Part shown: positions 1 through 64,000 of the stretch, piece by piece
Numbering within the stretch: position 1 is the stretch's first letter
How the letters are laid out: each line of letters opens with the position of its first letter
Origin: Natrinema salsiterrestre
GTDB taxonomy: Archaea > Halobacteriota > Halobacteria > Halobacteriales > Natrialbaceae
Reading direction: 5' to 3'
Assembly: GCF_029502005.1 (NCBI RefSeq)
Contig: NZ_JAMQOT010000004.1
Location: 310,001 to 374,000 of the forward strand
DNA: 64,000 nucleotides
Position numbers and translations under genes: made by a program
The notes under the pieces: generated by a model
Databases searched by the model: none
What the model was told of the DNA's origin: nothing
The model's input: only the letters and a program-made list of their open reading frames with translations

Positions 1-93
1 GCCGCGGAGCGCGACGTCGACCACGTGTTCGCGTTCGACAGCGACTTCCGGACGCTCGCATTCGCGTTGATCCCCGAAGACGACAGTCTGTAA
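1..93 (+). CDS. PIN-domain (VapC-like) protein, C-terminal end
   Basis: Only the last 30 codons and a TAA stop are inside the window. The visible tail contains VFAFDSDFRTLAF, which resembles the last strand of haloarchaeal PIN-domain proteins, the metal-dependent RNases that include VapC toxins. The catalytic acidic residues and any partner antitoxin lie outside the window, so the toxin role is inferred from the tail alone. The next gene is on the other strand and converges on it. Confidence 0.5.
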   Translation, partial: AAERDVDHVFAFDSDFRTLAFALIPEDDSL

Positions 94-157
94 CCGGAGA
101 TCGGTGGCGTTTCGTCGGCCCAGCGGTGACTGGCTCGCGCGTCCTCAGTGACCGCGA

Positions 158-1174
158 TCAGTGCGTCGAGATCGCCGCCGTCGATCGGCTCGAGGCCAGC
201 ACCGCGAGCAGGTAACAGGCGATGGCGACGACGACGATCGAGCCGCCGGTGGGGAGGCCCTGCGAGATCGAGAAGGCGAAGCCGCCGATGACTGCGATCT
301 GTCCGAACAGGATCGACAGGTACAGCGTTTCCCGGAAGCTGTGGGCGAGCTGCGTGGCCGTCGCGACCGGGACGACGAGCATCGCGGCGACGAGGATCAC
401 GCCGAGGATCTGGATCGCGCCGACGACGACGACGGCGGTCATCACGATCAACAGCGTGTTGTACCAGGTGACGTTGAGCCGCGCGACGCGGGCCGCTTGC
501 TCGTCGAACGTGATGAAGAGCAGTTGCTTGTAGGTCGCGACGACGGTGACGACGACGAGGACGCTGATGACGGCCATCAGCTGCGCCCCCGAGGGGGTGA
601 CGACGGAGATGTTCCCGAAGAGGTAGTCCCTGACGTCGATTCCGGTCGTTCGGTCCAGACTGATGATGAGCGTCCCGATCGCGAAACTGCCGGTTAGCAT
701 GATCGCGATCGGCACGTCGCCGTACGTGTCGGTCCGCTCGATCAGCCACTGAACGCCGAGAGCACCGAGGACGCCCACGACCAGTGCGACGACCATCAGC
801 GGCCCGTCCCAGCCGGTTATCGCGTTCACGAGGAGGCCGATCGCGACCCCGGCGAACGCCGTGTGCGCCAGCGTTTCACCGATCAGGGCCATCTCGCGGT
901 GGACGAGGTATGTCCCGACCAGCGGTGCGACGATCCCGATGAGAATTCCCGTCGCGACCGACCGCCAGATGAACGGATGGGAGAACACGTTCGTCCCGAG
1001 GGCCACGTCCAGCAACCGACCCGCGATCCGAGCCTGGTCGTACATACCTCCGACGACGGGGGAGGACCGCAGCGCGTCGACTACCAGTAAGCCGACCATC
1101 GCGATCGCGAGGATCGCGGTCAGACCGATACCGGCCAGCTCGAGCCGTCGTCGGAGTGATCTGGACCCGCTCAT
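158..1174 (-). CDS. Metal ABC transporter permease (ABC-3 family)
   Basis: A 338-residue, very hydrophobic protein with about eight or nine membrane segments, typical of the ZnuB/MntB/TroC permeases that carry Zn2+ or Mn2+ across the cytoplasmic membrane. The first segment is at about residues 14-34. It is the last gene of a three-gene operon on the minus strand: its ATG shares one base with the TGA of the ATPase gene (TGATG), so the two are translationally coupled. Zinc is the more likely substrate because the binding protein upstream has a long His-rich loop, but the sequence does not prove the metal. Confidence 0.92.
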   Translation of the reverse strand: MSGSRSLRRRLELAGIGLTAILAIAMVGLLVVDALRSSPVVGGMYDQARIAGRLLDVALGTNVFSHPFIWRSVATGILIGIVAPLVGTYLVHREMALIGETLAHTAFAGVAIGLLVNAITGWDGPLMVVALVVGVLGALGVQWLIERTDTYGDVPIAIMLTGSFAIGTLIISLDRTTGIDVRDYLFGNISVVTPSGAQLMAVISVLVVVTVVATYKQLLFITFDEQAARVARLNVTWYNTLLIVMTAVVVVGAIQILGVILVAAMLVVPVATATQLAHSFRETLYLSILFGQIAVIGGFAFSISQGLPTGGSIVVVAIACYLLAVLASSRSTAAISTH

Positions 1175-1911
1175 CAGTGGTGGTGATGGACGACCTGGCC
1201 CGTCGCGCCGTAGGCCTCGGTCAGGGCATCGCTTTCGACGAACGATTCCGTGTCGCCGTGATGGTAGAGTTCCGTGTTGATACAGGCGATTCGGTTCGCA
1301 CGGTCCGTGACGACGCCGATGTCGTGTTCGATCAGGATGATCGTGATTCCCGAGTCGTTGAGCGACTCGAGCAACTGGTAGAACGCGTCGCGGGACTCGG
1401 CGTCGACGCCGACGGTCGGCTCGTCGAGGGCCAGCAGATCGGCCTCGGAGGCGAGCGCACGTGCGATGTAGGCCCGCTGGCGCTGGCCGCCCGAGAGCTC
1501 GTTGACCTGTCGGTCGGCCAGTTCTGTGATACCGACCGTCTCGAGGGCGTCGTCGACGGCCCCGCGGTCCGCGTCGGAGAGTCGTCCGTGGCCCGCGTGG
1601 GCGAATCGGCCCATGGTGACGGCCTCGCGGACGGTAACCGGCATCGAGCCGCCGCCGCTCGTCGCCTGTTGAGAGACGTAGCCGATCCGCTCGCCGTCGT
1701 CGAACGCGGCGACGGGCTCGCCGAAGAGCTCGATCGAACCGCTGTCGGGACTGCGAAGTCCGAGCATGAGATGCAAGAGGGTCGTCTTCCCCGAGCCGTT
1801 CGGGCCGATCAAGCCGAGGAAGTCGCCCTCCTCGACCGTCAGCGAGACGTCGCGGACGGCCGGCTGCTCGCCGTAGGCGAACGAAACGTTCTCGAGTTCG
1901 ACGACGGTCAC
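1174..1911 (-). CDS. Metal ABC transporter ATP-binding protein
   Basis: ATPase of the metal importer, about 245 residues. Visible motifs are Walker A GPNGSGKTT (about residues 36-44), the signature LSGGQRQR and Walker B LLALDEPTVG. I start it at the GTG at 1911, which overlaps the TGA of the binding-protein gene (GTGA) and begins directly with the first strand of the fold; the longer frame to 1992 would add 27 unsupported residues. The protein ends in four histidines (VVHHHH), a natural-looking tail that could bind metal. The neighbours are the permease downstream and the substrate-binding lipoprotein upstream. Confidence 0.93.
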   Translation of the reverse strand: MTVVELENVSFAYGEQPAVRDVSLTVEEGDFLGLIGPNGSGKTTLLHLMLGLRSPDSGSIELFGEPVAAFDDGERIGYVSQQATSGGGSMPVTVREAVTMGRFAHAGHGRLSDADRGAVDDALETVGITELADRQVNELSGGQRQRAYIARALASEADLLALDEPTVGVDAESRDAFYQLLESLNDSGITIILIEHDIGVVTDRANRIACINTELYHHGDTESFVESDALTEAYGATGQVVHHHH

Positions 1912-2960
1912 TGTGCGTCTAGTACCTCTCTGAACGCGGGCAGGTTTATTTCTTCCATTTGGTCGCGGTACCCCCATCCCTTCTCCTGCCACTGCCCGAG
2001 CGTCCCGGACAGGTGCGTGATCGGCATCGCGTCGGTGGCGTTGCTCCCCTCGAGGATGTTCTCCACCATCTGATACGATCCGTCGGTCGCCTTGAACGGG
2101 TTGTAGAGGACGGTCTCGATTCCCTCCTCGTCGATGAGGTCGATCGTTGCGGCCATGTCCTCGGTGGTGGCCTGATCCTGCGCGGAGACGCCGACGGGCG
2201 TGTGCAGATCGAACCCGTATCGATCCTGCAGGTAGGTGAACGAATCGTGGCCGGCGAAGACGGCGACTCGCCGGTCGGCCGCGTCGATCAGGTCTTCGAA
2301 CTGCCGGTCGAGGTCCTCGAGTCCGGCGACGTACTCCGCGGCGTTGTCCTCGTAGGTTTCGGCGTTGTCCGGATCGGCGTCGGCGAGGCCGGTCGCGATA
2401 GTGGTGACGACGTCCTGAGCGAGCACGGGGTCGAGCCAGACGTGGGGATCGATCGAGGTTTCGTCGTGGTCGTGACCGCCCTCGTCTGATTCGTCGTGCG
2501 ATTCGTTGTCGTCTCCGTGGTCGTCGTGCGACTCGTTGTGATCGTCGTGGCCGCCGGCATCGACCTCGTGATCCCAGCCGAGCAGCTCGTCCTCGAGACC
2601 CGCGAGACCGTCGATCACGGTGACGGAGTCGTAGTCCGCCTCGAGCGTCGCCGCGATATCCTGGGCCCAGGAAAACTCGGCCGTATCGAGGTAGACGAAC
2701 GCCCCGGAACTGGCGATCTCTCGGGTGAGGTCACCGCCGGGCGACCAGCCGTGTCCTGCTTCACCAGTTCCCACGGGGTTTTCGAAGTCGACCGCGTCGC
2801 CGCTGACCTGCTCGGCCCAGTCCCACAGGGTAAAGAAGGCGGCGTACCCGTCCTCGAATCCCGCGCTGGCCCCGCCGACGTCGTCGAGGCAACCGGCGAG
2901 GGCGCCAGTCGCGACCGCGCCGGCACCCGTTTTCACCAGCGCGCGTCGTGTGAAGTCCAT
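1908..2960 (-). CDS. Metal ABC transporter substrate-binding lipoprotein (ZnuA-like)
   Basis: First gene of the operon, 350 residues from the ATG at 2960; a GTG three codons earlier is also possible. The N-terminus has a twin-arginine motif (TRRALVK) and a lipobox ending LAGC, so it is probably exported by Tat and lipid-anchored outside the cell, as is common in haloarchaea. The body is the cluster A-I fold, with a central loop of alternating His, Asp and Glu residues followed by DPHVWLDP, the hallmark of zinc-binding members. It hands the metal to the permease encoded downstream. A TATA-like stretch lies about 27 bp before the ATG. Confidence 0.92.
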   Translation of the reverse strand: MDFTRRALVKTGAGAVATGALAGCLDDVGGASAGFEDGYAAFFTLWDWAEQVSGDAVDFENPVGTGEAGHGWSPGGDLTREIASSGAFVYLDTAEFSWAQDIAATLEADYDSVTVIDGLAGLEDELLGWDHEVDAGGHDDHNESHDDHGDDNESHDESDEGGHDHDETSIDPHVWLDPVLAQDVVTTIATGLADADPDNAETYEDNAAEYVAGLEDLDRQFEDLIDAADRRVAVFAGHDSFTYLQDRYGFDLHTPVGVSAQDQATTEDMAATIDLIDEEGIETVLYNPFKATDGSYQMVENILEGSNATDAMPITHLSGTLGQWQEKGWGYRDQMEEINLPAFREVLDAQ

Positions 2961-3012
2961 ATTCGACACTAGCCCTATCGCAGTATAAGAGTTGTTATCC
3001 TATGGGAGCATT

Positions 3013-3051
3013 TTATTAACTACGGTCGTTGAGGTTCCTCTTTGTTAATAA
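3013..3051. promoter_or_regulatory. Inverted repeat upstream of the metal-transport operon
   Basis: TTATTAAC (3013-3020) and its exact reverse complement GTTAATAA (3044-3051) lie 31 bp apart centre to centre, three helical turns. They are 53-91 bp before the start of the metal-binding lipoprotein gene and about 25 bp beyond its TATA-like element. This fits a site for a dimeric repressor such as a metal-sensing regulator. The regulator is unknown and the function is inferred. Confidence 0.4.
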
Positions 3052-3146
3052 CATTCGTCGATATAGCGAGACGAGTTATTATCGGAATCGACGCTCCCCG
3101 TCGGTTCGGCCGTGACCGACCGTTTTTCCGATCGCACGCGGACTGG

Positions 3147-3569
3147 TCACTCGAGCGAAACCGCGACTCCGATTCCGTCGCGTCGGCGGTAAGCGGGCCG
3201 ACGATCGGGGACGGAATTGCGAACGACGTCGAACGCATCGAATCGGATCACGAGTCGACCGGGATCGATCGTCGCACGGAGAACCGGACCGCGACTCGTC
3301 ACGACGACGTAGGGCGGCCGCGGGACGGGGGGTGCCTGAAGATCGTACCCCGTCGCGTCGATCGCATCGGCGAGCACCGCCGGGAGCGCCTCGAGGATCC
3401 CGGTCTCGCCGAGGATTCGATCGAGACCGTCGACGACGACCTCGCGATCGGTCGTTCGGGAGGTATCCCAGGGATCGGCGACCGCGTCGGCACAGGCGCC
3501 GATCCCGTCGACGATCGACACGTGTTCCGACTGAATTCGACGCCGGGCGGCCCGGGCTGGATGGGACAC
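3147..3569 (-). CDS. Conserved haloarchaeal protein of unknown function
   Basis: A 140-residue soluble protein with no membrane segment. It resembles a small haloarchaea-only family: an N-terminal acidic helix region (IVDGIGACADAV), then a Pro-rich strand region around PPYVVVTSRGPVLRATI. I prefer this frame over the long plus-strand frame across the same bases, because the latter is Arg/Ser-rich and unlike a haloarchaeal protein. It precedes the BrkB-like gene in the same direction with a gap of nearly 0.1 kb to its own upstream neighbour. I cannot assign a function. Confidence 0.7.
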   Translation of the reverse strand: MSHPARAARRRIQSEHVSIVDGIGACADAVADPWDTSRTTDREVVVDGLDRILGETGILEALPAVLADAIDATGYDLQAPPVPRPPYVVVTSRGPVLRATIDPGRLVIRFDAFDVVRNSVPDRRPAYRRRDGIGVAVSLE

Positions 3570-3664
3570 GGACTCCAGTGGGACGGGAACGCACTAAGAA
3601 ACCTCGACTTCGATCTCGAACGGCTCTCCCGTCGGTCGACGGGCCGCGGTGTCGCCTCCGGCCG

Positions 3665-4837
3665 TCACTCGCGCCGATTATCGACGACGAAAACGTTCAG
3701 CGTCCGAAGCCGCGCCAGTACGCCGCGCGCCCGCCGTCGCCACGACGATCCCCGCTGTGAATCGATTCGACGACGGAGTCGCTCGTTTTCGTCCTCGAGC
3801 TCGCGATTTTCCGTCTCGAGTCGATCGACTCGCTCCGCGAGGTCGTCGACGCGGTCCTCGAGCCGGTAGCGCCGCGATCGTTGGGCCTCGCGGTCGTTTC
3901 GCAGTTGATCGCGCTCCCGCCGGAGCCTCACGAGTCGCTCCTCGAGGCGTTCGCGTTCACGCTGCCCGGAATCGACGAAGGGGACGCGTTCCGGGTCCTC
4001 GTGAATGCCCTCGAGCGACTCGCTTTCGTCGCCCTCCGCATCGGGCTCGATATCGATGTGGCCCGAGCGGGTGGCGTTGACGACGCCGCCGACGAGCAGG
4101 ATCAGCCCGCCGAAGTACAGCCAGGTCAACAGGAGGAGGATCGCGCCGATCGGCCCCGCCGACTCGGAACTGCTCGAGATGGCGACGTAGACCTGAAAGA
4201 GCGACTGGAGGGCCGCCCAGCCGACGGCGGCGACGACGACGCCCGGCAGCACCTCCCGGACCGAGACGTCGACGTCGGGGAAGTAATAGTACATCGGCAG
4301 GAAGGCGATCGTCAACCCGACCACGAGCAGTATCGGGTTCAACAGGCCGATGAGGAGACTGTTCGGGAAGAACGCGAAGACGATACTGGTCGCCCCGGCC
4401 GCCACGAGCGCGACGCCGATGGTCCCGAAGACGACGATCCCGTCGCGCAACTGGTCGACCAGCGAGTTGTCCTCGGTCGACGCGTAGATCTCGGAGAACG
4501 CGGTGTCCAGCCCCCGGAAGATCTTCAGCGACCCCCACAGGAGGACGAGGAGCCCGATGACCGACGTTCCCGCGCTCCCGGTCGAACCCTCGATCCCGTC
4601 CTCGAGGATGATCTGCCCGCTCTCGGGGAGGAACCCCTCGGTCGCCGCCGACACCTGCGTGGCGAGCCCCTCGTTCCCGAGGAACGAGACGAGAAAGAAG
4701 ACGAGCACGAGCAGCGGAATCAACGAAATGAAGGCCTGATACGCGATGCTCGCCGCCATGAACGTCACGTTCTTCTCCTGAATACCCGTCACGACCGACT
4801 TCGCGAACGGGAGCGCGCCGCGAACGGTGGTACCCAT
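3665..4837 (-). CDS. YihY/virulence factor BrkB family membrane protein
   Basis: 390 residues from the ATG at 4837; the extra upstream codons of the open frame look non-coding. The first 260 residues carry about six membrane segments with the family's features, such as AASIAYQAFISLIPLLV near the start and a TWLYFGGLILLVGGVVNA helix at the end of the membrane domain. The last 130 residues are a charged, Arg/Glu-rich coiled coil (around LEERLVRLRRERDQLRND), a cytoplasmic extension not needed for the family fold. The biochemical role of BrkB/YihY proteins is not established; RNase BN activity was once wrongly assigned to them. Confidence 0.88.
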   Translation of the reverse strand: MGTTVRGALPFAKSVVTGIQEKNVTFMAASIAYQAFISLIPLLVLVFFLVSFLGNEGLATQVSAATEGFLPESGQIILEDGIEGSTGSAGTSVIGLLVLLWGSLKIFRGLDTAFSEIYASTEDNSLVDQLRDGIVVFGTIGVALVAAGATSIVFAFFPNSLLIGLLNPILLVVGLTIAFLPMYYYFPDVDVSVREVLPGVVVAAVGWAALQSLFQVYVAISSSSESAGPIGAILLLLTWLYFGGLILLVGGVVNATRSGHIDIEPDAEGDESESLEGIHEDPERVPFVDSGQRERERLEERLVRLRRERDQLRNDREAQRSRRYRLEDRVDDLAERVDRLETENRELEDENERLRRRIDSQRGSSWRRRARGVLARLRTLNVFVVDNRRE

Positions 4838-4939
4838 ACCGTCCCGTCCGTCACAATCCCGGATAGCGCCCCGGCTTGCAACCACGTGGCGCGTATCGCC
4901 GCGTCCCCGATTTCGGTCCGGTGAGTCGGCCGTCGACCG

Positions 4940-5896
4940 TTACTCCTCGAGCAACGGGGCCACCGCGTCGCGAGTCGGCAGCGCCGTCATCGCCCCCGGT
5001 GCGGTGGTCGCCGTCGCGGCGACCGCGTTCGCGAAGGCAACTGCTCCCTCGAGCGATCGGCCGGCGCGCAGGGCGGAAATCGCGCCGCCGACGAAAGCGT
5101 CGCCGGCCCCCGTCGTATCGACCGTATCGACGGCGAATCCGGGATGGTCGACCGTCGCCCCGCCCCACGACGCGCCGTCGTCTGCAACTGCGATGGCACC
5201 CTCCTCTCCCCGCGTCACGAGGACGGTGTGGATCGGCCCGCGCTCGACTGCCGCGTTTGCGACCGCGGTCGGCGTTTCGCCCGCGAACCCGAGGACCTCG
5301 AGTTCCTCGACCGTCGCGACACAGACGTCCGCGTGCGCGAGCGCGTCGCGAACGACGCTCGCGAACGTCTCCGTGTCCGGCCACAGCTCGGGCCGCAGGT
5401 TCGGATCGAAGGACGCCGTGCAGTCGGCGGCCGCTGCTCGCTCGAGCAGATCCAGCGTCGCGTCGCGTGACGACCCGCTCGCGAGCGTCACGCCGCCGGT
5501 ATGGACCCACTCGCAGTCGGAAAGCGTCTCGTCATCGATTCGGCCGGGCTCGAGGCGCGTATCGGCGGTGCCGTCGCGATAGAAGGTGAACTCGCGGTCG
5601 CCGGTCTCGTCGTGCGTGACGAAGGCGAGCGAGGTCTTCGCATCGGGGTCACGTTCGACGAACTCCTCGGAAAGCCCGCGATCGGCGAGCGTCCGCTCGA
5701 GGTATCGACCGAACGGGTCCTCGCCGACGCGGGTCCAGAACAGCGGCGGCTCGTCGAGTCGCGCGAGCGCGACGGCGACGTTCGCCGGCGCACCGCCGGG
5801 TCGGCGCTCGAAGCCCGCAACGTCCTCGAGCGGCCCCGGTCGCTCGGGAATGCAGTCGATCAGCGTTTCGCCGGCGACGAGTACGTCGTGGGGCAT
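4940..5896 (-). CDS. PfkB-family carbohydrate kinase (fructokinase or ketodeoxygluconate kinase type)
   Basis: A 318-residue ribokinase-like sugar kinase that phosphorylates a sugar hydroxyl with ATP. The first PfkB signature region is GGAPANVAVALARL (about residues 33-46). The second, DTTGAGDAFVGG near residue 255, holds the anion hole and the catalytic Asp. The length is normal for the family. The overall pattern is closest to haloarchaeal fructokinases, but ketodeoxygluconate kinase cannot be excluded and no sugar-pathway operon surrounds it to decide. Confidence 0.88.
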   Translation of the reverse strand: MPHDVLVAGETLIDCIPERPGPLEDVAGFERRPGGAPANVAVALARLDEPPLFWTRVGEDPFGRYLERTLADRGLSEEFVERDPDAKTSLAFVTHDETGDREFTFYRDGTADTRLEPGRIDDETLSDCEWVHTGGVTLASGSSRDATLDLLERAAAADCTASFDPNLRPELWPDTETFASVVRDALAHADVCVATVEELEVLGFAGETPTAVANAAVERGPIHTVLVTRGEEGAIAVADDGASWGGATVDHPGFAVDTVDTTGAGDAFVGGAISALRAGRSLEGAVAFANAVAATATTAPGAMTALPTRDAVAPLLEE

Positions 5897-6090
5897 ACCG
5901 AATCCTCCCCCGTCGATGCCAGTAGTTCTGTCGACGGCAGACCGTCACCGGGCCGTTCCATCCCGGTTCGGTTGACGGAACCGAGGCGGTCGTTGCTAGA
6001 AGATCAGTCTCGTTTCGAAAACGGATCTCCGGAACCGAACACTGGGAGGGGAGAGAAAACCGTCGGAAGCTCCGACGTCGAGTTGCTGTC

Positions 6091-7560
6091 CTACAGAACG
6101 ATGCTCTTCTTGCGCATCATCGCGTGGATCGAGGCGTCGAGCCCTTCGCGGCCGATCCCCGAATCCTTGTTTCCGCCGAAGGGGATGTCGCCCATCCCGT
6201 GGCTCGGTGCGCCGTTGATCCGGACCGCACCGGCGTCGATGCGCTCGGCCATCCGCATCGCGCGCTTGTAGTCCGCGGTAAAGACGGCCGCGTCGAGCGC
6301 GAGGTCGGAGCCGTTCGCGATCTCGAGCGCTTCGGCCTCGTCCTCGAAGGTGGTGACGGCGGCGATGGGGCCGAACTGTTCCTCGTCGACGATGCGGGCG
6401 TCCTGCGGGACGTTCGCGAGCAGCGTCGGTTCGAAGAACTGGTCGGCGAGTTCGTCGGGGACGCCTTCCGGTGCGCGCCGTTTTCCGCCGCGGACGATCT
6501 CCGCGCCCTTCTCGACGGCGTCGTCGACGAGTTCCTCGACCCAGTCGGCCTGATCCTCGCTGATGAGCGGGCCGAAGGCGGTGTCCTCGTCGAAGAGGTC
6601 GCCGGCGTTCCAGGCGTCCATCTGGCCCTCGATCGTGTCGACGACCTCGTCGTGGACCGACTCCTGAGCGAGGACGCGGGAGACGGCCGAGCAGCGCTGG
6701 CCGGCGTACTTGAACGAGCCCTTGACGCAGTTCTCCGCGACGTCGGTGATGTCGGCGTCGTCGAAGACGACCGCCGGCGCGTTGCCGCCGAGTTCCATGT
6801 GCAGGTTGACCATGCCGCTTTCGCTGGCGACGTGCTTCCCAGCGCCCGAGGAGCCGGTCATGGCGATCGCGTTGATTCGGTCGTCGCCGGAGAGGACGTC
6901 GCCGATCTCGCTCGCCTCGCCGGGAACGAAGTTGAACGCGCCGTCCGGAATCCCGTCGACGTCGGCGATGACGTCGGCGAGGATCGCCGCCGAGATGGGC
7001 GTCTTGCTCGCCGGCTTCAGCAGGACGCTGTTGCCGGCCGCGAGCGCGGGTGCGACCTGCAGGGCCGTCGTCGCGAGCGGGTAATTGTAGGGCGTGATAC
7101 AGAGGACGGCACCGATGGGTTCGTGCTTGACGATCGCCTGCCAGCCCTCGTGGCCCGCCGTGGATCCCTCGCGGTACTCGCCCTTGCTGACGATGTTGCG
7201 CGCTTCCTCCGCCGCCCGATCGAATCGCTCGGCCGCCTGATCGACTTCCCCGCGGGCCGACGAGATCGGTTTGCCCGCTTCGCGGACGATGACCTCCGCG
7301 AGTTCCTCCTCGCGCTCGCGGAGGTCATCGGCGATCGTCTCACACCACTGTGCGCGCTCGACGACCGTCGTCTCCCGTAGCTCGGGTTTGATCTCGTGGG
7401 CCGCGCTCAATGCGCTTCGAGCCTCCGCCGGGCTCGCGGCGGCGACTGTTGCGAAGGTCCCCCCCTCGGCGAGGTCGGATACCGAGATCACGCCCTCGGT
7501 CTCGAGCCACTCGCCGTCGACGTATATTCGCTCCCGTCGTTGTGCGACTCTGGTTGCCAT
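6091..7560 (-). CDS. NAD(P)-dependent aldehyde dehydrogenase
   Basis: 489 residues from the ATG at 7560. It has the complete ALDH pattern: a cofactor-binding segment, the catalytic Glu in MELGGNAP, the catalytic Cys in AGQRCSAV, and a C-terminal GGNKDSGIGREG that recalls GapN-type and lactaldehyde dehydrogenase-type members. It oxidises an aldehyde to the acid; the substrate cannot be read from sequence. It stands alone, divergent from dpsA across a low-GC 0.2-kb promoter region. It may serve central carbon metabolism together with the sugar kinase next door, but that is only inference from position. Confidence 0.92.
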   Translation of the reverse strand: MATRVAQRRERIYVDGEWLETEGVISVSDLAEGGTFATVAAASPAEARSALSAAHEIKPELRETTVVERAQWCETIADDLREREEELAEVIVREAGKPISSARGEVDQAAERFDRAAEEARNIVSKGEYREGSTAGHEGWQAIVKHEPIGAVLCITPYNYPLATTALQVAPALAAGNSVLLKPASKTPISAAILADVIADVDGIPDGAFNFVPGEASEIGDVLSGDDRINAIAMTGSSGAGKHVASESGMVNLHMELGGNAPAVVFDDADITDVAENCVKGSFKYAGQRCSAVSRVLAQESVHDEVVDTIEGQMDAWNAGDLFDEDTAFGPLISEDQADWVEELVDDAVEKGAEIVRGGKRRAPEGVPDELADQFFEPTLLANVPQDARIVDEEQFGPIAAVTTFEDEAEALEIANGSDLALDAAVFTADYKRAMRMAERIDAGAVRINGAPSHGMGDIPFGGNKDSGIGREGLDASIHAMMRKKSIVL

Positions 7561-7732
7561 ACGTGCCCGTTGAATCCCCACACTGAAAATGTTTACTCAG
7601 GGCTGAAAAAACAAAACACACGATTGATAATGCCGTTCAGCAACACCTTCAGTGCGATTCGATGCCAAATAGATGTGGACGAAGCGAAACAAAGGTTTGC
7701 TACTACAGAAAAAATGTTTTTTCATGGGCAAT

Positions 7733-7740
7733 CTTTAAGT
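7733..7740 (+). promoter_or_regulatory. TATA box of dpsA
   Basis: CTTTAAGT about 30 bp before the dpsA ATG matches the archaeal box A and would give a transcript with almost no leader. The flanking DNA (7610-7740) is clearly AT-richer than its surroundings. Confidence 0.6.
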
Positions 7741-7767
7741 GTTGAGCGCGCGTACGTATCTACTACG

Positions 7768-8313
7768 ATGAGCGCTCAAAAGACAATCCGGCAATCGGCA
7801 GACAGCGTCGAGGAGAACGCGCTTCGCCTCGAGCAGGACAAGGCCGAGCAGGTCGTCGACGCGCTGAACACGGAGCTCGCGAACTCGTACGTGCTCTACC
7901 ACCAGCTGAAGAAACACCACTGGGTCGTCGAAGGGGCCGAGTTCCTGCCGCTCCACGAGTTCCTCGAGGAGGCGTACGAACACGTCGAGGAGGGTGCAGA
8001 CGTCATCGCCGAGCGCGCGCAGGCACTGGGCGGCGTCCCGGTGTCGGGACCGTCGAACCAGGAAGAACGCGCGACCGTCGAGTTCGAGGGTGAGGACGTC
8101 TACGACGTCCGTACGATGTTCGAAAACGACCTCGAGATCTACGGAGACATCATCGAGTCGATGCGCGACAGCATCGAACTCGCCGAAAACCTCGGCGACC
8201 ACGCGACCGCCGAGATCCTGCGCGAAATCCTCGTGACGCTCGAGGAAGACGGGCACCACTTCGAGCACTACCTCGAGGACGACACGCTGGTGCTCGAGGA
8301 CGCGACTCACTAA
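7768..8313 (+). CDS. dpsA: DNA-protecting ferritin-like protein DpsA
   Basis: 181 residues, starting at the ATG at 7768 (MSAQKTIRQ) rather than at the long upstream extension of the frame. It has the Dps ferroxidase-centre pattern KKHHWVVEG, then LHEFLEEAYEHVEEG and an AERAQALGG turn, which supply the His, Asp and Glu iron ligands between subunits. Dps proteins form 12-subunit cages that oxidise Fe(II) with hydrogen peroxide and store it, protecting DNA. Haloarchaeal DpsA is known to respond to iron and oxidative stress. The gene is monocistronic and faces away from the aldehyde dehydrogenase. Confidence 0.96.
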   Translation: MSAQKTIRQSADSVEENALRLEQDKAEQVVDALNTELANSYVLYHQLKKHHWVVEGAEFLPLHEFLEEAYEHVEEGADVIAERAQALGGVPVSGPSNQEERATVEFEGEDVYDVRTMFENDLEIYGDIIESMRDSIELAENLGDHATAEILREILVTLEEDGHHFEHYLEDDTLVLEDATH

Positions 8314-8479
8314 GCGCTCCCGGAGCAACTGGCGCGGGAAGTCGAACGCGCCGGTAGTCCGTCGACGAGAACCGGAGACAGAGGGCCGAGCAGCGAGGAC
8401 CGCTTTTTCGATGCCGCGGTCAGTCGTCGTTCGAAGTCGATACGAGATCAAGAACCGCTCGTCCCGAGCGACGACGAGG

Positions 8480-8647
8480 TCAGGGCTCGAGATCGACGGC
8501 GAGATCCGTTGCAATCCAACCGTCGCAGTTGTTCCGTTCGGTAAAGACGATCTTTCCGGGGCGGGTTTCGTGACTCGTCACGACCGCCGCCGGCTCCTCG
8601 CGTTCCTCGTCGAGTTCGGGGTCCTCCCTTCGGGCGGGTACGTCCAT
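8480..8647 (-). CDS. Small haloarchaeal protein behind DtxR-like boxes (55 aa)
   Basis: A short gene starting at the ATG at 8647 and ending at a TGA. After an acidic, Glu-rich N-terminus come SHETRPGKIVFTERNNCDGW and then a short tail ATDLAVDLEP. The second half resembles the short haloarchaeal DUF7331-type proteins, whose cores also have a Thr-x-x-Gly, a strand and a Trp near the end; this is by eye. The codon pattern is haloarchaeal. Two palindromes flank its TATA box, which suggests expression under control of iron or manganese status. The function is unknown. Confidence 0.65.
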   Translation of the reverse strand: MDVPARREDPELDEEREEPAAVVTSHETRPGKIVFTERNNCDGWIATDLAVDLEP

Positions 8648-8656
8648 CACGCTGAG

Positions 8657-8696
8657 TTAGGCGGGCCTAAATCTAAAAAGGTTTTGGTCGGCCTAA
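8657..8696 (-). promoter_or_regulatory. Two DtxR/IdeR-like operators flanking a TATA box
   Basis: TTAGGCGGGCCTAA (8657-8670) is a palindrome with six-base arms. TTTGGTCGGCCTAA (8683-8696) is a degenerate copy 26 bp away. Between them CTTTTTAGAT on the minus strand is a TATA-like box for the 55-residue gene. The TTAGG...CCTAA form matches the core of operators bound by DtxR/IdeR-family Fe(II) or Mn(II) repressors; haloarchaea have homologues such as Idr and SirR. Which regulator acts here is inferred. Confidence 0.6.
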
Positions 8697-8901
8697 GATC
8701 CTGGGATCGGCACGGGTTACCGAACGACCGGAATCGACGGCGTTCGCGAACCACTGTCGACACCGATTCCGGCTAACTGCGCGCCACAACGGCGGAGACG
8801 GTATCTCGTCTCAATCCTCGTTCGAATACGCCGGTCGCTCTGCGAGAGAGTCCCACGCGGAGATAGTATCTTTTTTCGGGGCTCGGCGAAACGATCCGGA
8901 C

Positions 8902-9225
8902 ATGCGTTCATACGAGAACCGGTCACACGGAACACCGGGTCGGCGCGGACGGAATCTGATCGCTCACCTGTTCGACGTCGACCTCGGGCGCGTCGAGTCG
9001 CTGAGCTGGCCGCTCGGCAATCGCGTCACCGTCGAAGCTGACGCGCGCCGTCTCTTTCGGTTCGCTCATCGACGGTCCACCCGAACGGTGACAGCGTTCG
9101 AGGTAACCGACTACACCCGTGTTCTGCGACTGCGGACGCCGGTCGGCCGCGAGAAGTTTTACGGCCTCGCGACTGCCGATATCGGCGCCGAGCCGACGCG
9201 AGACGACTGGGTTCGAACGGACTAG
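8902..9225 (+). CDS. Hypothetical protein, 107 aa
   Basis: An unrecognised small protein. It is soluble, with a basic N-terminal third followed by strand-rich sequence (NRVTVEADARRLFRFAHRR; YTRVLRLRTPVGREKFYG), and lacks cysteines and membrane segments. A T-rich TATA-like stretch (TATCTTTTTTCG) lies about 25 bp before the ATG, which supports a real gene. Arg is somewhat commoner than in neighbouring proteins, so a spurious frame is possible. It is followed 70 bp later, in the same direction, by the macro-domain gene. Confidence 0.5.
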   Translation: MRSYENRSHGTPGRRGRNLIAHLFDVDLGRVESLSWPLGNRVTVEADARRLFRFAHRRSTRTVTAFEVTDYTRVLRLRTPVGREKFYGLATADIGAEPTRDDWVRTD

Positions 9226-9295
9226 GCACCACTCGTGCGGAGCGAGTCAGGTCACTGGGACCAGTTTCATTGAGCTCCGTCCGGAACCCCCGCGT

Positions 9296-9799
9296 ATGGA
9301 GTACGACGTCGTTCGGGGGGACATCGCCGCACAGTCGGCCGACGCGCTCGTCAACGCTGCCGGGACGAGCCTCCGGATGGGATCCGGTGTGGCCGGTGCG
9401 CTCCGCCGGAGTGCGGGCGAAGAAATCAACGAGGAGGCGATGGAGAAGGGGCCGGTTGACCTCGGCGAGGTCGCCGTCACCGGCGCCTACGATCTGGACG
9501 CCCAGTACGTCATTCACGCGGCCGCGATGCCCCATTACGGCGACGGCGAAGCCACCGCCGAAAGCATCAACAATGCGACCCGAAACGCCCTCGAGCGGGC
9601 CGACGAGCTCGGCTGCCGGTCGCTCGTGATTCCGGCGCTGGGGTGTGGCGTCGCCGGGTTCGACCTCGCGACCGGTGCCGAGCTCATCGGGTCGGAACTC
9701 GAGGACTATGAATCGGAGTCGCTCGAGGACGTCCGGTTCATCGCCTACAGCGGCGACGAGTACGACGTGATTCGAGCGGCGACCGGCAAAACCGAGTGA
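9296..9799 (+). CDS. Macro domain protein (ADP-ribose binding)
   Basis: 167 residues, one complete macro domain starting at the ATG at 9296. Diagnostic segments are the ADP-ribose pocket ALVNAAGTSLRMGSGVAGAL near residues 19-38 and the second loop IPALGCGVAGFD near residue 115. Macro domains bind ADP-ribose or its derivatives, and some remove ADP-ribose from proteins, nucleic acids or O-acetyl-ADP-ribose. The catalytic activity of this one is not settled by sequence. It stands alone with no partner transferase beside it. Confidence 0.9.
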   Translation: MEYDVVRGDIAAQSADALVNAAGTSLRMGSGVAGALRRSAGEEINEEAMEKGPVDLGEVAVTGAYDLDAQYVIHAAAMPHYGDGEATAESINNATRNALERADELGCRSLVIPALGCGVAGFDLATGAELIGSELEDYESESLEDVRFIAYSGDEYDVIRAATGKTE

Positions 9800-9968
9800 T
9801 CGGAACCGGGCGGGAGAAAAACTGTCGGATCAGCCCGGCTACGTGGTCGATTTCGGTCGGTCCGACGCCTCATAACTGGTGGCACGTGTCGTGGTAGGGC
9901 GACAGGTACCGTCAAGCGCCTCTCCTCGTGACCGGTCCGTGAGGTCGAAGCCGTTCGTCACGGTCCGT

Positions 9969-10100
9969 TCAGACTACCGTCTCCCACGTATGGCCGCAAC
10001 TCTCACATTCGAACGTTCGCTTCACCTCCGGTCCCAGCAGTTCACCACCGACTTCGGTTCCGGCACTTCCCGTACAGTTCGGACAGCGAACCCCTCTCAT
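9969..10100 (-). CDS. Zinc-ribbon mini-protein, 43 aa
   Basis: Starts at the ATG at 10100, ends at a TGA. The sequence has two CxxC knuckles, CPNC near the N-terminus and CESC about 27 residues later, separated by a Gly/Glu-rich stretch, followed by GHTWETVV. This is a complete zinc ribbon of the type seen in many short haloarchaeal proteins and in TFIIS-like folds. It may bind nucleic acid or protein. Function unknown. The upstream DNA (10140-10200) is AT-rich and contains plausible promoter sequence. Confidence 0.65.
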   Translation of the reverse strand: MRGVRCPNCTGSAGTEVGGELLGPEVKRTFECESCGHTWETVV

Positions 10101-10299
10101 GGGTCCCCTTCGACAACCCGTTCTGGCTCTTTCGTTCGATGCATCGCCGCTATCGAACTAATATGGCATATGCTAACATACTACTTTCGTTAATACACAT
10201 CGTTACACTATCGGTCCGTGGATGGCTCGGGACGGATCGAACGGCCCCTACGCAGTCAGCCGCAACTTCTAGAGTGAGGCGGACGGGTATCGAACGGTG

Positions 10300-11301
10300 T
10301 CAGGACAGCGACAGACCGCGAATCTCGACAGAATCACCGTCGGCAACGTGGCCGATAACTTGCCCGTCCGTTTTTCCAGCCAGTTCTTCGGCACGATCGT
10401 CGGGGAGCGCGACGACGAACCCGGTTCCCACGTTGAACGTTCGGTGCATCTCGTCGTCGGTCACGTTTCCTTCGGTCTGGACGAACTCGAAGACCGGCTG
10501 GGCCGGACACGGATCGTCGACGACGTACTCGTGGTCGCCCATTCGAAGCAGGTTCGTCCAGCCGCCACCGGTAACGTGGGCCGCCGCGTGGACCTCGTGG
10601 TCGCGCATCGGCTCGAGCAGGTCCGTATAGATCCGCGTGGGCCGCAGTAACTCCTCCCCGATCGTTCGCTCCGGGTTCGGCGGGAACGCGTCGGTGTAGT
10701 CGTGTTCGCGGGTGACGGCTTCGCGGGCGAGCGTCAGCCCGTTCGAGTGGATGCCATTGGAGGGGAAGCCGACGAGCGCGTCGCCGACCTGCGCTTCGCC
10801 ATCGAATATCTCGTCTTTTCCGGCGAGGCCGGCACACGTCCCCGCGAGATCGAACCCTTTCACGACCTCGGGCATGACCGCCGTCTCGCCGCCGAGCATG
10901 GTCAGATCGGCCCGCTCGAGCCCCACCGCGAGCCCTTCGCCGATCTGGTTCGTCAGCTCCTCGTCGGGCTCGTCGATCGCGAGGTAGTCGACGAACGCGA
11001 CCGGCTCGACGCCCGCCGCGACGAGGTCGTTGACGTTCATCGCGATGCAGTCGATCCCGATCGTCGAGAAGTCGCCGATCGCTTCGGCGACGAGCAGTTT
11101 CGTCCCGACGCCGTCGGTCGCCAGCGCGAGATACCGGTCGCCGATGTCGAGCAGGCCGGCGTACTCGGTCGTCAGGTCGCTGCCGAAGGCCTCGAGCAGC
11201 GCCGCCGTCGCATCCTCGCTGGCGTCGATATCGACGCCGGTGTCGGCGTAGGTGAGTCCATCCGACTCCGCATCGCTTCCCTCGTCATCGCTATCGGTCA
11301 T
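10300..11301 (-). CDS. purM: Phosphoribosylformylglycinamidine cyclo-ligase
   Basis: 333 residues from the ATG at 11301 (MTDSDDEGSD). It catalyses step 5 of purine synthesis: ATP-driven ring closure of FGAM to AIR. Family landmarks are LTYADTGVDIDA at the start, a GTKLLVAE loop, a MNVNDLVAAGVEPVAFVDY segment and GGETAVMPEV. The N-terminus carries an acidic extension before the conserved YADTGVD, usual in haloarchaea. purL lies about 38 kb away in the same window, so the purine genes are not clustered here. Confidence 0.96.
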   Translation of the reverse strand: MTDSDDEGSDAESDGLTYADTGVDIDASEDATAALLEAFGSDLTTEYAGLLDIGDRYLALATDGVGTKLLVAEAIGDFSTIGIDCIAMNVNDLVAAGVEPVAFVDYLAIDEPDEELTNQIGEGLAVGLERADLTMLGGETAVMPEVVKGFDLAGTCAGLAGKDEIFDGEAQVGDALVGFPSNGIHSNGLTLAREAVTREHDYTDAFPPNPERTIGEELLRPTRIYTDLLEPMRDHEVHAAAHVTGGGWTNLLRMGDHEYVVDDPCPAQPVFEFVQTEGNVTDDEMHRTFNVGTGFVVALPDDRAEELAGKTDGQVIGHVADGDSVEIRGLSLS

Positions 11302-11383
11302 ACTCGAACGACCTCCCGGCGCGAGCAAAAGGTCACCGGTCCGTCGAAGGGCGATGCCATCGAAAGACAGCTTTGTCGGTGCG

Positions 11384-12013
11384 TCAGAACAGTCCGACGC
11401 GGAAGATAACGAATCCAGCGAGCAGGACGCTCGGAACGAAGACGAGCGCGAAGATCCCCTTGTGCCACTCGAGGACGGATTTCCCGTCCAGCGGGCCGAA
11501 GGGAATCATGTTGAACGCGGCCAGGAAGAGGTTAATCCAGATGCCCATCTGGCCGATCTCGCCGAGGAGTCCGGGTGCGATCATCAACGGGAGGAAGAGC
11601 AGGGCGAGCAAGAGGTTCGTGACCGGTCCAGCAAGTGCTATCAGCCCGTTTTCGCGCGGACTCACCCGTCCGCGGTGGTAGACGGCACCCGGTGCGGCGA
11701 AGAGGAAGCCGACGAGCGCGCCCATGATCGCCAGGAAGAGCATCTGATAGTCGGCTCGGAACTCGGCGATCTGCCCGTGTTCGATCGCGACCACCTTGTG
11801 TGCGATCTCGTGGAGGAGGAAGCCGACGCCGACGGTCACGAAACTCAACCCGACCATCGTGACGAACGTGCCGACGTCACCACCGCGGTGAACCGGCTCG
11901 AACAACAGGGCGAACGCGACGCTGAGCGTGATCCACGCGATGGCGAGATCGCGCAGTTCCGTGTTGCTGAACGTCAGATTCCGATCGGAGTTCCGCTCCG
12001 TGCGATAGCTCAT
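11384..12013 (-). CDS. Site-2 protease family (M50) membrane metalloprotease
   Basis: 209 residues from the ATG at 12013, which overlaps the TGA of the TraB-family gene (ATGA). About five or six membrane segments. The zinc-binding HEIAH motif is at residues 68-72, and the second M50 motif is present as FNMIPFGPLDG near residue 180, supplying the Asp ligand. Members cleave substrates inside the membrane. The close coupling to the TraB gene suggests that the two proteins act together or on the same membrane target. Confidence 0.9.
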   Translation of the reverse strand: MSYRTERNSDRNLTFSNTELRDLAIAWITLSVAFALLFEPVHRGGDVGTFVTMVGLSFVTVGVGFLLHEIAHKVVAIEHGQIAEFRADYQMLFLAIMGALVGFLFAAPGAVYHRGRVSPRENGLIALAGPVTNLLLALLFLPLMIAPGLLGEIGQMGIWINLFLAAFNMIPFGPLDGKSVLEWHKGIFALVFVPSVLLAGFVIFRVGLF

Positions 12014-13779
12014 AGGAACCCCCGAATCAGCTCGAGGCTGTTCCGTGCACCTTCCAGCAACAGCCCCATGAGTGCGTCGACGCCGCCGACGTCGGGTGCG
12101 AGCCACGGCAGCACGACGAACGGGAACAGGCCCGTTGCGATCATGCTTCCGATGTTCGTGAGCGCGACGATCATGATGAGTCGGAACAGCGGGACGTTGA
12201 ACATGTCTTCGACGGCCTCACCCAGCGGCCGCTCCGTGTCGCCGACGATCTCGTTGAGCGTCTGGATGTCCCGGACGTTGACCGGGCGGTGCTTGAGCTC
12301 GACGTAGCCGGCGAACCAGCCCGGCGCGAGCAGCGGATTGATGCTCGTCAGCCAGGCGACCGCGCCGCCGACGCCCGCGCTGGTCCAGCGCGCGCCGGCC
12401 AGCCGCGCCAGCGTGAACGCGAAGATCCCGTTGAACAGGAACCAGGCCGCGAACAGCTTCAGCAGGAACGTGTTCCTGACTCCGGCCATGATCAACAGGA
12501 AGAAAAATCCGAGGAACCCGACCATGATCAGGTAGCCGACGATCTTCATCGGCGAGAACCGGCGACTCGAGGCGGTTCCGGACAGCGACTCGAGCGTGGG
12601 AATCCCCTCGGGGTTCTGCAGGTGGCGTTCGATGCCGGTTTTGTGGCCGGCACCGACGACGGCGAGAACGTCGTACCCCTGCTCGCGGAGGTCGTGGAGG
12701 TTGTTCGCGATGTAGGCGTCGCGTTCGTCGATCAGCGCGTTCGCGCCGCGGGGGCTGAACTGCCGGAACTCCTCCATCATGGCGTCGACGACGTTGCCGT
12801 CGGTCATCTCCTCGATGTCGATCTCGTCGATCTCGTCGACGTCGGCGCTGAGGGCGTCGAGCCCGAGTCCGAGGACGGCACCGAGGGTGACGCCGACGCC
12901 GAGGCCGGCCAGTATCCCGGCCGTCCCGCGAACCGCGTAGACCCCGGCGCTCTCGACGGTCCCGGTCGAGAACGGGCCGACGAACGTTCCGGTCGCCACC
13001 AGTGCGAGACAGCCCGCGGTTCCCAGAACGACCCCCGCGAGAACCCGCACGGAGAACCCGGAGAGATAGTCACCGGTGTATTCTCCGGCCGAGTCGAGCG
13101 GCGGGAGAAAGAGGAGTCCGACGAACGCACCGACGAGCGCTCCGAGCGCGCCGCCGCCGATGTACTGTAACGTCGTCGGGTCGGTGATGCCGACCAGCAA
13201 CACGTCTCCGAACCCGAAGAGTGGGGCCAGAAACGCGGCGACGATGAATCCGAGGAACGCACCGCCGATGGCGCCGAACGTCAGTCCGATCGTTCGCGGG
13301 TCCGTGATCCCGAGCGCGAGGCCGCCGACCATCTTCAGCTTCTCGGTGAACGAGAGGCGGCTCCAGAACCGCTGGATCGTCACCTGAATGTCGCGGTCGA
13401 CGAGGGCGACGCCGTTCCCGTTCGCTTCGGCGGCCTCGATTGCGGCTCGCATGTCGGCACCGGGTTCGATGTCGAACTGTTCGCCGAGCCGGGACTGGAC
13501 GTACGACAGCATCCAGTAGGCCAGAAACTGGAAGACGGTGTTGCCCGAGAGGAGGTCCTCCGCTTCGATGTCGTCGGGCGTGCCGCCCTGCATCTGGCGG
13601 TACCGCCCTTCGTCGAGTTCGACGGCGACGACGTCGGGATCCTCTCGGTCGATCGTTTCACGAACTTCGTCGACGCTCGCTTGCGAGACGTGTGCCGTCC
13701 CGAGAACCTCCACGGACCCGCGCTCGCGGTCGGGTGGTGCTGGCGGCTCCGGCACGTCTGCCTCGCCTGCATCGCTCAT
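12010..13779 (-). CDS. TraB/GumN family membrane protein
   Basis: 589 residues from the ATG at 13779. The N-terminal domain (about residues 20-230) is the TraB domain: VEVLGTAHVSQASVDEV, then VVAVELDEGRYRQM, and later a YDVLAVVGAGHKTGIERHL strand that closes it. Several membrane segments interrupt and follow it, with many Gly/Ala-rich helices between about 180 and 310 and more after 440. TraB was named for shutdown of a bacterial pheromone; related Tiki/GumN proteins are putative metallopeptidases. It shares an ATGA overlap with the M50 protease gene, so the pair is almost surely one transcript. Confidence 0.87.
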   Translation of the reverse strand: MSDAGEADVPEPPAPPDRERGSVEVLGTAHVSQASVDEVRETIDREDPDVVAVELDEGRYRQMQGGTPDDIEAEDLLSGNTVFQFLAYWMLSYVQSRLGEQFDIEPGADMRAAIEAAEANGNGVALVDRDIQVTIQRFWSRLSFTEKLKMVGGLALGITDPRTIGLTFGAIGGAFLGFIVAAFLAPLFGFGDVLLVGITDPTTLQYIGGGALGALVGAFVGLLFLPPLDSAGEYTGDYLSGFSVRVLAGVVLGTAGCLALVATGTFVGPFSTGTVESAGVYAVRGTAGILAGLGVGVTLGAVLGLGLDALSADVDEIDEIDIEEMTDGNVVDAMMEEFRQFSPRGANALIDERDAYIANNLHDLREQGYDVLAVVGAGHKTGIERHLQNPEGIPTLESLSGTASSRRFSPMKIVGYLIMVGFLGFFFLLIMAGVRNTFLLKLFAAWFLFNGIFAFTLARLAGARWTSAGVGGAVAWLTSINPLLAPGWFAGYVELKHRPVNVRDIQTLNEIVGDTERPLGEAVEDMFNVPLFRLIMIVALTNIGSMIATGLFPFVVLPWLAPDVGGVDALMGLLLEGARNSLELIRGFL

Positions 13780-13945
13780 TACTGGCTCAACTCGGCGGCG
13801 ACTTTTACCAGTATCGGACCGCGAAGGAGTGCAAAATATCCGCACGGTCGTCCCGTCGAACCGATCGAACCGTCACGCGGACCGAGCCGATTCCGACAGT
13901 GCGGTGAAAGCAAGACTAATCCCCGCCGTCGAAAAACACGGATCA

Positions 13946-14395
13946 ATGACGGACCTTCGCGAGACGGTAGTCGAGAACCGGGAGATGGTTCAGCCGAACC
14001 ACGCCAACACCCTCGACGTCGCTCACGGCGGAAACGTAATGAAGTGGATGGACGAGGTGGGGGCGATGAGCGCCATGCGGTTCTCCGGCGAGATGTGCGT
14101 CACCGCCAGAGTCAACCAGATGAACTTCGAGCGGCCGATTCCCGTCGGTGACACGGCCTACATCACCGCCTACGTCTACGACGCCGGTACCTCGAGCGTG
14201 AAGGTCAGGCTGATCACCGAGCGCGAGAACCTCCGGACTCGCGAGCGCGAACGGACGACGGAGTCGTACTTCGTCTACGTCGCCATCGACGAAAACAATA
14301 CGCCGACGACGGTCCCCGAGTTGACGGTCAGCACCGACGAGGGCGAGCGGCTTCGACGGGAGGCCCTCGAGGACGACATGGGGAGAGCCGACTGA
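13946..14395 (+). CDS. Hotdog-fold acyl-CoA thioesterase
   Basis: 149 residues from the ATG at 13946. The sequence NHANTLDVAHGGNVMKWMDE is the catalytic segment of the YciA/BACH type, with the Asn and Asp positions expected for CoA thioester hydrolysis; a strand MNFERPIPVGDTAYITAYV follows. It would hydrolyse acyl-CoA to free acid and CoA. The substrate chain length cannot be told. The gene is divergent from the TraB operon over 0.17 kb and has no operon partners. Confidence 0.92.
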   Translation: MTDLRETVVENREMVQPNHANTLDVAHGGNVMKWMDEVGAMSAMRFSGEMCVTARVNQMNFERPIPVGDTAYITAYVYDAGTSSVKVRLITERENLRTRERERTTESYFVYVAIDENNTPTTVPELTVSTDEGERLRREALEDDMGRAD

Positions 14396-14512
14396 CCGGC
14401 TCGAAAGAGGTGTCGCCGCAGGAGCGGCTGCTCCGATTTGCCGACGGTCCCGCGTCCGGGTACGGAAGTGATCCGGCGACGAGCTCGCCGTGAGACGGGG
14501 AGTATTCCGCTG

Positions 14513-14740
14513 TTATTCCGCGTCGCTCGTCTCGGAGCGCGGATCGCGCTCTTTGACGTCCTCGAGCAGAGCGTCGACGGTGCCGCGGGTGTCGGCGACG
14601 GTCGCGCCGACGAGTCCGCCGATCGCGCCGCCGGTACTGGCCGCGTTGCGGCTGAACAGTCCGCCGATCGCCGCGCCGATTCCCGCGCCGAGCGCCGCGT
14701 ATCGTGCTCGGAGGAGCACTGCTGAGATACGTTCTCTCAT
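14513..14740 (-). CDS. Small glycine-zipper membrane protein, 75 aa
   Basis: Starts at the ATG at 14740. The middle is Gly/Ala-rich with GxxxG-like spacing (AALGAGIGAAIGGLF; GGAIGGLVGATVA), typical of glycine-zipper membrane helices. A charged C-terminal tail follows (LLEDVKERDPRSETSDAE). It may form helix pairs in the membrane. It is not recognised beyond that. It lies downstream of the HAD phosphatase gene on the same strand with a 104-bp gap and may have its own promoter. Confidence 0.6.
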   Translation of the reverse strand: MRERISAVLLRARYAALGAGIGAAIGGLFSRNAASTGGAIGGLVGATVADTRGTVDALLEDVKERDPRSETSDAE

Positions 14741-14844
14741 GTATCGTCCTTGGTGACTGTGACGGATAAGTATACCTCTCGAGTCCGCGGCAAATCGCTC
14801 GGCGACCGCCCTGCCGTATCGTCCGTCCGATCGCAGTCGACTCC

Positions 14845-15630
14845 TCACAGCAGCGTCTCGACGGCGGCGAGCGACTCGAGGACGTGGTCGGGCTCGCTGT
14901 CGGGATCGACGGCCGCGAGATCCGCGCGATCGGTGACGCCGGTGAGGACGAGCGCGGTTTCCATGCCCGCTCGATTGCCGAGTTCGATGTCGGTGTTGAG
15001 TCGGTCGCCGACGACCAGGACGTTCCGCGGGTCGACGTTCAACCGCCCCATCGCCGCCGCCGCAGCGATCGAGGACGGTTTGCCGAGGATCGCGTCCGCC
15101 TCGCGGCCCGCGACGGTCTCCATCGCGGCGAGGATCGCCCCCGTGCCGGGAATCTCGCCGTCGTCGATCGGGATCGTCGCGTCCGGGTCGGTGCCGTAGA
15201 AGGGCACGTCGCCCTCGAGCGCCCGTAGCGACTCCCAGAGCGTGCCAAAGGAGAAGTCGCTGTCGAACGAGCCGAGGACGACCGCTGCCGCGTCGGGATC
15301 GCTCGTCAACTCGACGGCCGCGTCCTCGAGGATCGCCTCGAGTCGCTCGCCGCCGACGAGGTAGACCGCCTCGCCGGGATGGGTCGCCGCGAGGTACTCC
15401 GCCGAGACGGTCGCCGAGGTGAGGACGGTGCCGGGGTCGACGTCGATTCCGTGGGGCGCGAGCTTCTCGCCGTAGTGATCGGCCCCGCGCGTGGGGTTGT
15501 TCGAGAAGAGCAGCCGCGAACAGCCCGCCGCCTCGAGCGCGCGCAGGCCGTCGGTCGCGCCCGGCAGTAGCTCCTCTCCCCGGACGATCGTGCCGTCGAC
15601 GTCGAGGATCACCGCCTCGTAGTGGGTCAT
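14845..15630 (-). CDS. HAD-superfamily (IIA, NagD-like) phosphatase
   Basis: 261 residues from the ATG at 15630. HAD motif I is ILDVDGTIVRG (residues 8-18) with the nucleophile Asp. Motif II is LLFSNNPTRG. Motif III/IV is VLVVGDRLNTDIELG near residue 210. The IIA cap domain lies between. Such enzymes dephosphorylate sugar phosphates, nucleotides, phosphoglycolate or p-nitrophenyl phosphate; the true substrate is unclear. The long upstream open frame (to 16332) is not supported because the ATG begins directly at the conserved fold. Confidence 0.9.
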   Translation of the reverse strand: MTHYEAVILDVDGTIVRGEELLPGATDGLRALEAAGCSRLLFSNNPTRGADHYGEKLAPHGIDVDPGTVLTSATVSAEYLAATHPGEAVYLVGGERLEAILEDAAVELTSDPDAAAVVLGSFDSDFSFGTLWESLRALEGDVPFYGTDPDATIPIDDGEIPGTGAILAAMETVAGREADAILGKPSSIAAAAAMGRLNVDPRNVLVVGDRLNTDIELGNRAGMETALVLTGVTDRADLAAVDPDSEPDHVLESLAAVETLL

Positions 15631-15722
15631 CGCCCGACGGTACGGCCGGCCGGCGATTGAGTGTTTGGATGCGCCATCGACCCGCGGAGCGGCTCGGAGT
15701 CGGTGAGAGCGGCGGGTCCGGG

Positions 15723-16130
15723 TTACCCTCGGCGCTCGAGGGAGAGGTCGTCGGTTTCGACGCCCGCGGAATCGGCCCGCTCGTTCGACTCGATCAGTCG
15801 ATCCAGCTTCGCCTCGAACTCCGCTTCCGACAGTTCGCCGGCGGCGTATCGCTCCTGTAACGTCGTCACGGGATCGGTCTCGCTGGCGGTCGTCTCGGGA
15901 TCCTCGAGCGCGCGATCCGGGCCGGGATCGGGCGACTCGTCGCCGCCAGTCCGTCCGGCGAGATACCACAGCCCGAGTCCGCCGATCACGATCAGGGCAG
16001 TGGCTGCGATCGCGTACACCGGACCGGCTAACAGCAGCAACGCGATGATCAGCACGTCGGCCAGGACGAACTTGATCGCGAACAGCTCGACGAGGGAGTA
16101 CTCCCGTCCGCCGGTGTTCCCGGTGGCCAT
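15723..16130 (-). CDS. SHOCT-domain membrane protein
   Basis: 135 residues from the ATG at 16130. Two membrane helices occupy about residues 15-60 (FVLADVLIIALLLLAG and IAATALIVIGGLGLWYLAG). An acidic linker follows, then the short C-terminal SHOCT domain LQERYAAGELSEAEFEAKLDR, which in other proteins is an oligomerisation or targeting tag. Common in haloarchaea; its exact role is unknown. It is divergent from the next gene across a 160-bp gap. Confidence 0.83.
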   Translation of the reverse strand: MATGNTGGREYSLVELFAIKFVLADVLIIALLLLAGPVYAIAATALIVIGGLGLWYLAGRTGGDESPDPGPDRALEDPETTASETDPVTTLQERYAAGELSEAEFEAKLDRLIESNERADSAGVETDDLSLERRG

Positions 16131-16290
16131 GTGCGCTAGTTGTGGGCCGGCTGAAATAACTGTGGGGGACCGCGGAACCGAGACGACTGGCAGTGCTCCG
16201 TCGCGGAGTATCGACGAAACCGGTGCGGTCAGATCGCGGAAAACCCGTCGCTGGGAAAACACCATACCGCTGCCGACCGAACGGGTGACC

Positions 16291-16740
16291 ATGACCCTCG
16301 ATGTCGAGATTCCGGACCCGCCGACGCTTCACGGATCACGGAACGTCGGCGACTTCGATGCCGTGGACGAACCCGACGAGCGGACGGGAGACACCGTTCG
16401 GCGCGAAGCGCTGGCCGACTTTCTCGAGGCGGGTGCCTGGGAGGACGCCTTCGACGAGTGGGCCAAAGAGACGTACATGACCGAAGGGGAGTTCCGGGTC
16501 GTCGTCGAACTCGGCCTGATCGACGAGTTCGACTTCTACTGGAATCAATCCGCCGAGGACGTCGGCTATCGTGCGCCGACGGTTCCCGCGGATTCCGTCG
16601 CCGCTCGAGACGACCTCGACGAGCACGACGTCGAGGACATCGCGGAGGAACTCGACTCGCTCGGATTGATCGTGAGCGAAGTGCTCGAAACCGACTACAT
16701 CCACCGCGACGGAGAGGAGTTCGGGTACACGTGGGAGTGA
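16291..16740 (+). CDS. Conserved hypothetical protein, tandem paralogue 1
   Basis: 149 residues, acidic and soluble with no motif I recognise. It shares its core with the next gene: VRREALADFLEAGAWEDAFD here against YRREELQGFLEEGAWEEAFD there, followed in both by an EFDFYW or GFDFFW segment, a Val/Gly-Tyr-His/Arg-Ala-Pro stretch and a C-terminal strand ending in a Val-rich motif. The pair starts 570 bp apart and probably arose by duplication. Function unknown; the family looks haloarchaea-specific. Confidence 0.7.
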   Translation: MTLDVEIPDPPTLHGSRNVGDFDAVDEPDERTGDTVRREALADFLEAGAWEDAFDEWAKETYMTEGEFRVVVELGLIDEFDFYWNQSAEDVGYRAPTVPADSVAARDDLDEHDVEDIAEELDSLGLIVSEVLETDYIHRDGEEFGYTWE

Positions 16741-16861
16741 CGCCACGAGCGGGGTACCGAGCGCTCGCTCGAGTGAACGCGCTCACCGTCAGCCGGGCGC
16801 ACCCGGTGACGATCACCCCGTGGTGGGAATTCTTATCCGGGAACCCGACCTACGACCGGCT

Positions 16862-17332
16862 ATGACACTCGCAGTCGACCCCCCCGAGCCGCCGGAACTG
16901 GAGTTCGTCGATCCGAACGAGTACGACGACGCCACTATCAGCGCCGACAGTGCCGAGGAGATCGATTACCGCCGCGAAGAGCTTCAGGGGTTCCTCGAAG
17001 AAGGCGCCTGGGAGGAAGCGTTCGACGAGTGGCGGGCCGACACCGATCTCGAGGAGCGCGAGTACGAGATCGCCCGCGATCTCGATCTCTTCGCGGGCTT
17101 CGATTTCTTCTGGGACGATTTCGCCGACCGCGTCGGATACCACGCGCCCGGAATCCCGGAGGATTGGCAGGCGCGGGAGTACCACCCCGAACTCGACACC
17201 TGGGGGACGGTCTCCTCGATCAACGCCGAACTCACCGAGTTCGGGCAGATCGTCTCGGTCACGCTCAAAGAGGAGTACGTCGACTGGGAGGCCCAGTACG
17301 AACCGCCGGAGGACCTGCCGGATTTCGACTGA
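16862..17332 (+). CDS. Conserved hypothetical protein, tandem paralogue 2
   Basis: 156 residues, homologous to the gene 120 bp upstream. Shared elements are the FLEEGAWEEAFDEW helix, the FAGFDFFWDDFADRVGYHAP segment and a C-terminal QIVSVTLKEEYVDWE strand. It is rich in Glu, Asp and aromatic residues with no Cys or membrane segment. Divergence between the copies is large, so the duplication is old. The sequence gives no hint of a reaction. Confidence 0.72.
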   Translation: MTLAVDPPEPPELEFVDPNEYDDATISADSAEEIDYRREELQGFLEEGAWEEAFDEWRADTDLEEREYEIARDLDLFAGFDFFWDDFADRVGYHAPGIPEDWQAREYHPELDTWGTVSSINAELTEFGQIVSVTLKEEYVDWEAQYEPPEDLPDFD

Positions 17333-17448
17333 CCGACGGGTTAAACCTCCGTCTCGCTCGGTTTCGATCTCTCCGTACCTCCAGGCCGCTGGAATCAGCC
17401 GACTCTCCCGAAAGTGGAGCCCGCGCAGTTACCGACGTCCGCTCCCGG

Positions 17449-17589
17449 TCAGTCCCGCGGAACCGCGAGGTTCCGGGGACGGCCGCCACACTCCGGACAG
17501 CTCCCGAGGGTGTCGGTCGCTTCCCGGTACCCACAGTCTCGGCACTCGTAGTACGATCGGTCGGGCGTGTAGGGGTCGGTGTAGACCAT
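17449..17589 (-). CDS. Rubrerythrin-like zinc-ribbon mini-protein, 46 aa
   Basis: From the ATG at 17589 to a TGA. Two CxxC pairs form a rubredoxin-type knuckle: YECRDCGYREAT and, 16 residues on, SCPECGGRPRN. This is the haloarchaeal short protein usually annotated as rubrerythrin-like domain-containing. It binds Zn or Fe and lacks the di-iron helical domain of real rubrerythrin. A 9-bp inverted repeat flanks its TATA box, so it seems regulated. A paralogue lies at 18969. Function unknown. Confidence 0.75.
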   Translation of the reverse strand: MVYTDPYTPDRSYYECRDCGYREATDTLGSCPECGGRPRNLAVPRD

Positions 17590-17616
17590 GATGTGCGATA
17601 CACTATACCACGGAAA

Positions 17617-17658
17617 AGTATTGTGTTGGGTCTATTATATGGCCGTTTGCACAATACT
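17617..17658 (-). promoter_or_regulatory. Inverted repeat flanking the TATA box of the zinc-ribbon gene
   Basis: AGTATTGTG (17617-17625) and its exact complement CACAATACT (17650-17658) lie on either side of ATATAATAGA, the minus-strand TATA element at 17631-17640. The arms are 33 bp apart centre to centre. The nearest gene reading away is the 46-residue zinc-ribbon protein, whose ATG is at 17589. A regulator binding both arms would cover the promoter. Whether it activates or represses is unknown. Confidence 0.45.
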
Positions 17659-17708
17659 AATCGGCTAAATGCGTATAATTTCTGAACGTTCGTCCACCAG
17701 TTCTGCGG

Positions 17709-18299
17709 TTATCGCGTCGCGACGATCGCGATCGTCTCCGGCCGATCGACGGCCGATTCGATATCGAGCCCCGCGTCTTCGAGTTGGCTCGTCGCGTCTG
17801 CGAGACTGAACCGCTCCTCGAGCGGCGGTCCGGCGTCCCCGCTGCCGTCGGCCGACCAGTCGACCGTCACCAGTCGGCCGCCGGGACGGAGTACTCGAGC
17901 GAGCTCGGCGAGCGCCCCGTCGCTCTCCGTTTCCGAGTCCGTGTCGTCCGTTCCGGTCGACGCGTACTCGTGGTGTGTCATCGTCGAGTACGCGCCGTCG
18001 AGCTGATCGTCGTCGAACGGGAGGGACGAGATCCCGGCCGTGACGAACTCGACGGCGTCGGGGACGCCCTTCTCCCGATACCGGTCGTGCATCGCCGTCT
18101 GTACGTCGACGGCGTACAGCGCGTCGACGAACGGCGCGACGTCGTCCGCGTAGAACCCCGTTCCGGAGCCGAGATCCGCCACGATACTGTCAGCCGTCGG
18201 CTCGAGCATCGCGAGCAGTTCCTCGCGGGAACAGTACCGGTAGCGTCCGGGGTCCTCGAGTGCATCCGCCCGGTCGACCGGATAGGTATGAAATCCCAT
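17709..18299 (-). CDS. SAM-dependent methyltransferase, class I
   Basis: 196 residues from the ATG at 18299. SAM-binding motif I is VADLGSGTGFYADD (about residues 41-54), motif II the acidic end of LYAVDVQ, and later LARVLRPGGRLVTVDW is the Rossmann strand 5 motif usual in UbiE/COQ5-like enzymes. It transfers a methyl group to an unknown small molecule. The C-terminus is short. No biosynthetic cluster is next to it. Confidence 0.88.
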   Translation of the reverse strand: MGFHTYPVDRADALEDPGRYRYCSREELLAMLEPTADSIVADLGSGTGFYADDVAPFVDALYAVDVQTAMHDRYREKGVPDAVEFVTAGISSLPFDDDQLDGAYSTMTHHEYASTGTDDTDSETESDGALAELARVLRPGGRLVTVDWSADGSGDAGPPLEERFSLADATSQLEDAGLDIESAVDRPETIAIVATR

Positions 18300-18464
18300 A
18301 CCGGTAGTGGGCGGTCTCTCACCTTCCGCGTTGTGTTCGCCGAATGATCCGAGGGTGATCGACGGGACGCATCCGTCGAACACGCGGTCGCCACTCGATC
18401 GATCGGTGTCGATCGGCTGGGAAAACCCGAAACCCCCCGCTCGAGCGGCGATTCTCTCGAACCG

Positions 18465-18647
18465 TTATCCTGCCCATTCGCCGGCGAGGTCGCCGGCGAT
18501 GTTCTCCCGCCAGTGATCGAAGCCGTCCTGACAGTCGTCGTTGTCGTGAATGTGATCCACGAAGCCGGCACCAGGCGATGCGAGTTCGTCTCCGCAGAAG
18601 GGACACGTGACCGGGTTGACCCAGTCTCTCGTCGTGTTCGCTGTCAT
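18465..18647 (-). CDS. DUF7501-type zinc-finger mini-protein, 60 aa
   Basis: Starts at the ATG at 18647; a TTG three codons upstream is less likely. Sequence features are TCPFCGDELASPGAGFVDHI, then HDNDDCQDGFDHWREN and a C-terminal GEWAG, the pattern of the haloarchaeal DUF7501 family as I recall it. The CxxC with later His/Cys suggests a single zinc site. The sequence is common in haloarchaea, often alone. Role unknown. A TATA-like ATCATATAAG is about 25 bp upstream. Confidence 0.75.
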   Translation of the reverse strand: MTANTTRDWVNPVTCPFCGDELASPGAGFVDHIHDNDDCQDGFDHWRENIAGDLAGEWAG

Positions 18648-18968
18648 CGGTATCAAAATCTATCACGAACTATCATATAAGTCTCGTCCGTTAGGATCTA
18701 TTACAATTTGTATGTCATATAATGCCAATTAGAGACGCTGGGCGGTTCGATACCGCTCGTTCGAACCGGTGGACGGATCGGGACGAGTCCGATGGTCCGT
18801 TCCTCGATCGGAAACGAATTCGGAAGCACTGTCTCATCCCGGAGGGACCAGAAATGAGATCGATTTATAATCCGATGCTGGGCCGCTCGAGTTTGTCGTC
18901 GATTCGCCGCGACCCTCGCGGTCGTATCCGTGGAAAGAGTTAACACAGTATGCTGTGTATGTCATAGC
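18648..18968. other. Intergenic, AT-rich promoter region
   Basis: 320 bp without a convincing gene. The left part is AT-rich and includes the promoter of the 60-residue gene. The right end carries the inverted repeat and promoter of the next mini-gene. The short open frames between are Arg/Thr-rich and not credible. Confidence 0.5.
18943..18958 (+). promoter_or_regulatory. Perfect palindrome next to a zinc-ribbon gene start
   Basis: ACACAG-TATG-CTGTGT: six-base arms, four-base spacer, ending 10 bp before the ATG at 18969. It covers the likely transcription start, so it may be an operator. This is inference from position and symmetry. Confidence 0.35.
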
Positions 18969-19100
18969 ATGCCACTCGAGGAGCACCGCGAGTACGTTTG
19001 CGTCCAGTGTGGCCGGCGGGAAACGGTCGGCGACGCGCTCCTCAGTACCTGTCAGCAGTGCGGGGGCGAAATGCGAAACGTCGAGCTGATCGCTGACTAG
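18969..19100 (+). CDS. Rubrerythrin-like zinc-ribbon mini-protein, 43 aa
   Basis: From the ATG at 18969 to a TAG. Two CxxC knuckles, VCVQCGRRETVG and TCQQCGGEMRN, spaced as in the 46-residue protein at 17449, to which it is related. It belongs to the haloarchaeal rubrerythrin-like ribbon proteins, which bind one metal ion and have no assigned function. A palindrome sits directly before the start codon. The neighbour downstream is convergent (the actin-like protein). Confidence 0.72.
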   Translation: MPLEEHREYVCVQCGRRETVGDALLSTCQQCGGEMRNVELIAD

Positions 19101-19208
19101 TCGGAAGCAGCGCCGATCCTCGGAGCAGACGCACCCCCTCGAGCGGTGCCGCCGATTGCCGGCACCGCGACTCGGGTTTCTCGCTCTCCTCCTCGCGGCG
19201 ACCCCTCC

Positions 19209-22200
19209 TCAGCGGGCGAGTCCGACTACCAGACCGATCAGGACGAGTCCGACCACGGCCGCGCCGCCGCCGATCACGGCGTTTCCGGTGAGCGCGGCGA
19301 TACTTCCGGCGACGACGCCCGCACCTCCGCCACCGGCGACGACCGAGGCCGAAAGCGTCGGCTCGGCGGCCGTTCCGCCCTCCATACTCTCGAGGTCGGC
19401 CCGGATCGCCTCGATCTCGTCGCGCTGGCCCTCCGTATGCTCGCGCTCGGCGACCCGTGCATCGACCGCGTCGATGCGTTGCTCGAGGCCGGAAAGCCGC
19501 TCCGTGACCGTTCCCAGCCGGTCGTCCAGCGAATCGACATCGCGATCGAGCGTCTGTACTGCGGATTTGTCCGCAACTGAGCCGATGCTCCTGGCGAAGC
19601 CGTCGTGGTCCGATCGCAGCGAGTCGAGGCGCTCCTCGAGAGCCGAAACCTCGTCCCGGATCGTCGCGAAATCCTCATCGCTCAGGGCCGAGTCGGCCGT
19701 CCCGTCGGGCTGATCGGTGACGGACTCGAGCTCGGCGCTGACGCTATCGATATCGGCCTCGAGCCGCTCGACCGTCGATTCGATAGCCTCCAAGCGCTCC
19801 TCGTGGTCGGCCAGCCGCTGTTCGTTACCCTCGGCTTGCCCCGCGGTCTCGGAGAGGGTTTCGGCGAGGGACTCGGTTTCGTCTTCGAAATCTGCTTCGA
19901 GTTCGGTGATGTCCGCCTCGAGAGCCGTCCGAGTGTCGTCCACTCGATCGTCGAGCGTCGTTCGGACCTCGTCTACCCGGCTGTCGAGCGTCGTTCGAAC
20001 GTCGGAGACTCGGACGTCGAGTTCGCCGTTCAGTTCGTCGACGCTTCCCTCCAGCGCCTCGAGCCCCGCGAGATCGTCCTCGAGCTCCTCGGTCGCCGTC
20101 GCGACCCGTGCCTCGACGTCCGAGGCCGTCTCTTCGAGCTGCGTTTCGAGCGCGTCCGCGGTCGATTCCAGCTCCGATTCGAGCGCCCGGACGTCCTCGT
20201 CGACCGTCTCGAGGTCGTCCGCGAGTCCGTCGACCGCGTCCGTACTGGCGGCCCGCTCTTCGAGGTCCTCCAGCGCGTCCGACGCGCCCGACACCGTCTC
20301 TTCGAGATCTGCAACCGCGTTCTCGAGGGTTTCCAGGTCGTCCTGAACGGCATCGACCCGTTCCACGTCCGCGGCGGTCGCCTCGAGGTCGTCGATCGTC
20401 TCCCGAACGGTCTCGACATCGGTTTCGAGCGTCGCGATCCGGTCGTCGACCGTCTCTCGAACGGCAATCACCTCGTCCTCGACGGCCGTAATCTCCTCGT
20501 CGATCGTCGCCTCGACGGTCTCGAAACGGGCGTCGGTCCGCTCGGAGTGCTCCTCGAGCCGGCCCGAAACGCCGTCGATTCGAGTGGTCACCTCTTCGGC
20601 CCGTTCGGAGACACTGTCGATACGCGTCCCAGTTCGATCGATATCGTCCTCGAGGGCCTCGAAATCGTCGACCAGCTGCGAGACGCGGTCGTCTACGGCC
20701 TCGAGTCCCGCTTCGGTTGCCGCGGTCGTCTCGAGATCGTTGACGTCGGCCCGAAGAGTCTCGAGATTCGCATCGACGGTTTCGGTGCGGTCGGTAACGG
20801 TTTCGAGATCGGTCGTCAGTTCGGCGAGTCGCTCCTCGAGACCTGCCCGCTCGTCGGCCGCAGTCGTCTCGATGGCCTCGAGATCGTCGTCGAGTGTGGT
20901 GAGTTCGGCCTCGAAACGCTCCCGGTCCTCGGCTGCGGCGGTTTCCACGGCCGCGAGATCGTCGCCGAGCTCCCCGAGATCGTCCGCGCGGTCCGCGAGC
21001 GCCGCCGACAGCTCGTCGAGCTCGTCGTCGACGCGCTCGATGTCACTCTCGAGGCTGGCGACGTCGTCGTCGCTCGCGTGCGTCTCGGCTTTGTTCTCGA
21101 GGCTCGCGAGGTCGTCCGCGACCGATTCGAGACGGACGTCGAGTTCGTCGACGGCATCGGACGCAGCCGTTCGGTCCTCGACGTATTTGAGCTCCTCGAT
21201 CAGCGTCTCGAGCTCCTCCCGGAGGGACTCGATCTCGTCGTCGCGGTCCGCGAGCCGGTCGAACAACTGGTCGATGGCGTCGTCGCTGCGGTCGGTCGTC
21301 GCCTCGCGTGCCGGCGATCCGTCGAACGCGAGTTCGGTCGCTCCGTTCGCGTCGACCGTGTCGTCCGCGCTCGAGGAGTCGCGCGTAGCGTCGATTTCGG
21401 TGCCGGAGTCGGATTCGGACCAAGTGACCGCGTCGTAGGCGTCGACGTCGTCTCGAGCTGCCGCGAGCGCGCCGGTGGCAGCGCTCGTCGCGGGGTCGTC
21501 GGCCAGTCGTACGCCGCGGACCGAGAACGGGAGGGGTGCCGCGTCGAACCGCCCGCCGATCAGGAACTCGACGCCCTCGATCGCGCCCTCGCCGGCGATC
21601 GCGATCGGAACCGACAGCCCCTGCTGGACGTCGCTCTCGTCGGCCTCCGCTCGGATCGCGTCGATCAGCTCACCGATCAGGGCGTCGTAGGCCTGTGCGA
21701 GCGCGCTCTCGATCCCGCCCGCCGCAGCGTCAGGGTCGAGCGCGAACTCCTCGAGCACGCCGGCGACCTGTGCCGGCGCGTGACCGGTTTCGCCGGCCGC
21801 ACGCTCCACGATCCACTCTCGTCCCTTGGCGAGGGAGACCGTCAGTGCCGGCACGCCGTAGTACGCGAGCGTGGCACTCGTCGTCTGCGAACCGATGGAG
21901 ACCCCGAGACCGGTGTAGTTGTCGGCCTCGAGCAGGTCGTAAATGACCGCGAATCCGGTGCTGATCGGCGTCGCGTCGAGTCCGCGCGTCGTCAGTACCG
22001 ACTCGACGGTGTCGCGGTGTCTGTCGGTCGGCGCTGCCGTATCCACGAGCGTTCCCGGCGTCGTATAACAGAGCCGGCCGTCCGTCGCGTCCTCGATCAC
22101 GTCTCCGACGAGCAGATCCAGCGCGGCTTTCGCGTACGCCGCCCCGTCAGTCGCGAGAACGCCGTCAGCGAACAGCGGTTCCGGCTCTTCGTTCGTTTCC

Positions 22201-22406
22201 GTCGCAACCGCTCGGGCGTCCCCGCCGACTGCGTACGTGGTTCCGTCCGCCTTGATCGTCCGTCCCTCCCCTGAGAGTCCGGCTGCATCGAGCGCGTCGT
22301 CGTCGACCGGTAGCACGACCGGCGGGACCGACTCGATCGCCGGGCCGTCGCCCGCGTCAGTGACGGCCCTGATCGCTTCCGGTCCGATATCGAGACCGTA
22401 ATCCAT
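19209..22406 (-). CDS. Actin-like ATPase domain fused to long coiled coil and C-terminal membrane anchor
   Basis: 1,065 residues from the ATG at 22406. Residues 1 to about 330 look like an actin/Hsp70/ParM fold: phosphate-1 loop YGLDIGPEAIRAV at the very start, phosphate-2 region GVSIGSQTTSATLAYYG near 180, and an adenosine-loop-like AIAGEGAIEGVEFLIGGRF near 280. An acidic Ser/Thr linker follows, then about 630 residues of Glu/Asp/Leu coiled coil with almost no Pro, and finally a Gly/Ala-rich hydrophobic end (ASVVAGGGGAGVVAGS onward) that could anchor it in the membrane. Known haloarchaeal actins are salactin and volactin; homology to either is not tested here. It could be a membrane-bound cytoskeletal or DNA-partition element. 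Confidence 0.7.
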   Translation of the reverse strand: MDYGLDIGPEAIRAVTDAGDGPAIESVPPVVLPVDDDALDAAGLSGEGRTIKADGTTYAVGGDARAVATETNEEPEPLFADGVLATDGAAYAKAALDLLVGDVIEDATDGRLCYTTPGTLVDTAAPTDRHRDTVESVLTTRGLDATPISTGFAVIYDLLEADNYTGLGVSIGSQTTSATLAYYGVPALTVSLAKGREWIVERAAGETGHAPAQVAGVLEEFALDPDAAAGGIESALAQAYDALIGELIDAIRAEADESDVQQGLSVPIAIAGEGAIEGVEFLIGGRFDAAPLPFSVRGVRLADDPATSAATGALAAARDDVDAYDAVTWSESDSGTEIDATRDSSSADDTVDANGATELAFDGSPAREATTDRSDDAIDQLFDRLADRDDEIESLREELETLIEELKYVEDRTAASDAVDELDVRLESVADDLASLENKAETHASDDDVASLESDIERVDDELDELSAALADRADDLGELGDDLAAVETAAAEDRERFEAELTTLDDDLEAIETTAADERAGLEERLAELTTDLETVTDRTETVDANLETLRADVNDLETTAATEAGLEAVDDRVSQLVDDFEALEDDIDRTGTRIDSVSERAEEVTTRIDGVSGRLEEHSERTDARFETVEATIDEEITAVEDEVIAVRETVDDRIATLETDVETVRETIDDLEATAADVERVDAVQDDLETLENAVADLEETVSGASDALEDLEERAASTDAVDGLADDLETVDEDVRALESELESTADALETQLEETASDVEARVATATEELEDDLAGLEALEGSVDELNGELDVRVSDVRTTLDSRVDEVRTTLDDRVDDTRTALEADITELEADFEDETESLAETLSETAGQAEGNEQRLADHEERLEAIESTVERLEADIDSVSAELESVTDQPDGTADSALSDEDFATIRDEVSALEERLDSLRSDHDGFARSIGSVADKSAVQTLDRDVDSLDDRLGTVTERLSGLEQRIDAVDARVAEREHTEGQRDEIEAIRADLESMEGGTAAEPTLSASVVAGGGGAGVVAGSIAALTGNAVIGGGAAVVGLVLIGLVVGLAR

Positions 22407-22771
22407 GTCCTCGGAAATTCGAACGACCCTATTGGCTGTTCCCCCCACAGTACCAGATGTGAAAATCAGGGTCTCAGTAATTCGAATACATTCACCCGTT
22501 TCGATCGACTCCCGATCCGGAGTCGATCCTCTTGGGTCGATCCGGAGCGTCCTTCCCGACCGGCGGTCCCGTTCGAGTAGAATTATTTCTCACTCGAGTT
22601 CTTATCCATACCCCTCTGATATCGTATATTTATCTGGGAGAACACGGACTCGTTAATTACCCCATTACAGATTTGGAATATACCGCACGTAACTACGTTA
22701 TTGGTAAATCATGGCATACGAAGATCAAAATCCTTCATGTTTATGCATCAGGACAGTGGTGGGTTACGTGT
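22407..22771. other. Intergenic region upstream of pckA and the actin-like gene
   Basis: 365 bp, AT-rich from about 22580 on, between two divergent genes. It holds TATA-like elements such as TATATTTATC near 22626 and probably the pckA promoter. I see no gene here. A TrmB/GlpR-type TACT...GAGTA site was sought before pckA and not found by eye. Confidence 0.5.
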
Positions 22772-24283
22772 ATGTCTGAAACCGGGACGGAGTCCCGTCC
22801 ACTGGTCCGTCAGCTTCCGGATCCAACGACAGCGTCGAACGTCCGGTACAACCCGTCGCTCGAGGAACTGCGCGAACTCGCCGGACCCGACGAGACGACG
22901 ACCGAATTCGGGTCGCCGTCCTACGTCAGCGAGTTCCGCTCGCGGAGTTCGGACCGGACGAAAAACGCCGTCGACCACGAGTTCGACGACCGCGATCACG
23001 ACCTGATCGACACCGCCGTCGACGCCACGGACGACACCGAGTTGCTCTGTGTCGACCGCCTGATGGGCCGCCACCCGGAGGCGACCTTCTGCTGTCGACT
23101 CTTCGTTCCCGTCGAACACGCTCGAATCGCCTACGCGTGGGCGAACCTGTTCGAGCCGGCCGACGGGCAGGACCCCGATCTCTACACCGTCCAGCTCCCC
23201 GACCACGACGAGACTGCGATCCGCATCCGTCCCGACACCGGTTTCACCGCCGTCCTCGGCAGCGACTACACCGGCGAGGCCAAAAAGTCGTTCCTCCGAC
23301 TGTTCATGTATCGGATCAAGCAACAGGGCGGCCTCGGACTCCACGCGGGCAGCAAACGCGTCCGCGTCCGCGACGACGACGGCGAGCTCCGAACCGTCGG
23401 CCAGGTGTTCATGGGCCTCTCCGCCACCGGGAAATCGACCCTGACGTCCCACGGCTGCTGGCTCGAGGACCCCGAAGACGCCTCCATGCTGCAGGACGAT
23501 GTCTGCGGCCTCCTCTCGGACGGCTCCGTCGCCGGGAGCGAGGGCGAGGGACTGTACATCAAGACCATCGGACTCGACGAGGAGGAACAACCGGAGCTCT
23601 ACGAGGCCGCGACCGCCGACTCGGCGATCCTCGAGAACGTCGCGGTCGACGACGACGGTACCGTTCACTTCGAGGAGGACCGATACACCGCCAATTCCAG
23701 GGCGATCATCCAGCGCGACGAACTCGAGAGCGCGGACGAGGAGATCGACCTCGACCGGATGGATCAGGTCTTTTTCATCACCCGAAACCCGCTGATGCCG
23801 CCGGTCGCCAAACTCGACGAGGAGCAGGCCGCCGTCGCCTTCATGCTCGGCGAGTCGATCGAGACCAGCGCGGGTGACCCGTCTCGAGCGGGCGAGTCGA
23901 TCCGCGTCGTCGGAACGAACCCCTTCATCATCGGCTCCGAGGGAGAGGAGGGGAACATCTTCCACGAACTCATCAACATTCTCGATATCGACTGTTACGT
24001 CATCAACACGGGCTATCTCGGCCAGAAGTCGAAGGACATCGGCGTTACCGAGTCCGTCACGATTCTCACCGAGGCCGCTCGCGGCACCATCGAGTGGACC
24101 CGCGACGAGCGGACGGAGCTGACGATCCCCGACTCCGTCCCCGGACTCGATATCGAGGACTATTACGTCCCCGACCACGTCGACGACTACGACGACGCGC
24201 TCGCGGAACTCCGTGCGGAACGTCGCGACTACCTCGCGGAGTTCGACGAACTTCGCGAGGAGATCACGGACGCCGTCTACTGA
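22772..24283 (+). CDS. pckA: Phosphoenolpyruvate carboxykinase (ATP)
   Basis: 503 residues from the ATG at 22772. It converts oxaloacetate and ATP to phosphoenolpyruvate, ADP and CO2, the entry step of gluconeogenesis. The ATP-type P-loop is GLSATGKSTLTSHG near residue 217, and further family motifs are LHAGSKRVRV before it and the acidic metal site LQDDVCGLL after it. Length is close to other ATP-type enzymes. It is monocistronic with a long AT-rich upstream region, consistent with carbon-source control. Confidence 0.94.
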   Translation: MSETGTESRPLVRQLPDPTTASNVRYNPSLEELRELAGPDETTTEFGSPSYVSEFRSRSSDRTKNAVDHEFDDRDHDLIDTAVDATDDTELLCVDRLMGRHPEATFCCRLFVPVEHARIAYAWANLFEPADGQDPDLYTVQLPDHDETAIRIRPDTGFTAVLGSDYTGEAKKSFLRLFMYRIKQQGGLGLHAGSKRVRVRDDDGELRTVGQVFMGLSATGKSTLTSHGCWLEDPEDASMLQDDVCGLLSDGSVAGSEGEGLYIKTIGLDEEEQPELYEAATADSAILENVAVDDDGTVHFEEDRYTANSRAIIQRDELESADEEIDLDRMDQVFFITRNPLMPPVAKLDEEQAAVAFMLGESIETSAGDPSRAGESIRVVGTNPFIIGSEGEEGNIFHELINILDIDCYVINTGYLGQKSKDIGVTESVTILTEAARGTIEWTRDERTELTIPDSVPGLDIEDYYVPDHVDDYDDALAELRAERRDYLAEFDELREEITDAVY

Positions 24284-24402
24284 CGCCGATTGCACGGGGA
24301 GCGACAGTTCCGGTTTTCAGACAAATCACGCTCTTCACACGGTCTGGCAGCAATTGCCGCACACACACACCGTTATATGTGTCGAGTTCTCACGGTTCGA
24401 TA

Positions 24403-24594
24403 ATGAGCGCACGGGTACGAAAACCGACCGCGAGAATCTGCGAAGCGTGCGGTCGAGGCGAACGGTGGGACGAGGATCTCGAGGCTTGGCAGATCGCCCG
24501 CGACGACGGCGAGAAACAGGTCGGCAGCCCACACTGCATTCACGAGTGGGACATCACCGGGACGTTCAGACCGGTCGACGAAGCCGATAATTGA
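24403..24594 (+). CDS. HEWD family mini-protein, 63 aa
   Basis: From the ATG at 24403. It has the diagnostic C-terminal CIHEWDITGTFRPV, an N-terminal CEACGRGERWD knuckle and a Trp/Asp-rich centre. The family is named after the HEWD tetrad and is confined to haloarchaea; the Cys residues suggest zinc. Function unknown. A TATA-like CGTTATATG about 30 bp before the ATG gives a leaderless-type promoter. Confidence 0.8.
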   Translation: MSARVRKPTARICEACGRGERWDEDLEAWQIARDDGEKQVGSPHCIHEWDITGTFRPVDEADN

Positions 24595-24668
24595 TAGACG
24601 TTTCCTCTCCGCATCTCGCATCCCTCGGTGTGCGTACCCTTTTCCCGGACTCGAGCGTAGTATCTCCG

Positions 24669-24977
24669 ATGCCGACCGTCTACATTACGGCACCAACGGC
24701 CGCAGCCGACGAACTCGCCGAAACGCTGGTCGAGGACCGACTCGCCGCCTGCGTCAATCGGTTGTCGACGACGTCGACCTATCGCTGGGACGGCGAGATT
24801 CAGCGAGACGAGGAGGCAGTGTTGCTCGCGAAAACGACGGCAGAGGTCTACGATGACCTCGTGACACGGGTTCGGGAGGAACATCCCTACGACGTCCCCT
24901 GTATCGAGCGATTCGACGAGGACGACGTCTTCGAGCCGTTCGCGGAGTGGCGTGCGGAGAGCGTCGCGAATCGGTAG
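24669..24977 (+). CDS. cutA: Divalent-cation tolerance protein CutA
   Basis: 102 residues from the ATG at 24669. CutA1 trimers are small ferredoxin-like proteins found from bacteria to plants; Cu tolerance in E. coli gave the name but the true role is open. Visible motifs are VYITAPTAAADELAETLV, then LAACVNRL, with the Trp/Asp of STYRWDGEIQ and the late strand HPYDVPCIER. The length and full motif set agree with the family. It sits just upstream of the rpl11 promoter, in the same direction, but is likely a separate transcript. Confidence 0.92.
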   Translation: MPTVYITAPTAAADELAETLVEDRLAACVNRLSTTSTYRWDGEIQRDEEAVLLAKTTAEVYDDLVTRVREEHPYDVPCIERFDEDDVFEPFAEWRAESVANR

Positions 24978-25037
24978 CTCGATCCGGGCGATCCACGTCA
25001 GACGGTCACAGGCGATGACTGCCCGAATTAGCAACCC

Positions 25038-25043
25038 TTAAAA
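25038..25043 (+). promoter_or_regulatory. TATA box of rpl11
   Basis: TTAAAA in CCCTTAAAACTC, centred about 26 bp before the rpl11 ATG. It predicts an essentially leaderless rpl11 mRNA, as expected from studies of the same gene in Halobacterium. Confidence 0.55.
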
Positions 25044-25066
25044 CTCGCGCACGGGTTGTGACGGGT

Positions 25067-25555
25067 ATGGCTGGAACCATCGAAGTGCTCGTTCCGGGTG
25101 GCCAGGCCAACCCTGGCCCGCCGCTCGGTCCCGAGCTCGGACCGACCCCCGTCGACGTGCAGGCTGTCGTACAGGAAATCAACGATCAGACCGAAGCGTT
25201 CGACGGCACCGAAGTCCCCGTCACGGTCGACTACGAAGATGACGGCTCCTTCGAGATCGACGTCGGTGTCCCACCGACGGCGGCGCTGATCAAAGACGAA
25301 GCCGATTTCGAAACCGGCAGCGGCGAACCCCAGAAGGATTTCGTCGCGGACCTCTCCGTCGAGCAGGTCAAGAAAATCGCCGAGCAGAAACATCCTGACC
25401 TGCTCGCTTACGATACGATCAACGCCGCGAAGGAAGTCGTCGGCACCTGCGCCTCGATGGGCGTCACCATCGAGGGCAACGACGCCCGCGAGTTCAAGCA
25501 GCGAGTCGACGACGGCGAGTACGACGACGTGCTTGCGGACGAAGCGGCAGCGTAG
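25067..25555 (+). CDS. rpl11: Ribosomal protein uL11
   Basis: 162 residues from the ATG at 25067. uL11 binds 23S rRNA at the GTPase-associated centre and supports factor binding at the stalk base. The glycine/proline-rich start VPGGQANPGPPLGPELGPTP is the classic signature, and the C-terminal domain has SVEQVKKIAEQKHPDLLAYD. Its last 28 bases (VLADEAAA and stop) are repeated downstream. In haloarchaea rpl11 is transcribed apart from rpl1-rpl10-rpl12, and here a membrane-protein gene lies between. Confidence 0.97.
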   Translation: MAGTIEVLVPGGQANPGPPLGPELGPTPVDVQAVVQEINDQTEAFDGTEVPVTVDYEDDGSFEIDVGVPPTAALIKDEADFETGSGEPQKDFVADLSVEQVKKIAEQKHPDLLAYDTINAAKEVVGTCASMGVTIEGNDAREFKQRVDDGEYDDVLADEAAA

Positions 25556-25730
25556 TCCGGACGCGCTCGAAACACGAGCGGAGCGAAGTGTTTCGTTGTG
25601 CTCGCCGCTGAGGCGAGCGCCTGAAGTGCGAGCGTAGCGAGTCCTTCTTCGTGCTTGCGGACGAAGCGGCAGCGTAGTCCGGACGCTCGAAGCGCGAACA
25701 GAACGAGTGTTTCTTCGTTCTCTCCGCCGC
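25528..25730 (+). repeat. Tandem duplication of the rpl11 3' end
   Basis: Unit 1 is 25528-25608 and unit 2 is 25650-25730, a period of 122 bp. The first 36-37 bases of the two are identical and include the last rpl11 codons and stop, so the second copy is a dead fragment (VLADEAAA-stop). The rest of each unit is diverged but alignable. Unit 1 holds a hairpin, CGAAACAC...GTGTTTCG, at 25568-25595. From 25731 to 25927 I see nothing further. Confidence 0.75.
25568..25595 (+). terminator. Hairpin just after rpl11
   Basis: Eight-base perfect stem, CGAAACAC and GTGTTTCG, with a 12-nt loop, starting 13 bp after the rpl11 stop. It may end or stabilise the rpl11 transcript; archaeal terminators usually rely on a T-tract, which is weak here. 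Confidence 0.35.
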
Positions 25731-25927
25731 CGAGCAGTGTGTGCGCCGCTCGCTCGAGGAAAACCGGCACAGCGTTACTTCTCGGCCGTGACCCGATCGG
25801 AATCGGCTGGTTCGTTCCGGGTCACTGATCCAGATTTCGTTGGGACTCGAGGAACGGAGTGACGGGATCGCATTCGTCGGGTCCGAACGCCGTCGTGAGA
25901 GGGGGAGTCGGTCGGACGACCGCCGAC

Positions 25928-26536
25928 TTAGATCTTGTTTGCGGGTGGAACGGTTCGTTCGTTGGGGTTCCCGGTCCCGGTCGCACCGAACAGAACGCGG
26001 GTGCTCGCGCCTAGACCGAGTGCCGCGGCGACCCCGACGAGCACCACGGTGGCCGGAAACGCGAGCCCGGACACGCCGCTGAGGAGTGCGCCGACGAAGA
26101 GGCCGGTACTGAGCCGGTCGCTACCGAACCGAGCGGCGACAGTGCGCCCGATTGCGACGAAACCGACCGCCGTCGCGACCGGCAGGATCGCCGCACCGAT
26201 GACGACCATCGGAATCCCGAAGAACGCCCCGATACTCGAATCCACGATAATGATCCCCGTACTCGTGACCCCGGCGACGACGAGGAGGCTGGGCACGCCG
26301 ATACAGAGCGAAATAATCGGACTGCCGCGGGATTTCGCCACCGCCGTCGTTCCGTATTGCTGGAGTAATCCGAGCACGATCATCGCGACGAGGCCGGTCC
26401 CGACGAACTGGATACCGGCCCGAGCGATCGGCTCGAGCGACCGATACAGCTCGAGACCCTCGCCGTGTCCCGCCAGCGCGGCGACCGAGTCGAGCGGCAG
26501 TCCCCCGGCCATCACGTAAAAATCTACTGGCCCCAT
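25928..26536 (-). CDS. Multi-pass membrane protein of unknown function
   Basis: 202 residues from the ATG at 26536, about five membrane segments with short loops: a region around GTGLVAMIVLGLLQQYG, then SLCIGVPSLLVVAGVTSTGI and further hydrophobic Gly/Val-rich helices to about 185. No Cys, His or metal motif stands out. It lies between rpl11 and the L1 operon on the opposite strand. I do not recognise the family. Confidence 0.7.
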   Translation of the reverse strand: MGPVDFYVMAGGLPLDSVAALAGHGEGLELYRSLEPIARAGIQFVGTGLVAMIVLGLLQQYGTTAVAKSRGSPIISLCIGVPSLLVVAGVTSTGIIIVDSSIGAFFGIPMVVIGAAILPVATAVGFVAIGRTVAARFGSDRLSTGLFVGALLSGVSGLAFPATVVLVGVAAALGLGASTRVLFGATGTGNPNERTVPPANKI

Positions 26537-26773
26537 ATATCCGTGCTACACTATCACGTATTATAGAGCTTTCGATTAGTGAACGTCAGTTCAGCGAACA
26601 TATATCGGGAAACTCGATGGAACGAAACCCCGCTTCCACGTATCGGTCGAGAGGACCCGGCTCACAGTGATCGAGAACAGTCACCGATCGATACGTCCGC
26701 TGATCCCACGATACCATTTCCCCTGCGAGAACCGCGTGCGACTGCGAGACGACCGTACAGGCAGTTCGACGGG

Positions 26774-26867
26774 TTTAAGTTCGGGATGACACTTGGTTCA
26801 AGGGAGACAGGCATCGCCTGTTTCACTGACCCGTAGGAGCACACCCTGCGTACTACGGAGGTGAACG
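26774..26867 (+). promoter_or_regulatory. Promoter and untranslated leader of the L1-L10-L12 operon
   Basis: TTTAAG (26774-26779) is the TATA box; transcription would start near 26800, giving a leader of about 70 nt. The leader contains a hairpin, ACAGGC-ATC-GCCTGT (26807-26821), and a GGAGG ribosome-binding site before the rpl1 ATG. The haloarchaeal leader of this operon has been reported to mimic the L1 site on 23S rRNA and let L1 repress its own translation; the length here fits. The stretch 26537-26773 shows nothing else. Confidence 0.6.
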
Positions 26868-27500
26868 ATGGCAGATTCGGATATTGAAACAGCAGTAGCC
26901 CGCGCACTCGAGGACTCGCCGGACCGGAACTTTACCGAGACGGTAGACCTCGCGATTAATCTGCGCGACTTAGACCTGAACGAACCGTCGAACCGCGTTG
27001 ACGAGTCGATCGTCCTGCCGGCCGGAACCGGCCAGGAGACCCGCATCGTCGTCATCGCCGAAGGAGAGACCGCAGTCCGCGCCGAGGAGGCCGCGGACGA
27101 GGTCCTTTCGGTGGACGACGTGGCGGATCTGGACGACGACGACGCCAAAGACATGGCCGACGAGACGGACTTCTTCATCGCCGAAGAGGCGATGATGCAA
27201 GACATCGCCCGGCACCTGGGTACCATTCTCGGTCCCCGAGGGAAGATGCCGGACCCGCTCTCGCCCGACGACGACGTCGTCGAAACCGTCAACCGGCTCA
27301 AAAACACCGTGCAGCTTCGCTCCGGCGACCGACGAACGTTCCACACGCTCGTCGGCGCCGAAGACATGGACGCCGAGGACATCGGCGACAACATCGACGT
27401 CATCCTGCGTCGCCTGCACGCCGACCTCGAGAAGGGGCCCCAGAACATCGACGCCGTCTACGTAAAGACGACGATGGGCCCGTCCGTGGAGGTGGCCTAA
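26868..27500 (+). CDS. rpl1: Ribosomal protein uL1
   Basis: 210 residues, first gene of the three-gene operon. uL1 forms the mobile stalk at the tRNA exit site and, in archaea, also represses translation of its own mRNA. Family landmarks are the [14 protein letters not shown] motif near residue 118 and the C-terminal [17 protein letters not shown] strand. The preceding GGAGGTGA gives strong ribosome binding. rpl10 follows after one base. Confidence 0.97.
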
Positions 27501-27501
27501 C

Positions 27502-28545
27502 ATGAGCGCACAGGCTGAACGCAAAACCGAGAACCTTCCGCAGTGGAAGAAAGAGGAAGTCGCCGACCTCGCCGAGATCATCGACGAATACGACAGCGTC
27601 GGCGTCGTCGGTATCGCCGGCATTCCCTCGAAGCAGCTCCAGGACATGCGTCGCGACCTGCACGGCACCGCCGTGCTTCGCGTCAGCCGCAACACCCTAC
27701 AGACGCGCGCCCTCGAGGACGCCGGCCTCGGCGACCTCGTCGAGCACATCGGGGGACAGGTCGGGATCATCGCGACCGACGAGAACCCGTTCTCGCTGTA
27801 CAAGGAGCTCGAGGCGTCGAAGACGCCCGCTCCGATCAACGAGGGCGAAGTCGCCCCGAACGACATCGTCATCCCCGAAGGGGACACCGGTGTCGATCCC
27901 GGGCCGTTCGTCGGCGAACTCCAGGGGATCGGCGCGAACGCGCGCATCGAAGAAGGGTCGATCCAGGTCATGGAAGACTCGACGGTCCTCGAGGCCGGCG
28001 AGGAGGTTTCCGTCGATCTGGCGAACGTCCTGAACGAGCTCGGCATCGAGCCCAAGGAGGTCGGTCTCGACCTCCGAGCCGTTATCGCCGAGGGCGTGCT
28101 CTTCAGCCCCGAAGACCTCGACATCGACGTCGAAGCCTACGAGAGCGACGTGTCGACGGCCGCCGCCCGTGCTCGGAACCTCGCGCTCAACGCGAGCTTC
28201 CCGACCGCGACGACGGCCCCGACGCTCATCGCGAAGGCCACGGGCGAGGCCAAGAGCCTCGGCCTGCAGGCCGCGATCGAGGACGAGGACCTGATGCCCG
28301 ATCTCGTCAGCAAGGCCGACGCGCAGCTGCGTTCGCTCGCAGCACAGGTCGACGACGAGGAGGCACTTCCTGACGAACTCCAGGACGTCGAGGCTCCCGC
28401 CGAACCGGCGGCAGCCGACGACGAAGACGAATCGGCGGACGACCAGACTGAAGACGAGGCCGAGACCGAAGACGCCGACGCCGATGATGACGACGACGAA
28501 GACGACGGCGACGGCGCGGCCGGTCTCGGCGAGATGTTCGGTTAA
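27502..28545 (+). CDS. rpl10: Ribosomal protein uL10 (stalk base, P0)
   Basis: 347 residues. It binds 23S rRNA with uL11 and carries the L12 (P1) dimers through its C-terminal helices. Features are [24 protein letters not shown] in the RNA-binding domain and a long acidic tail (Glu/Asp with Ala, residues 290-335) ending LGEMFG, the conserved stalk C-terminus shared with L12 (LGELFG). It follows rpl1 with a one-base gap and precedes rpl12 by 18 bases. Confidence 0.97.
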
Positions 28546-28563
28546 TTAACGGAGGATCCAACA

Positions 28564-28911
28564 ATGGAATACGTATACGCTGCACTCATCCTGAACGAAT
28601 CGGGCGAAGAGATCAACGAAGACAACCTGACGAACGTCCTCGACGCTGCCGGCGTCGACGTCGAAGAGTCCCGCGTGAAGGCACTCGTTGCCGCACTCGA
28701 GGACGTCGACATCGACGAGGCAGTCTCCGAGGCCGCCGCCGTCCCCGCTGCCGGTGGCGCTGCAGGCGGCGCGGCTGCCGAGCCCGCTGCCGACGAGGGC
28801 GACGAGGACGAAGAGGTCGAAGAGACCAGCGACGTGCCGGACACGACGGACGAGGACGACGATGACGACGACGAGGCCGACGGCGAGGGTCTCGGCGAAC
28901 TCTTCGGATAA
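28564..28911 (+). CDS. rpl12: Ribosomal protein P1 (L12)
   Basis: 115 residues, archaeal P1 stalk protein that recruits translation factors. The N-terminal dimerisation domain starts [17 protein letters not shown]; a hinge rich in Ala, Gly and Pro follows, then a long Asp/Glu tail ending [14 protein letters not shown] lies 9 bases before the ATG. Last gene of the L1-L10-L12 operon; a T-rich stretch near 28955 may terminate it. Confidence 0.97.
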
Positions 28912-29027
28912 CGTCCACGTCGGTTCGGTTCCGACGAGTTGCAATCCCGATTTTCTTTCGACGATCGTCTCCAGCGACGCGACTGTGAGCCGTGGATATA
29001 TATCGGAAGCCGCGGCCAGCATCAGCG

Positions 29028-30266
29028 ATGCCCGCACCAGTCGAACTCGGTCTCGAGCCGACGGTGGCGTTCCAGGTGCTCGCGTGGACCCTCGCCGGCT
29101 CGCTGCTCGGCTGCTGTAGCGGGCTCGTCCCGGGAGTGCACGCGAACAACTTCGCCTTTCTATTGGCGGGTGTCGTGCCGATAGTACCCGGCCCGCCGCT
29201 GTTCGTCGGCTGTTCGATGCTCGCGGCCGGTGTGGTCCACACGTTCTGCAACGCCGTTCCCGCGATGGCGCTCGGCGTTCCCGACGCCGAGATGGCCGTC
29301 ACCGCGCTGCCGGGGCATCGAATGGTGCTCGAGGGCCGGGGGTACGAAGCGATTCGGCTGTCCGCGCTCGGCAGTATCCTCGCCGTGCTCGCGGCGGTCC
29401 CGCTCGCCGTCCCCATCACGTGGGCAGTGACGGCGGCCTATCCGACGATCCGGGCACATCTTCCGCTCGTCCTCGCGATGGTCGCGGTCGCGTTGATCGC
29501 ATCCGAACGCACGTGGCGGGGCCGGCTCGGTGGCGTTCTGTCGTTCGCCCTCGCGACTGGCCTCGGTGCGCTCACGCTCGATCTCTCGACCGACGCGCCC
29601 CTCGAGGCGGGTGGCACGCTCGCGCCCCTCTTCGCCGGCCTCTTCGGTGCGCCGGTGTTGATCGACGCGATTCGAGGGAGCGGAATTCCCCGGCAGTCGG
29701 GGACCGGGATCGAGACGTCGCGTCGGTTCGTCGGCACCACGGCGATCGCGGGCACGCTGGCCGGTGCGATCGTCGGCTACATTCCGGGCATTTCGGCGGC
29801 CATCGCCGCCGTCGCGGTGTTGGCGGTCGTCCCTAACGGGGCCAGCGACCGCGGTTACATCGTCGCGACCAGCGGCGTCGACACGGCGAACACGGTCTTC
29901 GCGCTCTTCGCGCTGGTCGCGATCGGTCACCCTCGGACCGGCGTACTGGTCGCGTTCGACGGCACGGCCGCGCCCCTCGAGCTCCCGATCCTGCTCGGGG
30001 CCGTCGTTCTCGCCGGAGTAGTCGGGTTCGTCTTCGTGATCGTCGTCGGAGACGCCTACCTCGAACTCGTCGGTCGAGTCACGTACTGGAAACTCTCGGC
30101 CGCGATCCTCGCGGTCCTGCTCGGGCTCTCGTATCTGTTTACCGGTGGCCTCGGCATCGGGATTTTCGTCGTCGCGACCGCGATCGGCACGGTCCCGGTT
30201 CGATTGCGGTGTCGCCGCGTCCACCTGATGGGCGTTCTGATCGGGCCGCTGATGTTGGGGCTCTGA
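29028..30266 (+). CDS. Tripartite tricarboxylate transporter permease (TctA/DUF112 family)
   Basis: 412 residues, about ten membrane segments. I start at the ATG at 29028; the frame before it overlaps a TATA box (GGATATATATC). The TctA-type motif near the start reads GLVPGVHANNFAFLLAG, and a similar inverted-repeat half occurs around YIPGISAAIAAVAVLAVVP near residue 245. TctA permeases carry carboxylates with a periplasmic binding protein, but no TctB/TctC genes are present, as is usual for archaeal members, so the substrate and mechanism are unknown. Confidence 0.82.
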   Translation: MPAPVELGLEPTVAFQVLAWTLAGSLLGCCSGLVPGVHANNFAFLLAGVVPIVPGPPLFVGCSMLAAGVVHTFCNAVPAMALGVPDAEMAVTALPGHRMVLEGRGYEAIRLSALGSILAVLAAVPLAVPITWAVTAAYPTIRAHLPLVLAMVAVALIASERTWRGRLGGVLSFALATGLGALTLDLSTDAPLEAGGTLAPLFAGLFGAPVLIDAIRGSGIPRQSGTGIETSRRFVGTTAIAGTLAGAIVGYIPGISAAIAAVAVLAVVPNGASDRGYIVATSGVDTANTVFALFALVAIGHPRTGVLVAFDGTAAPLELPILLGAVVLAGVVGFVFVIVVGDAYLELVGRVTYWKLSAAILAVLLGLSYLFTGGLGIGIFVVATAIGTVPVRLRCRRVHLMGVLIGPLMLGL

Positions 30267-30282
30267 GAGGACGGTCCTGTCG

Positions 30283-31128
30283 TCAGTCGCTCGAGCCCGC
30301 CGCTCGAGCCGCGGTCACGAGTTCGTCGACCCGCTCTTTCGAGACCGGGTTCGTCGTCACGCCGTCCGTTTTGAGTGCCGTGCCGACGATGACGCCGTCC
30401 GCGCCCGCTGCGAAACAGTCGGAGACGGTGTCGCTCGTCACGCCGCTCCCGACGAACACCGGCGCGCGGTCAGCGTTCGTACTCTCGTCCGCCGCCGCGT
30501 CGGCGACGCGCTCGATATCCGCCAGCGCCGTCTCGACACCCGTCCCGGGGCCGGAGACGATCAACCCGTCGGCCCCGCCGCGTCCGACCGTTTCGCGCGC
30601 CGCGCGTTCGATATCCCGCGCACCGATCGGCGCGGCGTGTTTGACGTGGACGTCCGCCAGGATCGACACGTCGGCCTCGAGCCGATCGCGGAGCCGAAGC
30701 GTCTCGTGGGCGCGGCCCTCGAGGATACCCTGATCCGTCGCGGCGGTGCCGACGTGGACGTTGACGCGGACGAACTCGGCGTCGGCGGCCGCGGCGATCG
30801 ACAGCGCTGCCGCCGCGTCGTTGCGGAGGACGTTGACGCCGACCGGCAGGTCGACGGCGTCGGTCAGGGCCGTCGCGATAGCGGTCATCTCCGCGACGAC
30901 GTGGGTCGGCACGTCGTCGGGGTAGAACGGCGCGTCGCCGAAGTTCTCGAGGACGATCCCGTCGACGCCGCCGGCCTCGAGACGGCGCGCGTCCTCGAGG
31001 GCGCGGGTGCGGACGGCCTCGCGGTCACCGTCGAAATCCGGTGCGCCGGGGAGCGGCGGGAGGTGAACCATGCCGACGATCGGCCGTTCGACGTCGAACC
31101 GGTCTCCGAGGGCGCTGCCTGCTGTCAT
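30283..31128 (-). CDS. BtpA/SgcQ family TIM-barrel protein
   Basis: 281 residues with an (alpha/beta)8 pattern: IVGMVHLPPLPGAP, then GGVDGIVLENFGDAPF, GVNVLRNDAAAALSIA, ILADVHVKHAAPIG, and the phosphate-binding strand end GADGLIVSGPGTG. The family includes BtpA, needed for photosystem I stability in cyanobacteria, and SgcQ; the enzymatic activity is not defined. It is divergent from the flavin oxidoreductase. In haloarchaea it stands alone as here. Confidence 0.88.
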   Translation of the reverse strand: MTAGSALGDRFDVERPIVGMVHLPPLPGAPDFDGDREAVRTRALEDARRLEAGGVDGIVLENFGDAPFYPDDVPTHVVAEMTAIATALTDAVDLPVGVNVLRNDAAAALSIAAAADAEFVRVNVHVGTAATDQGILEGRAHETLRLRDRLEADVSILADVHVKHAAPIGARDIERAARETVGRGGADGLIVSGPGTGVETALADIERVADAAADESTNADRAPVFVGSGVTSDTVSDCFAAGADGVIVGTALKTDGVTTNPVSKERVDELVTAARAAGSSD

Positions 31129-31270
31129 ATCGGTGCTGGGTCCGCGAGCGGGATAAGTTCGTGTGGGCGGTCCTTGCCAACGGCGTCGGCGTTCATGTCG
31201 CTCGTCCGCGATCCGGCAATCCCCTCTCCCTCCACGGCTGTTTTCTCGCCGCCGTCGTAACGTCTCTGCG

Positions 31271-32389
31271 ATGACTGACTTACTCTCTCCGCTACCGTTG
31301 CGCGATCTCGAGACCGAGAACCGAATCGCCGTCTCGCCGATGTGTCAGTACTCCTGTGAGCCGGACGGGCTCGCGACCGAGTGGCACCGCGTTCACCTCG
31401 GGAGCCGGGCCGTCGGCGGCGCGGGGATCGTGATGACCGAGGCGACGGCGGTCAGTCCGGCCGGCCGGATCACGCCCCACGACCTCGGGATCTGGAGCGA
31501 CGAGCACGCGGCCGCGCTCGAGCCGACCACGGAGTTCATCCGCGATCAGGGCGGGGTGCCCGGGATCCAGCTCGCCCACGCGGGCCACAAAGCGAGCAAG
31601 GAGCGCCCGTGGGAGGGCCACGTCCCGATCCAGCCCGACGGGACCGATCCCAGCGGGGCATCCGGGTGGGAGGTTCTCACGCCGTCTCCCGAGGCGTACC
31701 CGCCGTTCGACGGCGATCGCCCGGCGATGAAGAAGGCCGATCAGGACGATATCGAGGGCGTCATCGATGCCTACCGCGCGGCGGCCGAGCGCTCGCTCGA
31801 GGCCGGGTTCGAGATCGCCGAGGTCCACGCGGCCCACGGCTACCTGCTCCACGAGTTCCTCTCCCCGGCGACGAACCACCGCGAGGACGACTACGGCGGG
31901 AGCTTCGAGAACCGAACGCGCCTGACCCGGGAGATCGTCAGTGCCGTCCGCGAGGTCTGGCCGGACGACAAGCCGCTCTTCGTTCGCATCTCCGGAACCG
32001 ACTGGCTCGACGACCGCGAGTCGTGGGATATCGAACAGTCAGTGCGACTGGCCGATGACCTCGCCGATCTCGGCGTCGATCTGATCGACGTCAGTTCGGG
32101 CGGGCTCCACCCCGAGCAGGCCGTTCCCGGCGGACCGAATTTCCAGGTCCCGCTGGCCGAGAAGGTTCGCGAGGGCGCCGACGTCGCCGTCGGTACGGTC
32201 GGCGGCGTCACCGAACCCGAGCAGGCCGACGCGCTGATCCGCAACGGCCGCGCCGACCTCGTCCTCGTCGGCCGGGAGTTCCTGCGCGATCCGTACTTCG
32301 GCCTCCGGGCGACCGGCGACCTCGAGCGCGATCCGGACGAAGTCGCGAAGCAGTGGCCGGTCCAGTACCGGCGAGCGGTTCAGCGGTAG
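31271..32389 (+). CDS. NADH:flavin oxidoreductase (Old Yellow Enzyme, YqjM-type)
   Basis: 372 residues from the ATG at 31271. OYE TIM barrel with FMN. Visible are the start NRIAVSPMCQYS (flavin-binding Cys of YqjM enzymes), HLGSRAVGGAGIVMTEATAV, the catalytic pair and Tyr in IQLAHAGHK and EVHAAHGYLLHEFLSP, and the FMN phosphate site VLVGREFLRDPYF. It reduces C=C bonds of enones or similar electrophiles with NAD(P)H. Length and motifs are complete; the physiological substrate is unknown. Confidence 0.93.
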   Translation: MTDLLSPLPLRDLETENRIAVSPMCQYSCEPDGLATEWHRVHLGSRAVGGAGIVMTEATAVSPAGRITPHDLGIWSDEHAAALEPTTEFIRDQGGVPGIQLAHAGHKASKERPWEGHVPIQPDGTDPSGASGWEVLTPSPEAYPPFDGDRPAMKKADQDDIEGVIDAYRAAAERSLEAGFEIAEVHAAHGYLLHEFLSPATNHREDDYGGSFENRTRLTREIVSAVREVWPDDKPLFVRISGTDWLDDRESWDIEQSVRLADDLADLGVDLIDVSSGGLHPEQAVPGGPNFQVPLAEKVREGADVAVGTVGGVTEPEQADALIRNGRADLVLVGREFLRDPYFGLRATGDLERDPDEVAKQWPVQYRRAVQR

Positions 32390-32422
32390 CGCGGCCAGTT
32401 CCGCCGCGCGTCGGCGCCGTGG

Positions 32423-33211
32423 TTACTCGCCGTCGTAGGCCTCGAGCCAGCCCGTGACGGACGACCGCAACGCGCCCGTCGTCGTGCCGATATTCAGGAG
32501 TTGATAGCCGTTCCGCGCCTTTTCGTTGACGTCGTCCATGCCGAATCCGAGCCCGCCGACCGGAACGTCCGCCTCGACGGCGGCCGATCGGATCGTCTCG
32601 ACGGCCTCCTCCACGTTCGGATGATCGAACTCGCCCGGATGGCCCAGCGAGACCGAGAGATCGAGCGGGCCGATGAAGACGAACCCGAGTTCGGGGACCG
32701 CGAGTATCTCGTCGAGGTCGTCAAGCGCCGACTGGGTTTCGACCGTGACGCCGACGACGACGGACTCGTCTTCGGTACCCGCGTAGTCGTCGGTCAACCC
32801 CCAGCGGGCCGCTCGAGGGCTGGCCATGCCGCGCCGGCCCGGCTCGCCGTCGTACTCGAACCGGCCGGCCCGAACCGCCGCCCTGAGTTCGTCGGCGCTC
32901 CCGACTCGCGGGAGGAAGACGTTTCGAACGCCGGCGTCGAGGGCCTTCCGAACCAGCGACGGATCGGTGTCGGGAAGCCGCACCAGCAGCTCCGCGTCGG
33001 TGCCGTCCACTGCGCGCAGCAGTTCCTCCAGCCGGCCCGCGTCCCGCGGGCTCGGGCCGCCGTGCTCGAGATCGATCCAGACGAAGTCCGCGCCCAGCGC
33101 CGCGTAGAGTTCGACGACCGTCGGACTGTACGTGTTCTCGAGGACGCCGAGCGCGACCTCGCCGGCCTCGAGCGTCTCGCGGAGCGCGTTCCCGCGTGGG
33201 TGCTGGCTCAT
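32423..33211 (-). CDS. HpcH/HpaI family aldolase
   Basis: 262 residues from the ATG at 33211. Class II pyruvate aldolase of the HpaI type (2-keto-3-deoxy acid aldolase) with the metal-binding Glu/Asp within FVWIDLEHGGPS and LGFVFIGPLDLSVSLG, and the Arg/Gly of RGMASPRAARWG. It cleaves 2-keto-3-deoxy sugar acids to pyruvate and an aldehyde, or the reverse. The exact acid is unknown. The gene converges on the OYE gene upstream and is not in an obvious pathway cluster. Confidence 0.9.
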   Translation of the reverse strand: MSQHPRGNALRETLEAGEVALGVLENTYSPTVVELYAALGADFVWIDLEHGGPSPRDAGRLEELLRAVDGTDAELLVRLPDTDPSLVRKALDAGVRNVFLPRVGSADELRAAVRAGRFEYDGEPGRRGMASPRAARWGLTDDYAGTEDESVVVGVTVETQSALDDLDEILAVPELGFVFIGPLDLSVSLGHPGEFDHPNVEEAVETIRSAAVEADVPVGGLGFGMDDVNEKARNGYQLLNIGTTTGALRSSVTGWLEAYDGE

Positions 33212-33292
33212 ACGGCCGATAGCCACGCCGGCTGACGAGAAAAGTCTGGGGCCAAACGGTGCGGCGATGGGTCGGAAACGGTCGTTTCGGAC

Positions 33293-33856
33293 TCAATCGT
33301 CTTTCCACTTGATCGAACAGCCCCGAGAGGGCCGCCACTCGAGGTCGACGGGCTCGTCGGCCAGGACGGCCTCGATCGCCTCGCGGCTCTCGAACCGGCT
33401 CGGCTCGTCGTCGGGATTGGGTGCGTCGTCGAGCCGGCCGTGGTAGGCCAGCCGGAACTCGCCGTTGTCGTTTTCGAAGAGGAACGGATCGGGTGTGCAA
33501 ACCGCGCCGTATTCCCGGGCGACCTCCTGACTCTCGTCCCGGAGATAGGCGTCGTACGCTATTTTTCCCGCGTCGACGAACTCCCGCATCCGCTCGAACG
33601 AATCGTCAGGATACGCTTCGGCGTCGTTCGGGTTGATCCCGACAACCGAGACGTCGTCGTACTCGTCCGCGAGTTCGTTCAGCAACTCGAACTTCGCCTG
33701 CGCGTACGGACAGTGGTTACACGTGAAGACCACCAACAGCGCCTCGTCGTCCGCGAAGGACTCGAGAGTGTACGTCTCGCCGTCGACGCCCTCGAGTTCG
33801 AACGCCGGTGCGACGTCGCCCGCCTCGAGTTCCGACTCGGACTCTGTGAGAACCAT
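33293..33856 (-). CDS. Thioredoxin-fold (AhpC/TlpA-type) protein
   Basis: 187 residues from the ATG at 33856, the usual start of haloarchaeal relatives. The fold begins with APAFELEGVDGETYTL, and the redox site is FTCNHCPYAQAKFELL, with a CNHC motif; a VVGINPNDAEAYPDDSFERM segment follows. No signal peptide, so it is probably cytoplasmic, a thiol-disulfide or peroxide-linked oxidoreductase. It is divergent from the next gene and has its own promoter. Confidence 0.9.
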   Translation of the reverse strand: MVLTESESELEAGDVAPAFELEGVDGETYTLESFADDEALLVVFTCNHCPYAQAKFELLNELADEYDDVSVVGINPNDAEAYPDDSFERMREFVDAGKIAYDAYLRDESQEVAREYGAVCTPDPFLFENDNGEFRLAYHGRLDDAPNPDDEPSRFESREAIEAVLADEPVDLEWRPSRGCSIKWKDD

Positions 33857-33968
33857 GTCGAACGATTCGGTTCGTTCGTCCTTAATCGTCACGTTCTCGA
33901 CAGTCGGTTCGCTCGTCCGAGGGTCGCGACGACTTACATATTAGTACCCCGGCCTACATCCACAGGGT

Positions 33969-34538
33969 ATGAAGACGCTCGAGGTCACCGACGAGCAGTA
34001 CGCGTTCATCCAGCACCTCCGCGAGGAGGTCGCCGAATCGGTCGTCGGCAAGTACGGCTTCGTCCGCGAACAGGACGCCGTCCAGTTCCTGATCGACAAT
34101 TTCGACGAGGACGTCGAACTCGAGACCAGCGGCGAGTTCGGCTCGACCGCGGCCGACGACGTCGCCGCGTCCGTCGGGGCGGCCATCGACGGAGAGGCAG
34201 ACCCCAGTGAACTCGAGGAAGTCAGCTACGACGAACGAGCGAAACCGGACGAATCGACTCCCGACGGCTCGAGCGAAGTGGCCGCTGACGACGGACCCGC
34301 CGGAGACCTGGGCGACGGCGACGACGGGGACGGCTCCGCCGACGACGACGGGGACGGCTCCGCCGATGACGACGACATGCTAGACGAAATGATGAGTCTA
34401 CTCGAGACTCACGACGACAAGTGGTCGGAGTCGGACTCCGCGGATTATCGGTACACAGTGGATCTCCCCGACGGCTCGACCGAGCAGGTCCAGACGAAAG
34501 ACGACGTGCGAGCGCTGCTGTTCAAAAACTACCGGTAG
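33969..34538 (+). CDS. Conserved protein with ribbon-helix-like N-terminus and acidic repeat linker
   Basis: 189 residues, haloarchaeal. The N-terminus MKTLEVTDEQYAFIQHLREE and the following KYGFVREQDAVQFLIDNF look like a ribbon-helix-helix or antitoxin-type DNA-binding unit. A very acidic middle contains a 24-bp tandem repeat (34320-34367). The C-terminal domain, SADYRYTVDLPDGSTEQV onward, is a short folded unit ending in LLFKNYR. A regulator role is inferred. No toxin partner is adjacent. Confidence 0.75.
   Translation: MKTLEVTDEQYAFIQHLREEVAESVVGKYGFVREQDAVQFLIDNFDEDVELETSGEFGSTAADDVAASVGAAIDGEADPSELEEVSYDERAKPDESTPDGSSEVAADDGPAGDLGDGDDGDGSADDDGDGSADDDDMLDEMMSLLETHDDKWSESDSADYRYTVDLPDGSTEQVQTKDDVRALLFKNYR
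34320..34367 (+). repeat. In-frame 24-bp tandem repeat
   Basis: Two copies of a 24-bp unit encoding DDGDGSAD differ by one base (the last). It lies in the disordered acidic linker of the surrounding gene, so copy number can vary without loss of frame. Confidence 0.8.
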
Positions 34539-34543
34539 CTCCG

Positions 34544-35935
34544 TTACGCGACCGGGAGCGAGATTCTGAGACGGCTCCCTCGCGGTTCGTTCTCCGAGAA
34601 CTCGATGACGCCGCCCGACTCCGTGACGATCCAGTTGACCAACCACAGTCCGAGTCCGCTCGCGTGCTCGAGGGGTGTTTCCGTTTCCGTCTCGATCACC
34701 TCGATATCGTTTTGGGGCAGTCCCGGTCCGTTGTCGGCGAACTCGATCGAAACCGTTCCGCGTTCGGGCTCGCGGGACACGGTGATCGTCACAGCGGGGG
34801 CGTCCGTATCGTTGTGCTTGATCGCGTTCTCGATCAGATTGTCGACGACCGACCCGAGGAGGTCGATCGCGTCGACGGTGAACCCCGTCCCGTCCGGAAA
34901 GACGGTTTCGACGGTGGCCGACGGATAGGTGTCCCTGAACTCCGCCGATTTGGCTGCCACCAGTGCGCAGACATCGATCGGCTTGCCGGCCTCCTGATCG
35001 GAATGGAACAATCGATCCAGATCTCGGGCCTGTTCGCTGAGCTGGATCACGTCGTCGACGACCGAGAGAATCGTCTCGACGTGTCGATCGGCCTCCGGTG
35101 AGTGTCCCGTCAGGAGGTTCGCGTATCCCTGAATGACGTTCATGTCGTTCCGGATATCGTGGCGAAGCACGCGATTGAGCACCTGTAGTCTGGTTTCGCG
35201 CTTCTTGATCGCCGTCATCTCCTGAACGATTCCGGTGAGGTACGTGTCCCCATCGAGTTCGAACCAGCCGTAGGAGATCCGAATCGGTATTTCGTGACCG
35301 CTCTGATGTTTCCCCACGGACTCGAGGACTGCGCCGTCGACCCCCGCCGAGATTCGGTTCCGGTACGCTTCGATTCCGGATTTCGCCTGTGATTGGAGTC
35401 GCGGTGGAATCAGCCGCGTAATCGGGCTGCCGATCAGTTCGCACGGTTCGTAGCCGAACAGCGTCTCGACGGCTTCGTTCGCGAACTCGATCGTGCCGTC
35501 GGTATCGAGGAACAGAATGCCACTCGAGGTGGTGCGGACGAGCGAATCGAACCGCTGCTGGGACGAGAGGGCTTGCAGCGACAACGCGCGCGTTCGCAAG
35601 AGGTTCGTGAGACGGACGTCCAGCACCGCCGGCGTGACTGGCACTCCGACGACGTCGTCGACGTAGTCCCAGACGGTCGATTGGAGGGACGAGAGCCGCT
35701 CCTCGGGACAGATCAACAGAACCGGAAAGTACTGGGGCTCCTTGCCTTCTTTCGCAGCCAGAATCGCCTCGGGGTCCCGCTCGAGGGTGGTGCCGTCGAC
35801 GATCCAGAGATCGATGTCGTCGCCGCTGTCCTCCGGAGCGTCTCCGACGCTGAAATCGTACGTTCCCGACTCGGAGAGCTGAGTTCGCAGGTGATCTCGG
35901 TTCGTCCGGTCGTCGATAGAGAGAAGAATATTCAC
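34544..35935 (-). CDS. PAS-domain sensor histidine kinase with receiver-like N-terminus
   Basis: 463 residues. The first 120 residues form a response-regulator-like fold (IDLWIVDGTTLERDPEAILA), without obvious use as an aspartate acceptor. A PAS domain follows (GILFLDTDGTIEFANEAVETLFGY). The dimerisation domain RVLRHDIRNDMNVIQGYANLL holds the phospho-acceptor His, and the ATPase domain has DNLIENAIKHN and DNGPGLPQND. A soluble, cytoplasmic sensor typical of haloarchaea. It is divergent from the KaiC-like ATPase over 0.2 kb. Confidence 0.9.
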   Translation of the reverse strand: MNILLSIDDRTNRDHLRTQLSESGTYDFSVGDAPEDSGDDIDLWIVDGTTLERDPEAILAAKEGKEPQYFPVLLICPEERLSSLQSTVWDYVDDVVGVPVTPAVLDVRLTNLLRTRALSLQALSSQQRFDSLVRTTSSGILFLDTDGTIEFANEAVETLFGYEPCELIGSPITRLIPPRLQSQAKSGIEAYRNRISAGVDGAVLESVGKHQSGHEIPIRISYGWFELDGDTYLTGIVQEMTAIKKRETRLQVLNRVLRHDIRNDMNVIQGYANLLTGHSPEADRHVETILSVVDDVIQLSEQARDLDRLFHSDQEAGKPIDVCALVAAKSAEFRDTYPSATVETVFPDGTGFTVDAIDLLGSVVDNLIENAIKHNDTDAPAVTITVSREPERGTVSIEFADNGPGLPQNDIEVIETETETPLEHASGLGLWLVNWIVTESGGVIEFSENEPRGSRLRISLPVA

Positions 35936-36151
35936 GGTGTGATCGCGATCAGATCGATCTACTGTTCTTTCTGAAGGACGATGTGAAAACTATTGTGGCT
36001 CTGGTAGAAGCTCGTTCGCTATTTCCACCGGTGTTTTCGAAGCCTTAGCCAATATCGGTGCCACTCGCCGTTGGAATTGTCACGATGCACACCGGAATAT
36101 TGACAGCTAAAAGATAAAAGCTTTTGAGATGGCACTCTGCCATAGAGACGT

Positions 36152-37624
36152 ATGGCAGATGTTGGGCCTAATCGACTCTCGACCGGAATTTCTGGGTTGA
36201 ATACTATCCTCCGCGGCGGCGCGATTCGAGGCCGGAGCTACATGCTCAACGGGCCGGCCGGCGCCGGCAAGACCATCCTCGGCTTTCACTTCTTGCAGGC
36301 CGGCCTCGCGGCCGACGAGACCGTTCTGTTCATCAACCTCGAGGAGGACCTCGACGACCTCCGCAGCAACGCCGCCACCCTCGGGTTCGACGTCGACGAG
36401 ATGGCGTTCCTCGATCTCAGTCCGAGTGCCGACGTTTTCACCGAGGACCAGTCGTACGACGTCTTCGACGCCGCCGACGTCGAGCAGGAACCCCTCACGG
36501 AAACGATCGTCGAGCGCGTCGACGCCGTCGAGCCGGACCGCGTCGTCGTCGATCCGCTCACGCAGCTCTACTATCTGACCAGCGGAGAGTACCAGTTCCG
36601 GAAACAGGCGATCGGATTCATGCGGTTTCTGAAACGGCACGGAGCGACGGTCCTGTTCACGGCCCAGGAAACCGGTCGGCTGCCGACGGAGGACCTCCAG
36701 TACATCAGCGACGGCACGATCCAGCTGGCCGTGAGCCGGGACGGGCGGCGGCTGACCGTCCCCAAGTTTCGCGGTTCGGGAACTGCGAGCGGGACCCACG
36801 CCTACCGCATCACCGACGACGGGATGACGGTCTATCCGGAGCTGGCGATCGGCAACGAACGGGATAAATCGTCGCTCGAGGCGCTCTCGTCCGGGGTTCC
36901 CGAAATCGATGAACTCCTCGACGGCGGACTGAACGCCGGGACGGTGAGCGTCGTCAGCGGACCGACCGGTGTCGGGAAGACGACGCTCGGGACCCAGTTC
37001 ATGAAGGAAGCGGCGGGGCGCGGAGAGCGGTCGGTCATCTACCTCTTCGAGGAGAGCGAGCAGACGTTCCTGACGCGGTCGGAGGCGGTGAATCTCCCGG
37101 TCGAGCGGATGATCGACCGCGGAACGTTACATATCGAAGAGATAGAGGCGCTCAACCTCTCCCCACAGGAGTTCGCGGCCAAAGTGACACACCAGGTGGA
37201 AACCGAGGGAGCCGATCTCGTCATGATCGACGGGGTCGCCGGCTACCGACTGTCGCTTCGCGGCGAGACGACGCGGACGATCGAACGGCTCCACTCGCTG
37301 GGGCGCTATCTCAAGGCCAACAACGTGACCACGATTTTCATCGACGAGACCTCGGACGTGACCGGCGACTTCCACGCGACCCAGGAGAACGTCAGCTATC
37401 TCGCGGACAACATCGTGTTCCTCCGCCATCTCGAGTTACAGGGTAGACTCCAGAAGGCGATCGGCGTCCTGAAAAAGCGAACGAGCGACTACGAGCGGAC
37501 GCTTCGACAGTACGAGATCACGGAACACGGGATCAAGGTCGGCGAGCCGCTGACCCAGCTCCGCGGGATTCTGAGCGGCACGCCGGAAATCGTTCGGGAC
37601 GGCTCGTCGAATATCGATCACTGA
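36152..37624 (+). CDS. KaiC-like ATPase with two RecA-type domains
   Basis: 490 residues with two KaiC/RecA modules. Walker A motifs are GPAGAGKT (residues 34-41) and GPTGVGKTT (270-278); each is followed by paired acidic residues, LEEDLDDL and FEESEQTF, as in KaiC. There is no KaiA/KaiB gene here, and the protein looks like the haloarchaeal signalling ATPases often partnered with histidine kinases, as with its divergent neighbour. DNA or protein remodelling, or timing, are the possible roles. An AT-rich promoter with TAAAAGATAAAAGC precedes the gene. Confidence 0.9.
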   Translation: MADVGPNRLSTGISGLNTILRGGAIRGRSYMLNGPAGAGKTILGFHFLQAGLAADETVLFINLEEDLDDLRSNAATLGFDVDEMAFLDLSPSADVFTEDQSYDVFDAADVEQEPLTETIVERVDAVEPDRVVVDPLTQLYYLTSGEYQFRKQAIGFMRFLKRHGATVLFTAQETGRLPTEDLQYISDGTIQLAVSRDGRRLTVPKFRGSGTASGTHAYRITDDGMTVYPELAIGNERDKSSLEALSSGVPEIDELLDGGLNAGTVSVVSGPTGVGKTTLGTQFMKEAAGRGERSVIYLFEESEQTFLTRSEAVNLPVERMIDRGTLHIEEIEALNLSPQEFAAKVTHQVETEGADLVMIDGVAGYRLSLRGETTRTIERLHSLGRYLKANNVTTIFIDETSDVTGDFHATQENVSYLADNIVFLRHLELQGRLQKAIGVLKKRTSDYERTLRQYEITEHGIKVGEPLTQLRGILSGTPEIVRDGSSNIDH

Positions 37625-37770
37625 CGGCAGCCCCGCCCCGAACTCGTCGGCGAGCAGTGGAGAGATCTCTCGAGGCCGTCCCGGAGAACGAGGTCCGACC
37701 GTCCCGGCCGTCGCCGTCGGGCCAACCCAACAACGTTAGACCTTTACTCGCGCTCGCGTTTGCAAGCGGT

Positions 37771-38256
37771 ATGAGCGAACGCGAGGTGCTCGAGTTGCTC
37801 CGTGAGAACGCGCGCTACTCCACGGCGGATATCGCGCGAATGACCGACCTCGAGGAGAGCGAGGTCGAGGCGACCATCGAGGAACTCGAGGCGGCGGGCG
37901 TCGTCCGGGGGTACCAGGCGGTCGTCGACTGGGACAAACTGGAAGACGAGCGCGTCCGAGCCGAGGTCGAGTTGAACGTCACGCTCGACCGCGAGACCGG
38001 CTACGACGACATCGCGGAGCGCCTCGCACGGTTCCCGCAGGTCAAAGCCCTCCGACTGATCAGCGGCGACTACGACTTCGACATGGAGGTCGAGGGCGAC
38101 TCCATTCGCGAGGTCTCCCAGTTCATCAGCGAAAAGGTCGCGCCGGTCCCCGAGATCACGCAGACGGTCACCCACTACGTGATGACATCCTACAAGGAGA
38201 ACGGGATCGAACTCGGCGACGGCGAGGACGACGACCGCCTCTCGTACTCACCCTGA
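37771..38256 (+). CDS. Lrp/AsnC family transcriptional regulator
   Basis: 161 residues from the ATG at 37771. N-terminal winged helix (ENARYSTADIARMTDLEESEVEATIEEL) then the RAM/AsnC ligand-binding domain (VKALRLISGDYDFDMEVEG). It binds DNA and senses an amino acid or related metabolite. The stop at 38256 is two bases before the aminotransferase ATG, so the regulator and the enzyme share an operon and probably a ligand. Confidence 0.92.
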   Translation: MSEREVLELLRENARYSTADIARMTDLEESEVEATIEELEAAGVVRGYQAVVDWDKLEDERVRAEVELNVTLDRETGYDDIAERLARFPQVKALRLISGDYDFDMEVEGDSIREVSQFISEKVAPVPEITQTVTHYVMTSYKENGIELGDGEDDDRLSYSP

Positions 38257-38258
38257 CC

Positions 38259-39416
38259 ATGACGTTCGAACTGTCAGACCGCGTGCAGGCGGTCCCGCCG
38301 TCGGGAATCAGGCGCTTCTTCGAGATCGCCGAGGAACGCGACGAGGTCATCTCGCTGGGCGTGGGCGAACCCGACTTCGCGACGCCGTGGGCCGCCCGCG
38401 ACGCCGCGATCGCCTCCCTCGAGCAGGGAAAGACTTCTTACACGGCAAACCGGGGCAAGCGCGAACTCCGCGAGTCGATCGCCGACTACGTCGCCGACCG
38501 GTTCGACCTGGGGTACGACCCCGACGAGGAGATTATCGTAACTACTGGCGCGAGCGAGGCTGTCGATCTCGCCTTCCGGGCGTTCGTCGACCCCGGCGAC
38601 ACGGTCGCGGTCGCCCAGCCCTGTTACATCTCCTACGAACCCGGCGTCACCTTCGCCGGCGGCGAGGTGTTGCCCGTCCCGACGACCGAGGAAGACGACT
38701 TCCGGCTCACCGTGGAGGGGCTCGAGCGGGCCGGCGCGGCCGACGCGGACATGCTGGTCATCTGCTATCCCAACAATCCGACCGGGGCGATCATGCCGGC
38801 CGAGGACCTCGAGCCGATCGCGGAGTTCGCCCGCGAGCACGACCTGACGGTCCTCTCGGACGAGATCTACGCCGAGTTGACCTACGACGGCGAGCACACC
38901 TCGATCGCGAGCTTCGAGGGGATGCGCGAGCGGACCATCGTCTTCAACGGGTTCTCGAAGGCCTACGCGATGACCGGTCTCCGGCTGGGGTACGCGCTCG
39001 GACCGGCCGACGCTATCGGGGCGATGAACAAGATCCACCAGTACACGATGCTCTCGGCGCCGACCACGCCGCAGTACGCCGCGCTCGAGGCGCTCGATAC
39101 CTGCGACAACGACGTCCGGGAGATGGTCGAGGAGTACGACCGCCGACGGCAGTTCGTCCTCTCGCGGTTCCGCGAGATCGGGATGGACGTCTTCGAGGCC
39201 AAGGGGGCCTTCTACTGCTTCCCCGAGGTGCCGGACGGGTTCACCGCGGAGGAGTTCGCGGAGGAGGTCCTCCGTGAACAGGGCGTCGCCGTCGTCCCCG
39301 GAGACGTCTTCGGCGACGTCGGTGAAGGTCACCTGCGGGTCTCCTACGCGACCGGACTCGGCGACCTCCGGCAAGCGCTCAACCGGATCGAGGCGTTCGT
39401 CGAGGAACACGCCTAA
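38259..39416 (+). CDS. PLP-dependent aminotransferase, class I/II
   Basis: 385 residues, fold type I. The PLP lysine is in NGFSKAYAMTGLRLGY near residue 235, PLP phosphate contacts are at VTTGASEAVDLAF and the Asn/Asp/Tyr set in CYPNNPTGA and LSDEIYAEL. The pattern is that of aspartate/aromatic or alanine aminotransferases of archaea; the amino donor cannot be fixed. Directly coupled to the Lrp regulator upstream. Confidence 0.93.
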   Translation: MTFELSDRVQAVPPSGIRRFFEIAEERDEVISLGVGEPDFATPWAARDAAIASLEQGKTSYTANRGKRELRESIADYVADRFDLGYDPDEEIIVTTGASEAVDLAFRAFVDPGDTVAVAQPCYISYEPGVTFAGGEVLPVPTTEEDDFRLTVEGLERAGAADADMLVICYPNNPTGAIMPAEDLEPIAEFAREHDLTVLSDEIYAELTYDGEHTSIASFEGMRERTIVFNGFSKAYAMTGLRLGYALGPADAIGAMNKIHQYTMLSAPTTPQYAALEALDTCDNDVREMVEEYDRRRQFVLSRFREIGMDVFEAKGAFYCFPEVPDGFTAEEFAEEVLREQGVAVVPGDVFGDVGEGHLRVSYATGLGDLRQALNRIEAFVEEHA

Positions 39417-39494
39417 CGACGGGGTCTCTCGACCCTCCTTCGGACCGATTATTCTCCCGCCCCATCCGGGGCCGGAACGGGAGTCCACCTGAAT

Positions 39495-39514
39495 CCCACC
39501 GCTCTAGCGGTGGG
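39495..39514. repeat. Perfect hairpin resembling an IS200/IS605-type terminal element
   Basis: CCCACCGCT-CT-AGCGGTGGG, nine-base stem and two-base loop, preceded by GAAT and followed by TAGCTCAACC. Haloarchaeal IS200/IS605 and IS1341 ends have a hairpin of this sort (GAATCCCAC...GTGGG). No transposase is near, so it would be a solo remnant; an intrinsic terminator for the aminotransferase gene is the alternative. Confidence 0.4.
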
Positions 39515-39579
39515 TAGCTCAACCGTGCTGCGTATCGCGATCACGAACAGTTTTGCCGATTGGCCGCACTCTCGCTTGC

Positions 39580-40809
39580 ATGGTCGACTACCGTCCCATC
39601 CCGGACGAGCGGGACGTCTTTCACGAGTACAGCAGCTACGCGTTCAGGGCGGCGGAGGGGGTGCCGGCGTACGATCCCGACGAACACGAGACGCCGCGGT
39701 CGACGCTCGGTTCCCGTCGCGGGCTGTACGAAACCGACGCGACCGACGACGCCCAGCCGCGGTGCGTCTGCCGCCACTACTGGCTCGAGTCCCGCGTCCG
39801 CGGCGACGTCCATCGGACCGCGGGGCTGGCGTCGGTCGCGACCCCGCCCGAGTACCGCCGTCGGGGGTACGTCAGACGGTTGCTCGCTCGTTCGCTCGCG
39901 GAGTATCGCGACCACGACGTCCGGTTCTCGGTGCTGTGGCCGTTCCGCTACCGGTTCTACCGCCGGTACGGCTGGGACACGGCAAACCGGATCGTCACGC
40001 ACGAGTGCGAGCCGGCGGTGCTATCGTTCGCCTCCGACGCGATCGATCGGGACGCGGGCTCGTTCCGCCGACTGGAACCCGACGAGTACGAGGCCCTCGA
40101 GCCCGCATACGACGTCCACGCCGACCGGTACGGGCTCGCGCTCGAGCGCGACGAGGACTGGTGGCGGTACCGCGCGCTGGGCGGGTACGACCGAGATCCG
40201 TTCGTCTACGCCTACGAGCGCGACGGTCGGGTACGGGGGTACCTCGTCTACACGATCGACGCCGATTCGGACGGCCCGACGATGGCCGTCTCCGAACTGG
40301 CGTTCGTCGACCGCGACGCCCTTCTGGCGCTGCTCTCGTTCTGTTACGATCACGAGTCGCAGGTCGAGCGGGTGCGGCTCCGTCTCCCCGTCGACGTTCC
40401 GATTCGGGACATCGCTCGAGACCCCGACGAGATCGACACTGCCGTCTCGGACGGCCCGATGGTTCGCCTCGTTGACGTGGCGGAAACCCTCTCCGCGCTC
40501 TCGTATCCGAACCGCGATGTCGCCCTCACGATCGCCGTCGAGGACCCGCTGGTCGACTGGAACGAGGGACCGTTCGCGCTCGAGGTGTCGGACGGAAACG
40601 GAGCGTGCGAGCGCCTGACCGACGCGGCGGGCTCGAGCGATGCCGACGTTACCCTCGATATCGCCGCGCTCTCGCAACTCGCCGTCGGCGCTCGGTCTGC
40701 GACCGCCCTCGAGCGGACCGGACGCATTGAGGCGAAGGGACAGAACGCGGTGGCGACGCTCGCGGAACTCTTCCCGGAAACCGACGTCTATCTCGGCGAG
40801 TTCTTTTGA
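39580..40809 (+). CDS. Eis-like GNAT N-acetyltransferase
   Basis: 409 residues from the ATG at 39580. The N-terminal GNAT core has the acetyl-CoA site ASVATPPEYRRRGYVRRLL, with the usual RRxGY. A second GNAT-like half and a C-terminal sterol-carrier-like domain follow, the three-part layout of Eis acetyltransferases. Eis proteins acetylate amines, including aminoglycosides in mycobacteria; the archaeal substrate is unknown. It overlaps nothing and ends just before a convergent decayed gene. Confidence 0.85.
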   Translation: MVDYRPIPDERDVFHEYSSYAFRAAEGVPAYDPDEHETPRSTLGSRRGLYETDATDDAQPRCVCRHYWLESRVRGDVHRTAGLASVATPPEYRRRGYVRRLLARSLAEYRDHDVRFSVLWPFRYRFYRRYGWDTANRIVTHECEPAVLSFASDAIDRDAGSFRRLEPDEYEALEPAYDVHADRYGLALERDEDWWRYRALGGYDRDPFVYAYERDGRVRGYLVYTIDADSDGPTMAVSELAFVDRDALLALLSFCYDHESQVERVRLRLPVDVPIRDIARDPDEIDTAVSDGPMVRLVDVAETLSALSYPNRDVALTIAVEDPLVDWNEGPFALEVSDGNGACERLTDAAGSSDADVTLDIAALSQLAVGARSATALERTGRIEAKGQNAVATLAELFPETDVYLGEFF

Positions 40810-40813
40810 TGTA

Positions 40814-41271
40814 TTAAACGACGTTCGTCTCCGCGCGCGTCGTCCCGGTTTCGAACCGATCGCTCGAGAGCGGTTCGACGTCGACGAGCGAGGCGGCCCC
40901 TCGGTGACGAGTTCGGCGACGAGCCGTTCGGTCGCGGGCGCGTGCTGGAACCCGTGGCCGGAGAAGCCGGCCGCGGTGACGAAGCCGGGACCCGTCTCTT
41001 CGACGATTGCGGTATCGTCGGGCGTCACCGCGTAGAGCCCCGCTCAGCCGCGCTTGAGCGCCGACTCGGGGCCGAAGTAGGAGGTCCACTCGGAGACGGT
41101 CTCGAGGGCGCCGGCGGCCCACGAGAAGTCGATCGACCGATCCCAGGCGTCGGGCTCGGCGACCGAATCGGACTCGCCGAAGTGCCCGCCGATCAGCGCG
41201 TCGACGCCGCGGGTAGCGAGTTCGTACGCGCTCGAGAGGCCGACGATGCCGCCGATCACGAGTACCGTCAT
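40814..41271 (-). pseudogene. Decayed FAD-dependent oxidoreductase
   Basis: Fragments of a DadA/sarcosine-oxidase-like protein on the minus strand. An N-terminal piece, MTVLVIGGIVGLSSAYELAT, has lost one Gly of the GxGxxG motif. Most of the middle is deleted. There is an in-frame TGA at 41044-41046, after which the frame resumes at AGLYAVTPDDTAIVEETG, then GFSGHGFQHAPATERLVAEL. The end (VDVEPLSSDRFETGT) lies in another frame, so a frameshift occurred near 40890-40910. An intact relative sits next to it. Confidence 0.82.
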
Positions 41272-41376
41272 GTGGTCCCTAACGACAACCCGATCGAAAA
41301 GGGTTCGCTCGAGAACGAGAGCCGGAACGGAGGCGATTCGTCCGGCCGGAGCGACGACCGTAGCGGTGGGCCGCCG

Positions 41377-42483
41377 TCAGAAGCGGTCGGGCGAGAGGTA
41401 CAGCCGATGGTCCTCGTCCACGTTCCCCTCGAGCACGTCGTAGACGACGTCCGCGACGGCGGGCGCGAGCGTCACTCCCTGACCCGACATCCCGCAGGCG
41501 ACGACGAACCCGTCGACGCTCGTCTCGCCGACGATGGGCCGACCGTCCGGGGTGACGGTTCGGAGGCCGATCCACTCGTCGACGACCGTCGTGCCCTCGA
41601 GTGCTGGGACGACGCCCGCAACGTCGGTCGCGGTCTCGCGAAAGTCGTCCGAAACGCTACACCGGTGTGGATCGTAACATTGCCCGTCGATGTACTCCGT
41701 TCGGTACTCGCCGACCCACGCACCGTCCCCGTCGGTACCGCCGGTGGGTCGAACGTACCGCTTGGACTCGAGGATCGTCACCGGGCCGTCGATCGGTTCG
41801 GTCGCCTCGAGTTCGACCATCGGTCCCAGCGTGTGCCCGAGCGGGAGCGAGACGCCGACCGTGTCGTTCAGTTTCGGAGCCCACGGACCGGTCGCATTGA
41901 TGACGCAGTCGGCCTGCAGTCGACCCCCGTCTGTTTCGATGCCCGAGACGGAGCCGTCGCGGTCGCGCGCGATCACGTCAGTCACGGTCACGCCGATTCG
42001 AACCTCGGCACCGTTCCGGCGAGCGCACGCCGCGAACCGGGTCGCGAGGGCGGTCGCGTCACAGACGCGGTCGTTCGGCGTGTGGAGTCCCCCGACGAAT
42101 CCGTCGGAGTCGATACCGAGCCGCTCGACCGCCGCCGCCGCCAGAAACGAGGCCTCGACGCCGTGTTCGCGAAGGGTCTCCGCGGATTCTTCGAGCCGCT
42201 CCGCGAACGCCGCCGTTTCGGCGACGTAAACCGTCCCGATCCGCTCCGACTCGAGCGGCTCGCGGTCGAACAGTCGTCGGTAGACTGAACGGGAGCGCGC
42301 ACGGAATCGCAGGTCGAACGGCGTCGGTGCGACGATGGTTTCCATCAGGATGCCCGCGGACGCCGCCGTCGTTTCGCCGCCGATCCGCGAGCGCTCGAGG
42401 AGCGTGACGTCGTGATCGGCGTCGCCGAGGCGAGCCGCGATCGCCGTCCCGATGATCCCGCCGCCGACGATGACGATGTCCAT
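41377..42483 (-). CDS. FAD-dependent oxidoreductase (DadA/GlpD-like)
   Basis: 368 residues from the ATG at 42483. FAD-binding start MDIVIVGGGIIGTAIAARLG with the full GxGxxG, a GRSRIGG-type second loop (LLERSRIGGETT), and a C-terminal FAD strand VTPDGRPIVGETSVDGFVVA with GMSGQGVTLAPAVAD. Typical of the enzymes that oxidise amino acids or sarcosine-like amines. Substrate unknown. It is divergent from the ornithine cyclodeaminase-like gene, so the two may act on amino acids together. Confidence 0.88.
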   Translation of the reverse strand: MDIVIVGGGIIGTAIAARLGDADHDVTLLERSRIGGETTAASAGILMETIVAPTPFDLRFRARSRSVYRRLFDREPLESERIGTVYVAETAAFAERLEESAETLREHGVEASFLAAAAVERLGIDSDGFVGGLHTPNDRVCDATALATRFAACARRNGAEVRIGVTVTDVIARDRDGSVSGIETDGGRLQADCVINATGPWAPKLNDTVGVSLPLGHTLGPMVELEATEPIDGPVTILESKRYVRPTGGTDGDGAWVGEYRTEYIDGQCYDPHRCSVSDDFRETATDVAGVVPALEGTTVVDEWIGLRTVTPDGRPIVGETSVDGFVVACGMSGQGVTLAPAVADVVYDVLEGNVDEDHRLYLSPDRF

Positions 42484-42594
42484 GATCGTTGGTACCACAC
42501 CGGGCATCAAACAACTACCCGTCCACTCGAGCGACGGGCCTCGGTCCCGCGAGCTAGCAGTACGACTGAAGTGGCCATCTGCCGACGTGTCCGT

Positions 42595-43578
42595 ATGGTT
42601 CGCGTGCTCTCCGACGACGACGTCGCGTCGGTACTCGAGCTCGAGGCGCTCCTGCCGGTCGTCGCCGACGCGTTCGAAAAGCAGCGAGCGGGCGCGGTCG
42701 AACGACCGGAGCGGCCCCACTACCCGATCGGAACGGGAACCGATCCGGACGCACCCGGGGAGCCGACGGGAACCGGCCTCTGCATGCCGGCGTACGTTCA
42801 CGGCGCGGCGTACGCGGCGACGAAGCTCGTGACGGTCGTCGAGGGCAACCCCGAGCGCGGGCTCCCGACCGTCACCGCACAGATCGCGCTCGCCGACGCG
42901 GAAACCGGCCAGCCGGTCGGCTACCTCGCGGGGAACCGCGTCACCAGCGCTCGAACCGGGTGTATCGGGGGCCTCGCGGCCAGGGAACTCGCGACCGACG
43001 AACCGATCGACCTGGCCGTGATCGGTGCGGGCACGCAGGCTCGCTGGCAGGCGCGGGCCATCGCCGCCGCGACCGACCGGCTCGAGTCGATCCGCGTCTA
43101 CTCGCCCAGCGACTCCCGGACGGCCTGTGCCGACGACCTCGAAGCCGAACTCGGCGTGCCCGCGACGCCGGTCTCGAGTCCCCGCGACGCCGTGGACGGT
43201 GCGTCCGTCGTCGTCACGGCGACCACGAGCACGGCGCCGGTGTTCCCGGGGAACGCGCTGGCCGATGGGACGCTCGTGATCGCCGTCGGTGCCTACACGC
43301 CGGCGATGCGCGAACTGGACGACGCGACGATAGACCGGGCGGACCGCGTCTTCGCGGACGTACCGAACGAAGCGCGCGAGACCGGCGATCTCCGCGAACG
43401 CGCTGCACTCGCGGTTCAGCCGTTCGGTGACGTGGTCGCCGGTCGTCGAGGACGCGAAGCGGCGTCGGAGATCATCGTTTGCAAAAGCGTCGGAACGGCC
43501 GTACTAGACGCTGCCGCCGCAGAATTCGTCTTCGAACGCGCTCGAGAGAGCGGATCGGGAACGGCGGTCACCCTCTGA
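42595..43578 (+). CDS. Ornithine cyclodeaminase / mu-crystallin family protein
   Basis: 327 residues from the ATG at 42595. Landmarks are the substrate loop AGNRVTSARTGCIGGLAA, the Rossmann motif LAVIGAGTQARWQARAIAAA and the later FADVPNEARETGDL. The family covers ornithine cyclodeaminase (ornithine to proline), alanine dehydrogenase of archaea (AlaDH of Archaeoglobus type) and ketimine reductases; the substrate is undecided. Close divergent partner of the FAD oxidoreductase. Confidence 0.88.
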   Translation: MVRVLSDDDVASVLELEALLPVVADAFEKQRAGAVERPERPHYPIGTGTDPDAPGEPTGTGLCMPAYVHGAAYAATKLVTVVEGNPERGLPTVTAQIALADAETGQPVGYLAGNRVTSARTGCIGGLAARELATDEPIDLAVIGAGTQARWQARAIAAATDRLESIRVYSPSDSRTACADDLEAELGVPATPVSSPRDAVDGASVVVTATTSTAPVFPGNALADGTLVIAVGAYTPAMRELDDATIDRADRVFADVPNEARETGDLRERAALAVQPFGDVVAGRRGREAASEIIVCKSVGTAVLDAAAAEFVFERARESGSGTAVTL

Positions 43579-43754
43579 CTACTGTGCGACCGAGTCACAA
43601 TCGATCGCTCGGCCACGACACTGAAATAGGGGTTTCCCTAACAGTACCCTGACTGTCTGTCGATGACCACAACGGCTGTGAGAGGCGATAGCCTCGGGCG
43701 GAAGGGGGGATCGGATCCGTCGTCCGGCGGGGGACGGGGTGGAGCGTCGTGACG

Positions 43755-45614
43755 ATGCGATCCATTCCGACCGTCGACCGCGTTACCGACCCCTTCTTCG
43801 CACTCGATACGGGGTTTCGCTTCACCTACCTCAACGAACGGGCCGAAACGTTGCTCGAGCGCACCCGCAGCGAGCTGATCGGTCGGGTCATGTGGGACGA
43901 GTTCCCCCAGACCGTCGAGACGCAGTTCCCCGACGGGTTCCACCGGGCGATGGACGAACAGGTCCCGGTCTCCTTCGAAATCTACCACACGGAACTCGAG
44001 ACGTGGTTCGAAGCCCGCGCGTATCCCTCCGAAACAGGTCTGTCCGTGTACATGCGTGACGTGACCGAGCGCAAAGCGCAGGAGCGGACGCTGGCTCAGC
44101 ACGCCGCGGTCGTCGAAGCGGTTCACGACGCCGTCGTCACGCTCGATCGGAACCGCGAGATCGTCACGGTAAACGGTGCGACCGAGGAGATTCTCGACAC
44201 TGATCGGTCGGCACTCGTCGGCGAACACGTCGAGACGCTGACCACCCTGGCGGGGATCGACGACAGACGCGCCGTCGATATCGGGCAGGCGATCACGGAC
44301 GTCGACATCGGCAACGCGGATCGCCGCCAACTCGAGGTTCCCTACGTCGGTCCGAACGGGGACGACCGGATGGGGGAGTTCCGCTTCGTCCCGATCGAGG
44401 ACGACACCGCGACCGTCGCGACCGTCGTCAGGGACGTCACCGATCAGTACGAGTACGACCGCGTCGTCGAATCCCTCCACGAGATCACGCGGTGGCTCCT
44501 CGAGTCCGACGATCCCGAGGAGATCTGTGCGATCGCCGTCCACGCGGGCAGCGACCTGCTCGAGCTCCCCATCAGCGGGATCTGGTTGCTCGAGGAGGAA
44601 CAGGGGTATCTCGAACCGGTCGCCGGCACCGCCGGTGCCCACGACGAGTTCGGCGGTCTCCCGCGGTTCAACCCCGGCGAAGGGCTCGTCTGGGACGTCT
44701 TCGAAGGCGGCGACGTAGAGCTGTTCGACGACCTCGAGACGGTCGACGAACTCTACAACCCGGACACGCCGCTCCGATCGGAGATCATCGCACCGATCGG
44801 CACACGCGGAGTCCTCATGACGGGAGCGCTCGACCCCCATCGATTCGACGAGACGGACGTCGACCTCATCTCGACGCTCGTCGAGAACACGCGGGCCGCC
44901 CTCGATCGAGCCGACCGGGAGCGGGTCCTCCGGGACCGGACGGACGAACTCGAGCGCCAGACCGAACGCCTCGAGGCCGTCGCCGAAGTCCTCTCGAACG
45001 ACTTGAAACAGCAACTGGAGAGCGTCGCCGACGCCCTCGAGGAGGACGCGGCCGAGGAGTGGGAGTTCCCGCTCGCGGAGGATACGGTCGAAACGACCCT
45101 CGACCGGGCCGAGCGGCTCGTCGACGACGTCCGCGAGTTCGCCCGCAACGCGACGGCCGTCGGTACCCGGAGTCGGCTCCGCCTCGAAGAGGCCGTTACC
45201 GGCGCCGCTAGCCACTCCCGGCTCGCGGAGGACGCCGTCGTCGTCGAGGGGGCGGCCGCGCTCCGCGCCGATCCCGATCGGTTCGCCCACCTCCTCCAGA
45301 CGGCCTTCGACAGCGCCGTCGCCCGGGGAGACACCGACGTCACGATCCGGATCGGTCTGGTCGGGTTCGACGACGACGGGGATCGGGGCTTCTTCGTGCT
45401 CGACGACGCCGAAGAGATTCCCCCGAACGCACACGAGCGCGTGCTCGACCCGACCGCCGACGACGACACCGCGATCGACGGCCTCGGACTCGCGCTCGTT
45501 CGAGCGATCGCCGAGGCCCACGACTGGGACTGTACCGTCACGAACGGCGCGAACGGCGGCACGCGCATCGAAATCCGAGACGTCACGACGCTCGAGCGCC
45601 GGCTCGAGGGATGA
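43755..45614 (+). CDS. PAS-PAS-GAF sensor with degenerate histidine kinase core
   Basis: 619 residues; the GTG at 43749 is an alternative start. Two PAS domains (FALDTGFRFTYLNERAETLL; DAVVTLDRNREIVTVN) and a GAF domain (LLELPISGIWLLEEE) are clear. The C-terminal dimerisation helix reads EVLSNDLKQQLE: the phospho-acceptor His is Asn (residue 415). The ATPase domain lacks a normal N box and DxGxG (only FVLDDAEEI remains), although GLGLALVRAIAEAH survives. It is probably a signalling scaffold or pseudo-kinase, not an active kinase. Confidence 0.85.
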   Translation: MRSIPTVDRVTDPFFALDTGFRFTYLNERAETLLERTRSELIGRVMWDEFPQTVETQFPDGFHRAMDEQVPVSFEIYHTELETWFEARAYPSETGLSVYMRDVTERKAQERTLAQHAAVVEAVHDAVVTLDRNREIVTVNGATEEILDTDRSALVGEHVETLTTLAGIDDRRAVDIGQAITDVDIGNADRRQLEVPYVGPNGDDRMGEFRFVPIEDDTATVATVVRDVTDQYEYDRVVESLHEITRWLLESDDPEEICAIAVHAGSDLLELPISGIWLLEEEQGYLEPVAGTAGAHDEFGGLPRFNPGEGLVWDVFEGGDVELFDDLETVDELYNPDTPLRSEIIAPIGTRGVLMTGALDPHRFDETDVDLISTLVENTRAALDRADRERVLRDRTDELERQTERLEAVAEVLSNDLKQQLESVADALEEDAAEEWEFPLAEDTVETTLDRAERLVDDVREFARNATAVGTRSRLRLEEAVTGAASHSRLAEDAVVVEGAAALRADPDRFAHLLQTAFDSAVARGDTDVTIRIGLVGFDDDGDRGFFVLDDAEEIPPNAHERVLDPTADDDTAIDGLGLALVRAIAEAHDWDCTVTNGANGGTRIEIRDVTTLERRLEG

Positions 45615-45670
45615 TCGATCGGTCGAGCCGGCGACGGTCCCGGCGGCCGATGGCTCGCGGCCGCTCAGTT

Positions 45671-47509
45671 TCAGTCGTCCGCGAACGTGACGTTCCGGAT
45701 TTCGAACCGAGCGCCGCCGCGATCGCCGTCGGTCACTCGAACCCCCCAGTCGTGGGCGTCGGCGATCTGTTCGACGATCGAGAGCCCGAAGCCGGTTCCG
45801 TCCGTCGAGGTGGAGTAGCCCATATCGAACACCTCCTCGCGCTCGCGTTCCGGGATTCCCGGGCCGTCGTCCGCCACGTAGAAGCCGTCGGCCAGCTCAC
45901 CGATAGTGACGCTCACGTCCTCACCGCCGTGCTCCACGGCGTTCCGCATGAGGTTCTCCAGTAGTTGCTGGAGCCGCCCCCGATCGGCCCGGATCGGTCG
46001 AGCGATATCGGTACTGATCGTCGCGCGAGTCGTCTCGACGTTCCGCCAGCAGTCCCGCGCGAGCGCCGCGAGATCGACCCGTTCGGGGTGACGAATCCGT
46101 TCCCCCTCCCGTGCCAGCGTCAGGAGATCGTCGATCAGATCGTTCATACGCCGATGGGCCCACGCGATGTCGTCGAGGTACTCGCTCTCACACTCCTCGC
46201 GAAGGAGTTCGAGTCTCCCCGCCGCGACGTTGAGTGGATTCCGGAGATCGTGACTGACGACGGACGCGAACTCCTCGAGTTGGTCGTTCTGCCGCTGGAG
46301 TTTCCGTTCCCCTTCCTTCCGGTCGGTGATGTCTTCCTGAAAGCCGACCCAGTTGGTGATCGTGCCGCTCTCGTCTTCGACGGGGGCGATCGTGACGCGA
46401 TTCCAGAACATCGTCCCGTCCCTTCGGTAGTTCCTGAGTTCGACGGAGACCGGCTCCTGCTCGTCGATGGCCGCTCGCATCTCGGCCACCGGCTCCTCGC
46501 GCGTTTCCTCCCCCTGGAGGAACCGACAGTTTTCACCGATCGCCTCCGCTTCGGCGTACCCCGTCATCTCCTCGAACTTCTCGTTGATGTATATCATCTC
46601 GTTGTCCTTCTGGGCAGGCTCGCTGATCGTAATCCCGATGGGCGCTTCGTCCATCGCTCGCGTGTTGCGTCGGAACTCGGCCTCGCGGTCCTTGCGATCG
46701 GAGATGTCTCGCGAGATCGCGACGAAGCGATCCGCGTGGTCGATATCGAGGCGGACGACGTGGACTTCTACGGGGACGGTCGAACCATCGGTTCGACGGT
46801 ATTCGGTTTCGAATCGCAGTCGTTCCCCGACCTCGGTCCGGTCCCAGATATCGCGGAGGTCCGCCGACTCGAGCGTCTCGTCGATGTCCCAGACGCGCTT
46901 TCCGATGAGGTCGTCCGGGGACTGACCCACGACCTCGCAGAGTCGCTCGTTGACGTCGAGAATTCTCCCATCCGCGTCGTGGACGTCGATCATGTCCGGC
47001 GAGTGTTCGAACAGGGCATCGAGCTCAGCGAGCGACCGGTACCGGTGGTCTCCGTCGGGAATCGCGACACCGTCGATCGAGGACACGCTCGCTTCGGCAC
47101 GCGGGTTCGACTCCGTTCGCGTCCGCGATCGATCGACCGCCGCTCGGATTCGGTCCCCCACGAACTCGTACTGCTCGGTATCGCATTCCGGCCCGAGATA
47201 GTCGGTGACGCCCGCCGATATCGCGTCGCTGGCTATCTCTTCGGAGCCGTCGTTCGGCCACAGGACAAACGGGAGATCGGGATCGTTCGCGCGGACGGCC
47301 TCGAGAAATTCGACACCGGTTCGGTCGGACAGGTGGTAGCCCGAGAGGATGCAGTCGACCTCGTGATCCGCGAGATACTCGAGACCGTCACGCGCGGTGG
47401 CCGCCGTTTCGACGACTAATCCGTCGCCGTCACGCTCGAGAACGGCCGCGGCTTCCTCAGCGAGAGTCCCTTCGGGAGCGACGAAAAGGACCCGAACGGG
47501 ATCTTCCAT
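45671..47509 (-). CDS. Receiver-PAS-PAS sensor histidine kinase
   Basis: 612 residues from the ATG at 47509; starts at 47536 or 47563 are possible. An N-terminal receiver-like domain (VRVLFVAPEGTLAEEAAAVLE; VDCILSGYHLSDRTG) is followed by two PAS domains, one flavin-like (FEEMTGYAEAEAIGENCRFL, with the LOV-type NCRFL Cys, so possibly blue-light sensing). The kinase is complete: ASVVSHDLRNPLNV with the acceptor His, LENLMRNAVEHGG and DDGPGIPERERE. Cytoplasmic, soluble. It converges on the degenerate sensor gene. Confidence 0.9.
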   Translation of the reverse strand: MEDPVRVLFVAPEGTLAEEAAAVLERDGDGLVVETAATARDGLEYLADHEVDCILSGYHLSDRTGVEFLEAVRANDPDLPFVLWPNDGSEEIASDAISAGVTDYLGPECDTEQYEFVGDRIRAAVDRSRTRTESNPRAEASVSSIDGVAIPDGDHRYRSLAELDALFEHSPDMIDVHDADGRILDVNERLCEVVGQSPDDLIGKRVWDIDETLESADLRDIWDRTEVGERLRFETEYRRTDGSTVPVEVHVVRLDIDHADRFVAISRDISDRKDREAEFRRNTRAMDEAPIGITISEPAQKDNEMIYINEKFEEMTGYAEAEAIGENCRFLQGEETREEPVAEMRAAIDEQEPVSVELRNYRRDGTMFWNRVTIAPVEDESGTITNWVGFQEDITDRKEGERKLQRQNDQLEEFASVVSHDLRNPLNVAAGRLELLREECESEYLDDIAWAHRRMNDLIDDLLTLAREGERIRHPERVDLAALARDCWRNVETTRATISTDIARPIRADRGRLQQLLENLMRNAVEHGGEDVSVTIGELADGFYVADDGPGIPEREREEVFDMGYSTSTDGTGFGLSIVEQIADAHDWGVRVTDGDRGGARFEIRNVTFADD

Positions 47510-47921
47510 TACTTTATATATCGCCCCGATCGACATAATCGTTCTGGCAACGGATGCAGTCATTCGAAAGGAATCAGCCTTATCGGCCCTATTCAGTCAG
47601 TTACTAGATCCGTATACACAGTATGGAGAACGTATGAGATCTGGTACTTATGTAAAAGTATAATTTATAACTACATCGCGTTTCGATCCGATCGTCCTCC
47701 GTGGCGGTTCGATCGCTCACGGAACGGTGGAGACGGTCCGCCGCTGCTGCCGGTCTCGAAACGCGTCGCGTTCCGGTCGGATCGCCTCGAGAACGGCTTC
47801 GAAACTGCAACACGGCGTCCTGTCGGGTGATCACGCGACACCGATTTCGGGGTCCGGTTTCCTCCGACGGCGTCGGCTGCGGGCGTTCGCTACGTGACGG
47901 TCACAGCGTCCACCGAGGCAG
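47510..47921. other. Intergenic region upstream of the PAS kinase
   Basis: 412 bp with AT-rich sequence at 47510-47680 (TATA-like stretches such as TTATAAATTATAC on the minus strand near 47670) that should drive the kinase. The right part, to 47921, contains only Arg-rich short frames with no credible gene. Confidence 0.5.
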
Positions 47922-48509
47922 TCACTCCTGGAGGACCGACTCGCTCGTAATATCCCGACACAGTTGTCGATAGCCGTCCTGCTCCAGGAGCTCCTGGATC
48001 GTGTCGTTGACCTGGACGCGGAGGACGGCAAGCCGATCCTTGAGTTCGGCGTACTCCTGGCTCGACTTGCGCTCGGGTTCGGTTTTCTGATCATCCAGCA
48101 GCGCCTTCTTCGACGCGAGTGCGAAAAACTCCTGTAACTGTTCGTCGTACGTCCCTCGCAGGAGCAGTTGGTCGATGATTTCGACCAGTTCGTCGTTCGA
48201 GACCGGTTTGACGAGGTAATCGTCGAATCCCATCTCGATGATGTCGAAGTCGGGTTCGACGGCCGTCACCATCGCAACCCGACAGTCGAGCGCACGGTCT
48301 CGAATCGTGTCGAGAACGGTATCCCCCGAGAGACCCGGCATCCGCCGGTCGAGGAGGACGACGTCGATCGTTTCGTCGATAGCGTCCAGCGCTTCGTTGC
48401 CGTCGTAGGCCGTCTCGACGTCGCATTCGTCATCGAGCCAGGCGGCGTACAGGTTCGCGAGGTCTGGCTCGTCTTCGACGATCAGGACGGACGGGGTGTC
48501 GGTAGTCAT
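47922..48509 (-). CDS. HalX-domain response regulator
   Basis: 195 residues. A receiver domain with Asp pair IVEDEPDL, phospho-acceptor in VVLLDRRMPGLSG, Thr-equivalent in MVTAVEPDFD and Lys in YLVKPVSNDEL. It is followed by the haloarchaeal HalX domain (KKALLDDQKTEPERKSS to VNDTIQELLE), an output region with coiled-coil character. HalX proteins regulate through protein contacts rather than a known DNA-binding fold. It may answer to one of the two sensors upstream. Confidence 0.93.
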   Translation of the reverse strand: MTTDTPSVLIVEDEPDLANLYAAWLDDECDVETAYDGNEALDAIDETIDVVLLDRRMPGLSGDTVLDTIRDRALDCRVAMVTAVEPDFDIIEMGFDDYLVKPVSNDELVEIIDQLLLRGTYDEQLQEFFALASKKALLDDQKTEPERKSSQEYAELKDRLAVLRVQVNDTIQELLEQDGYRQLCRDITSESVLQE

Positions 48510-48690
48510 CGAACTTCCTCCGGGAGCGTCTGTTCGTTGGACGAATTAGCCCGATCGTATATCAATATACCGGACAGTCCGTCGAGAACCGCGTGCCGGG
48601 ACCGGTCCGGTTCGAGACACACTGATGAAGCACTGGGTCGGTCGACCCCGACTGCGGTCCGGACGACACCGTTCCGAACGACTCGCGCTG

Positions 48691-50820
48691 TCACTCGAGT
48701 TCCCGTTCGATCGTCCCGCGGCGCTCGCGGATCTCGGCCGCGTCGGCCGTCAGCGTCCGACCGGCGTCGATCTCGAGCCGGCCGTCGTCGGTCGCCGAGC
48801 CGAGTTCGACGACCGGCGCGACGCCGTCGAACGCCTCGCGGACCGCCGCGGGCGACTCCGTCTGGACGAGTGCGCGTCCCGGCTGTTCGTGGAACAACGC
48901 GCCCGCCGGATCGTCGCTCGGAATCGCCACCTCGAGACCGGCGTCCTCCGTGACCATTTCGGCGAGCGAGACGGCGAGCCCGCCGTGGCTGACGTCGTGA
49001 ACCGCGAGCGTCGCGTCGTCGTTCGCGACCGCAGCGAGGGTCTCGACGACGGCCGCCGGATCCGATGGAAGTTCGGGGAAGGCGTCGCTGCCGTCGAACC
49101 GGGCGAGGTACTCGGAGCCGCCCAGTCGCGGCTCGCCGGTCTCGAGACCGAGATCGCCGACGAGAAGGAGGTCGCCGTCGGGCTCGACCGACAGCGGCGG
49201 GGCGTCGTAGCCGTCCTTCGAGCCGACCATCGCCAGCGTCGGCGTCGGCGGGATCGGGCCCGCGACGGAGTCGTTGTACAGCGAGACGTTCCCGCCGACG
49301 ACCGGCGTCGAGAGGGTTTCGCACATCTCGGCGAGCCCGTCCACGATCCCCCTGAACCCGCCGTACACGTCCGGCTTCTCCGGGTTGCCGCCGTTGAGGC
49401 AGTCGACCGCGGCGAGCGGCGTCGCGCCCTTAGCTGCGATGTTCGTCGCGTTCTCGAGCGCGATCGCGCGAGCGCCCTCGCGCGGTGCGACGTCGGTCCA
49501 GTTCGGCGCGGCCCCGGAGGAGAGGGCGAGGCCCTGTTCGGCCTCCCGGACCGCGATAATGGCCGCGTCGTCGCCCGGCCCGACGCTCGTGCGCACGCCG
49601 ACTTCGTGGTCGTACTGCCGGTAGACCCACCGCTTCGAGGCGGTGTTCGGACTCGAGACGATCGTATCGAACGCCTCCTCGAGATCGACTCCGGGGAGGT
49701 CGGTTTCGGGCTGGGCGGGCTCCTCGGACGCGAGATCGTTCATCGGCGCGCCCTCGCCGAGGAAGTACGCGTCGACGTCGACGACGGATTCACCGTCAAA
49801 GGTGCAGACGTAGTTTCCGTCGGTGACCTCGCCGATAACTGAACAGCCCAGATCGAACCGCTCGACGATTTCGCGCACGCGGTCGACGTTCTCCGGCTCG
49901 ACCTCGTAACACATCCGTTCCTGGGACTCCGCGAGGAGGATCTCGAGCGCGTTCATGTTCGGCTCGCGCTGGTGGACCCGCTCGAGTTCGATGTGTGCGC
50001 CGAGGTCGGCCTTGGCGACCATCTCGCTCGAGGCACCGCCGAGGCCGGCGGCGCCGAGGTCCCGAGCCGATTCGATCAGGTCCTCGTCGACGAGTTGCTC
50101 GTTGGCCTCGATGAGGAGCTTCTCGGCGTAGGGGTCGCCCACCTGGACCGCCGGCCGATCCTCGGTCTCGGCGTCCTCCGCGAGGTCTTCGCTGGCGAAG
50201 CTCGCGCCGCCGAGCCCGTCTCGACCCGTGCCGTTCCCGACCAGCACGAGTTTGTTGCCGGGATCCTGGGCCTCGGCGGTGACGAGGCGGTCCTCGTTCG
50301 TGAGGCCGACGCAGGCGACGTTGACCAGCGGGTTCCCCTCGTAATCGGGGTGGAAGTCAACGCTCCCCGCGACCGTGGGGACGCCGATGCAGTTGCCGTA
50401 GTGACTGATTCCCTCGACGACGCCCTCGAAGAGGTACTTCGAGTGCTCGTCCTCGAACTCGCCGAAGTACAGCGAGTCCGCGAGCGCGATCGGGTAGGCG
50501 CCCATCGAGAGTGTGTCCCGGACGATGCCGCCGACGCCCGTCGCCGCGCCGTCGAACGGGTCCACGTAGGAGGGGTGGTTGTGGCTCTCGATTCCCATCG
50601 TGATGTACGTCTCGTCGTCCAACCCGACGACCGCCGCGTCGTCGCCCGGCCCGACGACGACCTGCTCGCCCTCGCTGTCGAAGGCCGATAGCAGCGGTCG
50701 CGAGGAGCGGTACGCGCAGTGTTCGCTCCAGAGGTTCTCGAACAGCGCCGCCTCCGCTCGAGTCGGCTCCCGGTCCAGCTCGGAGACGACGAGTTCGCGG
50801 TCCGAATCGGCAAGACTCAT
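48691..50820 (-). CDS. purL: Phosphoribosylformylglycinamidine synthase II
   Basis: 709 residues, the small (archaeal/Gram-positive) PurL. It converts FGAR and ammonia to FGAM with ATP, together with PurS and PurQ encoded elsewhere. Family signatures are [17 protein letters not shown] near the start, [18 protein letters not shown], a C-terminal [19 protein letters not shown] and [12 protein letters not shown]. Same superfamily as PurM, which is 38 kb away in this window. Monocistronic, divergent from a small membrane-protein gene. Confidence 0.96.
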
Positions 50821-50961
50821 TCATGTCGGTGGTGGAAGTCGGACAGTAAAGGGGTTTCCATATCCACGGTCGTGCATTGATCGGCGGTGCTCGCCGTCGC
50901 GAGACGGACCGGTTCTCCTGTCGGAAACGTTTACTATCGGGCAGTGTGACCCGGGGGACGT

Positions 50962-51354
50962 ATGGTCGACGACAGCGTCGAATACCCGGAACTGGTCGAC
51001 GTGCTTCGATACGAGACCGCGGACGGTCCCAGCTATCGATCGGTTCCGGCGGGGGAGGGGGAACGAATCGTCGCGGTCCACGAAAATGAAGTGCGAAACC
51101 GACTGTGGGTCCGCCGCCTCGTGCTCGGGGCCTTCGCAGCGATCGGGGTGGGCTACGGCGTCGCGTCCGGAAACGCGCTTCTCGGCGCGGTCGGCGCCGG
51201 CATCGTCCTCGTCGTCGGCTGGCAAACCGGGAACGGACCCGACCGCGCGGGGGCGATACCGGAGCTGGTCGACGAACGGATCCAGCAGGAACGCGCGTCG
51301 TCGGCGTACGAAATCGACGCTCACACGTCCGATCCCTGGAACGAGCAGCAGTAA
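50962..51354 (+). CDS. Small membrane protein of unknown function, 130 aa
   Basis: ATG at 50962. N-terminal acidic soluble part (VEYPELVDVLRYETADGPSY), one or two central membrane helices (LVLGAFAAIGVGYGVASGNALL then VGAGIVLVVGWQTG), and a charged C-terminal tail. No motif is known to me. It may be a membrane adaptor. The overlapping Arg-rich frame in the other reading is not credible. Confidence 0.65.
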   Translation: MVDDSVEYPELVDVLRYETADGPSYRSVPAGEGERIVAVHENEVRNRLWVRRLVLGAFAAIGVGYGVASGNALLGAVGAGIVLVVGWQTGNGPDRAGAIPELVDERIQQERASSAYEIDAHTSDPWNEQQ

Positions 51355-51458
51355 CGCACTGTCCGATCGAATCCGGTCGGGCTCGAGCCGGGACGACGGT
51401 GCTCCGACCGAACGGGCGGACCGAGTCGTTTTTGATCAGGCCGCCTAAACGTGCGCTC

Positions 51459-52142
51459 GTGCTGTCGGTCGAACTTCACACGCATTCGTCGCTGTCCTAC
51501 GACGGCCGCGATCCGATCGAGCTCATCCTCGAGCAGGCCGAGGCCGTCGGCCTCGACGCGATCGCGGTGACGGACCACGACGAGATCGACGCGAGCCTCG
51601 AGGCGGTCGAGCGCGCCCCCGACTACGGACTGGTCGGGATTCCCGGGATGGAGATCTCGAGCAAGGCGGGGCACGTGCTCGGGCTCGGGCTCGAGGAGGC
51701 CGTCCCGCCGGGCCTTTCCTTCGAATCGACGCTCGAGGCGATCCACGACCAGGGGGGGCTGGCCGTGGTCCCACACCCCTTTCAGGAGGCCCGCCACGGC
51801 GTGATGGCCCGCATCACCCGCGACCAGCTCGCGCTTGGCGACGCGATCGAGGTCTACAACTCTCGCCTGTTCACCGGCCGGGCGAACCGGCAGGCCGAGC
51901 GGTACGCCGAATCCCGCGACCTGCCGATGACCGCGGGCAGCGACGCCCACATCAGCGAGATGGTCGGGCAGGCGGTCACCCGGGTCGACGCCGACGAGCG
52001 CTCCGCCGACGCCATCCTCGAGGCGATCGCCGACGGCCGGACGACCGTCGAAGGGAAGCGAACGCCGTGGCGGATCAGCGTCCAGCAGTTCGCCGGCGGC
52101 GTCACGCGACGGGTGAGCCACGTGTTGAAACTACTCAGATGA
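51459..52142 (+). CDS. PHP-domain phosphoesterase
   Basis: 227 residues from a GTG at 51459, which starts directly with VELHTHSSLSYDGRDP. It carries the PHP metal ligands: HTHS (first), VTDHDEID (second), the Glu in GMEISSKAG, HPFQEARHG and the late SDAHISEM. These enzymes hydrolyse phosphate esters; members include polymerase-linked and histidinol-phosphate phosphatases. It overlaps the next gene's upstream region closely and the two may share a transcript with the asparagine-synthase-like gene. Confidence 0.88.
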   Translation: MLSVELHTHSSLSYDGRDPIELILEQAEAVGLDAIAVTDHDEIDASLEAVERAPDYGLVGIPGMEISSKAGHVLGLGLEEAVPPGLSFESTLEAIHDQGGLAVVPHPFQEARHGVMARITRDQLALGDAIEVYNSRLFTGRANRQAERYAESRDLPMTAGSDAHISEMVGQAVTRVDADERSADAILEAIADGRTTVEGKRTPWRISVQQFAGGVTRRVSHVLKLLR

Positions 52143-52158
52143 CGGGGATTCAGTCACG

Positions 52159-53292
52159 ATGACCGACGCGACGCTTCGCGGTGCCGAGCCACCGACCGTT
52201 CGGGACGCACTCGAGTGCAACGACCCCCTGCCGGGAACGGCGGGATTCGCCGGAGCGATCGACGGCCGACTCGTTCGCGACGTGCTCGGGCGGGTGCCAC
52301 TGTTCGTCGAAACCGAACCCGGCACGGACGAGGCTGGCCCGAGGTGGGCGTTCGAGCCGACGACGCTCGAGTCGCCGACGCTCTTTCCGGCCGGCGCGGC
52401 CGCGCCCGTCGACGGCCCCGTCCCCGAGCGCGAATCCCGCTGGCCGCTGCCCGATCCCGACCCGCTCGGCCCCGAGTCCGCACTCGAGGGCCTCGAGAAC
52501 GCGATCGAAACGGCGACGAACGCCGTCCGCCGAGACGACCGCGATATCGCCGTCGCCTTTTCGGGCGGCGTCGACTCGGCGCTGGTCGCAGCACTGCTCG
52601 ACGCGCCGCTGTACGTCGTCGGCTTCCCGGACAGTCACGACGTCGCGGCCGCGCGCACGGCCGCCGACGCGATGGGACGCGACCTCGCGGTCGTCGAACT
52701 CGAGCCGGCCGACCTCGAGCGCGCCGCGCCCGAGGTCGCTCGTGCGACCGGTCGCACGAACGCGATGGACGTTCAGATCGCGTTACCCCTCTACTTGGTG
52801 GGCGAACGCGTCGCAGCGGACGGGTTCGACGCCCTCGCCGTCGGTCAGGGTGCCGACGAACTGTTCGGGGGCTACGAGAAGGTCGTCCGGCTCGACCACC
52901 GGGTCGACGCCGAGACGACCCGCGGTGCGGTCCGCGAGGGGATCCGCAGTCTGCCCGCCCAGCTCCCGCGGGACGTCCTGACGATCGAAGCGACGGGCCT
53001 CGAGCCGGTCGCCCCCTTCCTCCACGACGCCGTCGTCGACGCGGCGCTCCGACTGCCCGACGAGTTGCTGGCCGACGACGACGAGCGAAAGCGGGGGTTC
53101 CGGCGAGTGGCCGCCGAGTATCTGCCCGACGAGGTCGCTGCCCGGGACAAGAAAGCGGTCCAGTACGGCAGCCTCGTGGCGCGCGAACTCGACCGGCTGG
53201 CTCGACAGGCCGGCTACAAGCGCCGAATCGACGATCACGTCACGAAGTACGTCGCCGCGCTGCTCGAGGACGGCCCGACCCGACGCGAGTGA
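52159..53292 (+). CDS. Asparagine-synthase-like protein without glutaminase domain
   Basis: 377 residues. The synthetase domain is present: VAFSGGVDSALVAAL (PP-loop for ATP) and GQGADELFGGYEKVVRLDH near the middle, then a C-terminal ARDKKAVQYGS stretch. The N-terminal glutamine-amidotransferase is missing; only about 100 residues precede the PP-loop, with a trace such as RDVLGRVPLFVE and no N-terminal catalytic Cys. It may use free ammonia or form another amide. Haloarchaeal homologues are similar as I recall. Confidence 0.85.
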   Translation: MTDATLRGAEPPTVRDALECNDPLPGTAGFAGAIDGRLVRDVLGRVPLFVETEPGTDEAGPRWAFEPTTLESPTLFPAGAAAPVDGPVPERESRWPLPDPDPLGPESALEGLENAIETATNAVRRDDRDIAVAFSGGVDSALVAALLDAPLYVVGFPDSHDVAAARTAADAMGRDLAVVELEPADLERAAPEVARATGRTNAMDVQIALPLYLVGERVAADGFDALAVGQGADELFGGYEKVVRLDHRVDAETTRGAVREGIRSLPAQLPRDVLTIEATGLEPVAPFLHDAVVDAALRLPDELLADDDERKRGFRRVAAEYLPDEVAARDKKAVQYGSLVARELDRLARQAGYKRRIDDHVTKYVAALLEDGPTRRE

Positions 53293-53310
53293 CCCGCGAC
53301 CGTTTCCGTC

Positions 53311-53637
53311 TCAGGACGGGAGCGGACAGAGGCTCGCGGTGAAAATCACGGTCTCGTCGGTCTCGTTTCTCGCGCCGTGGTCGACGCCGCGTTCGTGGTG
53401 GACGACGCCGGGCGCGTCGATCCGTTCGCTTTCGTCCCCCTGTACCACCGTCACCGTCCCCTCGAGAACGTGGAAGACGTTCGTACTGTCGGCGTGGTCG
53501 TGTGCCTCGAGTTCCGCGCCCGGCCCGAGCGCGAACGCCTTGACGAGCACGTCGTCGGTGACGACCAGTTCCGCGGTCTCGACCTCGCCGTCGGTCGGCT
53601 CGAGGTCGGCGATCGACTCGGCGTACGTATCGAGCAT
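53311..53637 (-). CDS. Cupin-domain protein
   Basis: 108 residues from the ATG at 53637; the open frame upstream is not convincing. One cupin barrel with the metal-binding His in ELEAHDHADSTNVFHVLEG and a second motif PGVVHHERGVDHGARN, as found in many small metal-binding barrels. The substrate is unknown. It converges on the asparagine-synthase-like gene. Confidence 0.85.
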   Translation of the reverse strand: MLDTYAESIADLEPTDGEVETAELVVTDDVLVKAFALGPGAELEAHDHADSTNVFHVLEGTVTVVQGDESERIDAPGVVHHERGVDHGARNETDETVIFTASLCPLPS

Positions 53638-53777
53638 ACGGCTCGATTCGCTCGGGCGCGATTTAACGGCAGGGGTACCGGAGAGGCGGCTCGACGAGGG
53701 GGACGCGTCGCTCTCCGATCGGGACTGGCGTGAAAACGTGGGTACACCCAACTAGCGCGTCTCGAGTCGGTACCCGC

Positions 53778-54869
53778 TCAGTCTTCGGTCTCGGTCGGCA
53801 GCTTGTTCGTGGGTTCGTACGTGACGTTTTCGGCGACCGTTCGGCGGTTCTGTTCGCCGATCCGATCGGCGACCTCGCCGACGACGTCCTCGAGGTGACT
53901 CTGGACCTCGCTGTCGTCGTCCTTGACGAGTGCGCCCTCGCTGCCGTCGGCTCCGAAGTCCGGGTGGATCGGAATGCGACCCAGCAGCGGCACGTCGTAC
54001 TTGTCGACGATGGTGTCCGCACCGCCGGTCCCGAACAGCCCGTGCTGGTCGCCACAGGACGGGCAGATGAACGAGCTCATGTTCTCGACGACGCCCAACA
54101 CCGGCGTGTCGTGTTTGTTGAACATCTGGATCCCCTTTCGGGTGTCGTCCAGCGCCATCTCCTGTGGCGTCGTGACGACGACCGATCCGGTCACCGGCAT
54201 CGACTGCAGCAGGTTCAGCGTCGCGTCGCCGGTCCCCGGCGGCAGGTCCACGATGAGATAGTCGAGTCGACCCCACTCGACGCCCTCGAGGAACTTCATC
54301 ATGAACTTGTTGACCATCGGCCCGCGGAGGATCGCGGGGTCGTCGTCGTCTTCCATCATCATGCCCATGCTGATGATGCGGACGCCGTCCGAGCGGGGCG
54401 GCACGATCTCCTCGTTCGGCGTCACGCCGGGATCGCTCTCGGGAGGGAGGATCTGCGGAACGTTGGGGCCGTGAATGTCGGCGTCGAGCAACCCGACGTT
54501 CGCGCCCCGCTTGTCGAGCCCGGCGGCGAGATTCGCCGCGACGGTCGTTTTCCCGACGCCACCCTTCCCGGAGGAGACGGCGATGACGTTGCGAACGCGC
54601 GGGAGGACCTCGTCGTCGAAGCCGTGGTCCTCGCCGACGTGTGCCCGCAGGTCGGCCTCGAGACCGGCGTCCTGAATGACCTCGCGAATGCGGTTCCCCA
54701 GTTCCAGCTCCGAGGGCGCGTACGGCGCGTTAAACGCGAGCGAGATCCGGGCCGTTTCGTCGTCGATCGTGACGTCGTTGACCAGTCCCAGCGAGATGAT
54801 GTCGTCGCCGAGCTCCGGGTCCTCGACCCCCTCGAGTTTGATTTCGAGCTCGTGTTCTGTGATGCTCAT
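53778..54869 (-). CDS. Mrp/NBP35 family iron-sulfur carrier ATPase
   Basis: 363 residues. An N-terminal MIP18/DUF59 domain (VEDPELGDDIISLGLVNDV) precedes the deviant Walker A SSGKGGVGKTTVAANLAAGL near residue 100. CPSC near residue 290 supplies the dimer-bridged 4Fe-4S site. Such proteins carry and insert Fe-S clusters into apoproteins, which is relevant for the Fe-S rich operon that follows. In the same direction, but 0.15 kb away from the next gene. Confidence 0.95.
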   Translation of the reverse strand: MSITEHELEIKLEGVEDPELGDDIISLGLVNDVTIDDETARISLAFNAPYAPSELELGNRIREVIQDAGLEADLRAHVGEDHGFDDEVLPRVRNVIAVSSGKGGVGKTTVAANLAAGLDKRGANVGLLDADIHGPNVPQILPPESDPGVTPNEEIVPPRSDGVRIISMGMMMEDDDDPAILRGPMVNKFMMKFLEGVEWGRLDYLIVDLPPGTGDATLNLLQSMPVTGSVVVTTPQEMALDDTRKGIQMFNKHDTPVLGVVENMSSFICPSCGDQHGLFGTGGADTIVDKYDVPLLGRIPIHPDFGADGSEGALVKDDDSEVQSHLEDVVGEVADRIGEQNRRTVAENVTYEPTNKLPTETED

Positions 54870-55015
54870 AGTGTCGATCTACGTAGCCGAATGAAGGGGG
54901 CGGAACGGCATACGTGTGATGGTTCGATACGCGAGCAGAGGAGAGACCGCAGACTGGAACACAGCGGTCGTCGTCGCGAAAAATGAAGCGGTGGTCGGAA
55001 ACGATACGGATTCGG

Positions 55016-55327
55016 TTACGGCGGGCCGACGGCGCTGAACGGCTCCGGTGGGCCGCCGTAGAAGACGATGCCGATCAGGACGGTCAGGATGAACATCCCG
55101 ACCCACATCGACGTCGTCAGACCGACGAGGTAGCCCACGCCGAGCAGTCCGGACTTCGTGTCGCGGGGTTCACCGAGGAACCACGCCGCGAGCATGATGT
55201 AGACCGGAACCAGGATGACCGCGAAGATGATCCAGGTCCCCTCGTTGGGGAAGCCGGTGAAGCCGCCGGTACCGTCGTACCCGTGATAGAGCAGTTCCAG
55301 CGGAACGGTTGTCAGTGATGTACTCAT
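55016..55327 (-). CDS. Small membrane protein of the NrfD operon, 103 aa
   Basis: Three membrane segments are likely: TWIIFAVILVPVYIMLAAWF, a stretch around GLLGVGYLVGLTTS, and MFILTVLIGIVFYGG. Its start codon overlaps the stop of the NrfD gene (ATGA). Not recognised by name. It is best regarded as an accessory subunit of the NrfD-type complex, co-translated with it. Confidence 0.7.
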   Translation of the reverse strand: MSTSLTTVPLELLYHGYDGTGGFTGFPNEGTWIIFAVILVPVYIMLAAWFLGEPRDTKSGLLGVGYLVGLTTSMWVGMFILTVLIGIVFYGGPPEPFSAVGPP

Positions 55328-56676
55328 GCTTCCACCTCCGGTTCGGTCGCTTCCTCACTGTGCTCGTGGTCGCCGCGCAGGTGTTCGATCGCGTGGAGTT
55401 CGACCACCGGGACGAGCTTCGAGAGGTTGAGGAATAAAAGTGCAACCAGGCCGACCGTCCCGACGAGCGAGAGCCACTCGATCGCGCTCGGGAAGTACGT
55501 CCCGGGCGTGTTGGCGTAGATGTCGAACGTCGGGTGCAGGAAGCCTTCGACGACGAACAGGATCTTCTCGGTCAGGGTCCCGGTGAGGATGATGCCGCTG
55601 GCGATGAGCGCTCGCTTCTTGTTGAACAGGGCCGGACGGATCCCCTGTAGGAAGATGTACACGAGCGTGCCGAAGATCATCGTCATCGCAACCTGGTAGA
55701 CCGGGTGGCCGATCTTCGCCTCGATCGCGATCGCCTTGTTGGTCGGGCCGAGGAAGACGCCGTTGATGATCGTCTGGAGCTGGAACCAGAGGAACAGCAG
55801 GGTGAAGAACCCGAGCCACAGCAACAGCCCGCGGAAGATGTCGTCGGTGATGATGTGGTCCCAGTCGTAGGCGCGACGGAACGCGTAGGAGATGATCATG
55901 ATGCCGCTGATCGCCGACATCAGCGCGATGCTCAGGAACATCGGCCCCTGAATCGCGCCGGTCCAGCCGGGCATCGCCGGCAGGAGCGCGAACAGCCACG
56001 GGATGACGCCACCGTGGAGCAAGAGCGGGGCCATGATGATGACCGCAGCGGCGAGCCACCAGACCATCCGCTGGATGACCTGATCTTCCTTCTCCGTGTA
56101 GCCGATCGTCATGATCTTGTAGACCGGCTCGAACATGTCCGGCAGATCGTCGCGCAGCCGGTTGACGTCGTAGCGCAGCGTCAGGCCGAGATAGGTCGCC
56201 GACAGCACGAAGTAGGCCGTGATGACGGTGACGTCCCACACCAGCGGCGAGTTGTTGACCGTGATGTGGTAGTGGCCGATGACGCTCGTGACCATCCGGT
56301 CCGGACGACCCATGTGGACCAGGATGTAGAAACCGGCGGCGGAGAGGCCACCGATCGTGGTCATCTCCGCGAGCCGGGCGACCGGCATGTACCGGTCCAT
56401 GCCGAGCAGGCGGACGGCGGCCGAGAGGATGATGCCGCCGTGTGCGACGCCGACCCACCAGATGAACGCGCCGATGTACAGTCCCCACGTCGAGCCGCCG
56501 CCGCTCCCCCAGTCGCCGAGGCCCGTCACGATCAGCCCTTGCTGAAGCTGGTAGGCCCAGGCGATGAGGAACGCGACGAGTCCCAGTGCCGCTGCCCCGT
56601 ACAGGGCGAAGTACTTCGTCGTGAGCGTGTTGATCGGGCGGAGGATGTCCGCCTCGGTCGGCTCCTTCGTGCTCAT
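55324..56676 (-). CDS. NrfD/PsrC-type membrane quinol-binding subunit
   Basis: 450 residues with about ten membrane segments, NrfD/polysulfide-reductase membrane-subunit family. Characteristic are SAAVRLLGMDRYMPVARLAE, GFYILVHMGRPDRM and ILRSPINTLTTKYF at the N-terminus. These proteins oxidise or reduce quinol at the membrane and pass electrons to a Fe-S partner, here the upstream gene. Its ATG overlaps the stop of the FeS gene (ATGA). No molybdopterin subunit gene is in the operon. Confidence 0.92.
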   Translation of the reverse strand: MSTKEPTEADILRPINTLTTKYFALYGAAALGLVAFLIAWAYQLQQGLIVTGLGDWGSGGGSTWGLYIGAFIWWVGVAHGGIILSAAVRLLGMDRYMPVARLAEMTTIGGLSAAGFYILVHMGRPDRMVTSVIGHYHITVNNSPLVWDVTVITAYFVLSATYLGLTLRYDVNRLRDDLPDMFEPVYKIMTIGYTEKEDQVIQRMVWWLAAAVIIMAPLLLHGGVIPWLFALLPAMPGWTGAIQGPMFLSIALMSAISGIMIISYAFRRAYDWDHIITDDIFRGLLLWLGFFTLLFLWFQLQTIINGVFLGPTNKAIAIEAKIGHPVYQVAMTMIFGTLVYIFLQGIRPALFNKKRALIASGIILTGTLTEKILFVVEGFLHPTFDIYANTPGTYFPSAIEWLSLVGTVGLVALLFLNLSKLVPVVELHAIEHLRGDHEHSEEATEPEVEA

Positions 56677-58337
56677 AGCGACACCCCGTCGACGCCGCCG
56701 ACGGTCTCGTTATCGAGGACCTCCTGTCGCTCGTCGACGAGACCCACGTCCTCGGGGGAGGTCGGTCCGTCGACCTGCTGGGCCTCCGGTCCGGGCTCCT
56801 GGCCGAGGTAGGTGACGTTCGGGTTCGTTCCGATGTCCTCGAGCAGCTGGAACGAGCTCGGTTTGCCCGTGTACTGGTGGAGTCGGAACTTCGCCTCCTG
56901 TTCGCTCCCGTCGCCGAGTTGCAGCGCCTCGAGGGCCTCGTCGCTCTCGAGGTCGACGTACTGCTGAATCGCCTCGACGGAGGCGAGGATATTCTGTTCG
57001 TTCCTGAGAATGCTGTTGTTCTCCTCGTCGCCGGGCTCGAGCCCCTCGCTGAGGATGTCGATGGCCTTCATGATCGCCAGCTGGTCCTCGGTGAACGACG
57101 AGTTATCGCTGAGGCCGTCGATCTTCTCGATCGCGGTCTCGACGTCGTCGCCCTCGCTGAGGGCGCTGTCGATGTCGTCCGGCGACGGTGCGGACTTGGA
57201 GCTCTCGATGCTGTTCGTCAGATGAACGACTGCGCGGCTCTTGGTCGGGTGTTCGCGGTGCTGGTAGGGATCGCTCTTCTCGTCATTGACGTTTCCGAAC
57301 TGGATCGCACCCGGGGGACAAGCGTCCTCACACGCCGACGTCCCGACCTTCTCTTCGCCCTGCGTCCCGTCCTGCCGGGACGGACACATCGTACACTTGC
57401 TCATCACGCCGCGAGGGGCGCGGCTGTCGACCCAGCGCTCGCCGTACTCGTAGTCGCCCATCGTGTGGCTCTCGTCGAGGTCGCTGTAGTCCGTGCTGGG
57501 CTCGTCCCACTGGAAGTAGTTGACGCCGTAGGGACAGGCGACCTGACAGTACCGACAGCCGATACAGACGTCGTAGTCGGTCAGGACGAGGCCGTCCTTG
57601 TCGCGGGTGTGACGGGCCGTCGTCGGACAGACCTTTTCGCAGGGGGCGTCCGTACAGTGCTGACACGGTCGCACCAGCATGTTGAACTCGCTCCCCATGT
57701 TGAAGTCGGTGTACGCGCCGGATTCGCTCAGCCCGTTTCCGCCCTCGGGGGAGTCGTTGTTTTCGTCCTCCCAGGCCATGACGTACATCCAGTTGACCCC
57801 GTCGTCGAGGCTGTTCTCCTGGGTACAGGCCGTCATGCAGGTCAGACAGCCGTCACAGCGCTCGAGGTCGATCGTCATCCCCCACTGCGTATCCGTGGGG
57901 CTTTCTTCGGTGGTCTCCTGCCGGGGGCCGTCTCCTGCTGCGAGGCTCTCTTCGGGTCCGTCGCTGGCGGTCCCGAAGGCACCGAGCCCGACGGCCGCCG
58001 CGCCGACGCCCATCTTCTTCATCGTCTCGCGACGGGTCTCGTCCCCGTCGCCGTCGAAGGCTCCGAGCATGTTGGAGACGGTTCCGCTCGCCTCCTCCTG
58101 TGCCGCCTCGTAGGCCTCCTTCGTCGGGCGCTCGTCCTCGCCGAACTCCTCCATCACGGCCTCGTGATGGCGTTCGTGGAATTCGGCTTCGGAGAGCTCG
58201 CCCTTCGTGACCCGCATCGCGTCCTGGGCCATTTCCATACCGAGATCGCTGTCGTACTCGGTATCGTCGAGCATCGTCTCGAGTTCGTCCTCCCACTCGT
58301 CCCCGAGCGGGTGGAATGATTCATCGTCCGTGCTCAT
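56673..58337 (-). CDS. Four-cluster Fe-S electron-transfer subunit with internal Tat signal
   Basis: 554 residues. Ferredoxin motifs: CDGCLTCMTACTQEN, CQHCTDAPCEKVCPTTA, CIGCRYCQVACPYG and CTMCPSRQ with ACEDACPPGA, for four 4Fe-4S clusters in a DmsB/NrfC-type domain. Before them are 100 acidic residues, then TRRETMKKMGVGAAAVGLG, a twin-arginine signal at residues 102-103 rather than at the N-terminus. A long C-terminal extension (about 180 residues) follows the clusters. It would lie on the outer face of the membrane, taking electrons from NrfD encoded downstream. Confidence 0.9.
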   Translation of the reverse strand: MSTDDESFHPLGDEWEDELETMLDDTEYDSDLGMEMAQDAMRVTKGELSEAEFHERHHEAVMEEFGEDERPTKEAYEAAQEEASGTVSNMLGAFDGDGDETRRETMKKMGVGAAAVGLGAFGTASDGPEESLAAGDGPRQETTEESPTDTQWGMTIDLERCDGCLTCMTACTQENSLDDGVNWMYVMAWEDENNDSPEGGNGLSESGAYTDFNMGSEFNMLVRPCQHCTDAPCEKVCPTTARHTRDKDGLVLTDYDVCIGCRYCQVACPYGVNYFQWDEPSTDYSDLDESHTMGDYEYGERWVDSRAPRGVMSKCTMCPSRQDGTQGEEKVGTSACEDACPPGAIQFGNVNDEKSDPYQHREHPTKSRAVVHLTNSIESSKSAPSPDDIDSALSEGDDVETAIEKIDGLSDNSSFTEDQLAIMKAIDILSEGLEPGDEENNSILRNEQNILASVEAIQQYVDLESDEALEALQLGDGSEQEAKFRLHQYTGKPSSFQLLEDIGTNPNVTYLGQEPGPEAQQVDGPTSPEDVGLVDERQEVLDNETVGGVDGVSL

Positions 58338-58371
58338 TAGATCAGAACACCTCTGTATATGACGCTGGTGT

Positions 58372-58396
58372 CATGCCGGAGGTACTGGACGGCATG
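58372..58396. promoter_or_regulatory. Inverted repeat before the Fe-S/NrfD operon
   Basis: CATGCCG (58372-58378) and CGGCATG (58390-58396) are perfect seven-base arms 11 bp apart. They end 35 bp before the ATG of the Fe-S gene, just beyond the TATA-like CATATACAG. A likely operator, distinct from the CGAA-N4-TTCG sites. Confidence 0.45.
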
Positions 58397-58491
58397 CACT
58401 TGAAATCGTTCATTTGTGTGTCCTCATTCCCCGTCTCACAACCGTACTCGGATGAAGTACTGAGTCGATTTCCACTTCGTGAGAATCGAGA

Positions 58492-58503
58492 CGAATATGT
58501 TCG
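58492..58503. promoter_or_regulatory. CGAA-N4-TTCG palindrome, site 1
   Basis: CGAATATGTTCG. It lies in the gap between the Fe-S gene (155 bp to its ATG) and the end of the regulator gene. Same motif as the sites near 59.3-60.0 kb. At this distance its target is uncertain. Confidence 0.4.
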
Positions 58504-58569
58504 TACGTACAAATAGGATGCTGCGGGTCGATGCCGTCCGGTCGCCGGTCCCGTTTCGACGGCCCTGAT

Positions 58570-59244
58570 TTAAGTGTGCGCGAGCTCCTCCTCGAGGGCC
58601 TCTTCGCCGTCGAGGCTCGGGAGATCCTCGACGAATCGCTTGATGATCGCTTCCTCGGCGCGGTGAAGCGTCTCGCTACAGGTCGACTTGGCGATATCCA
58701 GGTGGTCGGCCAGTTCGGTCAGCGAGGACCGTCGCGGGGTATCGTAGTACCCCTCGTCGACGGCCGCGGCGACCACCTCGAGCTGGCGCTCCGAGAGGAG
58801 TTGGCTCTCGTGGAGCCGCTCGCGGACGTGTTCGATCCGGTACTGCAGGCCGAAGTGCTCGAGTTGTTCGGCGAGTTCGGCGAGTCGCTCTCGGGAGCCC
58901 GTGACCTCGATCGACGCCTCGCCGTCCTGAATCTCGACGGGGAGTTCGATCGGCATCCCCGACTCTCGGGAGGAGAACAGCAGGAGCGGTGCCGTCGTCT
59001 CGAAGTGGACCGTCGCTTCGTTGTCGCTCCACTGGGCGAGCGTGATTTCGGTGAGCTGGGGGTGGTCGTTCATCGCGTCCACCACTTCGGGGACGACCGG
59101 ACCGGCGATCCGAACGAGGGCGAAGCCGGACTCGGACCCGGGGACGGCCGCGAGGACCCGAAAGGTCGCCTCCGGGTAGTCCGTCGATATCTGTTGGATC
59201 CAGACCTCTTCCGGCATCGTGAGGGACAGGGTTGCTTGGGCCAT
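58570..59244 (-). CDS. Bat-type (HTH_10) transcriptional regulator
   Basis: 224 residues, ATG at 59244. The N-terminal two-thirds has the sensor-like fold of the bacterio-opsin-activator family; the C-terminal HTH_10 reads LLSERQLEVVAAAVDEGYYDTPRRS then LTELADHLDIAKSTCSETLHRAEE. It resembles the DmsR/NarO group that controls anaerobic respiration genes, but lacks the N-terminal cysteine cluster of NarO. A TATA box lies 20-26 bp before the ATG, and the CGAA-N4-TTCG site 39 bp before it. Probable autoregulation and control of the neighbouring DUF2249 genes. Confidence 0.9.
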   Translation of the reverse strand: MAQATLSLTMPEEVWIQQISTDYPEATFRVLAAVPGSESGFALVRIAGPVVPEVVDAMNDHPQLTEITLAQWSDNEATVHFETTAPLLLFSSRESGMPIELPVEIQDGEASIEVTGSRERLAELAEQLEHFGLQYRIEHVRERLHESQLLSERQLEVVAAAVDEGYYDTPRRSSLTELADHLDIAKSTCSETLHRAEEAIIKRFVEDLPSLDGEEALEEELAHT

Positions 59245-59245
59245 A

Positions 59246-59257
59246 CGAACGTGTTCC
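59246..59257. promoter_or_regulatory. CGAA-N4-TTC(C) palindrome, site 2, abutting the regulator start
   Basis: CGAACGTGTTCC, one base off the consensus. It is directly before the regulator's ATG (minus strand), where binding would block transcription, so it may be a self-repression site. Confidence 0.4.
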
Positions 59258-59282
59258 GGTCGGAACTATATACGGGTGGTTA

Positions 59283-59294
59283 CGAATATGTTCG
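59283..59294. promoter_or_regulatory. CGAA-N4-TTCG palindrome, site 3
   Basis: CGAATATGTTCG, 39 bp upstream of the regulator's ATG (minus strand) and just beyond its TATA box GTATATAG. Same spacing as the sites before the DUF2249 genes. Confidence 0.6.
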
Positions 59295-59328
59295 GCAATT
59301 TCCCAACCGATGGGAAGACGGAGAGTCG

Positions 59329-59340
59329 CGAACACGTTCG
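59329..59340. promoter_or_regulatory. CGAA-N4-TTCG palindrome, site 4
   Basis: CGAACACGTTCG, 40 bp before the ATG of the first DUF2249 gene (plus strand). Confidence 0.6.
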
Positions 59341-59379
59341 CCCGAACGTCCAATCGATCGTGAATCGAAGACGGATTCG

Positions 59380-59607
59380 ATGGCAACCGAATCCACCGAA
59401 CGAACGCTGGACGTCAGAGAGATCGACGGTCCCCCGTTCGACGACATCGTGGCCGCACTGGCGGACCTCGAGCCGGATCACCGACTGCGATTGATCGCCC
59501 CGTTCGAGCCGGAACCCCTCTACGAAGTGCTCGACGACCGAGGGTTCGTCCACGAGAGCGAGGAACGCGACGGCGGTGTCTGGCACGTGCTCATCGAACA
59601 CGCGTAA
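59380..59607 (+). CDS. DUF2249 domain protein 1
   Basis: 75 residues from the ATG at 59380. DUF2249 fold: LDVREIDGPPFDDIVAAL, then a RLIAPFEPEPLYEVLDDRGF loop and strand WHVLIEHA. The family is small, SirA/TusA-like, and often found beside nitrogen-oxide or anaerobic respiration genes; its biochemical role is not known. One of three copies here, each behind a CGAA-N4-TTCG site. Confidence 0.83.
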   Translation: MATESTERTLDVREIDGPPFDDIVAALADLEPDHRLRLIAPFEPEPLYEVLDDRGFVHESEERDGGVWHVLIEHA

Positions 59608-59624
59608 CGACCGGATCCTATCTG

Positions 59625-59636
59625 CGAACATGTTCG
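59625..59636. promoter_or_regulatory. CGAA-N4-TTCG palindrome, site 5
   Basis: CGAACATGTTCG, a perfect 12-bp palindrome, 41 bp before the ATG of the second DUF2249 gene. Confidence 0.62.
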
Positions 59637-59676
59637 CACAAAAGCCGATGCGGGGCTCGCTCCGACTACGAATCGC

Positions 59677-59910
59677 ATGACACGACTCGACGTCAGGGAC
59701 ATTCCGCCGGTGAACCGCCATCCGAAGATCCACGACGAGTTCGACGCCCTCGAGCCGGGCGAGTCGCTGACGATCGTCAACGACCACGAACCCAAGCCGC
59801 TGTTCTACGAGTTCGAGGCCGAGGTGGAGAGCTTCGACGCTGACGGGTACGAAGTCGAACAGGTCGCGCCCGACGAGTTCGTCGCGACGTTCCCGAAAGT
59901 AGACGCGTAG
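59677..59910 (+). CDS. DUF2249 domain protein 2
   Basis: 77 residues. LDVRDIPPVNRHPKIHDEFD at the start, a GESLTIVNDHEPKPLFYEFE loop and a C-terminal strand EFVATFPK. Belongs to DUF2249 and is more diverged from copies 1 and 3. Its own palindrome lies 41 bp upstream. Separate transcription from copy 1 is likely because of the palindromic site between them. Confidence 0.83.
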   Translation: MTRLDVRDIPPVNRHPKIHDEFDALEPGESLTIVNDHEPKPLFYEFEAEVESFDADGYEVEQVAPDEFVATFPKVDA

Positions 59911-59959
59911 CGTCAGGGATGAGTACGCCCTGTCGCGTCTCGCACGGGCGGACTTCGAC

Positions 59960-59971
59960 CGAACACGTACG
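59960..59971. promoter_or_regulatory. CGAA-N4-T(A)CG palindrome, site 6
   Basis: CGAACACGTACG, one mismatch in the right arm, 39 bp before the ATG of the third DUF2249 gene. Confidence 0.5.
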
Positions 59972-60009
59972 GGGCGAGAGATAGCTACCGCGGAGCCGAA
60001 TCAGCACGT

Positions 60010-60273
60010 ATGTCATCACTCACCACCGTCGTCGACCGAACCGATGCACCGCGCGATCGGCCGCGGGAGACCCTCGACGTGCGATCGCTCGGGCCGCCGA
60101 ACCCCCTCCAGCAGACCCTCGAGTTGCTCGTCGACCTGCCCGACGAGACGGTGCTGGTCCAGCGCAACGATCGCGTTCCCCAGTTTCTGTTCCCGAAGCT
60201 GGACGACCGGGGCTATCGCTACGAGACGATCGAACGCGACGACGACGTCGTGACCGTCATCTGGCGTGACTAG
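60010..60273 (+). CDS. DUF2249 domain protein 3
   Basis: 87 residues. ETLDVRSLGPPNPLQQTLEL followed by DLPDETVLVQRNDRVPQFL and a strand DDVVTVIWRD. It has a short N-terminal extension before the DUF2249 core. Copy 3 of the set; directly upstream of the haem synthase gene. Confidence 0.83.
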   Translation: MSSLTTVVDRTDAPRDRPRETLDVRSLGPPNPLQQTLELLVDLPDETVLVQRNDRVPQFLFPKLDDRGYRYETIERDDDVVTVIWRD

Positions 60274-60363
60274 CGCCGATTCCAGTCTGCCGATCCGATC
60301 AGCGGCTCGTCGCCCCGAACCGCCAGTTCGCAGGGTAGCCGCGAATGGAGCGATCTCCGACAG

Positions 60364-61821
60364 ATGATAGATATCACAGACCGACGACGGTTCGCGGACC
60401 TCCTTGCAACGACGACCGTCGCGGCATACGTCCTCGTCGCACTCGGGACCGCGGTCTCGACGACCGATAGCGCACCGACGTGTTCGACGTTCCTCGGGTG
60501 TTCGTCCGATCCGGCACACCTCACGCTCTCCGGCGAGGTCCTGCTCTTCTGGGGCCACCGTCTCGCGGCCCTCGTCACCGGCGTCCTCGTCGCCGCGTCG
60601 GGGCTCGCCGTCAGGAAAGCCGCGGTCGGTCGCCGCGCGGCCCGGCTCGTCGGCTGTGTCGTCGTCCTCTTTCCCGTCCAGATCGCGCTCGGCGCCGCGA
60701 TCGTCGTCGGGAGCCCTGCCATCGCGAGGACGGTTCACCTCGCACTCGCGATGCTCATCTTCGCCTGCCTGCTCCTCGCGCTCGTTCGAACGCTCGATGA
60801 TCACCCACGCGAGGAGACGGCTCCGAGTGTGAACGGACCGGCCTCGAGCTCGGGAGAACAGTCGGAACGGGTTTCGGCGGCCAGCGACGACGATATCGGG
60901 GAGACGGCGACCTCGAGCGAGCGAGCGACCGGGTCCGTCTCCCGTCTCCGGCGGACGGCCGGTGCGTACCTGACGCTCACCAAACCGCGGTTGATGTGGC
61001 TGCTCTGTCTCGTCGCACTCGCGGGGATGGGGCTGGCGACGCTCACCGGCGCGCCGCTCGAGCCGACGACCGCGATCGCGACCCTCGCCGGCGGCGTCCT
61101 CGCCATCGGCGCGAGCGGAACGTTCAATCACGTTTACGAGCGCGACCGCGATCGGCGGATGAACCGAACGAACGACCGGCCGCTGGTCCACGATCTCGTC
61201 CCGGCTCGGAACGCCCTCGTATTCGGGCTCGCTCTCGCGGCGACGTCGACGATCGTGCTCGTGACGTGGGTGAACGCGCTGGCGGCGGCGCTCACCTTCG
61301 CGGCGATCGTCTACTACGCCGTCCTCTACACGGTCCTGTTGAAACCCAACACCGCCTGGAACACGGTTCTCGGCGGCGGCGCCGGGGCACTCCCCGCAGT
61401 TATCGGGTGGGCCGCCGTCACCGGAACCGTCGGCGCGCCCGCGCTCGCCCTCGCAGCGGTGATCTTCCTGTGGACGCCCGCGCACTTCTACAGCCTCGCG
61501 ATCGCGTTCCGGGAGGATTACGCGCGCGGCGGTTTTCCGATGTACCCCGTCGTCGAAGGCGTCCCGGCGGCGCGTCGACACGTCGCGTTCTACCTGGGCG
61601 CGACGTTGCTGGCCGCGAGCGTTCTCGGGTGGATCGCCGGGCTGGGATGGGTCTACGCGGTCACATCCATCGCGCTGGGTAGCGTCTTCCTGCGGTCGGT
61701 GATCCGCCAGTACCGCACGCCGACCGACGAGGTCGCGCTCCGCTCGTTCTACGTCTCGAACTACTACCTCGGAGCGATCCTCCTCGCGATCGTCCTCGAG
61801 ACGCTTCTCGTCGCCGCCTGA
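60364..61821 (+). CDS. ctaB: Fused CtaA-like / CtaB protohaem farnesyltransferase
   Basis: 485 residues. The first half (about residues 1-145) has four membrane segments and the FWGHRLAALVTG and HLALAMLIF pairs of haem A synthase-like (CtaA) proteins. A disordered linker follows. The second half (about 200-485) is CtaB, converting haem b to haem o with farnesyl diphosphate, with the signature NHVYERDRDRRMNRTNDRPL. It would supply haem o or a to the downstream haem-copper enzyme. An inverted repeat CGAAC-N5-GTTCG at 60316-60330 precedes it. Confidence 0.9.
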   Translation: MIDITDRRRFADLLATTTVAAYVLVALGTAVSTTDSAPTCSTFLGCSSDPAHLTLSGEVLLFWGHRLAALVTGVLVAASGLAVRKAAVGRRAARLVGCVVVLFPVQIALGAAIVVGSPAIARTVHLALAMLIFACLLLALVRTLDDHPREETAPSVNGPASSSGEQSERVSAASDDDIGETATSSERATGSVSRLRRTAGAYLTLTKPRLMWLLCLVALAGMGLATLTGAPLEPTTAIATLAGGVLAIGASGTFNHVYERDRDRRMNRTNDRPLVHDLVPARNALVFGLALAATSTIVLVTWVNALAAALTFAAIVYYAVLYTVLLKPNTAWNTVLGGGAGALPAVIGWAAVTGTVGAPALALAAVIFLWTPAHFYSLAIAFREDYARGGFPMYPVVEGVPAARRHVAFYLGATLLAASVLGWIAGLGWVYAVTSIALGSVFLRSVIRQYRTPTDEVALRSFYVSNYYLGAILLAIVLETLLVAA

Positions 61822-61936
61822 CCCGGCCGGCGAACCACGACGTTCCACTCGAGCCGACGCGATCCACGTTCTCGGGGGAATATGTGCGGGACAACGGATA
61901 TGCAGATATCAAAACGAGTTCCGGCCGAACGAAACG

Positions 61937-62086
61937 ATGGCCGAACCACCCTCGAGCGAATCGGCGCCGGTGATGCAACGATTGTACGACCGCATCTGGG
62001 TACTCGCGGCGGCAGCGCTGGCGTTCTTCGCCCTGTCGTACGTCGCGTGGGGCTGGGTAGACGTGTTCTCGGTTCCACTGGGGTGA
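61937..62086 (+). CDS. 49-residue single-span membrane protein of the oxidase operon
   Basis: From the ATG at 61937 to a TGA four bases before the subunit II gene. One membrane helix, RIWVLAAAALAFFALSYVAW, with a short acidic N-terminal tail. It occupies the place of the small subunit (IIa or CbaD-like) of ba3-type oxidases, so I infer an accessory subunit. A degenerate GGAATATGTGCG lies 49 bp before it. Confidence 0.65.
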   Translation: MAEPPSSESAPVMQRLYDRIWVLAAAALAFFALSYVAWGWVDVFSVPLG

Positions 62087-62090
62087 TTCC

Positions 62091-62633
62091 ATGACGTCAC
62101 CGATCAAACCCCCGGACGGAAACTGGTGGGATCAGCCGGTCAACAGACGCGAGTCCATCTGGCTCGGCCTCGGGGTCGGCTGGTCGCTCATTCTCTTCGG
62201 CTGGATGAGCGCCTGGACGCGCGTGGGCGACCAGAATCCCATCGGCGAGACGTTCCGGATCGACGCCGAGGACTACCGCGAGAAGCTGACCGACTACAAG
62301 GACCGGGCGACCGAGACCGACGACGGGCTCGTCCCGCCGGACCGAGACGTGTACCTGCAGGCGATGCGCTTCCAGTGGGACGGCGCGCCGGTCGTGCTCG
62401 AGACGGGGACGGAGTACGACATTCACCTGAACTCCTTCGACGTTCAGCACGGCTTCTCCCTCCGACCGGAGGACGCCCTCAGCAAACAGATCAACCTGCA
62501 GGTGCTGCCGGGCTACGAGTGGGTCGTCCCGATGACCTTCGACGAACCCGGAACCTACCACATCATCTGTAACGAGTTCTGCGGGCAGGGCCACAGGAGC
62601 ATGCACGGCACGATCGTCGTGGAGGAGGGATAA
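62091..62633 (+). CDS. coxB: Haem-copper oxidase subunit II (CuA)
   Basis: 180 residues. One N-terminal membrane helix (WLGLGVGWSLILFGW), then a cupredoxin domain outside the membrane. CuA ligands are complete: His120, Cys160, Cys164, His168 and Met171, within CNEFCGQGHRSMHG. It accepts electrons from a soluble donor, probably halocyanin, and passes them to subunit I. It is short, like ba3-type subunit II. Its TAA and the subunit I ATG are two bases apart. Confidence 0.93.
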   Translation: MTSPIKPPDGNWWDQPVNRRESIWLGLGVGWSLILFGWMSAWTRVGDQNPIGETFRIDAEDYREKLTDYKDRATETDDGLVPPDRDVYLQAMRFQWDGAPVVLETGTEYDIHLNSFDVQHGFSLRPEDALSKQINLQVLPGYEWVVPMTFDEPGTYHIICNEFCGQGHRSMHGTIVVEEG

Positions 62634-62635
62634 CG

Positions 62636-64000
62636 ATGGCACACGCGCTCGACGTCCTCGGCCTGTTCGACAACGAGTATCGCGACGACGGCTTCCGGAC
62701 CTGTTCCGTGACTGGACTCGAGGTCCACCGCTCCGTCGACAACTACGTCAAACTGTTCGGCCTCACGGCGGTCGTCGCCCTGCTGTTCGGCGGTATCTTC
62801 GCCTTTACCGTCGCGATGACCCGCTGGGAAGTGGTCGGGTTGCTCGAGCCCGCCGACTTCTACACGCACCTCAGCATGCACGCGTGGAACCTGCTGATCT
62901 TCTGGATGGTGTTCATGGAGATCGCCATCCTCTACGTCGGCGGCCCGATGGTGCTCGGCAGACGGCTCCCGATCACGACGGTCGCGAAGGCGGGATGGGC
63001 CGTCATGGTGGGGGGCGCCGTGCTGGTCAACTACGCCATCTGGACCACCGAACCGCCTAACGAGGCACCGCTGTTGACCGCCTACGTGCCGATGCCCGTC
63101 TCACCGCTGTTCTACGCCGGTGCGATCGTCTTCATCTTGGGCACCGTCGTCGCGGCGCTGCCCTTCTTCGCGACGATGTGGTACGAGAAGCGCGAGAATC
63201 CGAAGAAGACGCTCCCGCTCGTCAGCTTCGCCGCGTTCGTCACGTCGATCATCGCCGTCGAGGCGCTGGTCGGCGGCCTGTTCGCCTTCGTCCCCACCCT
63301 GTTCTGGCGACTCGAGCTGATCGAGTGGTGGGACGCGGCCTGGTACCGCCAGATGTACTGGATCATCGGTCACGGGACTCAGCAGATCAACCTCGTGGCG
63401 ATGATCGCGGTCTGGTACTTCCTGACCCACGTCGTCGCCGGCGCGGAGGTCGTCAGCGAGAAAGTCTCGCGGACGGCCTTCATTCTCTACCTGTTCTTCA
63501 TCAACCTCGGGGCGGCACACCACCTGCTGTCCGATCCCGCGGTGTCGACCGGCTGGCGGCTCTGGAACACGTCCTACGCGTTCTACGGGGCGACGTTCGC
63601 GAGTCTGATCCACGCCTTCGCCATCCCGGCGGGGATCGAGGCCGGGCGTCGCAAGCGCGGGAAAGGTGGTGGCCTCTTCGGCTGGCTGACGTCCGCCCCC
63701 TGGTCGAACCCGGTGTTCTCGTCGACGATCTTCTCGATCATCCTCTTCGGATTCCTCGGCGGAATCACGGGCGTCATGATGGGACAACTCCAGCTCAATA
63801 TGACCTGGCACAACACGTTCGCCACGGTCGGCCACTTCCACGCCACGGTCGTCCTCGGCACGACGGTCGCGTTCATGGGCCTGATCTTCTTCGTGATCCG
63901 AACGATGTTCATGCGCCAGTACATCTCCGAACGGCTCGCGTCGATCCAGCCGTTCTTCTACTCGGCTGCGATGGGCATTGCCGTCCTGATGATGATGTAC
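62636..64000 (+). CDS. B-family haem-copper oxidoreductase subunit I (NOR-like active site), partial
   Basis: The first 455 codons, open at the window end. It resembles Thermus ba3 subunit I: HH at 295-296 followed by SDP, and GGGLFGWLTSAPWSNP. Low-spin haem ligands are His82 and His402, the high-spin haem ligand is His400, and CuB ligands are His246, His295 and His296. In oxygen reductases the CuB-helix motif is GHxxxY, whose tyrosine is cross-linked; here it reads GHGTQQ, with Gln250 at that place. This fits a nitric-oxide-reductase-like enzyme of the type with a CuA subunit II. O2 reduction is therefore doubtful. Confidence 0.9.
   Translation, partial: MAHALDVLGLFDNEYRDDGFRTCSVTGLEVHRSVDNYVKLFGLTAVVALLFGGIFAFTVAMTRWEVVGLLEPADFYTHLSMHAWNLLIFWMVFMEIAILYVGGPMVLGRRLPITTVAKAGWAVMVGGAVLVNYAIWTTEPPNEAPLLTAYVPMPVSPLFYAGAIVFILGTVVAALPFFATMWYEKRENPKKTLPLVSFAAFVTSIIAVEALVGGLFAFVPTLFWRLELIEWWDAAWYRQMYWIIGHGTQQINLVAMIAVWYFLTHVVAGAEVVSEKVSRTAFILYLFFINLGAAHHLLSDPAVSTGWRLWNTSYAFYGATFASLIHAFAIPAGIEAGRRKRGKGGGLFGWLTSAPWSNPVFSSTIFSIILFGFLGGITGVMMGQLQLNMTWHNTFATVGHFHATVVLGTTVAFMGLIFFVIRTMFMRQYISERLASIQPFFYSAAMGIAVLMMMY

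Follow-up and report, generated by a model that had tools for sequence, protein, structure and literature searches.

The window, that is, the whole 64-kb stretch of DNA that was analyzed, closes on a gene for a heme-copper subunit I that is assigned below to the eNOR family (Table 1). The gene runs past the last base of the window. The full-length protein was read from the genome sequence, which comprises 4.79 Mb in 27 contigs. It has 580 amino acids (L003:12636-14378), of which the window covers the first 455, and its gene ends at C22:374378, 378 bases beyond the window. Directly upstream is a gene for the CuA subunit II that had been claimed in the initial annotation, and its set of CuA ligands is complete. 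The fused gene farther upstream, in which the half-size CtaA-like domain comes first and the heme O synthase behind it, points to a role in heme O/A supply. Genes for heme O synthase were also found beside 20 of 40 haloarchaeal eNOR loci and 20 of 45 distant ones. Three DUF2249 genes had been proposed for the region; Pfam confirmed two of them (b and c), and the third (a) was recognized from its position and its paralogue-like sequence. The neighboring gene previously described as a redox-type regulator encodes, according to Pfam, an HTH_10 (bacterioopsin-activator-like) protein.

Table 1. Genes and motifs of the predicted eNOR locus. Positions are those of the window unless a contig is given.
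Feature	Position	Strand	Evidence and remarks
NrfD-type membrane protein paired with the FeS protein	55324..56676	-	PF03916, 76 bits; membership in the system uncertain
4Fe-4S dicluster protein	56673..58337	-	PF16947, PF13247; membership in the system uncertain
Denitrification motif CGAATATGTTCG	58492..58503		Upstream of the FeS/NrfD pair
HTH_10 (bacterioopsin-activator-like) regulator	58570..59244	-	PF04967, 65 bits; divergent
Denitrification motif CGAATATGTTCG	59283..59294		Between regulator and DUF2249a
DUF2249-like protein a, 75 aa	59380..59607	+	Position and paralogue-like sequence (LDVRE...); relatives have homologues in the equivalent position
Denitrification motif CGAACATGTTCG	59625..59636		About 40 bases upstream of DUF2249b; motif from PMC11218638
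DUF2249 protein b	59677..59910	+	PF10006, 84 bits; first gene after the motif at 59625
DUF2249 protein c	60010..60273	+	PF10006
Half-size CtaA/COX15-like domain fused to heme O synthase (CtaB)	60364..61821	+	TIGR01473, 288 bits, over cut-off; PF01040, PF02628
eNOR subunit II	62091..62633	+	Full CuA motif H120, C160, E162, C164, H168, M171; Glu21 where ba3 has Glu-II-15
eNOR subunit I (predicted heme-copper NO reductase)	62636..64000	+	Open reading frame open at window end; PF00115, 176 bits
Conserved 240-aa membrane/Ig-fold gene	C22:374408-375130 (L003:14408-15130)		Outside the window, 29 bases after subunit I

Beyond the window, the subunit I gene is followed by a gene for a 240-amino-acid protein, a copper P-type ATPase gene, a hydrolase gene, and, at a distance of 5.1 kb from subunit I, nirK (TIGR02376 over cut-off). 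NirK was found within about 10 kb of 13 of the 40 haloarchaeal eNOR loci. The copper ATPase is likely to supply copper for the metal sites. Its gene (L003:15704-18205), which encodes a Cys-rich stretch at the N terminus, has counterparts near eNOR in 29 of the 40 haloarchaeal loci. At the other end of the cluster, the 4Fe-4S/NrfD pair may form a quinol-linked electron-transfer module, with the 4Fe-4S protein possibly acting as an electron-transfer partner of eNOR. The pair adjoins eNOR only in close relatives. It spans 55324-58337 and has a denitrification motif of its own at 58492, and no molybdopterin subunit was seen nearby.

An RNA-seq study of Haloferax mediterranei linked DUF2249 genes, bacterioopsin-activator-like regulators, and the motif CGAAYATDKTYG to denitrification (PMC11218638). 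Within the window, the motif is confined to three palindromic sites, all of them in the eNOR cluster. Six strand matches were found in the window, compared with 0.11 expected from shuffling, and the loci of 40 relatives held 26 motif sites in 781 kb, compared with about 1 expected at the shuffle rate of the window. The operon would probably be switched on together with other denitrification genes. The exact motif was not found upstream of nirK or the qNOR genes of the same genome. Single-mismatch palindromic motifs are located upstream of both of its qNOR genes (L016:6924 and L018:12477). A scan with the related pattern CGAANATNNTTCG yielded nothing useful.

All six metal-ligand histidines previously attributed to subunit I are present and align with those of the Thermus thermophilus ba3 oxidase: H82 with H72, H246 with H233 (CuB), H295 and H296 with H282 and H283 (CuB), H400 with H384, and H402 with H386. 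The sequence GHGTQQ of subunit I aligns over GHPIVY of Thermus ba3. This places Gln249 at Val236 and Gln250 at Tyr237, which is the cross-linked active-site Tyr of helix VI that the initial annotation considered to be replaced, and the phmmer alignment gave the same register. In a multiple alignment of 147 heme-copper sequences (121 from the eNOR group and 26 others), the QQ motif was found in all 121 relatives and Tyr in all 26 sequences outside the group, ba3 and aa3 types included. Because Gln is present in every one of the relatives, Gln250 can be attributed neither to chance nor to a sequencing slip. The structure comparison also brought up solved Thermus ba3 structures that carry mutations at Val236.

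An alternative active-site Tyr was considered and rejected. In the C-family, as in cbb3, the Tyr comes from helix VII and precedes the first CuB His by 6 residues. At this position, subunit I has Ile289, and the distant relatives all have Ile or Leu. The C-terminal part of subunit I beyond the window, which had been suggested as a place where a functional Tyr might be encoded, adds no active-site Tyr. Tyr285, Tyr314, and Tyr317 are invariant in eNOR and missing from the B-family, and none of them aligned with a known cross-link position. More broadly, residues that show little or no variation across the two eNOR tiers, among them Q249, Q250, N252, A255, Y285, N311, S313, Y314, Y317, H326, and E95, are missing from the 14 B-family oxidases compared. 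For example, H326 is invariant in the eNOR clade, and Thr312 occupies the same position in ba3. AlphaFold gave subunit I (model built from 21 sequences, pLDDT 70.5) a ba3 fold; the quality of the model does not suffice to judge the geometry of the active site, and only its fold was used.

The eNOR family of heme-copper NO reductases was reportedly put forward by Hemp and Gennis in 2008, and its activity is said in later citing papers to have been established by Murali et al. (PNAS, 2024). In a maximum likelihood tree (LG+C20, 70 rows), the sequences with Gln were split from those with Tyr with support of 100/100, so that subunit I groups with the Gln-bearing clade, apart from the ba3 O2 reductases. 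It falls inside a clade of 26 rows from haloarchaea and Rhodothermota (100/100). The tree was constructed without sNOR, gNOR, bNOR, and nNOR sequences, and antisense qNOR frames and one very long branch (L199) were left out. The matches fetched in a plasmid search for sNOR, gNOR, and bNOR references were Tyr-bearing oxidases or eNORs. A published key to the site residue lists Tyr for O2 reductases, Glu for cNOR and qNOR, Asn for sNOR and CuANor (bNOR), Asp for gNOR, and Gln for eNOR (PMC8756737, Table A4). The same study reported eNOR from Natronomonas and other Halobacteria, from Chloroflexi, and from Proteobacteria (PMC8756737), and eNOR has been included among the biochemically characterized NORs (PMC11388526).

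The clade placement and the published residue key together identify the gene as an eNOR. We estimate a probability of about 0.92 that subunit I belongs to an eNOR, i.e., a CuA-containing NO reductase that is derived from B-family (ba3-type) oxygen reductases and works in denitrification. The reading as an NO reductase is thus supported, and the initial guess of a B-family-derived NOR type can be narrowed to eNOR. The novelty is smaller than was assumed at that stage because eNOR is a described family that has already been reported in Halobacteria.

The ba3 cytochrome c oxidase of T. thermophilus has in common with the predicted eNOR its fold, the six His ligands, a CuA subunit, and equivalents of the K-path residues Ser309, Tyr248, and Glu-II-15. 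It differs in that Tyr237 and Val236 are changed to Gln, Trp239 to Asn, Thr312 to His, and Tyr244 to Ile or Val in eNOR, which forms a separate clade. The ba3 sequence of the same genome (C20:756199) is 28% identical to subunit I. The shared features, as well as the annotation of relatives in databases as cytochrome oxidases, would be expected if subunit I were an O2 reductase that tolerates the loss of the Tyr, with a Gln that is merely structural, or a bifunctional enzyme serving mainly for O2 at low tension. However, this is very unlikely, given that all of the B- and A-family sequences examined carry Tyr and all members of the clade carry Gln. To our knowledge, all known O2 reductases keep the active-site Tyr. 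Furthermore, the locus is linked to nirK and to the denitrification promoter motif, and the organism already possesses four sequences of the aa3 type and one of the ba3 type. Membership in another B-derived NOR family is even less probable: sNOR, bNOR, gNOR, and nNOR are unrepresented in the tree, so that their exclusion rests on the residue key, but the Asn of sNOR and CuANor (bNOR), the Asp of gNOR, and the Glu of cNOR and qNOR are all replaced here by the clade-invariant Gln that the key gives for eNOR.

The cNOR enzymes (NorBC) also lack the active-site Tyr, but in them the site is occupied by Glu and the accompanying subunit carries c-type heme, in contrast to the Gln and CuA subunit found here. 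The qNOR enzymes (NorB/NorZ) have the same proposed reaction and are likewise associated with NirK. However, they constitute another family, with Glu at the site, FeB, and a fused, quinol-oxidizing N terminus.

The predicted eNOR has in common with the described eNOR family Gln at the Tyr position, a CuA subunit II upstream, the B-family fold, and presence in Halobacteria. One proton channel is retained in the family and may be kept in part here. Among the positions of the ba3 K-path, Glu21 of subunit II, Ser323, and Tyr261 are invariant, while Tyr244 is replaced by Ile or Val and Thr312 by an invariant His. Glu21 matches Glu-II-15 of the T. thermophilus subunit II. In the proposed mechanism, the electron donor would probably be a halocyanin-type blue copper protein, from which electrons would enter at the CuA of subunit II and move by way of heme b to the site of the high-spin heme and CuB. 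There, the expected reaction would be 2 NO + 2 e- + 2 H+ -> N2O + H2O, in an active site that would operate without a cross-linked Tyr and in which the invariant Gln249 and Gln250 take the places of ba3 Val236 and Tyr237 and His326 that of Thr312. The cytoplasmic proton path appears to persist with modifications, by way of Ser323, Tyr261, and the subunit II residue Glu21, and its retention would make turnover probably electrogenic, unlike that of cNOR. The operon includes a heme O synthase gene of its own.

Homologues with at least 61% identity to the predicted eNOR were found in 71 of 391 haloarchaeal genomes. A scan of named genomes gave 80 loci, with identities of 62 to 97% in haloarchaea and 64 to 68% in Salinivenus and Rhodothermus. 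Sequences of a second tier, with 40 to 45% identity, came from Hydrothermarchaeota, Chloroflexota, Gemmatimonadota, Proteobacteria, Leptospiraceae, and others. Plasmids of Thermus also carry relatives, which are annotated as cytochrome oxidases. In one genome (G353, contig C16:961-2666), subunit I is split into two overlapping frames, reflecting a frameshift or an assembly error.

The main undescribed element at the locus is the linked third gene, which codes for the 240-amino-acid protein. It accompanied subunit I in all 40 haloarchaeal loci examined and was also present, with 35 to 38% identity, in the eNOR loci of Rhodothermus and Salinivenus. At some few loci, the two are separated by CtaB. 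The extra gene sets the clade of haloarchaea and Rhodothermota apart from the rest of the eNOR family, as it was absent from all 45 distant eNOR loci. Within the 391 haloarchaeal genomes searched, it was found in 70 of the 71 with eNOR, the exception being a genome in which the eNOR gene is cut by a contig end, and genomes with two eNORs carry two copies. The gene was found without eNOR in three genomes, as fragments only (L206:4239-4858, L207:4441-4873, and L208:4405-4689), which we interpret as relics of the eNOR operon. For example, in the first of these, the initial 73 residues of subunit II run into residues 108 to 240 of the third protein, and subunit I is gone.

The 240-amino-acid protein has three long N-terminal helices that are predicted to span the membrane and an invariant pair of cysteines, C160 and C169. 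Over 59 sequences, W25, W39, K43, W55, Y77, G78, P86, H89, and P94 are among the other invariant residues. Its AlphaFold model (pLDDT 89) combines the long N-terminal helices with a seven-stranded Ig-like domain. The protein had no Pfam or NCBIfam match, apart from a weak bacterial Ig domain in some relatives; a search of PDB sequences likewise gave at most a weak bacterial Ig match in some members, and Foldseek returned generic Ig/FnIII-type matches only, none of them below E=0.001. No published description of the protein was found, and the available eNOR papers describe two subunits. The conserved linkage suggests that the protein probably belongs to the complex as a third subunit or serves as a dedicated factor in its assembly.

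NirK was detected in 67 of the 71 haloarchaeal genomes with eNOR, compared with 148 of the 320 without it (Fisher p=2e-15, uncorrected for shared ancestry), and NosZ in 38 of the 71. With a detection threshold of E<=1e-80 for qNOR, both NOR types coexist in 45 of the 391 genomes, and 26 genomes have eNOR without a detected qNOR. Of these 26, 25 have NirK and 8 have both NirK and NosZ. The genome studied here has eNOR, two qNORs, NosZ, and two NirK-like genes. One of the qNORs was matched to solved qNOR structures. With two qNORs and NosZ available, eNOR is dispensable for a complete pathway in this organism, which counts against the proposed role. The second NirK-like gene (G000, contig C11:606873-607967) is 92% identical to the one adjoining eNOR.

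A survey named qNOR as the sole NOR of haloarchaea (PMC8400030). The eNOR counts conflict with this statement. Annotation pipelines label eNOR as cytochrome c oxidase or return no more than a weak match to CtaD that falls well short of the cut-off. Surveys would score NOR as missing in the 25 genomes that have eNOR and NirK and lack a detected qNOR, although a plausible one is present. Thus, 25 of the 59 NirK-positive, qNOR-negative genomes have a plausible NO reductase. We somewhat favor the view that eNOR of haloarchaea and Rhodothermota is a three-component system, with the 240-amino-acid protein as an obligate, previously unrecognized subunit or dedicated assembly factor, and that many haloarchaeal nitrite reducers surveyed as lacking NOR have it as their sole detectable NOR of the respiratory type. 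The 240-amino-acid protein offers a specific candidate, open to experimental test, for a component so far missing from these enzymes.
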